Positions 1-37,125 of a stretch of 37,125 nt of DNA are shown here, piece after piece. This stretch comes from Veillonellaceae bacterium. GTDB taxonomy: Bacteria; Bacillota; Negativicutes; JAAYSF01. Each line of letters starts with the position of its first letter. Within the stretch, counting starts at the first letter, position 1. Under the pieces are notes generated by a model. It was not told where the DNA came from, made no database searches, and worked only from the letters and a program-made list of their open reading frames with translations. Made by a program: the position numbers and the translations under genes. Where the stretch lies: contig JAAYSF010000003.1 in the NCBI GenBank assembly GCA_012523975.1, positions 1 through 37,125 of the forward strand. The letters run 5' to 3'.

Positions 1-3
1 CTG

Positions 4-33
4 ACTGACAAAGAAATTTGTCAGTTTTTTTAT
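4..33 (+). terminator. Rho-independent terminator of an upstream gene
   Basis: A 9-bp stem (ACTGACAAA pairing with TTTGTCAGT) closes a GAAA loop and runs into a T-rich tail. It must end transcription of a gene lying left of the window, probably another flagellar gene given what follows. Confidence 0.85.
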
Positions 34-41
34 TTTAGGTC

Positions 42-69
42 TAAAGAACTAGGCAATTTCTTTCGATAA
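42..69 (+). promoter_or_regulatory. Sigma-28 (SigD/FliA)-like promoter of the flaG operon
   Basis: TAAA at 42-45 is followed after 16 bases by TTCGATAA at 62-69. The flagellar sigma factor consensus is TAAA-N15-GCCGATAA, so the CGATAA core is kept and two -10 positions differ. The site lies about 35 bp before flaG, and late filament genes such as flaG, fliD and fliS are classic targets of this sigma factor. No sigma-A promoter was seen in the gap. Confidence 0.55.
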
Positions 70-103
70 CATATATGAGAATGTTTATATTGAGGTGTTG
101 GAC

Positions 104-493
104 ATGGAAGTCAGCGCGTTGAAGCAGATAAGCACTCAGCAAAATTATAATTCTGTCAGCAGCAGTCAAATGGGACAGGCCGATGCTGCCAACAAGGCAG
201 TGGAACAAAGCAACCCAGAACAGGGAAGTTCGGCGGAAAAAGCTAAGTTCGACTTAAACAAACCGCTTAGTGAGAGAGAGCTTAGCGAGCTAACATATGA
301 GATGAACAAGTTTCTTGAGATGGTTAACTCTGATATTCAATTTTCGGTACATGAAAAAACCAATCGTCTCATTGTTCGGGTAGTTGATACAAGAGACAAT
401 AAGGTGTTGAAGGAATTTCCACCGCATGAAATGCTGGATACCATTGCCAAGATAAGAGATTATGTTGGTTTATTATTAGATAAAAAGGTGTAG
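104..493 (+). CDS. flaG: FlaG family flagellar protein
   Basis: A protein of 129 residues. The N-terminal half is polar, Gln/Ser-rich and probably disordered. The C-terminal half holds the FlaG-type domain, with the pattern LxFSVHEKTNRLIVRVVDT followed by VLKEFPPHEMLD and a final amphipathic stretch. FlaG proteins influence flagellar filament length, and the gene usually sits beside fliD. I start at the ATG at 104 because GAGGTG (92-97) is 6 bases upstream; in-frame GTG (95) and TTG (98) lie on top of that site. The gene is first in the flaG-fliD-fliS-fliT-like run. Confidence 0.88.
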   Translation: MEVSALKQISTQQNYNSVSSSQMGQADAANKAVEQSNPEQGSSAEKAKFDLNKPLSERELSELTYEMNKFLEMVNSDIQFSVHEKTNRLIVRVVDTRDNKVLKEFPPHEMLDTIAKIRDYVGLLLDKKV

Positions 494-516
494 TTGATAA
501 TGGGGAGTGATTCTAA

Positions 517-2064
517 ATGGTGATGCGTACCTATGGCCTAAGTGGCTCGGGCATTGACGTCGACCAAATGGTCAAGGATTTAATGAAGGCTCGTCGGGCT
601 AGTTATGATAAAGTTTGGCAGCAGAAGACCCAGCTTGAGTGGAAGAAGAAGGACTATAACACGATATATACGCTGACGCAGGACCTACGGAACAATACAA
701 TTTTTGACTTTCGAAAGTCAGCCAGTCTCCAGCCCAAGCAGGTGACATCAACAAATGATGCTGTAGTTTCAGCGACAGCAAATGCCGATGCGGCTAATGT
801 TTCTCATTCGATTATTGTAGAGCAGTTAGCAGATGGTGTAAAACTGTCAAGTACCGGTTCAATAACTACCGGAACATCAAAAGATACGCTCGTTAATCAG
901 TTTGGTTATAATGCGGCTGATAATACTGAGCTGAATTTTGTAGTAAACGGCAAAAATGTCAATATCACTATTACGGACCAAACTACAATATATGACGTAG
1001 TAAGCGGCTTAAACAATGCAGGCGCGGATATAAAAGCTAACTATGACGCCACCCTTGACCGTTTCTACATATACAGCAACAAGACTGGGGAATCGGCTAA
1101 AGTTGATTTTACCGGAAGTAATAGTGACGCTCTTGAGTTTATTACTGATAAGCTTAAGATAAACCCTAATTCTGATGGTGATCTTGTTTTTACTGGCAAA
1201 AATGCAATAGTCGAAATTGATGGAGTAAAGCTGGAGAGAGAGTCAAACAGCTTTCAAGTTTCAGGAGTATCTTATAATCTTAAGGCAGAAAGCTATAAAG
1301 ATCCAAACACTGGTGTAAGAACGGCTACCACCATTAATATTAATGCCGACATTGAAAAAACAATTGCAAACGTAAAAGCATTTGTCGATACCTACAATAC
1401 ATACATGTCGGCCTTAAATACCGAACTAAACGAAACCAAATACCGCGACTTTATGCCGCTTACCGATGCTCAGAAGGCCGATATGAAAGAAGCTGATATT
1501 AAGGCCTGGGAAGAAAAAGCCAAGAGCGGCATGCTGCGGCGGGATTCGCTGCTTTCGGAGATTGTATCTTCTGCCCGTCTCAATTTTACTAATCCTATTG
1601 AGGGATTGACCGGAAAGTACAAAACAGCGTCGTCTATCGGCATAAATACCGGTTCGTATGTTGATGAAGACGGAAAATTGACCAGTGATGCAAGTAACGG
1701 CGGGAAGTTATACGTTGATGAGACTAAGCTGAGAAAAGCCCTTGAGGAAGATCCGGAAATTGTAGCAAAAATTTTTGGTAATAGCGGTGATACTGCTGCT
1801 AAACAAGGCATAGCCAATCGGTTGTATGATCAGCTAAATAACTCGATGAAAAAAATTAAGGATACTGCCGGTTATCCCAATGCAACTGATACAACCAGTA
1901 GTTTAGCGAAACAGCTTGAAGACTATGATGATCGTCTTTATGCTATGAATGATCGCTTAACGCAGATTGAAAACCGCTACTATAAGCAGTTTGATGCTAT
2001 GGAAGCGGCCCTTAATAGAATGAATCAGCAGAGTATGTGGCTCTTGCAGCAGTTTAGCAGTTAA
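517..2064 (+). CDS. fliD: Flagellar hook-associated protein 2, filament cap FliD
   Basis: 515 residues, typical for FliD. The N-terminus carries the cap-protein start GLSGSGIDVDQMVKDLM, which belongs to the D0 coiled-coil domain. The middle is a beta-rich, variable region (about 80-290) with many Asn/Thr/Asp residues. The C-terminal FliD_C region includes the LxxALEEDPEIVAKIFG motif near 400-420 and ends in a heptad-like helix rich in Met and Gln. FliD forms the pentameric cap that guides flagellin folding at the filament tip and is exported by the flagellar type III system. The ATG at 517 follows GGGGAG (502-507). It lies 23 bp after flaG and 30 bp before fliS, so it is in the same operon. 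Confidence 0.95.
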   Translation: MVMRTYGLSGSGIDVDQMVKDLMKARRASYDKVWQQKTQLEWKKKDYNTIYTLTQDLRNNTIFDFRKSASLQPKQVTSTNDAVVSATANADAANVSHSIIVEQLADGVKLSSTGSITTGTSKDTLVNQFGYNAADNTELNFVVNGKNVNITITDQTTIYDVVSGLNNAGADIKANYDATLDRFYIYSNKTGESAKVDFTGSNSDALEFITDKLKINPNSDGDLVFTGKNAIVEIDGVKLERESNSFQVSGVSYNLKAESYKDPNTGVRTATTININADIEKTIANVKAFVDTYNTYMSALNTELNETKYRDFMPLTDAQKADMKEADIKAWEEKAKSGMLRRDSLLSEIVSSARLNFTNPIEGLTGKYKTASSIGINTGSYVDEDGKLTSDASNGGKLYVDETKLRKALEEDPEIVAKIFGNSGDTAAKQGIANRLYDQLNNSMKKIKDTAGYPNATDTTSSLAKQLEDYDDRLYAMNDRLTQIENRYYKQFDAMEAALNRMNQQSMWLLQQFSS

Positions 2065-2094
2065 AAAGTTTAGTTTTTAGGGAGGAATATATAG

Positions 2095-2487
2095 ATGAAT
2101 GCGAACACTACAGCGAATGCTTATAAGAATCAACAGATAATGACTGCTTCTCCGGAAAACTTAACTTTAATGTTATATAACGGGGCGATTCGTTTTGTTA
2201 ATGAAAGTATAAAGGCGCTTGAGCTGGGCGATAAGGAAAAGTCTCATAGCGCTAATTTGCGGGCCCAGGATATTGTCCGTGAGTTTATGTGTACGCTCGA
2301 TATGAAGATTGAAATGTCTAAAACTTGGCTGGCTCTTTACGACTATATTGAGCACTGCCTTATTCAAGGCAATATTAAGAAGGATATTCAGCAGCTTAGT
2401 GAAGCTAAGAATATGCTTACCGAAATGCGAGATACATGGGTCGAAGCTATGAAACTGGTGCGATCTAATCGGGCGGTGGCGAGGTAA
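2095..2487 (+). CDS. fliS: Flagellin export chaperone FliS
   Basis: 130 residues, the usual FliS length. The protein begins NAYKNQQIMTASPENLTLMLYNGAIRF, almost the family signature (YxxxxxxTASPxxLixMLYdgai), and is all-helical. FliS binds the flagellin C-terminus in the cytoplasm, stops premature polymerisation and hands the subunit to the export gate. AGGGAGG lies 9 bases before the ATG. Its stop codon directly abuts the GTG start of the next gene, which suggests translational coupling. Confidence 0.95.
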   Translation: MNANTTANAYKNQQIMTASPENLTLMLYNGAIRFVNESIKALELGDKEKSHSANLRAQDIVREFMCTLDMKIEMSKTWLALYDYIEHCLIQGNIKKDIQQLSEAKNMLTEMRDTWVEAMKLVRSNRAVAR

Positions 2488-2808
2488 GTGGCAAAAAGGC
2501 TCTGGAATGAATATTTGTTCCTCACCCGTGAGATGGCCAAGTTTTTGGATAAGCAGGACTATGACCTATTTTTTGAAATAATGCGGCAGCGAGAAAGTTT
2601 GCAGCAGAAAATTGACGAATGCACCGACGATTATAAGAAAACGCCGGAAGGCCGGGAAGTTCTGACTAGCATTCGTGCTCAAAACCAAGTAATAATGCAA
2701 AAGCTCCGGCTGTTCTTAAATCAAGCTAAGCAGCAGCAGTCGGTATCACAGGCCTATGACATTGGTGGCTCCAGGCCGGTAGGTGTCCGGTTTGACAGGC
2801 AAAGCTGA
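2488..2808 (+). CDS. FliT-like flagellar chaperone (probable)
   Basis: 106 residues, predicted all-helical, starting with GTG directly after the fliS stop. The sequence has the FliT-style layout: an N-terminal helix around WNEYLFLTREMAKFLDKQDYD, a middle helix with RESLQQKID, and a third helix around 65-90. FliT proteins bind FliD and other export cargo. The assignment rests on size, helical pattern and position after fliS; primary sequence in this family is poorly conserved, so it is a probable rather than certain call. The C-terminal 20 residues look unstructured. Confidence 0.6.
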   Translation: MAKRLWNEYLFLTREMAKFLDKQDYDLFFEIMRQRESLQQKIDECTDDYKKTPEGREVLTSIRAQNQVIMQKLRLFLNQAKQQQSVSQAYDIGGSRPVGVRFDRQS

Positions 2809-2823
2809 GAAGGTGAATAGTTT

Positions 2824-3432
2824 ATGACAGGAATAACCTCGCTTGGTACAACTTCATTGCTTCAGTTTTATGCCCGTTCTGCTGGTATAACTAATTATAG
2901 CGCCAGTTCTTACTCTGTTCAGGACAATGCTAAGCTACAGCAAGTGAATAAACAGATTACTGGTCTAAATGGGGCGGCACAGGAGCTGCAAACTAGCTTG
3001 AAGGCTTTTTCGAAAAGTGGTTTACTGAGTAGATTGCTTAAGGATGAGGCTGACAGTTCCAGTTTTCAGGTACTGGCGCGTGACGCCGTTGATAAGCTGG
3101 TTAAAGCTTATAACAAATTTGATGATATCATTAAATCGTCAACCTATATTACCGGTGAAGGCGCTAAACTGCTCGATCAAGTGCGGGAGTTATTAAACGG
3201 TAAAGATTCGGATGATTTTCGTAAGCTAGGATTGAGTTTGGATAAACACACGGGCAAATTGAAATTAGACGATAAGAAACTGTTGGCTGCGCTGCAAGAC
3301 GATACTTCAACTGCTAAAAAACTGATTTTTGGCGATAAACATCTGGCGCCTATGCTCGACGAGATTGTGAAGTCGGTACTGGGTAAGCAAGCTGGCTACT
3401 ATTTTAATAAGCCTTTTGTGGTTAACGTCTGA
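2824..3432 (+). CDS. Small FliD_C-like flagellar protein
   Basis: 202 residues. The C-terminal two thirds follow the layout of the FliD C-terminal domain: VDKLVKAYNKFDDIIKSST, then LDQVRELL, then LGLSLDKHTGKLKLDDKKLLAALQDD and AKKLIFG. The same motif occurs in the FliD of this window as GKLYVDETKLRKALEEDPEIVAKIFG. The FliD N-terminal D0 signature and the long variable domain are absent; instead there is a short Ser/Tyr/Thr-rich head. The ATG follows GAAGGTGA and is 15 bp from the preceding gene, so it is the last gene of the flagellar operon. Function unknown; it may be a cap-related or FliS/FliT-binding protein. Confidence 0.6.
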   Translation: MTGITSLGTTSLLQFYARSAGITNYSASSYSVQDNAKLQQVNKQITGLNGAAQELQTSLKAFSKSGLLSRLLKDEADSSSFQVLARDAVDKLVKAYNKFDDIIKSSTYITGEGAKLLDQVRELLNGKDSDDFRKLGLSLDKHTGKLKLDDKKLLAALQDDTSTAKKLIFGDKHLAPMLDEIVKSVLGKQAGYYFNKPFVVNV

Positions 3433-3474
3433 TTGCTACGAAAGTAAATAGAAATCTTGTTGAAATCAAAATTT

Positions 3475-3503
3475 GAGATCGGTGCGCTGCGCTCGCGGTG
3501 ACA
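3475..3503 (-). repeat. Single unit of the dispersed GAGATCGCC repeat
   Basis: Reverse complement reads TGTCACCGCGAGCG, then CAGCGCACCGATCTC, a solitary half of the paired repeat found at 10387, 13192, 30007 and 33009. It lies in the gap after the flagellar operon, and no partner unit is seen nearby. Confidence 0.7.
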
Positions 3504-3516
3504 AAAAGGCATAACC

Positions 3517-3565
3517 TGGCCTACCTTTCATAAAATATACCAAATATATTTTATGAGGTAGGCCA
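3517..3565. repeat. Long imperfect palindrome (about 21-bp stem)
   Basis: The arm at 3517-3539 (TGGCCTACC, then TTTCATAAAATATA) pairs with 3545-3565 (TATATTTTATGA, then GGTAGGCCA), with a 2-nt bulge and a CCAAA loop. The right arm contains GAGG (3555-3558) and ends on the A of an ATG. It may be an end of a small mobile element or a hairpin that hides the ribosome site of the following ORF. It has no T-run, so it is not a standard terminator. Confidence 0.75.
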
Positions 3566-3870
3566 TGATTATTTCTAAGTATAGTGGTAATGTTGTTGGT
3601 TACTTGGATTATTATGCAGGTATTGAGAAGCGTGTTAGTGCTGTTGCTAGGACTGCTCGCTCGCAAAGGGTAAGGCGTGATGGTGGATGGCCTGATATGC
3701 TAGTGGGTGAATATGTTCGATTTTGCCGCGCTCAGGGAAGCGCTGTGAAGTTTATTAAACGGACTGGGATAAGTAAGCCGAAGTCGTGTGCTCACATCGG
3801 TATTTATGACTGCTGCGGGGTTTATCGGCGTTATTATGGGATTGGCCGGTTATTGGATATAAGAATATAA
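3565..3870 (+). pseudogene. Unclear ORF, perhaps a decayed small membrane protein gene
   Basis: The open frame from the ATG at 3565 gives 101 residues rich in Arg, Tyr, Cys and Gly that I do not recognise; the composition looks like out-of-frame translation. The +1 frame is stop-interrupted but gives two convincing hydrophobic segments: SIVVMLLVTWIIM with VLVLLLGLLARKG (3578-3673), and VFMTAAGFIGVIMGLAGYWI ending at about 3868. Stops at about 3671, 3692, 3737 and 3761 separate them. I infer a degraded membrane-protein gene, but two or more very small real ORFs are also possible. No function can be given. Confidence 0.3.
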
Positions 3871-3904
3871 AAGTATTATGGCGATTACACACCGCACCCC
3901 GTCA

Positions 3905-3928
3905 CCCCTCTCAAGAGGGGATTTTTTT
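3905..3928 (+). terminator. Rho-independent terminator
   Basis: CCCCTC, TCAA loop, GAGGGG, then ATTTTTTT. It ends the flagellar or decayed-ORF transcript before the Uma2 remnant. Confidence 0.85.
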
Positions 3929-3996
3929 GGACCGTATGTAACCCCTCTATCCTTTGCGCCTTTTGCGTTTTTTCGGTTATAGAATTGGGGCTTTCA

Positions 3997-4025
3997 TTGC
4001 ATTTTTATTTAGTAAATCTTATAAT
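3997..4025 (+). promoter_or_regulatory. Sigma-A promoter of the Uma2 remnant and thioesterase
   Basis: TTGCAT (3997-4002), 17-bp spacer, TATAAT (4020-4025). It is 35 bp before the start codon of the broken Uma2 gene and likely also serves the thioesterase gene behind it. Confidence 0.75.
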
Positions 4026-4059
4026 TACTTTAAAGTAGCTTCATTACGGAGGGGAGGAA

Positions 4060-4463
4060 ATGGACGACATGATTAAAGAGACCAATTTGGCTTATGACTT
4101 AATTCCAGCTAAGAAGACTTATACATATGATGGCTATGTTAAGCTGCCGGAAGGTACGCTTTGTCAATTGATTGGCGGGGAATTTATTATGACACCGGCG
4201 CCAGGGAAAACCCATCAGATATTGTCGAAATCCTTTCACCCTCAAATGCCTATTACGATCTGCGCGAAAAGTTCCGCACGTATGAGAAATACGGTGTGAA
4301 AGAATATTGGATAGTCGATCCCGAAGAAAAAAGTGTCGAAGTATTTGTATTAACTGAAGGGAAATATTGCTTAGCGGCCAGGGTTGAGCAGCAGGGGGTA
4401 GTTACTTCTGCGCTGCTCAGCGGTTTTGTCGTTGAAGTTGAAAAGATATTCGCTGGAATCTAG
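4060..4463 (+). pseudogene. Uma2 family endonuclease-fold gene with internal deletion and frameshift
   Basis: The first frame (4060 on) encodes the Uma2 N-terminus: TYDGYVKLPEGTLCQLIGGEFIMTPAPGKTHQ. At about 4215 the homology jumps to the next frame, which encodes the Uma2 C-terminus: SDIVEILSPSNAYYDLREKFRTYEKYGVKEYWIVDPEEKSVEVF, ending at 4463. Intact Uma2 proteins are about 185-190 residues; here the two pieces sum to about 135, so roughly 50-55 codons of the middle are missing and the frame is shifted. Uma2 (DUF820) proteins have a PD-(D/E)XK nuclease-like fold of uncertain role. Promoter and GGGGAGG ribosome site are intact, so the loss appears recent. Confidence 0.8.
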
Positions 4464-4474
4464 GAGGTTTTTAG

Positions 4475-4900
4475 TTGTCATCATCGCAGTTTTCAATGAA
4501 GAAAGAGTATTTACTTGAAATATACGACCGCAACCCGTTTGTACAGTTCTTAGAGATGAAGATTGCTGATTTGAAAGAAGGTTATTCTGAGCTTATCATG
4601 CCGGTTGACACCGAGAAGCACACCAATCTCTATAATTTAGCGCATGGCGGGGCATTGGCATCGCTGGCTGATACCGCAATGGGGATTGCTTGCGCAACTA
4701 TCGGCAACAAGGTCGTTACTTTAGATATGAATATGAACTTTATCAAGGGCGCTAAGCCTCAAATGGGTCTTAAAGGTGTGGGCAAGGTGATACATACCGG
4801 CAGAACTACTATGGTTGCCGAGGCCGATATAATCGATGAAGACGGTAATTTAATCCTCAAGGCACGTGGGACTTTTTTTGTTATTGGAAAGTTTGAATAG
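4475..4900 (+). CDS. Hotdog-fold thioesterase, PaaI family
   Basis: 141 residues, the usual length. The hotdog signature is clear: NLAHGGALASLADTAMGIA (about residues 49-67), in which the HGG and the downstream Asp are the parts associated with thioester binding and catalysis in PaaI-type enzymes. These enzymes hydrolyse acyl-CoA or aryl-CoA thioesters in the cytoplasm, often as a clean-up activity. Start is TTG at 4475 with TAGGAGG 7 bases upstream; the ribosome site overlaps the stop of the Uma2 remnant, so the two were an operon. The substrate cannot be told from sequence. Confidence 0.88.
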   Translation: MSSSQFSMKKEYLLEIYDRNPFVQFLEMKIADLKEGYSELIMPVDTEKHTNLYNLAHGGALASLADTAMGIACATIGNKVVTLDMNMNFIKGAKPQMGLKGVGKVIHTGRTTMVAEADIIDEDGNLILKARGTFFVIGKFE

Positions 4901-4926
4901 GTAAAAGCCTAAAAATCTTTTTTTCC

Positions 4927-4955
4927 TTGCATTTTTCTGGTATGGCTTCTATAAT
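4927..4955 (+). promoter_or_regulatory. Strong sigma-A promoter of the structured RNA
   Basis: TTGCAT (4927-4932), 17-bp spacer, TATAAT (4950-4955). Transcription should begin near 4962, just before the RNA's folded region. There is no start codon with a ribosome site close behind it. Confidence 0.85.
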
Positions 4956-4961
4956 TTAAGC

Positions 4962-5203
4962 TAAGAACCAATTTGCTTAGGTCTGTGGTTGAAAATCGAT
5001 GCCAGTCGCAGGCGAAACGATCCACGTAAGAAGCCCAAAGTAGGCTTTGAGCATGGTGCGGCTTAGAAGTAAGCCCTGCCGGGCAGTTGTATAAAATAAT
5101 TAGTAGTCCGAGAGGAGTAGTAGTGAGGGGTTAGGTCCTAGTAGCAAACCTCCCAGCAGGCGAGTGTGGGGTCAAAGACCAGGTCGGCTAAGCAAGGGTT
5201 TTT
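4962..5203 (+). ncRNA. Structured non-coding RNA, about 240 nt; raiA-motif RNA suspected
   Basis: No ORF, own promoter and dense base pairing. Closing stem TTGCTTAG (4973-4980) with CTAAGCAA (5188-5195), followed by GGGTTTTT. Inside: GTGG (4985) with CCAC (5022), enclosing ATCG/CGAT and GCC/GGC with A-rich internal loops; AAGCC/GGCTT (5031/5043); a 6-bp stem GGCTTA-GAAG-TAAGCC (5060-5075); CTGC/GCAG (5076-5086); GGGGTT with AACCTC (5127/5147). CCTGC (5075) could also pair with GCAGG (5156), a possible pseudoknot. Size, Firmicute host and closeness to a flagellar cluster and hpf (raiA) suggest the raiA motif, but I cannot align it to a covariance model. 6S RNA is the main alternative; it is not SRP RNA, tmRNA or RNase P by their conserved motifs. 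Confidence 0.7.
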
Positions 5204-5232
5204 AATCTGCATAAGGTGAGGGGATTTCTTTA

Positions 5233-5562
5233 ATGGCTTTCCAGGACAAAACTCTGAAATGCAAAGAGTGCGGGAAAGATTTCGTTTTCACCGTAGGTGA
5301 ACAGCAATTTTATGCTGAGAAGGGATTCGAAAACGAACCTGCACGCTGCCGCGAATGTCGCGATATTAGACGCCGGAATCGTGAGGGCGGCGAGGGTCGT
5401 ACAGCGCAGCGCGAAATGCATGAAGCGGTATGCGCTCAATGCGGCGTGGTGACTCAAGTACCTTTTAAACCGCGAAATGATCGTCCTATCTTTTGCCGTG
5501 ATTGTTTTAATGCTCGTCGGGAACAAGAAGAAGCACAAGCTCAAACAGCTGCAGATAATTAG
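5233..5562 (+). CDS. Zinc-ribbon protein with two CxxC pairs plus a second finger
   Basis: 109 residues. The first zinc ribbon uses CKECG (about 10-14) and CRECR (about 38-42). The second uses CAQCG (about 71-75) and CRDCF (about 92-96). Both match the probable zinc-ribbon family (zf-trcl and relatives) often seen in Firmicutes; function is unknown, with nucleic-acid binding as a reasonable guess. The C-terminus is Gln/Ala-rich. The ATG follows AAGGTGAGGGG. No promoter lies between the structured RNA and this gene, so it probably relies on read-through past the RNA's 3' end. Confidence 0.8.
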   Translation: MAFQDKTLKCKECGKDFVFTVGEQQFYAEKGFENEPARCRECRDIRRRNREGGEGRTAQREMHEAVCAQCGVVTQVPFKPRNDRPIFCRDCFNARREQEEAQAQTAADN

Positions 5563-5581
5563 TTTCTTGACTAGGAACAAC

Positions 5582-5610
5582 GCCCGGGTTAAACCGGGCT
5601 TATTTATTTT
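5582..5610 (+). terminator. Rho-independent terminator
   Basis: GCCCGG (5582-5587), 6-nt loop, CCGGGC (5594-5599), then a T-rich tail. It separates the zinc-ribbon gene from the transporter. Confidence 0.8.
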
Positions 5611-5620
5611 ATAAAAAGAC

Positions 5621-5650
5621 TTGATTATTTATACGGACTAGTTGTATAAT
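5621..5650 (+). promoter_or_regulatory. Sigma-A promoter of the first binding protein
   Basis: TTGATT (5621-5626), 18-bp spacer, TATAAT (5645-5650). The -10 lies inside the left arm of the perfect inverted repeat at 5642-5670. Confidence 0.7.
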
Positions 5651-5670
5651 TATAAACGTAAATTATACAA
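5642..5670. promoter_or_regulatory. Operator-like perfect inverted repeat over the -10 and start site
   Basis: TTGTATAATT (5642-5651), 9-nt spacer ATAAACGTA, AATTATACAA (5661-5670): 10 bp of perfect symmetry covering the -10 element and likely transcription start. This is the expected position of a repressor site. The half-site TGTATAAT recurs at the next two transporter promoters. Confidence 0.65.
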
Positions 5671-5689
5671 ACACGAGGGGGTTATCTGA

Positions 5690-6469
5690 TTGTCTAAAAA
5701 GATTATTGCACTTATCGTTTTAGGAATGTTTGTAATGGCATTGGGATTGGCAGGCTGCGGCTCGGAAAAGTCAGCTGCGCCGGAGAAGAAGGTTATCAGA
5801 GTTGGTTCTGAGACGGCATTTGCTCCGTTTGAGTTCCAAGATGAAAAGACTAAAGAATACACTGGTTTTGATATGGATTTGATCAGAGCGATCGGCAAGC
5901 AAATGGGTTATGAGGTAGAAATCGTAAGCATGGGCTTTGATGGTCTGATTCCGGCACTTGAGGCTGGCAATATCGACGTTATTGCTTCGGGTATGACAAT
6001 CACTGAAGAACGGGCTAAGAAAGTTAACTTCTCCAATCCTTACTATAAATCGGGTCTGACCATTGTTGTTAAGAGCGACAATAATACCATTAAGAGCTTT
6101 AAAGACCTGGAAGGCAAAAATATTGCCGTACAAATCGGTACAACCGGCGCTAGAGAAGCTAGCAAGGTTAAAAATGCTAAAGTCCGCGAATTCAACAATC
6201 CGCCTGAGGCTTTTATGGAACTTAAAGCTGGCGGCGTAGACGCTGTAATCAATGACAAACCCGTTAACGATTACTTCATCGCTCAGTCTGGCAGCAAAGA
6301 CGCTAAGGTTGTCGGTGAGCCGCTGACTTCGGAAGATTATGGTTTAGCTACTTCCAAGAAAAATGCTGAGCTTGGCGAGAAAATCAACAAAGCTTTGGAT
6401 GAGCTCAAGAAGAACGGCGAATATGAAAAAATCTACGTAAAATGGTTCGGGGTTAAACCGGCAAACTAA
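5690..6469 (+). CDS. Amino-acid ABC transporter substrate-binding lipoprotein (copy 1)
   Basis: 259 residues. Lipoprotein signal peptide with lipobox LAGC, lipidated Cys at 23. The mature part is a type-II periplasmic binding fold of the polar amino-acid family (SBP_bac_3, GlnH/HisJ-like): FAPFEFQDEKTKEYTGFDMDLIRAI, then MGFDGLIPALEAGNIDVIASGMTIT and VNFSNPYYKSG. It captures an amino acid outside the membrane for the permease encoded downstream. Start is TTG at 5690 with GAGGGGG upstream. It has its own promoter and is a tandem paralogue of the gene at 6625. Exact ligand cannot be read from sequence. Confidence 0.92.
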   Translation: MSKKIIALIVLGMFVMALGLAGCGSEKSAAPEKKVIRVGSETAFAPFEFQDEKTKEYTGFDMDLIRAIGKQMGYEVEIVSMGFDGLIPALEAGNIDVIASGMTITEERAKKVNFSNPYYKSGLTIVVKSDNNTIKSFKDLEGKNIAVQIGTTGAREASKVKNAKVREFNNPPEAFMELKAGGVDAVINDKPVNDYFIAQSGSKDAKVVGEPLTSEDYGLATSKKNAELGEKINKALDELKKNGEYEKIYVKWFGVKPAN

Positions 6470-6504
6470 GACTAATACTGAAAACTGCAGTAAAAGTGAG
6501 CAAA

Positions 6505-6537
6505 GAGTGCTATGTTATGTCATAGCACTCTTTTTTA
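6505..6537 (+). terminator. Strong rho-independent terminator
   Basis: A 10-bp stem (GAGTGCTATG with CATAGCACTC), TTATGT loop and TTTTTTATT tail. It isolates the first binding protein gene from the second. Confidence 0.92.
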
Positions 6538-6561
6538 TTGGATTGGCCGAAATTGTCGAGG

Positions 6562-6589
6562 TTGCTGAGTATGTAAAAAGCTGTATAAT
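6562..6589 (+). promoter_or_regulatory. Promoter of the second binding protein
   Basis: TTGCTG (6562-6567), 16-bp spacer, TATAAT (6584-6589). The -10 sits in CTGTATAATTAT, which matches the left arm of the 5642 operator. The right arm is degenerate here. Confidence 0.6.
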
Positions 6590-6624
6590 TATTTATGTAA
6601 ACTTAAATCATAGGAGGTTTTACA

Positions 6625-7395
6625 GTGTCTAAAAAGACAATAGCACTGCTAGTTTTGGCCTTTTTTGTCCTGACTTTAGGCTTGGCTGGCTGCAGTAAAC
6701 AGGAAACGCCGGCTCAGTCCAAAGTTTTAAGAGTAGGAGCTGAGGCTACTTTCCCGCCGTTTGAATTCCAAGATGAAAAAACTAAAGAATATACCGGTTT
6801 TGACATTGATCTTGCCAAGGCTGTCGGTAAGCAAATGGGTTATCAGGTTGAAATTCAGAACATGGGCTTCGACGGACTGATTCCGGCGCTGCAAACCGGT
6901 TCGATTGACATGGTTGCATCAGCGATGAGCATTACTGATGAGCGGTCCCAGAAGGTTAATTTTTCTCAGCCTTACTATAAATCCGGATTGTCGATTGTTG
7001 TTAAGAAAGACAACACTACAATAAACAGCTTTAAAGATCTGGAAGGCAAACGCATTGCCGTGCAAATTGGCACGACATCGGCTAAAGAAGCTCAAAAAAT
7101 AAAAAATGCGCAAGTTCGTGAGTTCAACAGCAACTCCGAGGCTTACATGGAACTTGTAAACGGCGGTGCTGACGCTGTTGTAAACGATCTTCCTGTTAAC
7201 CAATACTATTTAGCTCAAACCGACGGCAAGGACGCTAAGCTGGTTGGTGAGGTTGCCAATGCCGAAGATTACGGCTTGGCTGTCGCTAAGAATAATAAAG
7301 AACTTGCCGACAAAGTCAACAAGGCTTTAGATGAGCTCAAGAAGAACGGCGAGTATGATAAGATTTATCAAAAATGGTTTGGCAATAAGAAGTAA
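6625..7395 (+). CDS. Amino-acid ABC transporter substrate-binding lipoprotein (copy 2)
   Basis: 256 residues, close paralogue of the preceding gene along its whole length, including the signal peptide (MSKKxIAL) and the C-terminal DELKKNGEYDKIYxKWFG. Lipobox LAGC, Cys 23. The core ligand motifs are FPPFEFQDEKTKEYTGFDIDLAKAVG and INFDGLIPAL-type segments. Differences between the copies lie mostly between about residues 125 and 220, in the second lobe, so ligand range or affinity may differ. GTG start with TAGGAGG 7 bases upstream. It is transcribed from its own promoter and lies nearest the permease and ATPase genes. Confidence 0.92.
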   Translation: MSKKTIALLVLAFFVLTLGLAGCSKQETPAQSKVLRVGAEATFPPFEFQDEKTKEYTGFDIDLAKAVGKQMGYQVEIQNMGFDGLIPALQTGSIDMVASAMSITDERSQKVNFSQPYYKSGLSIVVKKDNTTINSFKDLEGKRIAVQIGTTSAKEAQKIKNAQVREFNSNSEAYMELVNGGADAVVNDLPVNQYYLAQTDGKDAKLVGEVANAEDYGLAVAKNNKELADKVNKALDELKKNGEYDKIYQKWFGNKK

Positions 7396-7405
7396 GCTTA
7401 ATTGA

Positions 7406-7430
7406 GGCGCGATTACAGATCGCGCCTTTA
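7406..7430 (+). terminator. Terminator-like hairpin with short T tail
   Basis: GGCGCGAT (7406-7413), TACAG loop, ATCGCGCC (7419-7426), then TTTACC. The stem is strong but the T tract is only three bases, so partial read-through into the permease gene is likely. Confidence 0.7.
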
Positions 7431-7444
7431 CCAGTTTTCATGCC

Positions 7445-7473
7445 TTGACACTATGAAAATCTATGCATATAAT
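7445..7473 (+). promoter_or_regulatory. Consensus sigma-A promoter of permease-ATPase operon
   Basis: TTGACA (7445-7450), 17-bp spacer, TATAAT (7468-7473): a consensus match in both hexamers. Just downstream is the inverted repeat TGTATAT (7475-7481), 6-nt spacer, ATATACA (7488-7494), in the place of a repressor site. Confidence 0.85.
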
Positions 7474-7529
7474 TTGTATATGTATTAATATACATCATTA
7501 GTTACTAAATATTTTTAAGGGTGGAAAAC

Positions 7530-8195
7530 ATGAGTTTTGATTTTGATCTAATAGTCCGATCGCTCCCCTTGCTTCTAATGGGGGCGGGAATTACCATTCA
7601 AATTACGGCAATTAGCGTTGGTATTGGTCTTTTGATTGGTATGTTTATTGGTATCGCAAGATTGTCGTCGAATATTATCATTAAGTCAATAGCTGCAATT
7701 TATGTTGACTTTATCCGCGGAACACCGCTGTTGGTGCAAATTTTTATTATTTATTTTGCCCTGCCGCTTATTTCGGGGCAGCGGATTGACCCGTTTATTG
7801 CGGCTATTACCGCTTGCGGTATTAACAGCGGCGCTTATGTAGCCGAAATTTTCCGGGCTGGCATTCAGTCTATCGACAAGGGGCAGATGGAGGCCGGTCG
7901 TTCCCTGGGAATGTCTTGGTTGCAGACTATGCGGTTTATTATTCTGCCGCAGGCTTTCAAGCGGATTATTCCACCGCTAGGCAATGAATTTATTGCCATG
8001 CTGAAAGATTCATCCTTAGTTTCGGTAATCGGTTTCGAAGAGCTGACCCGCCGCGGACAGCTAATAATTGCCCGGACGTACGGTTCGTTTGAAATATGGA
8101 TGACAGTTGCGGTAATTTACCTGGTTATGACGCTGACTATTTCCCGCTTGGTAGCTTATCTGGAGCGGAGGTATAAAATCGATGATAGAAATTAA
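7530..8195 (+). CDS. Amino-acid ABC transporter permease (HisM/GlnP type)
   Basis: 221 residues with about five membrane helices. The EAA loop is present near [26 protein letters not shown], which is the contact site for the ATPase. The N-terminal signature of polar amino-acid permeases ([13 protein letters not shown]) and [16 protein letters not shown] are clear. Only one permease gene is present, so it should act as a homodimer in the inner membrane. I place the start at ATG 7530, 5 bases after AAGGGTGG, rather than the in-frame GTG at 7521 that lies inside this ribosome site. It overlaps the ATPase gene by 14 bp. Confidence 0.93.
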
Positions 8196-8901
8196 AAATG
8201 TTCATAAAAAGTTTGGTAAGCTGCATGTTTTAAAGGGCATTAATGCTCATATTAAAGAAAAAGAAGTGGTCGTTATTATCGGGCCTAGCGGTTCCGGTAA
8301 AAGTACGCTGCTGCGCTGTATGAATTATCTGGAAGAACCGACCGAAGGTGAAATTATTGTAGACGGAATCTCGCTGACGAGTGAGTCCAATATCAATAAG
8401 GTGCGTGAAGAAGTCGGCATGGTGTTCCAGCGATTTAATTTGTTTCCGCATATGTCGGTACTTGAAAACATCATGCTGGCTCCTATAAAGGTCCGTAAGA
8501 TGCCAAAGGCTGACGCTGAGAAGATAGCAATGGATCTTCTTGCCAAGGTTGGACTAACTGATAAGGCCAATGCTTATCCTGAGCAATTGTCCGGCGGACA
8601 GCAGCAGCGGGTGGCGATTGCCCGCGCTTTGGCCATGAAGCCTAAGGTTATGTTGTTTGATGAGCCGACTTCAGCTCTCGATCCTGAGATGATTAACGAG
8701 GTGCTTGATGTCATGAAGGCGTTGGCAAAAGAAGGTATGACCATGGCTGTTGTTACCCACGAAATGGGCTTTGCCCGTGAAGTAGGCGACAGAGTTATCT
8801 TTATGGACGAAGGCCGGATTGTTGAAGAAGGTTCGCCGGATGCCATTTTTAGTTCAGCTAAGGAAGAACGGACCAAAGCCTTTTTATCGAAAATTCTCTA
8901 A
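8182..8901 (+). CDS. Amino-acid ABC transporter ATP-binding protein (GlnQ/HisP type)
   Basis: 239 residues. Walker [10 protein letters not shown] (34-42), Q-loop [14 protein letters not shown] signature LSGGQQQR, Walker [14 protein letters not shown] and H-loop VVTHEMGFA are all intact. The [14 protein letters not shown] forms are typical of the polar amino-acid importer ATPases. It powers uptake together with the permease and the two lipoproteins upstream. ATG start within the end of the permease gene, with GGAGCGGAGG upstream, so the two proteins are translationally coupled. Confidence 0.95.
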
Positions 8902-8936
8902 TGTAAAAAATTAACAGCCAAAGACGCCGTATTACG

Positions 8937-8965
8937 TTGACAGTTATACCCAGAAGTGGTATACT
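8937..8965 (+). promoter_or_regulatory. Sigma-A promoter of the cold-shock gene
   Basis: TTGACA (8937-8942), 17-bp spacer, TATACT (8960-8965). It gives a 5' untranslated leader of about 55-60 nt before the ATG at 9030. Confidence 0.85.
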
Positions 8966-9029
8966 TAGATTCGTGGTCATTAAAAATAGTAGTATGACCT
9001 GTAGTTTTATTTTAGGAGGAATTTTCAGG

Positions 9030-9227
9030 ATGATTGGTAAAGTTAAATGGTTCAGCGCTGAAAAGGGTTATGGATTTATCGAAAGAGAAGACGGTGGCGA
9101 CGTATTCGTTCACTTCTCAGCTATCCAAGAAGACGGCTTCAAAACTTTAGTTGAAGGTCAAGAAGTTAACTTCGACATCGTTGAAGGCGCTCGTGGACCT
9201 CAAGCAGCTAACGTAACTAAAGCATAA
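9030..9227 (+). CDS. cspA: Cold-shock protein, CspA family
   Basis: 65 residues, a single OB-fold cold-shock domain. RNP1 is KGYGFIE (12-18) and RNP2 is VFVHFSAI (about 25-32). CSPs bind single-stranded RNA and DNA and melt RNA secondary structure, aiding translation at low temperature and transcription antitermination. ATG start with TAGGAGG 10 bases upstream; a longer upstream frame to 8937 exists but covers the promoter, so it is rejected. Single-gene unit with its own promoter and terminator. Many Firmicutes carry several copies, so the numbering is uncertain. Confidence 0.93.
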
Positions 9228-9240
9228 TAATGTTAAAAAT

Positions 9241-9267
9241 AAACCCGGCTAATTAGCCGGGTTTTTT
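9241..9267 (+). terminator. Rho-independent terminator of csp
   Basis: CCCGGCT-AATT-AGCCGGG stem flanked by AAA and TTTTTT. It is near-symmetric but the next gene is also on the plus strand. Confidence 0.92.
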
Positions 9268-9364
9268 GATAGCCTTGTACTGTAAAACAAGTGACCAAAT
9301 AAGTAAAATTCTTACATAAAGTGTTTATTTTTGTGAAAATTTCATAAATAAACTTTAATTTTGT

Positions 9365-9393
9365 ACAGGAATTATTTTCTTTATGGAGAATAA
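9365..9393 (+). promoter_or_regulatory. Sigma-H-type promoter of hpf
   Basis: ACAGGAATT (9365-9373), 11-bp spacer, GGAGAATAA (9385-9393). The Bacillus sigma-H consensus is RnAGGAwwW-N11/12-RnnGAATww, and every fixed position matches. No good sigma-A promoter was seen in this gap. In Bacillus subtilis the hpf orthologue (yvyD) is known to be under sigma-H and sigma-B. Confidence 0.7.
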
Positions 9394-9428
9394 TAATAAA
9401 TAGAACAGCTGAAGGGGGATGTGCAGTT

Positions 9429-9962
9429 ATGGCTATAACAGTTAGAGGAAAAAACATTGACATCACACCAGCATTAAAAGACTATGTAGAAAAGCGTGTC
9501 GGCAAGGTCACTAAGTATTTCGACTCGCTTGGCGAAATCACCGTTCTCCTCACCGTTGAGAAAGGCAGTCACATTGTCGAGGTAACAGTACCGGTTAATG
9601 GTATGTTGCTTAGAGGTGAAGAATCAACCACTGATATGTACACCTCAATCGACCTGGTAATTGAGAAACTTGAAAGGCAAATTGAGAAATATAAAACTAA
9701 GTTAGCGCGCAAGCTGCGCAGTGGTTTCATTAAAGGCGAGCCGGCGCCAAGCGTCGGTATGACGGCAGACGAGAACGATGATTTTAAAATCGTCAAAACC
9801 AAGCGCTTTGCTGTCAAGCCGATGGATGTTCAAGAAGCCGTTATGCAAATGAATCTTATCAATCACGACTTTTACGTTTTCACCAATGCTGAGACCGAAG
9901 ACGTCAATGTGGTCTATCGTCGTAAGGATGGAAACTACGGCTTGATTGAGCCGGAGTTCTAG
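9429..9962 (+). CDS. hpf: Ribosome hibernation promoting factor, long form
   Basis: 177 residues, typical of long HPF. The N-terminal RaiA/HPF domain (1 to about 100) begins ITVRGKNIDITPALKDYVEKRVGKV and should bind the 30S decoding centre. A linker follows. The C-terminal domain (about 120-177: KTKRFAVKPMDVQEAVMQMNLINHDFYVF) is the dimerisation module that joins two 70S ribosomes into inactive 100S particles. AAGGGGG lies about 10 bases before the ATG. It is monocistronic, ended by a strong two-way terminator. Confidence 0.95.
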   Translation: MAITVRGKNIDITPALKDYVEKRVGKVTKYFDSLGEITVLLTVEKGSHIVEVTVPVNGMLLRGEESTTDMYTSIDLVIEKLERQIEKYKTKLARKLRSGFIKGEPAPSVGMTADENDDFKIVKTKRFAVKPMDVQEAVMQMNLINHDFYVFTNAETEDVNVVYRRKDGNYGLIEPEF

Positions 9963-9970
9963 AGAAGATA

Positions 9971-10009
9971 AAAATATCCGGAGCCTGCTTATTGGCTCCG
10001 GATATTTTT
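9971..10009. terminator. Bidirectional terminator between hpf and the small minus-strand gene
   Basis: A 15-bp perfect stem, AAAATATCCGGAGCC with GGCTCCGGATATTTT, loop of 8 nt. It has T-runs on both strands and serves converging genes. Confidence 0.93.
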
Positions 10010-10011
10010 AT

Positions 10012-10215
10012 CTATCTTCCGAACTTTCGCATCAGTAATATTTCGGCCATTGTGTCGTTTTCGAGCTGACTGGCTTTGTGGGCAAATTCCTGACGGGTGA
10101 AATAGCCTTTTTCGATTAAAAGCTCAATGAGTACGGCAATGGCCATGGTATTCTTGCAATCGACTTCTTTCATATCAGCTATTTGGCCGACAATATCCAG
10201 CATATCGAGTTTCAT
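10012..10215 (-). CDS. Conserved-looking small protein of unknown function
   Basis: 67 residues, predicted mostly helical. The segment AIAVLIELLIEKGYFTRQEF resembles the ExxLxxKGxxTxxEF pattern found in several short Firmicute proteins with a helix-turn-helix-like or regulatory fold, but I do not recognise the family. On the minus strand GGGGAGG (10222-10228) lies about 6 bases before the ATG, and a shared terminator follows the stop, so it is a real gene. It converges on hpf. No promoter is obvious. Confidence 0.75.
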   Translation of the reverse strand: MKLDMLDIVGQIADMKEVDCKNTMAIAVLIELLIEKGYFTRQEFAHKASQLENDTMAEILLMRKFGR

Positions 10216-10386
10216 AGGTCCTCCCCAAGATAGTTTTATTTATTAACAAGTATTGCCAATTTAGCTGAAAGACATTCGCCCGTAAATCAATTCTAGCTAT
10301 TTATTATTCCCGCGCGCGAAAAAAATAACAAGTTTTTAACACTTTTGTAAGCAAAAAAAATCGGGACATACTAAGCTGTGAACAAT

Positions 10387-10573
10387 CTGAGATCGCCACG
10401 TCACTGGCTCCCCGTACATTGAAGTGGAGAATAACTGCGTCAGCACATGGTCAGATAGAAAAGTAGTCGATCCCATAAGCGGTGCGATGACATTTAGGGG
10501 GGGCGCTAGCTAGATTGACGTTGAACGTCCGCACTGTCATTGCGAACGGAGCGCAGCGGCGTGTGGCAATCTT
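10387..10573. repeat. Dispersed paired repeat, long form with 65-bp insert (copy A)
   Basis: Left unit begins CTGAGATCGCCACGTC; right unit reads TGTCATTGCGAACG and ends GGCAATCT, in opposite orientation. Between GGCTCCCCG and GCGATGACA lies a 65-bp insert (10415-10479) that is 94% identical (4 differences) to one in the copy at 33009-33189. It lies directly before the secA promoter. Confidence 0.85.
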
Positions 10574-10601
10574 TGACTTTAAGTCCGTAGTCTGATAAAA
10601 T
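10573..10601 (+). promoter_or_regulatory. Sigma-A promoter of secA
   Basis: TTGACT (10573-10578), 17-bp spacer, TAAAAT (10596-10601). The -35 begins at the last base of the dispersed repeat. The leader is about 45 nt. Confidence 0.65.
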
Positions 10602-10654
10602 TTTAAGATAGGCTTATCATTGGGCTAATAGTGCCAACAGCAAGGAGCTGATGA

Positions 10655-13171
10655 TTGTTGTTTAAATTTCTTAAAAAACTTTTTGGTGATGATAATGAAA
10701 AAGAAATAAAACGCATGATGAAACACGTCGAGCGAATTAATGCTCTCGAACCGGAAATGCAGGGTATGAGCGATTCGTCGCTGACCGCTAAGACCAGGGA
10801 ATTTAAACTGCGTCTGGAAAAGGGTGAAACGCTTGATGATATTTTGCCGGAGGCCTTCGCAGTAGTACGTGAAGGTTCCCGTCGGGTATTAGGTATGCGT
10901 CATTTTGATGTTCAGATGTTGGGCGGCATAACGCTGCACGAAGGTAATATCGCTGAGATGCGAACTGGTGAAGGTAAGACGCTTGTTGCAACTCTGCCGG
11001 TTTATCTTAATGCCCTGACAGGCAAAGGCGTCCATGTTATTACCGTCAATGACTATCTGGCCCGCCGCGACAGCGAATGGATGGGGAAATTATACCGGTT
11101 TTTAGGGTTATCGGTTGGACTAATTGTTCATGGCCTGGATTTTGCTGAACGCAAAATGGCTTATGCCGCTGATGTAACTTATGGTACCAATAACGAGTTC
11201 GGTTTTGACTATCTGCGCGACAATATGGTTATTTATGCCGACCAAATGGTACAGCGCGAGCTTAATTACGCTATTGTCGACGAGGTTGACAGCATTTTGA
11301 TTGACGAAGCCCGTACACCGCTCATCATTTCCGGACCAGGGGAAAAGTCAACCGATCTCTATTATGTTTTGTCCAAGGTTGTAGCAAAGTTTAAAGAAGG
11401 CGAAGACTATACCATTGATGAAAAGGCCCATACTGTGGCGCCGACTGAGCATGGTATTGCTAAGGCCGAGCAAGCGCTTGGCGTAAAGAATCTTTATGAG
11501 CATGAAAATATTGAGCTGTCGCATCACTTCACGCAAGCCTTGAAAGCCAAGGGATTGATGCAACGTGATCGTGATTATGTGGTAAAAGACGGCGAAGTTG
11601 TTATCGTTGACGAGTTTACCGGTCGTCTAATGTTCGGCCGCCGCTACTCCGATGGTCTTCATCAGGCCATCGAGGCTAAAGAAGGCGTAAAAATTGAGCG
11701 CGAAAGCCAAACACTGGCCTCAATTACTTTCCAGAACTACTTCCGCATGTACTCCAAGCTGGCTGGCATGACAGGTACGGCCAAGACCGAGGAGCAGGAA
11801 TTCCGTAAGATTTATCGTCTTGAAGTTATTGTTATTCCGACCAACAAGCAAGTTCAGCGGATTGACAATCCTGATGTAATTTTGAAAACCAAGAAAGCTA
11901 AATATAAGGCTGTTGTTAAAGATATTGTTGAACGCCATGCTAAAGGCCAGCCGCTGCTGGTCGGTACTACCTCTATCGTCCAGTCGGAAGAATTAAGTGC
12001 AGCGCTTAAACGTGCGGGTATTCCCCATAATGTCCTCAATGCGAAATTCCATGAGATGGAGGCCGAGATTGTAGCCGGTGCCGGACAGATGGGGGCAGTA
12101 ACCATTGCCACCAATATGGCCGGCCGGGGTACTGACATTGTCTTGGGCGAAGGCGTAGCCGAACTGGGTGGTCTTCATATTATCGGCACTGAGCGGCATG
12201 AGAGCCGCCGAATTGACAACCAGCTGCGCGGCCGGAGCGGTCGTCAGGGCGACCCTGGTTCAACCCGCTTCTACCTATCGCTTGAAGATGATTTGATGCG
12301 GCTATTCGGTTCAGACAATATTGCCAGTATTATGGATAAGCTGGGAATGGACGAAGATGAGCCGATTGAGCACAAACTGGTAACCCGCTCAATCGAACAG
12401 GCCCAGAAAAAGGTCGAGGCCCGCAACTTTGATATCCGGAAACATGTTTTAGAGTTTGACGATGTTATGAACCAACAGCGTGAGGTTATATACGGCCAGC
12501 GTCGACAAATCCTCATGGGTGAGAACATGCGGGAAAACATTTTCCACATGATCGGAAAAATTCTTGACCGCGCCATGGAGCTTTACGCTGATGAAAAGCT
12601 CTATCCTGAAGAATGGGATTATAGCGGTCTGATTGAATACTGCGAAGACTTCTTTGCACCGGAAGGCATGCTCAATAAAGAGGAGTTGGAAAAACTCAGC
12701 CGTGATGAACTCCGCGAGGCGCTCGCCAAGGCGGCTGAAGAGGCCTATAACAGCCGCGAGGCGCTGTTTGGGGCCGATAATATGCGGGAACTTGAGAAGG
12801 TTGTTATGCTCAAGGTTGTCGATGCGAAGTGGATGGAGCATCTTGATGCAATGGATATGCTGCGCGAGGGCATTGGGCTTAGAGCCTATGGCCAGCGTGA
12901 TCCGCTGATTGAGTATAAAATCGAAGCCTATGATATGTTCCAGCAGATGATCGATAATATCCAAGAAGATATTGTAAAATATATCTTCAGGGTAAATATT
13001 GTGACCCAGCCGGAAGATCGGCTGCAGCAGGCTCAAGCTTCGCATGGCGAGGAAGAGGCTCAGCAGAAAGCCCATCAGCCGATTGTCAATAAGGACCACA
13101 TCGGCCGCAATGAAGAATGCCCGTGCGGTTCTGGCAAAAAGTACAAGAAATGCTGCGGGAAGAATAAATAG
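10655..13171 (+). CDS. secA: Preprotein translocase ATPase SecA
   Basis: 838 residues. Motor domain NBD1 with Walker A MRTGEGKT (102-109) and Walker B DEVDS (209-213), the preprotein cross-linking domain, NBD2 with [11 protein letters not shown] and [13 protein letters not shown], the helical scaffold and wing domains, and a C-terminal zinc site of the SEC-C type ([16 protein letters not shown]). SecA drives unfolded preproteins through SecYEG and can dock on SecB via the zinc site. Start is TTG at 10655, with AAGGAG 7 bases upstream; a second TTG follows at once. Single gene unit; prfB follows after a repeat. Confidence 0.96.
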
Positions 13172-13191
13172 AGATAAATAGCTAAAGGAAC

Positions 13192-13281
13192 GAGATCGCC
13201 GCGGGGCTATGTCCCTTGCGATGACAGCTTCGCAGGATAGAGCCAACTCAATTGTCATTGCGAGCGAAGCGCGGCAATCTC
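13192..13281. repeat. Dispersed paired repeat, short form (copy B)
   Basis: GAGATCGCC at the left and GGCAATCTC at the right, 90 bp apart, around two inverted units containing GCGATGACA and TGTCATTGCGA. No 65-bp insert. A TATAAT at 13289-13294 lies just outside it before prfB, but without a clear -35. Confidence 0.85.
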
Positions 13282-13325
13282 AAATCTTTATAATACATGT
13301 ACATGCAGTTTTGGAGGGAAATAGT

Positions 13326-14424
13326 TTGTTATTAGAAGATTTACGCCCTGATATTGTGAGACTGGAGCAGAAATTAGAAGAAATCAGGGTTTCTCTTTGA
13401 CTTAGCCGTTAAAGAAGAAAAGATTGCTGATTTAGAAAATCAAATGGCCGCCCCGGGGTTCTGGGATAACCCGGACGAGGCGCAGAAGATTTCCCAAGAG
13501 GTTACGGCGCTCAAGGATAGCGTAGACCGTTACCGCAGTATTAGTGAACGCTATGACGATATGGCTGTTCTGTGCCAATTGGGCATGGATGAGAATGATG
13601 AAAGCGTTTATTCCGAGGTAAAAGCCGCGTTTGAGGAAATTAACCGAGATATCGAACATCTTGAACTCGAACTTATGCTGTCAGGCGAATATGATGCCAA
13701 TCCGGCAATTTTGACGCTCCATGCCGGAGCCGGCGGCACCGAAGCTCAAGATTGGTGCCAGATGCTGCTTAGGATGTATGTGCGTTGGGCTGAGAAAAGC
13801 AATTTTACGGTTGAGACGATGGACTTTCTGGCCGGTGATGAGGCCGGTGTAAAAAGCGCGACCATCAGGATTGTCGGCCACAACGCTTATGGCTATCTTA
13901 AAGCTGAGAAAGGCGTGCACCGTCTTGTCCGGATTTCACCATTCGACGCCAGCGGCCGCCGTCATACTTCGTTTGCCGCTGTCGATGTAATGCCGGAAAT
14001 TGATGACACTGTAGAAATAAATATTAATATGGCCGATGTCAAGGTCGATACCTACCGGGCTAGCGGCGCGGGCGGTCAGCATATTAATAAGACTGATTCG
14101 GCGGTGCGGATGACGCATATGCCGACTGGGCTTGTGGTTCAATGTCAAAGCGAGCGGTCGCAGATTCAAAATCGTGAACAATGCTTGCGCTTTTTGCGGG
14201 CCAAGCTGTTTGAACTCGAGCGTCGGAAACAAGAACAGGTACTAAATGACATTGGCGGCGAATACCATGCTATTGAGTGGGGCAGTCAGATTCGCTCGTA
14301 TGTGTTCCACCCATATAATATGGTTAAGGACCACCGGACAAATGCCGAGACCGGCAATGTTCAGGCCGTAATGGACGGCGGAATTGATATGTTCATTGAG
14401 GCTTATCTAAAAAACGGTTTATAG
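13326..14424 (+). CDS. prfB: Peptide chain release factor 2, with programmed +1 frameshift
   Basis: 365 residues after frameshifting. The first 24 codons (TTG start at 13326, GGAGGG 7 bases upstream) run to an in-frame UGA at 13398-13400. The slip site is CTT TGA C with an internal Shine-Dalgarno-like AGGG a few bases upstream, as in Escherichia coli prfB. Reading resumes at GAC 13399. The second part has the SPF tripeptide (VRISPFD), which recognises UGA, and GGQ (GAGGQHINKTDS), which triggers peptide release. RF2 ends translation at UGA and UAA; scarce RF2 increases the frameshift and so its own synthesis. A reader who ignores the frameshift would see a truncated 326-residue protein. Confidence 0.95.
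13386..13401 (+). promoter_or_regulatory. RF2 autoregulatory frameshift site
   Basis: AGGG, short spacer TTTCT, then CTTTGAC with UGA as the zero-frame stop. Ribosomes pausing at UGA slip forward by one base onto UUU GAC. All elements of the known bacterial prfB site are present. Confidence 0.92.
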
Positions 14425-14442
14425 CCTGAGGAGGCTTAACTT

Positions 14443-15135
14443 ATGCCGAAACGGTTGTTGTATCTAGTTGCCGTTATTCTGGCGTTGGCAGTAGCAACCC
14501 AATTTATGCTGCCGGCACTTATTTCGGAAATAGTAGCTCAAGGAATGGTCAATCAGACCGGGAGCGATGATGTAAGCGCTGATGTCGATAAGTGGCCTGC
14601 CCTGCTGATGCTGGGCGGCAGTTTTGATAAGATAAACCTGTCGGCTGCTAATGCCCGGACTGACAAAATTACTTTCAGCGAGCTTACGGCCACCTTAAAT
14701 GATGTTCAGCTTGATATGGGCACATTGTTTAATAAACGGCTGATTGCCATGAAATCGGTAGGCGACGTTAAGGTTGCCGCAGTTATTTCGGAGGCCGAGC
14801 TAGCGCGCTATCTCAATCAGTCAGTAAAAGGCGTCAAGAACGCTGTAGTCAGAATTACCCCGGAAAAGGTTCAGGCAACCAGCGCGCTGTCATTTGGCAG
14901 CTTTGCAACCGTTACCGTGACGATTGAGGGTAAAATTGCGGTCGACAGTCACAGAATAAAATTTGTTACTGAGCGGTTTCTGCTCAATGACTCGCCGGTA
15001 GGCAGTATCGGCGGAATGGCCATTACCGAGATACCGCTGGTTGAAAACAACAAACTCCCCTTTAATGTCAGTGTGCGCGACATAGTTTCTGAAAACGGAC
15101 GCATAGTAATTCACGCCGACAATAAGCCAAAATAA
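14443..15135 (+). CDS. DUF2993 / LmeA-family lipid-binding protein
   Basis: 230 residues. One N-terminal membrane anchor or uncleaved signal (about 4-25), then a beta-rich domain of the DUF2993 kind: GGSFDKINLSAANARTDKITFSELTATLNDV, then ISEAELARYLN and LPFNVSVRDI near the end. The actinobacterial member LmeA binds phospholipids and acts in envelope glycolipid maturation; a similar envelope role here is inferred. The ATG follows GAGGAGG. It lies 18 bp after prfB and may be cotranscribed with it. Confidence 0.8.
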   Translation: MPKRLLYLVAVILALAVATQFMLPALISEIVAQGMVNQTGSDDVSADVDKWPALLMLGGSFDKINLSAANARTDKITFSELTATLNDVQLDMGTLFNKRLIAMKSVGDVKVAAVISEAELARYLNQSVKGVKNAVVRITPEKVQATSALSFGSFATVTVTIEGKIAVDSHRIKFVTERFLLNDSPVGSIGGMAITEIPLVENNKLPFNVSVRDIVSENGRIVIHADNKPK

Positions 15136-15219
15136 ATAACCTTAATTAAACTAGGCTGCTTCCCTAAAACATGAAATGCCGTCTCTCCCTCGCACGACAC
15201 TACCCTGTAATTACTCGTA

Positions 15220-15247
15220 TGTCATTGCGAGCGGAGCGCGGCAATCG
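15220..15247 (+). repeat. Single unit of the dispersed repeat (copy C)
   Basis: TGTCATTGCGAGCGGAGCGC followed by GGCAATCGC. The left partner is too eroded to mark (perhaps 15172-15190). Confidence 0.75.
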
Positions 15248-15422
15248 CTTTTTAGGGGGTTTTTTTGTTTTGAAAGCTGAATTTTTGCAGGATTTAGCAC
15301 AGTTTGGCAGAATAAGATAAATTTGCGCTCAGGAATGCGGCTTAATGTTTAAAATTTCCAATTACGCAGATACTAACCAAGATTATTGTGTCTCGATGTC
15401 TCTGTATTTTTGTAGCGCAGCA

Positions 15423-15451
15423 TTGCGATGCGCTATTATTGGCAATACTAT
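15423..15451 (+). promoter_or_regulatory. Possible promoter of the DUF5693-csaB-YitT operon
   Basis: TTGCGA (15423-15428), 17-bp spacer, TACTAT (15446-15451), 24 bp before the likely start codon. Both hexamers are imperfect. Confidence 0.4.
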
Positions 15452-15474
15452 TTCTGTATAAGGTGGAGAGATTG

Positions 15475-17532
15475 TTGAAAGACTTTAAATATAACCGGGT
15501 GCTGATAATACTGATTATAATCGGTCTGTTAGCTGCGCTTACCGTAGGCTGGCAGCGTCATGTGACCGAGCAGAATAACTCCCGGGTTGAAATGGTAATG
15601 GATTATGAAGACATCGTTGAATTGGCGCAAATCGAGGGTGTACCTGTACACTCGCTTATGCAGCAGTTCAAAGATGCTGGCATTACCTCGCTTGCTGTTT
15701 ACGAGACGACACTGGAAAAGCTCAATAAAAGCGGTAAAGTGTTTGCTGTGTCAGGGGCACAAATCATTCAGCAGTACCAAACGGGAGTTTTGGCTGATCC
15801 GGTTTGGCGCAGTTTGATTGAGCGCGGGCAGGTTGTAGCTGAAGATGTCTATATTGTTGGGCAGAACCAACAAGTTTTTGCTGAGGTACATAGCGATTTA
15901 GTGCGCCGCCTAAGTCCCGAGCGAGTGACAGTTGTCGCCGGAACAGAGCAGCCGGTTTTAGCCGTCAAAGCCAATTATGAGAAAGTTGTTGAATGGAATT
16001 TGGGCATGCCGACCGATGAAATGAAAGAAGTTGTCGGTCAGGGCTTTTATGTCGTTGCGAGGCCCTCAAATTACACTAAAGTTAGGGCTGAAGATGTTGA
16101 AGCTGTGTTTCAGCGCCTTGATGCGGTCGATAATGTTTCAGGTATTATGTTTGTCGGCGATGAAGTGCTCGGCTATCCCGGCCAAATGCCGCTGGTAGCT
16201 CAAAAAATCAAGGAACGTCAACTAACCCTGCACATGATTGAACATCCGTTGCAGTTGCAATTTTTAAAGCAGGAGGGGCTTATCCCCTTAGCGACGGCGG
16301 TTAATTATCAAACAGCCCGTGTATACGTCATATCCAAAGATGAACAGCGTAAGCTTAAGGCCGATGTGGCCATTCAACGCTGGGCTCTGACCGACCAGGA
16401 ACGCAATGTCCGCGTTAACCTGCTGCGTAAATATGACAAACCTGAACCTGGAAAAACACTTATTGAAACCAATATCGACTATGTGGAAGGGGTTAAGGCA
16501 GCGCTGCTGGATAAGGGCTTTACTATCGGTCGTGCGGGAACTTTTGCCCCGATTTTCCCCAACCCTTTCTTGCTTGCTCTAATGCTGATCGGAGCGACCT
16601 CAGCCGGAGTGTTGTTCTTGACCTTGGTTCATCCGTTTCCCAGGCGTTATCAGTATATATTGTTAGCTATTATTGCTTCTATTTTGATTTTTCCGGTACT
16701 TACGGGGTCCGGGACTTTGGTACGGCAGGCAGCAGCAATGGTCAGCGCAATCGTTTTTCCGGTTCTGGCCATGACTTATGTTATTGATAGATGGCGTAAA
16801 ACACCGCCTAGCCAGGGCGCAAGTCTTATGCGCATTATCCTGGACGGCGGTAAGTGGTTAGTGATAACCACGCTGCTAGCAATCGTCGGTGGTTTTTATG
16901 TCGGCGCACTGCTCGGTGATATACGCTTCTTGACTGAATTGGAGATTTATCGTGGCGTAAAACTTACTTTTGTGGCGCCGCTCATATTGATATCCTTTGT
17001 TTATTTGTCCCGCTACAATTTGTTTGATGCTGACAGTACCGAAACTCCCAAGAGTATTTGGCAGCAGCTGACCCAGCTACTTAATTATCCTATCTATGTC
17101 AAAACTTTACTGGTAGTGGCTGTTGCTGCTGTGGGCGCTTGGATTTTTATCGGTCGTTCCGGGCATACTGCCGGTGTGCCGGTTCCCGGGATCGAGATTA
17201 AACTGCGGGCTTGGCTGGAGCGTTTGATGTATGCCCGGCCGCGGTCAAAAGAATTTATGATCGGTCATCCCGCCTTCTTCTTAATGATTATGGCGTTTTA
17301 TCGGCAATGGCCGCGGGCGCTGCACTATATACTTGTCGTTGTAGCGACGATTGGCCAGGGATCGTTGGTAGAAACCTTTGCCCATACCCGCACTCCCATC
17401 TACATGTCGTTTATTCGCGGCATTGACGGAGTGGCTGTAGGAATTGTGGTTGGTGTAATTGCCATAATTGGCGTTCAGATCCTTCATTATCTGTCGTTCC
17501 TATTAGGAAGGAGAACTGCCGGCAATGAGTGA
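15475..17532 (+). CDS. DUF5693 family integral membrane protein
   Basis: About 685 residues. One N-terminal membrane helix (VLIILIIIGLLAALTVGW) is followed by a large external domain (to about residue 385), then a C-terminal block of some nine to ten membrane helices (about 390-680). Family function is unknown. The gene commonly sits before csaB in Firmicutes, which suggests a role in cell-wall polymer or S-layer anchor assembly. TTG start at 15475, with AGGTGGAG 6 bases upstream; TTG 15472 is in frame too. The stop overlaps csaB by 8 bp (ATGAGTGA). Confidence 0.8.
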   Translation: MKDFKYNRVLIILIIIGLLAALTVGWQRHVTEQNNSRVEMVMDYEDIVELAQIEGVPVHSLMQQFKDAGITSLAVYETTLEKLNKSGKVFAVSGAQIIQQYQTGVLADPVWRSLIERGQVVAEDVYIVGQNQQVFAEVHSDLVRRLSPERVTVVAGTEQPVLAVKANYEKVVEWNLGMPTDEMKEVVGQGFYVVARPSNYTKVRAEDVEAVFQRLDAVDNVSGIMFVGDEVLGYPGQMPLVAQKIKERQLTLHMIEHPLQLQFLKQEGLIPLATAVNYQTARVYVISKDEQRKLKADVAIQRWALTDQERNVRVNLLRKYDKPEPGKTLIETNIDYVEGVKAALLDKGFTIGRAGTFAPIFPNPFLLALMLIGATSAGVLFLTLVHPFPRRYQYILLAIIASILIFPVLTGSGTLVRQAAAMVSAIVFPVLAMTYVIDRWRKTPPSQGASLMRIILDGGKWLVITTLLAIVGGFYVGALLGDIRFLTELEIYRGVKLTFVAPLILISFVYLSRYNLFDADSTETPKSIWQQLTQLLNYPIYVKTLLVVAVAAVGAWIFIGRSGHTAGVPVPGIEIKLRAWLERLMYARPRSKEFMIGHPAFFLMIMAFYRQWPRALHYILVVVATIGQGSLVETFAHTRTPIYMSFIRGIDGVAVGIVVGVIAIIGVQILHYLSFLLGRRTAGNE

Positions 17533-18625
17533 TATCGTTATTTCGGGGTACTACGGTTTTGCCAATGCCGGTGATGAAGCCATGTTGGCCGCAATGATCG
17601 AAGTGCTGACCGATCTTGAGCCAAATGTAAAAATAACCGTTATTTCGGGCAACCCGGATGATACGCGCGAGCGGCACGGGGTTAAAGCCGTATACCGGCT
17701 TAACTATCCGGAAATTATTCGGGCGCTGTCCAAGAGCGATTTGCTGATAAGCGGCGGCGGAAGTTTGCTGCAGGATGTTACCAGTGACCGCAGTTTGTAT
17801 TATTACTTAAGTATTATGATGCTGGCCAAGAAACTAGGGAAAAAGGTTATGCTGTATGCCCAGGGAATTGGGCCGGTGCGTGGCGCTCTGGCGCGCGGTG
17901 CCATGAGCTATATCGGCAATATGGTAGATTTAATTACCGTCCGGGATGAAGGATCTCGCGATGAGCTTAAACGACTCAAGGTTACTAAACCGCCGGTGTA
18001 TGTAACGGCCGACCCGGTTGTTGCTATGCATCCTGTTGACCGGCAGATCGGGCGGGCAATCTTAAGTAAAAACGGTGTTGAAGGCGGGGCTCCGCTCATC
18101 GGCATTTCTGTTCGGGAGTGGAAAGACTGGAGCCACTATAAAAATGCTGTGGCACAGGTTTCTGACCAAATAATCGACGAATTTGGCGCCCGGGTCGTGT
18201 TTCTTCCCATGCAATGGCCTGAGGATTATACGGCTGCCAAAAAGATAGCCAGCCGCACTAAGCGGCCAGCAACAGTGCTGCCCGATAAATACACGACCAG
18301 CGAACTGCTTTCGCTCATCGGCAATTTTGACATGCTGATCAGTATTCGCCTGCATGCGTTGATTTTTGCTTCTGTTATGCATGTGCCAATGATTGGTTTG
18401 TCTTATGATCCCAAGATCGACCGCTTTTTGGAGACAATCGGCGAGCGGCATGCGGGAACGCTTAAAACCGTTACGGTTGACGGATTGATGACGAAGGTTC
18501 GGGCCATGTGGCCGGAAATAAACCGTCCTAATAAAGCGCGTGAGGAGAAGATAAAATCTCTGCGCAAAAAAGCCTGTTATAATGCTGAACTTGCTCTGGA
18601 ATTAATCAATAAATCCCGGGGGTGA
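17525..18625 (+). CDS. csaB: Polysaccharide pyruvyl transferase CsaB
   Basis: 366 residues. N-terminal Rossmann-like half starts IVISGYYGFANAGDEAMLAAM, the CsaB signature, with LLISGGGSLLQDVTSDRSLYYY. The second half has ISIRLHALIFASVMHVPMIGLSYDPK, which corresponds to the donor-binding region of the GT-B-like pyruvyltransferases. CsaB transfers pyruvate from phosphoenolpyruvate to a cell-wall polysaccharide, creating the ligand for SLH-domain proteins. In Negativicutes SLH proteins also tether the outer membrane, so this enzyme should be central to the envelope. Overlaps both neighbours, so it is coupled to the DUF5693 and YitT-like genes. Confidence 0.92.
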   Translation: MSDIVISGYYGFANAGDEAMLAAMIEVLTDLEPNVKITVISGNPDDTRERHGVKAVYRLNYPEIIRALSKSDLLISGGGSLLQDVTSDRSLYYYLSIMMLAKKLGKKVMLYAQGIGPVRGALARGAMSYIGNMVDLITVRDEGSRDELKRLKVTKPPVYVTADPVVAMHPVDRQIGRAILSKNGVEGGAPLIGISVREWKDWSHYKNAVAQVSDQIIDEFGARVVFLPMQWPEDYTAAKKIASRTKRPATVLPDKYTTSELLSLIGNFDMLISIRLHALIFASVMHVPMIGLSYDPKIDRFLETIGERHAGTLKTVTVDGLMTKVRAMWPEINRPNKAREEKIKSLRKKACYNAELALELINKSRG

Positions 18626-19470
18626 GGGCGCTGCCAACATGGGTTCGCAACTACTTAGGGGTACTATTGGGCGTAGTTATTGAAGCTATCGCCCTCAATA
18701 TGTTTTTGATACCTAACAAGATTGCTGCCGGCGGTGTTAGCGGTCTGGCCACTGTACTTTACTATTTATTCAACTGGCCGGTCGGCGTTATTATGCTGCT
18801 TTTCAATATTCCCCTGTTTATTATCGGCATCAAGGTCCTGGGCGCAAGATATGGCATTAATACATTGTTTGGGGCGGTTGCCTTATCGCTTGCTATCGAT
18901 TGGACGGCACCTTATACTCCGGTATTGACGCAGGACCTGCTGCTTAGTTCGCTGTACGGCGGGGTACTGGGCGGTATCGGGATGGGGCTGATCTTCCGCT
19001 TCAAGGGGAATACTGCTGGAACGGCCTTGGCCGCTGCAATCATTAATAAATTATCCGGCATCAGTGTCGGACAGTCGCTGCTAATCGCGGATTTCTTTGT
19101 AATTGCGTTTTCCGGCATTGCCTTTAAGAGCGCGGAACTAGCGCTTTACGGTCTAATTTCGCTCTATGTTACATCATTAATTATCGATATTGTTCAGGAA
19201 GGCCCAAGCGCTGCGAAAGCTTTTTGGATTATGACCGACAAGCCGGCTGAGATTTCTCAGGCCATCATCGAGGATTTAGGCCGGGGTGTGACATTATTTC
19301 AAGGAAAAGGCGGCTATACCGGTCAAGCCCGCGATATGCTGTTTTGTGTCGTCGAGACGGGTGAATTTACCCGGCTTAAGGATGTTATTAAGCAAAAAGA
19401 TCCTAATGCTTTTGTAATTGTAACTGATGCTCATGAAGTACTGGGTGAAGGTTTTACCCTGATTAGATAA
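18622..19470 (+). CDS. YitT family membrane protein (DUF161 + DUF2179)
   Basis: 282 residues. Five to six membrane helices (about 8-190) with family motifs IPNKIAAGGVSGLATVLYYLF and GTAxLAAAIIN, and a C-terminal cytoplasmic DUF2179 domain (about 205-282: ITxxLGRGVTLFQGKGGYTG-type segment and VIVTDAHEVLGEGF). Function is unknown for most YitT proteins. The GTG start overlaps the csaB stop (GTGA), which suggests coupled translation. Ends the operon that begins at the DUF5693 gene; no hairpin terminator is seen behind it. Confidence 0.85.
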   Translation: MRALPTWVRNYLGVLLGVVIEAIALNMFLIPNKIAAGGVSGLATVLYYLFNWPVGVIMLLFNIPLFIIGIKVLGARYGINTLFGAVALSLAIDWTAPYTPVLTQDLLLSSLYGGVLGGIGMGLIFRFKGNTAGTALAAAIINKLSGISVGQSLLIADFFVIAFSGIAFKSAELALYGLISLYVTSLIIDIVQEGPSAAKAFWIMTDKPAEISQAIIEDLGRGVTLFQGKGGYTGQARDMLFCVVETGEFTRLKDVIKQKDPNAFVIVTDAHEVLGEGFTLIR

Positions 19471-19528
19471 AGGTGACTGGTAACAACTTAATTTATATAG
19501 CTAATTTAGTTTAGGAGGTTGAATACAT

Positions 19529-20362
19529 ATGGCTGAAAAGCTAACTGCTGAAAAAATAGCTGAGCTTGAAAAACGGGCAAAGGCTATAAGGCGCAATATA
19601 GTTGCGGCCGTTACCGAGGCAAAATCGGGCCATCCGGGCGGATCACTGTCGGCCGCCGATATTCTTTCTGTGCTGTACTTTGCGGAAATGAAGGTTGATC
19701 CGCACAAACCCGATGATGTGGACCGCGACCGTTTTGTGTTGTCGAAAGGCCACGCTGCACCCGTTTTATATGGCGCGCTGGCAGAAAAGGGTTTTTTCCC
19801 GCACAATGAACTTCTGACGCTGCGCAAGATTGACAGCCGTCTGCAAGGTCATCCCAGCATGAAATCATTGCCGGGCATTGATATGTCTACGGGTTCACTG
19901 GGGCAAGGCCTAAGCGCCGCCGCCGGCATGGCGTTGGCCGGACGTCTTGACGGACGCGATTATCGCGTATTTGCCCTGTTGGGTGACGGTGAGCTCGAGG
20001 AAGGCATGGTTTGGGAAGCCGCTATGTTCGCTGCTCATTACAAGCTGGACAATCTTACTGCTTTTGTCGACTACAACGGGCTGCAGATCGACGGTCCGAT
20101 AGCAGAGGTAATGTCGCCGCTGCCTATTCCTGAGAAGTGGGAGGCATTTGGCTGGAATGTCCTTCAAATTGACGGTCATGATATTGCTGCCATCTACGAT
20201 GCTATCCAAACGGCCAAAACTGTTAAAGGCAAGCCGACCATGATTGTAGCCCGCACTGTTAAAGGCAAGGGCGTATGCGAGATGGAAAACGTTGTTGACT
20301 GGCATGGTAAGGCGCCAAGCAGCGAGGAATGCAAAAAGTTCCTCAGCCAGCTTGAAGATTAA
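19529..20362 (+). CDS. Transketolase, N-terminal (thiamine diphosphate pyrophosphate-binding) subunit
   Basis: 277 residues, equal to the first domain of a full transketolase. The TPP motif is present: GDGELEEGM...NLTAFVDYNGLQIDG. Early residues SGHPGGSLSAADILSVLYF and SKGHAAPVLYGAL bind substrate and cofactor. With the next gene it makes a two-protein transketolase, which moves two-carbon units between sugar phosphates in the non-oxidative pentose phosphate pathway. Split transketolase is common in Firmicutes and archaea. TTAGGAGG lies 10 bases before the ATG. The gap to the partner is 18 bp. Confidence 0.94.
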   Translation: MAEKLTAEKIAELEKRAKAIRRNIVAAVTEAKSGHPGGSLSAADILSVLYFAEMKVDPHKPDDVDRDRFVLSKGHAAPVLYGALAEKGFFPHNELLTLRKIDSRLQGHPSMKSLPGIDMSTGSLGQGLSAAAGMALAGRLDGRDYRVFALLGDGELEEGMVWEAAMFAAHYKLDNLTAFVDYNGLQIDGPIAEVMSPLPIPEKWEAFGWNVLQIDGHDIAAIYDAIQTAKTVKGKPTMIVARTVKGKGVCEMENVVDWHGKAPSSEECKKFLSQLED

Positions 20363-20380
20363 GGAAGGCGGGTGTTTGTA

Positions 20381-21316
20381 ATGGGTAAAGCAACACGTGA
20401 AGCTTATGGTGAAGCCCTTCGCGAGATGGGGCTGGAAAATAAAGATATCGTTGTATTAGATGCTGACTTGTCGAAATCGACAAAGACCAATGTTTTTGGC
20501 AAGGCCTTTCCTGATAGACATTTTAATGTTGGGATTGCCGAGCAAAACTTGATGGGCGTGGCGGCCGGACTTGCGGCTGCCGGCAAAATTCCTTTCGTAT
20601 CGACCTTCGCCATGTTTGCAGCCGGTCGGGCTTTTGAGCAAATCCGCAACTCGATTTGCTATCCGAAACTCAATGTCAAGGTGGCTGCAACTCACGCCGG
20701 TCTGACTGTTGGCGAAGATGGCGCATCACACCAAGCTATTGAGGATATTTCGCTAATGCGCAGTATCCCCAATATGACAGTAATCGTTCCGGCTGATGCC
20801 ATGGAGACTCGCTATGCGGTCGCATGGGCTGCCAAACATCACGGACCGGTTTATTTACGACTGGGCCGGATGGCGGTGCCAGACGTGTTCGGCGACGGCT
20901 ACGAGTTTGAAATGGGCAAAGCGGTAGAACTGGCTAACGGTACCGATGTAACTATCATGGCTACTGGCGTAATGGTATCGCCGGCGCGGCGGGCGGCCGA
21001 CGAGCTTACGGCTTCCGGCTATAGCGCTCGGGTGCTCAACATCCACACCATTAAACCGATTGACAAAGAGGCTGTTATTAAAGCCGCCCAAGATACCGGC
21101 GCTGTAGTAACCTGCGAGGAACACAGCATTATCGGCGGTCTGGGCAGCGCTGTTGCCGAAGTGCTTGTTGAAAATATGCCGGTACCCATGGAACGGGTCG
21201 GCGTTCTTGATACCTTCGGCGAATCTGGTACACCGGATGTACTGCTGGAAAAATACAACCTTACGGTAACCGATATTGTCAAAGCTGCTAAACGGGTAAT
21301 CAGCCGTAAACGGTAA
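20381..21316 (+). CDS. Transketolase, C-terminal subunit
   Basis: 311 residues, covering the middle pyrimidine-binding domain and the C-terminal domain. Markers: DADLSKSTKT, FNVGIAEQNLMGVAAGLA (the Glu of EQN activates thiamine diphosphate), THAGLTVGEDGASHQAIEDI and VVTCEEHSIIGGLGSAV. It must pair with the N-terminal subunit for activity. Start at ATG 20381, with AAGGAAGGCGGG upstream; the in-frame GTG at 20372 overlaps that site. Followed by a good terminator. Confidence 0.94.
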   Translation: MGKATREAYGEALREMGLENKDIVVLDADLSKSTKTNVFGKAFPDRHFNVGIAEQNLMGVAAGLAAAGKIPFVSTFAMFAAGRAFEQIRNSICYPKLNVKVAATHAGLTVGEDGASHQAIEDISLMRSIPNMTVIVPADAMETRYAVAWAAKHHGPVYLRLGRMAVPDVFGDGYEFEMGKAVELANGTDVTIMATGVMVSPARRAADELTASGYSARVLNIHTIKPIDKEAVIKAAQDTGAVVTCEEHSIIGGLGSAVAEVLVENMPVPMERVGVLDTFGESGTPDVLLEKYNLTVTDIVKAAKRVISRKR

Positions 21317-21326
21317 AAGGTAATTA

Positions 21327-21367
21327 AAATGACTCTCGCGTGCATATGCATGTAGAGAGTCATTTTT
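21327..21367 (+). terminator. Rho-independent terminator of the transketolase operon
   Basis: AAAATGACTCTC pairs with GAGAGTCATTTTT; the 16-nt centre holds a second small palindrome, TGCATATGCA. Confidence 0.88.
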
Positions 21368-21428
21368 GCTTTAACTGGAGATTAGAATTTAGGGTAATAT
21401 TATTACTTACCGTAAAGGGGGGATATAT

Positions 21429-22160
21429 GTGCGGCAGGTTATAACGATAGGTGGGAAGATAATCCGGCGGGCGGCTGTTGCTGTGATGGGACTGGTCGCG
21501 TTGGTTAATTTTGGCCCGGCCGGGGCCATTGCCATATCAATGCTGGTTTCATTGGCGGTATATGCTGTGGCGTTTGGTTTTAAGTTTGCCTTGGGCTTTG
21601 TCTTGCTGCTGCTGTGTCATGAATTGGGCCATGTCATAGCCTCACGGGCTGTTGGCATGAAGACTCAAGGGCCGATTTTTGTGCCGTTCATCGGCGCAGC
21701 CTTAGCCTTAAAAGATGCCCCGGTCAACGCTCGCATGGAGGCCAATATTGCCATTGGGGGACCGGCGCTTGGCACACTGAGCGCGCTTATCTGCCTGACT
21801 TGTTATCTGTGGACGGACAGCATGCTGCTATTAGTGCTGTCTTATACCGCCTGTCTGCTCAATCTCTTCAATCTCATCCCCTGTGATCCGCTTGACGGCG
21901 GAAAGATTGCCGGGGCAATTTCCCCGCATATGTGGTGGGTGGGGACAATTGCGATTGGTTTGATGTTTATCTATACTCATAATTTATTTATATTGCTCAT
22001 CTTTTTTGTATCACTGTTTAGGCTGTGGCGCGGTGATTATAACGACAAGGTTTACTATGACCTGACGCTAAGGCAGCGGCTGACCATGTTTTGGTGGTAT
22101 GTCGGTTTGCTGTTAGTGCTTGGGGTGGCTACGCTGTATATTGCTGAGACGATACGGTGA
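21429..22160 (+). CDS. Site-2-protease-like M50 metallopeptidase
   Basis: 243 residues with about six membrane helices. Zinc-binding HELGH (64-68) lies in a membrane helix, and the second metal site is NLIPCDPLDGGK, which contains the Asp typical of M50 enzymes (NPxPxxxxDG). These proteases cut substrates inside the membrane, often anti-sigma factors or pro-sigma factors in sporulation. No PDZ domain is present, as in SpoIVFB/Rip-like members. GTG start at 21429, with AAAGGGGGG about 6 bases upstream. Substrate unknown; monocistronic by layout. Confidence 0.88.
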   Translation: MRQVITIGGKIIRRAAVAVMGLVALVNFGPAGAIAISMLVSLAVYAVAFGFKFALGFVLLLLCHELGHVIASRAVGMKTQGPIFVPFIGAALALKDAPVNARMEANIAIGGPALGTLSALICLTCYLWTDSMLLLVLSYTACLLNLFNLIPCDPLDGGKIAGAISPHMWWVGTIAIGLMFIYTHNLFILLIFFVSLFRLWRGDYNDKVYYDLTLRQRLTMFWWYVGLLLVLGVATLYIAETIR

Positions 22161-22327
22161 TACTTCGACAAGCTTACTGAAAAGTTTTATCATTTAGACA
22201 GGAGTTTCACCAAAAGTGTCAAATTTATAATGAGAATTGACCCTACATATCTTCCTGCGGCACATCACTATTCTAAAAGAACAGTACTACAATTGCTGCT
22301 GCAGTCCATGACGGGAGGATGACTTTT

Positions 22328-23014
22328 TTGATTCACATGGATAGTGTTTGTAAGGTTTACGATAACGGCTCGGTCGCCCTCTCCGATATCAACATTGACA
22401 TCGAAAAGGGAGAATTCGTGTTTGTAGTCGGACCAAGCGGTGCCGGTAAATCCACCTTTATTAAACTGATAACCCGGGAGGAATTGCCGAGCAGCGGTCA
22501 GCTTATTGTCAACGGATGCAACGTGGGCAGCCTGAAATCTTCGGAGGTACCTTATTTCCGGCGCAGTCTGGGAATCGTCTTTCAGGACTATCGCCTGCTG
22601 CCCAACAAAACGGTTTATGAGAATGTAGCTTTTGCAATGCAGGTTATTGAGGCATCACGGCGGGAAATGCAAAAACGGGTTAACCATGTCCTTGATTTGG
22701 TAGGATTGAGAAGCAAGTCCCGTTGTTTTCCGGCGGAATTATCGGGCGGCGAGCAGCAGCGGGTAGCTATCGCCCGGGCTATTGTCAACAGTCCGATGGT
22801 CGTTATTGCGGACGAGCCTACTGGAAATCTGGATCCAGATACTTCCTGGGAGATTATGAAGATTTTTGAAAAAATTAATAAAAGCGGCACCACCATCGTA
22901 ATGGCAACACATGATAAAACCGTTGTTGATATGATGCGCCGGCGGGTTATCGCTATTGAAAAGAGCCGTATTGTCCGTGACCAAGTGAAAGGGGTATACG
23001 GCTATGAAGATTAG
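22328..23014 (+). CDS. ftsE: Cell division ATP-binding protein FtsE
   Basis: 228 residues, the standard FtsE length. Walker A GPSGAGKST (35-43), signature [15 protein letters not shown], Walker B VVIADEPTGNLDP and an H-loop ATHD are present; the GNLDP form marks the FtsE/LolD class. FtsE with FtsX turns ATP hydrolysis into activation of a murein hydrolase at the division site. I choose TTG 22328 because GGGAGG (22313-22318) abuts the ATG at 22319 but is 9 bases from the TTG. Overlaps ftsX by 11 bp. No promoter recognised in the 160-bp gap upstream. Confidence 0.94.
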   Translation: MIHMDSVCKVYDNGSVALSDINIDIEKGEFVFVVGPSGAGKSTFIKLITREELPSSGQLIVNGCNVGSLKSSEVPYFRRSLGIVFQDYRLLPNKTVYENVAFAMQVIEASRREMQKRVNHVLDLVGLRSKSRCFPAELSGGEQQRVAIARAIVNSPMVVIADEPTGNLDPDTSWEIMKIFEKINKSGTTIVMATHDKTVVDMMRRRVIAIEKSRIVRDQVKGVYGYED

Positions 23015-23891
23015 AACAATGGAATATTTTATTCGCGAGGCCGTTGTATCCTTAAAGCGCAACAGCCTGATGAGTTTTGCGTCGGTCAGCACTGTAGCGC
23101 TGTCGCTCTTAATCTTAGGGATTTTCTTGGTCATGGTTCTCAACCTGAATAATATGGCGGCTGTACTGGAATCGCAGGTGCAGATTTCGGTTTATTTGCA
23201 TGATGACCTAAGTGATTATGAGACTCGGGAGATTGGGACACGCATAACCAAGATGCCTGGGGTTACCCAGGTGCTTTTCGTGCCCAAAGATGAAGCTATG
23301 GAACGGTTTAAGACCAGGCTAGGCGACCAGCAGGGTCTGCTGGCCGCGTTGGGGGACACTAATCCGCTGCCCGATGCTTTCGAGGTCAAAGTAGACAAGC
23401 CCGAACGGGTTAAGGCGTTAGCCGAGACTATCGGTGAGATGGAAGGTGTTGAAAAAGCCAAGTTTGGTCAGGAAGTAGTCGAAAAATTATTCAACCTGAC
23501 TAAACTAATGCGGATATTCGGGTTAATCCTGATAATCTTTTTAGCGCTTGCCGCAGTGTTTATCATTTCTAATACTATTAGAATTACGGTATTTGCCCGC
23601 CGCCGGGAGATCGGCATAATGAAGTATGTGGGCGCGACTGATTGGTTTATTCGTTGGCCGTTTATAATTGAGGGGATGATCCTAGGAATAGGCGGCGCCT
23701 TGGTTGCTGTGCTGTTGATTGGACAGCTTTATAGCGGCTTAACGCGAGAAGTTTATCAATCACTGGCCTTTTTACCGCTCATTCCGCAGTATCCGTTTAT
23801 TAATTATATCAGTATCTTGCTGCTGGTTGTCGGCGCGACAATCGGCGCTTTAGGCAGTTCAATATCGCTGCGTAAGTTTATGAAGGTTTAG
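23004..23891 (+). CDS. ftsX: Cell division protein FtsX
   Basis: 295 residues. Four membrane helices in the FtsX layout: helix 1 about 22-45, a large external loop (about 50-165), then three helices from about 168, 215 and 265. The external loop has VQISVYLHDDLSDYE and VLFVPKDEAMERF, both typical. The C-terminal ARRREIGIMKYVGAT matches the FtsX/MacB coupling region. FtsX passes the FtsE signal across the membrane to a coiled-coil hydrolase, which is encoded next. Start ATG at 23004; an alternative ATG is 15 bases later. Confidence 0.95.
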   Translation: MKIRTMEYFIREAVVSLKRNSLMSFASVSTVALSLLILGIFLVMVLNLNNMAAVLESQVQISVYLHDDLSDYETREIGTRITKMPGVTQVLFVPKDEAMERFKTRLGDQQGLLAALGDTNPLPDAFEVKVDKPERVKALAETIGEMEGVEKAKFGQEVVEKLFNLTKLMRIFGLILIIFLALAAVFIISNTIRITVFARRREIGIMKYVGATDWFIRWPFIIEGMILGIGGALVAVLLIGQLYSGLTREVYQSLAFLPLIPQYPFINYISILLLVVGATIGALGSSISLRKFMKV

Positions 23892-23906
23892 TTCAGGGGG
23901 GATTCG

Positions 23907-25028
23907 GTGTACGGAAAACGACAGATTACCGCTTTAGTAACGGCGGCCATGCTTACAGTCACAGCTATCGGTCCGGCCCTGGCCAACGAACTTGAGGATA
24001 GGCTTGACAACATTCAGCGGCAAATGCAAGTTAAACAGAATCAAGCTGCCGAGGCGCAACAGAGAGTTAACAGCGTATCAGGACAGCTCCGCAAGATTCA
24101 AATAGAGTTGGATTCGGCACAGAGTGAATATAATGCTATCAAGGCTAAACTTGATAGCACAGAGCAGCAAATAAAGGTCAATACTATCTTAATGGAAAAG
24201 ACTGAAAAAAGTCTGGCCGAACGCAGCAAAATTCTTAATAAGCGGATGCGCGATATTTATGAAAACGGTCAGATAAACTATCTGGATGTGCTGCTTGGAG
24301 CGCGTGACTTTGGAGATTTTACAACCCGGATGGATCTTTTGAAACGGGTAATTAAGCAAGACACTAACCTTATTGCCAAGGTAAAGGCTGAGCGCGAATT
24401 AATAGCCCAAAAACGCGTTGAACTCGAACAGGACAAAGCTGCTATTGTTGAATTAGAAAAGGCGGCAGCTGAGAAAAAGAAATTAGTTGAGCTGCGCAAG
24501 CAGGAGCGTGAGGCGGTTTTGGACAAAGCCGTTAGTGACCGCGATTCTGCTGAACGGGCTTACCGGGAACTGCAGGAAACCTCGCGGCAGATTGAGCAGA
24601 TGATTCGAAATCAGTCAGGACGCAGCAGCAGCTCGGTGGAAGCCACAGGGGCGATGATTTGGCCGGCAGTCGGACCGATAACTTCGGAATACGGCTGGCG
24701 GATTCACCCGATATTCGGGACGCAGCGTTATCATAGCGGTATGGATATTGGCGCTGATTACGGTGATCCCATTTCGGCAGCTGACAGCGGTGTAGTTATC
24801 TACTCTGACTGGATGGGCGGCTACGGCAAGGCCGTAATTATCGATCATGGCGGCGGTATCACAACGCTATACGCCCATAATTCTGAGCTGCTGGTAGTGG
24901 AGGGCCAATCAGTGCGGAAAGGGCAGACCATAGCCAGAGCTGGTTCAACAGGCTATTCAACCGGACCGCATTGTCACTTTGAAGTGCGGGTGAATGGGTC
25001 GCCGACCAACCCACGAGATTATCTATAA
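23907..25028 (+). CDS. Murein hydrolase activator/M23 endopeptidase (EnvC/PcsB-like)
   Basis: 373 residues. A signal peptide ending ALA-N (about 26/27) leads into two long coiled-coil segments (about 30-110 and 150-235), which in this family dock on FtsX. A C-terminal LytM domain (about 250-373) has HSGMD (H276, D280) and GPHCH (H355, H357), so all zinc ligands are present and the enzyme should be catalytic, unlike EnvC of Escherichia coli where they are degenerate. It should cut septal peptidoglycan cross-links under FtsEX control. GTG start after GGGGGG, 15 bp from ftsX, thus in the operon. Confidence 0.92.
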   Translation: MYGKRQITALVTAAMLTVTAIGPALANELEDRLDNIQRQMQVKQNQAAEAQQRVNSVSGQLRKIQIELDSAQSEYNAIKAKLDSTEQQIKVNTILMEKTEKSLAERSKILNKRMRDIYENGQINYLDVLLGARDFGDFTTRMDLLKRVIKQDTNLIAKVKAERELIAQKRVELEQDKAAIVELEKAAAEKKKLVELRKQEREAVLDKAVSDRDSAERAYRELQETSRQIEQMIRNQSGRSSSSVEATGAMIWPAVGPITSEYGWRIHPIFGTQRYHSGMDIGADYGDPISAADSGVVIYSDWMGGYGKAVIIDHGGGITTLYAHNSELLVVEGQSVRKGQTIARAGSTGYSTGPHCHFEVRVNGSPTNPRDYL

Positions 25029-25079
25029 AATAGAAGGAAGCTATGCTCGTTTTTGAACAGCGTGGGGATGTTGCCATAT

Positions 25080-25114
25080 AGACAGCCGCCCGGCAGGAAT
25101 GCTGGCGGCTGTCT
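25080..25114 (+). terminator. Long hairpin, probable terminator of ftsEX-M23
   Basis: AGACAGCCGCC with GGCGGCTGTCT, plus inner GGCA/TGCT pairs. The tail is AGAATATTTT rather than a clean T-run, so termination may be partial. Confidence 0.55.
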
Positions 25115-25218
25115 AGAATATTTTACAAAGATTCTACATATAGATAGCTATATGCGCAGAAATAGGCCAATCTGTCGTTCGGGCCCCAGGCTTCGAACCT
25201 CGAATCGAGGTGGATGTT

Positions 25219-26361
25219 TTGAGTAAACGTAAGGTCATAGTGGGAGCCTTGTTATTGGTGGTTCTTACCTTTACGGCCACAGTAGGCGGCTTTTTGTACC
25301 TGCTGCGGTTAAATTCGTCTGATATTGCTAGCACGTTCAAGTTTTTCCGGGCGCTGCATATTGTTAAATCACGCTATGTCGAAGAAGTGCCGATGGACAC
25401 CTTAATGATAGGCGCTGTTAGAGGCATGGTTGCATCGCTTGGCGACCCGCATTCAGTTTATATGGATGCTAAGCTGTTTAAAGAGTTTATGATTGAGACC
25501 GAGGGTTCATTTGGCGGTGTCGGTATTGTAGTCGGCGTTAAGGATAAAATGCTGACAGTTGTTTCGCCGATTGAAGGGACGCCCGGAGACAAGGCCGGTA
25601 TTAAAAGCGGGGACCGTATCACTAAAATTGACGGACATGACACTAAAGACATGACGCTTGACGAAGCTGTCAATAAGATTCGTGGTCCGGAGGGCTCGCA
25701 GGTAACGCTCACAATTGTGAGAGGGGCTGATCCGGCCAAGGATTATACTGTTACTCGTTCTAACATCCAGATTAAAACAGTTTCGGGTAAAATGCTGCCC
25801 GATAATATCGGCTACATCCGGATATCAATGTTCAATGAAAACACGGCGAGTGACTTTATCCATAAGCTGCAGGAACTTGAAAAAGCCGGCATGAAAGGGC
25901 TTGTTCTTGACCTGCGCGATAATCCGGGCGGACTGTTAGATGAAAGCGTAAAAGTAGCCGATAAACTTGTCCCCAAAGGGCCGGTTGTTTCGGTTGTTAC
26001 GAGAACCGGCGAGCGTGAAACACATAATTCTACTTTGGAAATTGTAAAGTATCCGCTGGTGGTATTAGTTAACGGCGGCAGCGCCAGCGCCTCGGAAATC
26101 GTGGCCGGAGCTGTCCAGGATACAGGTGCCGGAACGCTGGTAGGCACCAAGACCTACGGTAAAGGCTCGGTTCAGACGCTTATGCGTTTGGGTGACGACG
26201 CTATCAAGCTTACTATCGCTAAATATCTCACGCCTGCCGGCCGCTCAATAAACGGTGTCGGCATTGAACCAGACGTTAAAGTCGAATATGGCAGCCGGGA
26301 GCCCGGCCTAGATGCCCAGCTTGACAAAGCCGTTGAGATAATAAAAAGTAAAATCGAGTAA
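25219..26361 (+). CDS. ctpA: Carboxy-terminal processing protease CtpA (S41)
   Basis: About 380 residues. N-terminal membrane anchor (6-30), PDZ domain (about 85-165, GGVGIVVG and GIKSGDRITKIDG), then the S41 catalytic core with NGGSASASEI (catalytic Ser about 290) and TYGKGSVQT (Lys about 315), the Ser-Lys dyad spaced 25 residues apart as expected. Substrates of such proteases include envelope enzymes and sporulation factors; its place after ftsEX-M23 hints at control of murein hydrolases. TTG start at 25219, 5 bases after GAGGTGG; the GTG at 25210 lies inside this ribosome site. Confidence 0.92.
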   Translation: MSKRKVIVGALLLVVLTFTATVGGFLYLLRLNSSDIASTFKFFRALHIVKSRYVEEVPMDTLMIGAVRGMVASLGDPHSVYMDAKLFKEFMIETEGSFGGVGIVVGVKDKMLTVVSPIEGTPGDKAGIKSGDRITKIDGHDTKDMTLDEAVNKIRGPEGSQVTLTIVRGADPAKDYTVTRSNIQIKTVSGKMLPDNIGYIRISMFNENTASDFIHKLQELEKAGMKGLVLDLRDNPGGLLDESVKVADKLVPKGPVVSVVTRTGERETHNSTLEIVKYPLVVLVNGGSASASEIVAGAVQDTGAGTLVGTKTYGKGSVQTLMRLGDDAIKLTIAKYLTPAGRSINGVGIEPDVKVEYGSREPGLDAQLDKAVEIIKSKIE

Positions 26362-26369
26362 ATAATACC

Positions 26370-26401
26370 AATGCGGCAGCCTTTTGGCCAGCCGCATTTT
26401 G
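26370..26401 (+). terminator. Rho-independent terminator after ctpA
   Basis: AATGCGGC pairs with GCCGCATT around an inner GCC-TTTT-GGC; ends with TTTT. Confidence 0.8.
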
Positions 26402-26448
26402 GCATGAAAAAATCTTATAGTGCTTAATATTTTGGGGTGGGTGACAAA

Positions 26449-27690
26449 ATGTTTCCTTGGCAGCAGGTTTTTGAATTAGTTTTAAGACAGACGATTGCCG
26501 TTTTTTTTGAACCGATTTTTTGGCTGATTGTTGGCTTTCTTGGTGTTCAGTACTGGCAGACCAAGCGTAATCAGCAGAAAATGTTTGGCACCGCCATCTA
26601 TTCGCTTAGACATCAGATATTACTGGCCGCTTTTTATGGTACAATCGGCGGGGTCGCAGCCAGCTTGCTGCTGACCGTTGTCGGCATTACGCTGAACAAA
26701 CTTGGCTTTAACTATATTTGGCCGCTGGCACTGCTATTAATGATGATTAATACGCGGTTTCTGTGCTTTGCCTACGCCGGTGGTCTTGTCGCTGTGTCCA
26801 ATGTCATTTTCGGGTGGCCTGATGTCAATGTGCCGCAAGTGTTAGCACTGGTTGCTATTCTGCATGTAACAGAAAGTTTGCTGATTGCGCTGAGCAGCCG
26901 CTTCAGCGCCATGCCGATGTTTATTAAACGGGGGGACGGGCAGCTGGTAGGAGCGTTTAGTTTGCAGAACTTTTGGCCGCTGCCGCTTGTGCTGTTAGTA
27001 GCTGTTGGCGTGCCGACCGGGAATGACCCGGCCGGCGGTATTAAAATGGCTGATTGGTGGCCGCTAATGCCGCTCGGCATTGATCCGCCCGAAGGACAGA
27101 AGTGGGTATATGCCATGATGCCGGTTGTTGCCGCGCTAGGTTATACCGATATGGCAATAACTAGCCTTCCTTATAAGCGCCGGCTGAAATCGGCCCTTCA
27201 TCTTGCCATTTACAGCGTTATTTTGCTGGCTTTGGCTTTGCTGTCGGCAAAATTTCAATGGCTGCAGATAATCGCAGCGCTGGCAAGCCCGCTGGGTCAT
27301 GAGTTTTTGATTCAACTTGATAATAAGCAGGAATCAGAGGGTAAGCCGCTGTTTGTGCCCCCGGATAAAGGGGTAATGGTTCTCGATACCGTTCAGGATA
27401 CGCCGGCCCGCAAACTAGGCCTGCAGCCTGGTGATATAATATATAATTTAGCCGGAATGCCGGTCAACTGCGGTTCAGACCTGGCATATGCCATTATGTA
27501 TGCGCCGCGGGAGTCAAGCATAGTCTATGAACGGCAAGGCAAGCAACAAGAGCGGAATTTTAAATTTCAAAAAGATGAGCGGCGCTTAGGAATTATATTG
27601 GTGCCGGAAGGCCATGAGCAGTTTTACGCTGTTATGACTGAAGAGAATTTTGCAATTGTCGATTGGTTTAAGAAACGGCGTAATAAGTAG
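26449..27690 (+). CDS. Multi-pass membrane protein with C-terminal PDZ domain
   Basis: 413 residues. About eight membrane helices (first near 14-35, last near 270-285), then a PDZ domain (about 305-385: GVMVLDTVQDTPARKLGLQPGDIIYNLAG). The layout resembles MinJ of Bacillus, which bridges DivIVA and MinD to place the septum, but sequence similarity is not clear to me. Genes of this type lie after ctpA in many Firmicutes. ATG 26449 is chosen because GGGGTGG (26434-26440) is 8 bases upstream; the in-frame GTG 26437 overlaps it. Confidence 0.75.
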   Translation: MFPWQQVFELVLRQTIAVFFEPIFWLIVGFLGVQYWQTKRNQQKMFGTAIYSLRHQILLAAFYGTIGGVAASLLLTVVGITLNKLGFNYIWPLALLLMMINTRFLCFAYAGGLVAVSNVIFGWPDVNVPQVLALVAILHVTESLLIALSSRFSAMPMFIKRGDGQLVGAFSLQNFWPLPLVLLVAVGVPTGNDPAGGIKMADWWPLMPLGIDPPEGQKWVYAMMPVVAALGYTDMAITSLPYKRRLKSALHLAIYSVILLALALLSAKFQWLQIIAALASPLGHEFLIQLDNKQESEGKPLFVPPDKGVMVLDTVQDTPARKLGLQPGDIIYNLAGMPVNCGSDLAYAIMYAPRESSIVYERQGKQQERNFKFQKDERRLGIILVPEGHEQFYAVMTEENFAIVDWFKKRRNK

Positions 27691-27728
27691 TGCATTACCG
27701 CTAAAAGCATGATATAATTATTCCTAGT

Positions 27729-27857
27729 GGATAATACTTATCCAATAACAAAAAATCTGTAAGACTCCCAGCTTCTTAAGCGGGAGTCAACAGCGTCTAA
27801 GCCCCAGGATAAGTGCGACTAAGCTTTAGTGAGCTAATGCTTAATCTAAAGCAAGTC
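27729..27857 (+). ncRNA. Structured leader or IS200/IS605-type remnant before uvrB
   Basis: Three hairpins in 130 nt: GGATAA-TAC-TTATCC (27729-27743); GACTCCC plus GCTT-CTT-AAGC plus GGGAGTC (27763-27788); and GAC...GCTTTAG with CTAAAGC...GTC (27817-27857). None has a T-run, so they are not terminators. The middle hairpin resembles subterminal palindromes of IS200/IS605 elements, yet no transposase remains. A cis-acting leader of uvrB is the other option. Confidence 0.4.
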
Positions 27858-27912
27858 CTACTTTATTGTAATGGTTTAATTATCTAATACTTTTGCTAAG
27901 TGCGGTGAGAAT

Positions 27913-29991
27913 ATGAATATTGTTCCCAAATTAAATACTGCATATATTGAAGGCGGCGTACCGTTTAAGGTTGAGGCGCCTTTTTCACCTACTGGCGACC
28001 AGCCGCAGGCTATCGCTAAATTGGTTGAAGGCATCCGGCGCGGTGAGCGTGGACAGGTACTGTTGGGCGCTACCGGTACCGGCAAGACTTTCACCATGGC
28101 TAAGGTCATCGAAGAAGTCCAAAAACCAACACTGGTCATTGCACACAATAAGACGCTCGCTGCTCAGCTAGCCAGCGAGTTTAAAGAGTTTTTCCCCAAT
28201 AATGCGGTTGAGTATTTTGTCAGTTATTATGACTATTACCAGCCCGAGGCATATATTGCCCATACCGATACTTATATTGAAAAAGACGCTTCAATTAATG
28301 ATGAGATAGACAAGCTGCGCCACTCGGCGACAAGCTCGCTCTTTGAACGGCGCGATGTTATTATTGTAGCCAGTGTTTCCTGCATCTACGGTCTCGGTTC
28401 GCCGGATGAATACCATGGCTTGGTGCTGTCGCTCCGGCAAGGTCAAACCCGCGACCGCGATGATATTTTGCGCAAGCTGATTGCTATTCAGTATGAGCGT
28501 AACGATATAAACTTTACCCGTGGTAAGTTCCGGGTACGCGGCGATGTTATTGAAATATTTCCGGCAGCTTATGGCGAAAAGGCTGTTCGGGTTGAATTGT
28601 TTGGCGATGAAGTTGACCGCATTCAGGAAATTGATACGCTGACAGGCGAGGTTTTGTCTGAGCGTAAGCATATTGCCATTTATCCGGCTTCTCACTATGT
28701 CACTTCGCGCGATAATATGCTGCGGGCCGTTGCAGATATTGAGGCCGAGCTTGAGCAGCAGCTGGCCTTTTTCCAAGCTAATAACAAACTGCTCGAAGCC
28801 CAGCGTATCGGTCAGCGGACTAAGTATGACATTGAAATGATGTTGGAAATGGGTTACTGTTCAGGCATCGAAAACTATTCTCGGCACCTTACTAACCGTG
28901 CGCCGGGGGAATCGCCCTATACGCTAATTGACTACTTCCCGAAAGATTTTATGATAATGATTGACGAGTCGCATGTAACGCTGCCGCAAATTCGGGCTAT
29001 GTATGCCGGCGACCGTTCCCGCAAACAGTCTTTGGTCGAAAATGGGTTTCGCCTGCCTTCGGCCTTTGACAACCGACCGCTTACCTTCGATGAGTTTGAG
29101 GAACGGATAAATCAGATCGTCTATGTATCGGCAACCCCGGCGGCTTATGAAATGCAGCACAGCAGTCAAGTGGTGCAGCAGGTAATCAGGCCAACCGGGC
29201 TAATTGACCCTGAAGTTGAAATCCGTCCAATTAAGGGGCAGATGGACGACTTGCTTGGTGAAATCAAAAAACGGGCGGCCATCGACGAGCGGGTACTCGT
29301 TACGACGCTGACCAAGAAGATGGCTGAAAATCTTACCGACTATTTAAAGGAAATGGGCATTCGCGTCCGCTACCTTCATTCTGATATCGTCACAATCGAG
29401 CGGGTTGAACTTATCCGCGGCCTGCGGGCCGGTGAGTTCGATGTGCTTGTTGGTATAAACCTGCTCCGCGAGGGGCTTGATATTCCTGAAGTTTCTCTTG
29501 TGGCCATTCTTGATGCCGACAAGGAAGGCTTTTTACGCTCGGAAACGTCGTTAGTCCAGACTATTGGCCGGGCCGCCCGCAACGCGCAGGGCCGGGTTAT
29601 TATGTATGCTGATGTAATGACCGACTCGATGCGCCGCGCTATCGATGAAACCAACCGCCGCCGAGAAATCCAGATTGCGTACAATACAAAACATGGTATT
29701 ACCCCTAAGACTATTCAAAAGCGGGTTAAGGACCTAATTGAAACAACCAAGGTAGCCGAAACACCGGCTGAATATACGGCCACAACCGTCAGCCGCGTGG
29801 CCGAAATGAAGAAAAATGAGCTTATCGAGCTTATTGCCAAACTGGAAAAAGAAATGCGCGAGGCATCTAAAGCCCTCGAATTCGAACGCGCTGCCGACCT
29901 ACGCGATATGGTCATAGAGCTCCGCGAAAAAATCAGCAAGGCAAAGCCGGGGCCAGCAAAAAAGGTGGCCAAGACTAAGACTAAAAAATAA
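27913..29991 (+). CDS. uvrB: UvrABC excision nuclease subunit B
   Basis: 692 residues. Helicase fold with Walker A GATGTGKT (52-59), the DNA-wedging beta-hairpin around [20 protein letters not shown] (motif II), motif [26 protein letters not shown] and [10 protein letters not shown], then a UVR motif near the C-terminus that contacts UvrC. It receives damaged DNA from UvrA and positions UvrC for incision. Slightly longer than usual because of about 20 extra N-terminal residues and a Lys-rich tail. ATG start; the ribosome site (GCGGTGAG) is weak. No LexA box was seen upstream. Confidence 0.96.
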
Positions 29992-30006
29992 TTCACAGCG
30001 TAACAC

Positions 30007-30133
30007 CTGAGATCGCCACGTCGCCAATGGCTCCTCGCGATGACATTTGTGTAGGCTGGGAGCCCGATAAGATAGTCGCAGAACTATCTCACTGTCATTG
30101 CGAACGAAGCGCAGCGGAGTGTGGCAACCTCAG
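30007..30133. repeat. Dispersed paired repeat, short form (copy D)
   Basis: CTGAGATCGCC (30007-30017) and GGCAACCTCAG (30123-30133) form imperfect terminal inverted repeats around two units, GCGATGACATT and TGTCATTGCGAACG. No 65-bp insert: GGCTCCTCGCGATGACA is continuous here, which defines the insertion point in copies A and E. Confidence 0.88.
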
Positions 30134-30175
30134 AACTTTGCGAGCTTATTTTTAACTTAAGTGAGAGGAAAACAT

Positions 30176-33004
30176 ATGAAAGAAAAGATCATTGTTAAGG
30201 GTGCCAGACAGCATAACCTTAAAAATATAGATATCGAAATTCCGCGGGATGAGTTGGTTGTTATTACTGGCTTAAGCGGGTCGGGTAAGTCGTCGCTGGC
30301 GTTTGACACTATCTATGCTGAGGGGCAGCGGCGGTATGTTGAATCGTTGTCGGCTTATGCCCGGCAATTTCTTGGCCAGATGGACAAACCTGATGTTGAT
30401 TATATCGAAGGCTTGTCGCCGGCCATTTCCATTGACCAAAAGACGACCAGCCGCAATCCCCGTTCAACGGTAGGCACAGTTACTGAAATATACGACTATC
30501 TGCGGCTGTTGTTTGCCCGGGCAGGGCGTCCGCATTGTCCTAAATGCGGTAAGCCAATCAGTCAGCAGACAGTTGAGCAGATGGTTGACCAGATTATGGC
30601 ACTGCCGGAAGGCACTAAGCTGATGCTGCTGGCCACAGTGGTGCGCGGCAAAAAGGGCGAGCACCATAAGGTGTTGGAAGACATCAAGAAAAACGGTTAT
30701 GTGCGAATTAGGGTTGACGGTCAGATTATTGATGTTATTGAGGAAATTAAGCTTGAAAAAAATAAAAGACATACCATTGAGGTCGTTGTTGACCGTCTGG
30801 TTATCCGACCCGGTATCGAAAGCAGGCTTGCCGATTCGCTGGAAACGGCACTTGGCCTTGGGGGCGGGGTAATCACAGCAGCAATAATTGATGGGGAAGA
30901 ACTTGTATTCAGCCAGAACTTCGCCTGTGTTGATTGCGGTATCAGCTTGCCGGAAATTGCACCGCGGATGTTCTCGTTCAATAGCCCATATGGCGCCTGC
31001 CCGGACTGTACCGGCTTAGGCAACAATATGGAGTTCGACCCTTCGCTGGTGGTGCCTGACCCGAGCAAAGCCTTGATTGACGGTGCCATTGCAGCGTTAA
31101 GTAAGAATACTAACTCGTATTTTATGTGCCAGCTTGAGGCGGTTGTCGAAAAGCATGGCGGTTCGCTGTACAATACCTGGGAAGAACTGTCGGACGAACT
31201 AAAAAACATCATAATGTACGGTTCTGAGGAAAAATATACCTTTGCCTACGACAATATGTATGGCGAGCACAAGATCTATAATACCAAATTTGAAGGCGTA
31301 ATTCCGACCTTAAACCGCCGCCACCGCGAATCAGCTTCTGACTGGTCGCGGGAAGAAATTGAGGAATTTATGAGCACCAAGCCGTGCCCGACTTGTAAGG
31401 GGGCTCGCCTAAAGCCAGAAGTCCTTGCGGTAAAAGTCGGCGGCAGAAACATTTATGAAGTAACCCGACTGAATATTGCCGAGTGCCAGCAGTTTTTTAG
31501 GCAACTGAATTTAACTGAACGTGAGAAGACAATTGCCAAACAGATTCTCAAGGAAATTAATGCCCGGCTTGGGTTTCTGGTCAATGTCGGCTTAGATTAT
31601 CTAACACTTGATCGGGCAGCCGGCACATTGTCAGGCGGTGAGGCCCAACGGATAAGACTGGCTACGCAAATTGGCTCCGGTCTGGTCGGTGTGCTCTATA
31701 TCTTGGATGAGCCTAGCATTGGCCTGCATCAGCGCGATAACAACCGCCTGCTCGAAACGTTGAAACGGCTTAGAGATGCCGGTAATACGCTGCTAGTCGT
31801 TGAACATGATGAAGACACTATGTATGCTGCTGACCATATTATCGATATCGGCCCGGCAGCTGGCGCCGGCGGTGGGCAAGTAGTGGCGCAAGGTACAGTT
31901 GAGGAAATAAAAGCTAATACCAATTCGATAACGGGTGACTATTTAAGCCGCCGTAAATATATTCCCGTTCCGCCAGTCCGCCGTCAGCCCAATGGTAAAT
32001 GGCTAGAGGTTGTCGGGGCGCGGGAAAATAACCTGAAGAACCTGAATGTTAAGTTTCCGCTCGGGGTATTTACTGCTGTAACGGGTGTGTCCGGCTCAGG
32101 TAAGAGTACCTTGGTAAATGAAATTCTTTACAAAGGACTGGCCAACAAAATTTACAGCAATAGTAAGGCACGACCGGGTGATCATCGCAGCATAAAAGGA
32201 ATTGAGCATATCGATAAGATTATTGATATTGACCAGTCGCCGATCGGGCGGACGCCGCGTTCCAATCCGGCGACCTATACCAGTTTGTTTGATGCCATTC
32301 GTGAGGTTTACAGCCAAACTCCTGAGGCCAAAATGCGCGGCTACAAGCCGGGCCGATTCAGTTTCAACGTTAAGGGCGGGCGCTGCGAAGCCTGCCGTGG
32401 TGACGGTATTATTAAGATCGAAATGCACTTTTTACCTGATGTCTATGTGCCTTGCGAGGTCTGTAAAGGAGCGCGCTATAACCGCGAAACGCTTGAGGTC
32501 AAATATAAAGGCAAGAGTATTGCCCAAGTACTTGATATGGTTGTCGATGAAGCTGTAGAGTTTTTCCAAAACATCCCTAAGCTTCACCGTAAGCTGCAAG
32601 TCCTTCAAGACGTTGGCTTGGGTTATATCAAGCTAGGCCAGCCGGCCACCACCTTATCGGGCGGCGAAGCGCAGCGCGTCAAGCTTGCTACTGAACTGGC
32701 CCGCCGCAGTACCGGCAAAACGCTGTATATCTTGGACGAACCGACGACCGGTCTGCACACTGCTGATATTCATCGCTTGCTTGAGGTCTTGCAGCGGCTG
32801 GTTGACGGCGGCGACAGCGTCGTAGTAATCGAGCATAATCTTGATGTTATCAAGACTGCCGATTATGTTATTGACTTAGGCCCCGAAGGCGGTGTAAATG
32901 GTGGCACTATTGTTGCCCAAGGCTCGCCTGAAGAAATAGTAGAAGTCGCGCAATCATATACAGGTCGGTTCTTAAAGCCGCTGCTCAAAGAGAAAAATAA
33001 TTAA
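30176..33004 (+). CDS. uvrA: UvrABC damage-recognition subunit A
   Basis: 942 residues with two ABC ATPase modules. Walker A GLSGSGKS (32-39) and GVSGSGKS (second module), signatures LSGGEAQR in each, Walker [17 protein letters not shown] and [12 protein letters not shown]. Zinc sites CPKC/CVDC-CPDC and CEAC-CEVC are intact. UvrA dimers scan DNA for helix distortions and load UvrB. Start ATG 30176, with AGAGG about 7 bases upstream; the in-frame GTG 30161 overlaps this site. Separated from uvrB by repeat copy D, a layout that may set the relative expression of the two. Confidence 0.96.
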
Positions 33005-33008
33005 CAAG

Positions 33009-33189
33009 CTGAGATCGCCACGTCGCTAGCTCCCCGCACATTGAAGTGGAGAATAACTGCGTCAGCATATGGCCAGATAGAAAAGTGGTCGATCCCATAA
33101 GCGTCGCGATGACATTGTGTAGGCTAGAAGCTATACAGATAGCACTTAACCAACTCATTGTCATCGCGAGCGAAGCGCGGCGATCTCAG
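33009..33189. repeat. Dispersed paired repeat, long form with 65-bp insert (copy E)
   Basis: Perfect 11-bp terminal inverted repeats, CTGAGATCGCC (33009-33019) and GGCGATCTCAG (33179-33189). Insert at 33037-33101 matches the one in copy A. The right unit is TGTCATCGCGAGCG...GGCGATCTCAG. Confidence 0.88.
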
Positions 33190-33217
33190 GTTTCCAGATA
33201 GCGCACAGAATAAATAA

Positions 33218-33240
33218 AGGGCAGGCATAATGCCTACCCT
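33218..33240. terminator. Terminator between uvrA and accC (two-way)
   Basis: AGGGCAGGC with GCCTACCCT, one C-A mismatch, loop ATAAT. On the minus strand it is followed by CTTTATTTATT after accC; on the plus strand by TTGTTTT. Confidence 0.75.
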
Positions 33241-33248
33241 TGTTTTAC

Positions 33249-34634
33249 TTATATCGCCGATACGGCTACTGGTTTTTGTCTTACTTCACGGACAGCCTTG
33301 GGTCTTTCTTCCTTGGTCATGCGTTTGTGAATGAACTGGGTGTCAATATCGCCGCTGCAGAAGTGCGGATTTTTAAGCACATCCTGATGGAACGGGATAG
33401 TTGTTGCCACGCCGGAAACCTTAAACTCAGCTAATGCCCGCCGCATAATACGGATGGCATCGCCGCGGGTACGACCATGGGCGATTACCTTGGCAATCAT
33501 CGAATCGTAGTAAGGCTGAACCGTTCCGCCGGCGCAAACGCCGCTGTCAACGCGAATCCGCGGGCCGCCCGGCTGATGATAGTAATCAATGACGCCAGGC
33601 GAAGGCTGAAACTTCATTTCAGGATCTTCAGCGTTAATCCGGCATTCGATGGCATGGCCGACGAAGCTGATTTCTTCTTGTTTCTTGTTGAGCGGCTCAC
33701 CGGCTGCGATCCTAATTTGGCGACGGACTAAATCGACACCGGTAATCATTTCGGTAACAGCATGCTCAACCTGGATGCGCGGGTTTATTTCCATGAAGTA
33801 GAATTCACCGGTTTTGCGATCAAGCAGGAACTCTACCGTACCAACATTAGTATAGAAAACGCTTTTGGCAGCCTTGATGGCCAACGCACCTACGCGCTGT
33901 CTCATCTCGGGTGTCAAAGCGCTAGAAGGCGCTTCTTCGAGAATTTTTTGGTTGCGGCGCTGCAGCGAACATTCACGCTCGCCAAGGTGCAGTATATTGC
34001 CATAATTATCAGCCATAATCTGAACTTCGATATGGCGTGATTCGGCGATATAATTTTCGAAGTAGAAGGATTGATGTTTTAGATCGACTTTATGCAGCGC
34101 TAAAGTTAATTCTTCTTTATTATGGGCGACAAACATGGATTTACCGCCGCCGCCGGAAACCGGCTTAAGGATTACCGGGTAGCCTATTTCCTCAGCAACT
34201 CGGTAGGCTTCCTCTTCGCTTGTGAGGGGATCACTGCCTCTGGTCATGGGCAGGCCGGCCTGTCTCATTGCTTCCCGTGCAGCATCTTTATTACCGACTT
34301 TGCGGATGGTCTCTGCCCGGGGACCGACGAAAACCAATCCTGCATCGGCTACGTGTTCGGCAAAGTCTGCGTTTTCGGATAAAAATCCATAACCTGGATG
34401 AATAGCGTCGGCTTTAGCAGCTAGAGCCGTCTCGATTATTGTATCAGCATCATAATAACTCAGGGAGGCTTCGGCCGGTCCGATGCGATAGGCTTTATCC
34501 GCTAGCTGCACATGCAGCGCGTCGGCATCGGCATCTGAATAAACTGCGATTGTTTCGATTCCAAGTTCCCGGCAGGCGCGAATAATACGAACGGCAATTT
34601 CGCCGCGGTTAGCGATTAATAGTCTATTAAACAT
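33249..34634 (-). CDS. accC: Biotin carboxylase subunit (AccC; PycA-type possible)
   Basis: 461 residues. N-terminal domain FNRLLIANRGEIAVRIIRACRELG, ATP-grasp loop KPVSGGGGKSM (158-167), LGERECSLQRRNQKILEEAPS, active-site MEINPRIQVEHAVTE and a C-terminal domain ending with a Lys/Arg-rich tail longer than in Escherichia coli AccC (449). It carboxylates biotin on a carrier protein using ATP and bicarbonate. No accB, accA/D or pycB neighbour is present, so acetyl-CoA carboxylase versus a split pyruvate or other carboxylase cannot be decided. AGGAGG precedes the ATG. It lies alone on the minus strand. Confidence 0.93.
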   Translation of the reverse strand: MFNRLLIANRGEIAVRIIRACRELGIETIAVYSDADADALHVQLADKAYRIGPAEASLSYYDADTIIETALAAKADAIHPGYGFLSENADFAEHVADAGLVFVGPRAETIRKVGNKDAAREAMRQAGLPMTRGSDPLTSEEEAYRVAEEIGYPVILKPVSGGGGKSMFVAHNKEELTLALHKVDLKHQSFYFENYIAESRHIEVQIMADNYGNILHLGERECSLQRRNQKILEEAPSSALTPEMRQRVGALAIKAAKSVFYTNVGTVEFLLDRKTGEFYFMEINPRIQVEHAVTEMITGVDLVRRQIRIAAGEPLNKKQEEISFVGHAIECRINAEDPEMKFQPSPGVIDYYHQPGGPRIRVDSGVCAGGTVQPYYDSMIAKVIAHGRTRGDAIRIMRRALAEFKVSGVATTIPFHQDVLKNPHFCSGDIDTQFIHKRMTKEERPKAVREVRQKPVAVSAI

Positions 34635-34711
34635 TTCGATAGACCTCCTATTGCATCTTAAATCAACCTAAGAGTATGTGAAAAATGGTGCTAGCTAGGC
34701 TATTAAAGATA

Positions 34712-34740
34712 ATTATAGTATAATAGTGAAAATTGTACAA
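34712..34740 (-). promoter_or_regulatory. Promoter of accC
   Basis: On the minus strand: TTGTAC (34740 to 34735), 17-bp spacer, TATAAT (34717 to 34712). The -35 shares the palindrome TTGTACAA with the uvrC promoter. Confidence 0.7.
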
Positions 34741-34761
34741 TGCTTTTGAAAAATGTATACA
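34733..34761 (+). promoter_or_regulatory. Promoter of uvrC
   Basis: TTGTAC (34733-34738), 17-bp spacer, TATACA (34756-34761), 85 bp before uvrC. Overlaps the accC -35 by four bases on the other strand. Confidence 0.65.
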
Positions 34762-34846
34762 AAGAACTTAAAATACCAAAATTTGCCCAAATAATCGTAA
34801 AATTGGCACTATTTGAATTTCGTCGCCTTAAAGGGAGGTTAAAAAT

Positions 34847-36655
34847 ATGACCAGCGAAGTTGAAGAGAAATTGGCGCTGTTACCTGATCGGCCAGGTGTT
34901 TATCTAATGAAGGACAGCGGTGGACGGATAATATATGTAGGAAAAGCTGTTAATCTAAAAAACAGGGTTCGCTCATATTTCCAGTCAAGCCGAAATCATA
35001 GTCCCAAGGTAAAAGCCATGGTGGTAAAGGTCGCCAATTTAGAATATATCATAACTAAAACTGAAATGGAAGCCCTAATTCTTGAATGTAACTTAATAAA
35101 AAAACATCGCCCCAAGTACAATATAAGTTTGCGCGATGACAAAACTTATCCGTACATTAAGGTAACCAACGAAACTTATCCGCGGGTGTATGCTACTCGC
35201 AAGGTGCAAAAGGACGGAGCGCGCTATTTTGGCCCATATACCAGTGCTGGGGCTGTCCATGAAACTCTGCGGCTTTTGAAAAAGTTATTTCCCTTGCGTA
35301 ACTGCCGCAATCTTGATGCTAAACGTCCTTGTTTGGAATACCATATCAAGCGGTGCTTGGCGCCTTGTACCGGCAATGTCGATTGCAATTTGTATAGCGG
35401 TATGATTAAGTCGGTATGCTTGTTTTTAGAGGGACGCAGCGATGATGTGATGCGCAATTTGCGGCGGCAGATGGCTGAGGCAGCGGAAAATCTGGAATTT
35501 GAACTTGCTGCAAAAATACGTGATCAATTAGCGGCTGTCGAAAAGGTCGTCGAGAAACAGAATATTGTCACTGGCTCAGGTGACCAAGACGCTTTAGGTT
35601 TAGCCCGCTCAGCGCTCGGCACTTGTGTGCAGGTATTTTTCATTCGCAGCGGTAAAATGGTAGGCCGTGATCATTTTCTGATGGTCGGCAGCGAAGATGA
35701 AACCGATAATGATATTGTAGCCGCTTTTGTCAAACAGTATTATAGTCAGGCAACTTTCATTCCGCGCGAAGTGCTGCTGCCGCTTGAAATACCGGATCAG
35801 GAGTTTTTAGCCAGTTGGTTGAGCGAGCAGAAAGGCGGCAAAGTAACCGTTGAAACGCCTAAACGCGGCACAAAAAAGGATATTGTAAACATGGCAGTCG
35901 GCAATGCCGTGATTGTTCTGGAAGAACAAGCCGCCAAGATTAAGGCCCGCAATGAACAAACCGAAGGTGCTGCGGCCGAATTAGGTCGCTACCTGGGGCT
36001 TGTAAAGCCGCCAGAACGCATAGAGTGTTTTGATATTTCGCATATTCAGGGATCGGAGACAGTGGCATCAATGGTCGTATTTGAGGGCGGCGCTCCTAAT
36101 AAAGACGAATATCGTCGCTACAAATTGCGCACCGTTGAAGGAAAACCGGATGATTTCCGATCAATGCGTGAGGTTGTTGCACGGCGGTACCGCGATTTGG
36201 CTGAGCCGCTCCCCGACCTTATTATTATCGACGGCGGTAAAGGTCAGCTAAGCTCGGCGCTCGAGGTTATCCGCGGCGTTGGTTTGACAGATGTTCCAGT
36301 TGTCGGCTTGGCCGAGGAATTTGAGCACATCTTTCGTGAGGGCGAAAGCGACCCGCTTATTCTGCCGCGCCATTCGCAGGCGCTGTATTTAGTGCAGCGC
36401 ATCCGCGACGAAGCCCATCGCTTTGCCATAACCTATCACCGAAAATTGCGATCCAAGCGGAATTTGGTATCGGTACTTGACCATATTCCAGGTATTGGTC
36501 CGAAACGGCGCAAAGCCTTGTGGGATGCTTTCGGCAGTCTGGCCAAAATAAAAGCAGCCTCGGTTGAAGAAATGGCCGCCACGCCCGGGATGACAACTCC
36601 GGCGGCTCAAGCAGTGTATGACTTCTTCCGCCAAAAGGACAATCTAAAAAAGTGA
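34847..36655 (+). CDS. uvrC: UvrABC excision nuclease subunit C
   Basis: 602 residues. N-terminal GIY-YIG nuclease domain (PGVYLMKDSGGRIIYVGKAVNLKNRVRSYF, 16 to about 95) makes the 3' incision. A Cys-rich region (CRNLDAKRPCLEYHIKRCLAPC) follows, then a UVR motif (about 200-235) that binds UvrB, an RNase H-like domain with FDISHIQGS and DLIIIDGGKGQL for the 5' incision, and a C-terminal helix-hairpin-helix (IPGIGPKRRKALWDAFGS). AAGGGAGG lies 8 bases before the ATG. Its promoter is coupled to accC in the opposite direction. Confidence 0.97.
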   Translation: MTSEVEEKLALLPDRPGVYLMKDSGGRIIYVGKAVNLKNRVRSYFQSSRNHSPKVKAMVVKVANLEYIITKTEMEALILECNLIKKHRPKYNISLRDDKTYPYIKVTNETYPRVYATRKVQKDGARYFGPYTSAGAVHETLRLLKKLFPLRNCRNLDAKRPCLEYHIKRCLAPCTGNVDCNLYSGMIKSVCLFLEGRSDDVMRNLRRQMAEAAENLEFELAAKIRDQLAAVEKVVEKQNIVTGSGDQDALGLARSALGTCVQVFFIRSGKMVGRDHFLMVGSEDETDNDIVAAFVKQYYSQATFIPREVLLPLEIPDQEFLASWLSEQKGGKVTVETPKRGTKKDIVNMAVGNAVIVLEEQAAKIKARNEQTEGAAAELGRYLGLVKPPERIECFDISHIQGSETVASMVVFEGGAPNKDEYRRYKLRTVEGKPDDFRSMREVVARRYRDLAEPLPDLIIIDGGKGQLSSALEVIRGVGLTDVPVVGLAEEFEHIFREGESDPLILPRHSQALYLVQRIRDEAHRFAITYHRKLRSKRNLVSVLDHIPGIGPKRRKALWDAFGSLAKIKAASVEEMAATPGMTTPAAQAVYDFFRQKDNLKK

Positions 36656-36674
36656 AAATTTTAAAGGCTAAAAG

Positions 36675-36743
36675 CTGAAATTACCACGTACCTTCGGTCC
36701 TTGCATGACAAAATTAAAGTTTCAATGCGAGCGAGAGAAGCGG
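36675..36743. repeat. Degenerate dispersed paired repeat (copy G)
   Basis: Left CTGAAATTACCACGTA and GCATGACA, right TCAATGCGAGCGAGAGAAGCGG, the same order of parts as copies A-E but with many changes. Confidence 0.55.
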
Positions 36744-36787
36744 CTGCTTTGAGCAGCCGGGACTTTTTTCTTGATAAAAAAGTCCCC
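36740..36787 (+). terminator. Tandem hairpins after uvrC
   Basis: CGGCTGCT-TTG-AGCAGCCG, then GGGACTTTTTT-CTTGAT-AAAAAAGTCCC. The second stem has a T-run inside its arm and may serve as the uvrC terminator in both directions. Confidence 0.55.
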
Positions 36788-36818
36788 AAAAAATCAAGGA
36801 CCTATCCTCCAGCGTCCT

Positions 36819-36904
36819 TGGAAACAGACCTTACTTACGGAAAGTCCGAAACTCACTTCGTTCAGACAGTCGGACATTCTTGTCGCAAGCAAGGTCTGCT
36901 TCCA
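36819..36904. repeat. Nested palindrome
   Basis: Outer arms TGGAAACAGACCTT (36819-36832) and AAGGTCTGCTTCCA (36891-36904); inner arms GTCCGA (36844-36849) and TCGGAC (36870-36875) around AACTCACTTCGTTCAGACAG. The inner core recurs inverted at 37071-37100. Confidence 0.75.
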
Positions 36905-37052
36905 TCCCTGCGGGATCGGCCGCCTCCGTAATGGTCCGTTAGGGGTACGACCGTAGTAACGCTTAAAAACTCCGGTATTTAATCGTTCCCTTTACTCGCG
37001 TATCTTTCGGCCCTTTCTGGAAAAAGCCGTTCCGAAGGACGGGAAACCGTAT

Positions 37053-37114
37053 AGCTTACGTTAAAAAATCCCGACTGTCTGAGCCGCAGGCGAGTTTCGG
37101 GATTTTAGTAAGCT
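37053..37114. repeat. Palindrome related to the 36819 element
   Basis: Outer arms AGCTTAC (37053-37059) and GTAAGCT (37108-37114); inner AAAATCCCGA (37065-37074) and TCGGGATTTT (37097-37106) around CTGTCTGAGCCGCAGGCGAGTT. The core is the reverse complement of the 36846-36873 core with a few changes. Confidence 0.75.
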
Positions 37115-37125
37115 GTGCGGATTGC

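Follow-up and report, generated by a model that had tools for sequence, protein, structure and literature searches.

Results and Discussion

The RNA encoded at positions 4972–5196 (forward strand) of the analysed Veillonellaceae DNA (37,125 nucleotides in all, hereafter the window) is a new copy of the already known raiA (ModT) family and not a new class of RNA. As judged from sequence comparison, this RNA would act in trans and at the same time form the 5′ part of an RNA-plus-mRNA unit, with a promoter of its own, an additional outer helix (P0) and a terminator-free link to the zinc-finger gene that follows it; we give this reading a probability of about 0.78. The zinc-finger link is not mentioned in the raiA accounts PMC11477304 and PMC11706538, nor did it appear in text searches. 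It is undescribed in the literature examined, and its newness is not claimed with confidence.

Identity and Fold of the RNA

The Rfam covariance model RF03072 matched the window from end to end (model positions 1–209) with 202.3 bits (E 2.7e-52), which is about twice the gathering score of 101.3. The initial annotation had described a highly structured RNA without an ORF and read it as a raiA-motif RNA or, failing that, as a new class, had mentioned 6S RNA as being of similar size, and had proposed searches with the raiA and 6S models together with a covariation test in Negativicutes. The raiA assignment was borne out both by the match and by the covariation, and with the match the alternative of a new class was excluded. 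6S RNA, which is like the window RNA in its size, its promoter-driven transcription and its structured nature, was rejected, since no 6S match reached the Rfam gathering score within the window, where only raiA and cspA did so. No ORF of at least 60 amino acids was found between the thioesterase gene, which ends at 4900, and the zinc-finger gene. The RNA is present as a single copy in the source genome, and among 100 Negativicutes genomes 78 carried raiA RNA above the cut-off. Sporulation is absent from some of the bacteria with raiA RNA, for example Veillonella (loci L164 and L173).

The minimum free energy (MFE) fold of the segment 4962–5206 (245 nt) had an energy of −83.3 kcal/mol (z = −3.46 versus 200 shuffles) and contained the 8-bp stem (4962–4969/5197–5204) that had been proposed to join the two ends of the RNA. 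The covariation alignment was built from 30 relatives, with linked as well as unlinked families represented, and used the Rfam structure with one hairpin re-registered to fit the class. Across 11 helix segments, 92.3% of the cells were paired, and changes on both sides were seen in 27 of the 56 pairs, a number equalled in 0 of 500 shuffles. Doubly changed cells amounted to 232, versus 78 in the shuffles and 14–41 with the partner slid, where relatedness inflates the shuffle control and not the slid one. The published helices were thus supported by compensatory changes in Negativicutes, helix 5 of the Rfam model being poorly paired there (52.5%). Two pseudoknots, pk-1 and pk-2, have been published for the family, from C. 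acetobutylicum (PMC11751092); covariation is little informative on them because the raiA core sequence is nearly invariant in the Negativicutes set.

Promoter and Outer Helix P0

The promoter (4927–4955, forward strand), which is of the sigma-70 type, consists of a −35 box TTGCAT (4927–4932), a 17-nt spacer and a −10 box TATAAT (4950–4955); it is read directly from the DNA, as it had been in the initial annotation, and its distance is conserved in the gene-linked relatives. Every gene-linked Negativicutes locus has a promoter of the TTG-17/18-TATAAT type 13–18 nt before the RNA, and when linked and unlinked loci are taken together, it was found at 59 of 68 Negativicutes raiA loci. Transcription was predicted to start near 4962. 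In most linked loci 14–17 nt separate the end of the −10 box from the start of the Rfam model, so that the +1 is expected close to the first base of P0.

P0 is an extra helix located just outside the Rfam model, and was delineated by the MFE fold and a flank-swap test. Its 5′ strand, UAAGAACC (4962–4969, forward strand), is the predicted very 5′ end of the transcript, and its 3′ strand is GGUUUUUA (5197–5204, forward strand). In 23 loci the cognate flanks gave −5.9 kcal/mol, versus −4.6 when swapped between relatives and −2.5 when shuffled. The cognate mean was reached by 0 of 20,000 permutations, a figure that the related sequences make optimistic. Double-sided changes were observed as AAGAGGC/GCUUUUU in family f7 and as UUAAGAA/UUCUUAA in families f2 and f17. 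The outer helix P1 of the linked Clostridia has a wholly different sequence and still covaries (−13.8 for cognate versus −8.3 for swapped flanks).

The 3′ strand of P0 includes the T-run (5199–5203) which the initial annotation had taken for a tail right after the closing stem, and in this point the annotation has to be corrected. A free T-run terminator at 5199 was rejected, because the run is base-paired in P0 and many relatives have GGTCCTT in its place, and a consensus scan found no intrinsic terminator at this position. The first terminator found, GCCCGGGTTAAACCGGGC followed by TTATTTATTT (5582–5599, forward strand), lies only behind the zinc-finger gene and probably marks where the RNA-plus-gene unit stops. 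In a few species P0 together with the T-run might terminate transcription weakly (in the window, GGTTTTTAA), which would limit read-through.

Linkage to the Zinc-Finger Gene

The gene downstream of the RNA (5233–5562, forward strand) encodes a tandem treble-clef zinc-finger protein of 109 amino acids (PF13451, 79 bits; PF23477, 69 bits; TIGR04272). Its start codon lies 36 nt after the RNA, and its Shine-Dalgarno region, AAGGTGAGGGG (5213–5223, forward strand), is read directly and conserved in relatives. An orthologous gene was found directly 3′ of the raiA RNA in 41 of 68 Negativicutes loci, representing 19 of 25 families. One of the 41 loci is cut by a contig end, and among the 40 measured the spacing from the RNA to the start codon was 33–41 nt in 36, the remaining values being 62–66 nt (f10) and 117 nt (f16).

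A wider survey of 119 named raiA loci found the gene linked in 27, three from Negativicutes and the others from Clostridia, including Christensenella and Candidatus Onthenecus. The distance from the GGTC end to the ATG was 39–55 nt in 26 of these 27 loci, and the linked Clostridia differ little from Negativicutes in this respect. Among 60 relatives of the clostridial genome G100 (Christensenellales-like), raiA RNA was present in 38 and linked to the zinc-finger gene in 29, in which the PF23477 domain starts 187–212 nt after the RNA (coordinates compared by hand). Beyond these groups, many raiA RNAs have no such gene: none was seen next to the RNA at the named-set loci of Clostridium, Coriobacteriia and Acidimicrobiia, and PF23477 gave no match in the genomes of Clostridium carboxidivorans, Paraclostridium and Natroniella.

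A terminator-like hairpin within 100 nt after the RNA was found at none of 67 linked loci versus 30 of 118 unlinked ones (Fisher p 4e-7). The RNA and the zinc-finger mRNA probably arise from a single promoter. Published raiA RNAs are often hundreds of nucleotides from the next ORF, at long or variable distances, and lie mostly by comFC and raiA, their reported neighbours being comFC, raiA/hpf and periplasmic-binding-protein genes (PMC11477304, PMC11706538). The window RNA shares with the published family the full model match, the conserved core, its own promoter, the single copy and the hpf (raiA) gene downstream, but differs from it in the extra helix P0 and in the fixed, short and terminator-free link to the zinc-finger gene.

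The linkage is not universal. In families f15, f25, f28, f4 and f29 the RNA is present and the linked zinc-finger gene is not, and the reverse is seen in family f12, presumably Selenomonadaceae, in which raiA RNA was detected in 0 of 15 genomes and the zinc-finger protein falls inside the raiA-linked clade. Ten f12 loci were read, and most of them have a TTG-type promoter with a good −10 box, followed by some 100 nt of unrelated leader. Since either product is missing in some families, the distribution suggests that promoter, RNA and gene formed a single unit in the ancestor, which can be reduced by losing one product or the other.

Within these f12 loci (L217–L226), some share the motifs GACGTTC and GGACATCTA, a possible small replacement structure. 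In locus L090 (genome G009, contig C40, 118506–118610) about half of the raiA core is lost, while the promoter, P0, P1 and the zinc-finger gene are kept; the very short raiA match of this genome was traced to this internal deletion, which is either natural decay or an assembly error. A second very short match, in genome G033, was discarded as an assembly gap of Ns.

Proposed Mechanism and Alternative Readings

In the proposed RNA-plus-mRNA unit, the single promoter would transcribe the RNA and the zinc-finger gene together, from about 4962 to 5610, and both RNA and protein output would follow it. The 5′ end of the transcript would be buried in P0, in keeping with the stability that has been reported for ModT (PMC11706538). 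The folded RNA would then be cut free or protected from decay and would take part in the growth transition as a trans-acting RNA, the role described for ModT, whereas the downstream part would be translated into the zinc-finger protein, the unit ending in its own terminator. In C. difficile and C. acetobutylicum, ModT is an abundant RNA on which growth transition and sporulation depend; its deletions were complemented in trans in C. difficile, and action in trans was also reported for C. acetobutylicum (PMC11706538). The linkage probably reflects a functional coupling, that is, the same regulation, and not an obligate RNA-protein partnership, because RNA and gene each occur without the other. 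An obligate pair was rejected on account of the families that have only one of the two. The short conserved spacing can also have selection for compactness as its cause.

We consider, tentatively and at rather low probability, that a dual RNA-mRNA transcript exists in Negativicutes and in Christensenellales-like Clostridia in which the treble-clef protein is a functional partner of the RNA, through binding or in the growth transition. If true, this would provide a first genetic handle on what the abundant raiA RNA works with. A candidate protein comes from the link itself, which is fixed, lacks a terminator and joins the RNA to a single protein subfamily in two classes; the survey also reveals lineages in which RNA and gene are naturally separated.

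That the protein is a dedicated binder of raiA RNA, as OapA is for OLE RNA, appears doubtful. The linked zinc-finger proteins of both classes form one clade (support 100/98), apart from the unlinked paralogs, in a tree with few columns and weak inner forks whose unlinked set is from Negativicutes only, bar one clostridial protein. The two Cys4 treble clefs and the basic linker RRRNREGGEGR of the protein would suit RNA binding, and probing in vivo has given first indications that proteins are present on ModT (PMC11706538). OLE RNA and OapA offer the precedent of a structured RNA that works with a dedicated protein (a comparison taken from PMC11706538), but OLE is another RNA family, and in the raiA case RNA and gene are separable, as the families retaining only one of them testify, and binding is putative. 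Fold comparison of the zinc-finger protein likewise yielded no informative relative (best Z 2.9). A relationship with C2H2 proteins suggested by PDB sequence matches was discarded, as these look like similarity of CxxC repeats and fold searches did not exceed Z 2.9. For a weak Foldseek match to a Methanosarcina 70S complex with SriA/SriB, sequence and literature searches gave nothing.

It is unlikely that in this lineage the raiA RNA is a riboswitch-like leader controlling translation or transcription of the zinc-finger gene, although the Rfam type of RF03072 is Cis-reg; riboswitch, refolding of ModT in vivo has been reported (PMC11706538), and the spacing of 33–41 nt to the start codon is fixed in most of the 19 families and similar in Clostridia. 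An expression platform was sought in the linked loci: none of the 67 has a terminator that could be switched, and the Shine-Dalgarno sequence, with the 3′ strand of P1/P0 freed, was not hidden beyond the level of shuffled upstream sequences (mean rank 0.41 in Negativicutes and 0.55 in Clostridia), so that a Shine-Dalgarno-sequestering switch was rejected. Both results speak against a simple riboswitch and not against a subtler coupling. Complementation in trans of the deletions in other species (PMC11706538) argues in the same direction, as do the retention of the RNA in families without the gene and of the gene without the RNA in f12.

Adjacency by ancestry alone, with neither shared transcription nor shared function, is still less probable: the wider order of RNA, zinc-finger, SBP, csp, hpf and secA genes is also conserved in relatives, so that ancestry accounts for part of the adjacency, but the RNA-to-gene spacing is held within a few nucleotides where other distances vary by hundreds to thousands, terminators are absent at linked and frequent at unlinked loci, and the arrangement is kept in another class despite a different leader sequence. 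The RNA-plus-mRNA unit under one promoter is the reading that we retain.

Wider Locus

The gene for the hibernation factor hpf (raiA; PF02482, PF16321) was found at 9429–9962 on the forward strand, 4.2 kb downstream as the initial annotation had indicated, and lies outside the RNA-plus-zinc-finger unit. Flagellar genes are located upstream of the RNA, and with hpf the locus has a neighbourhood characteristic of the raiA motif; comFC is not among the genes adjoining the RNA. The second Rfam match of the window, to the cspA thermoregulator (8896–9269, 95 bits), aligns well in the csp coding sequence (ATG near 9030) and poorly in the 5′ UTR, which makes a thermosensor doubtful.

Between the flagellar genes and the remnant of a Uma2-type gene lies a segment (3517–3870) that comprises a 22-nt imperfect inverted repeat (3517–3538/3544–3565) and, directly after it, an ORF of 101 amino acids without a Pfam match. 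The Uma2-type gene itself (PF05685, 4060–4463) is apparently broken by a frame change into two overlapping ORFs, only the second of which matches the profile, and that in its C-terminal half only. After the zinc-finger gene, two tandem genes for solute-binding proteins of family 3 occupy positions 5690–7395, and genes of this kind recur beside the raiA RNA in many relatives.
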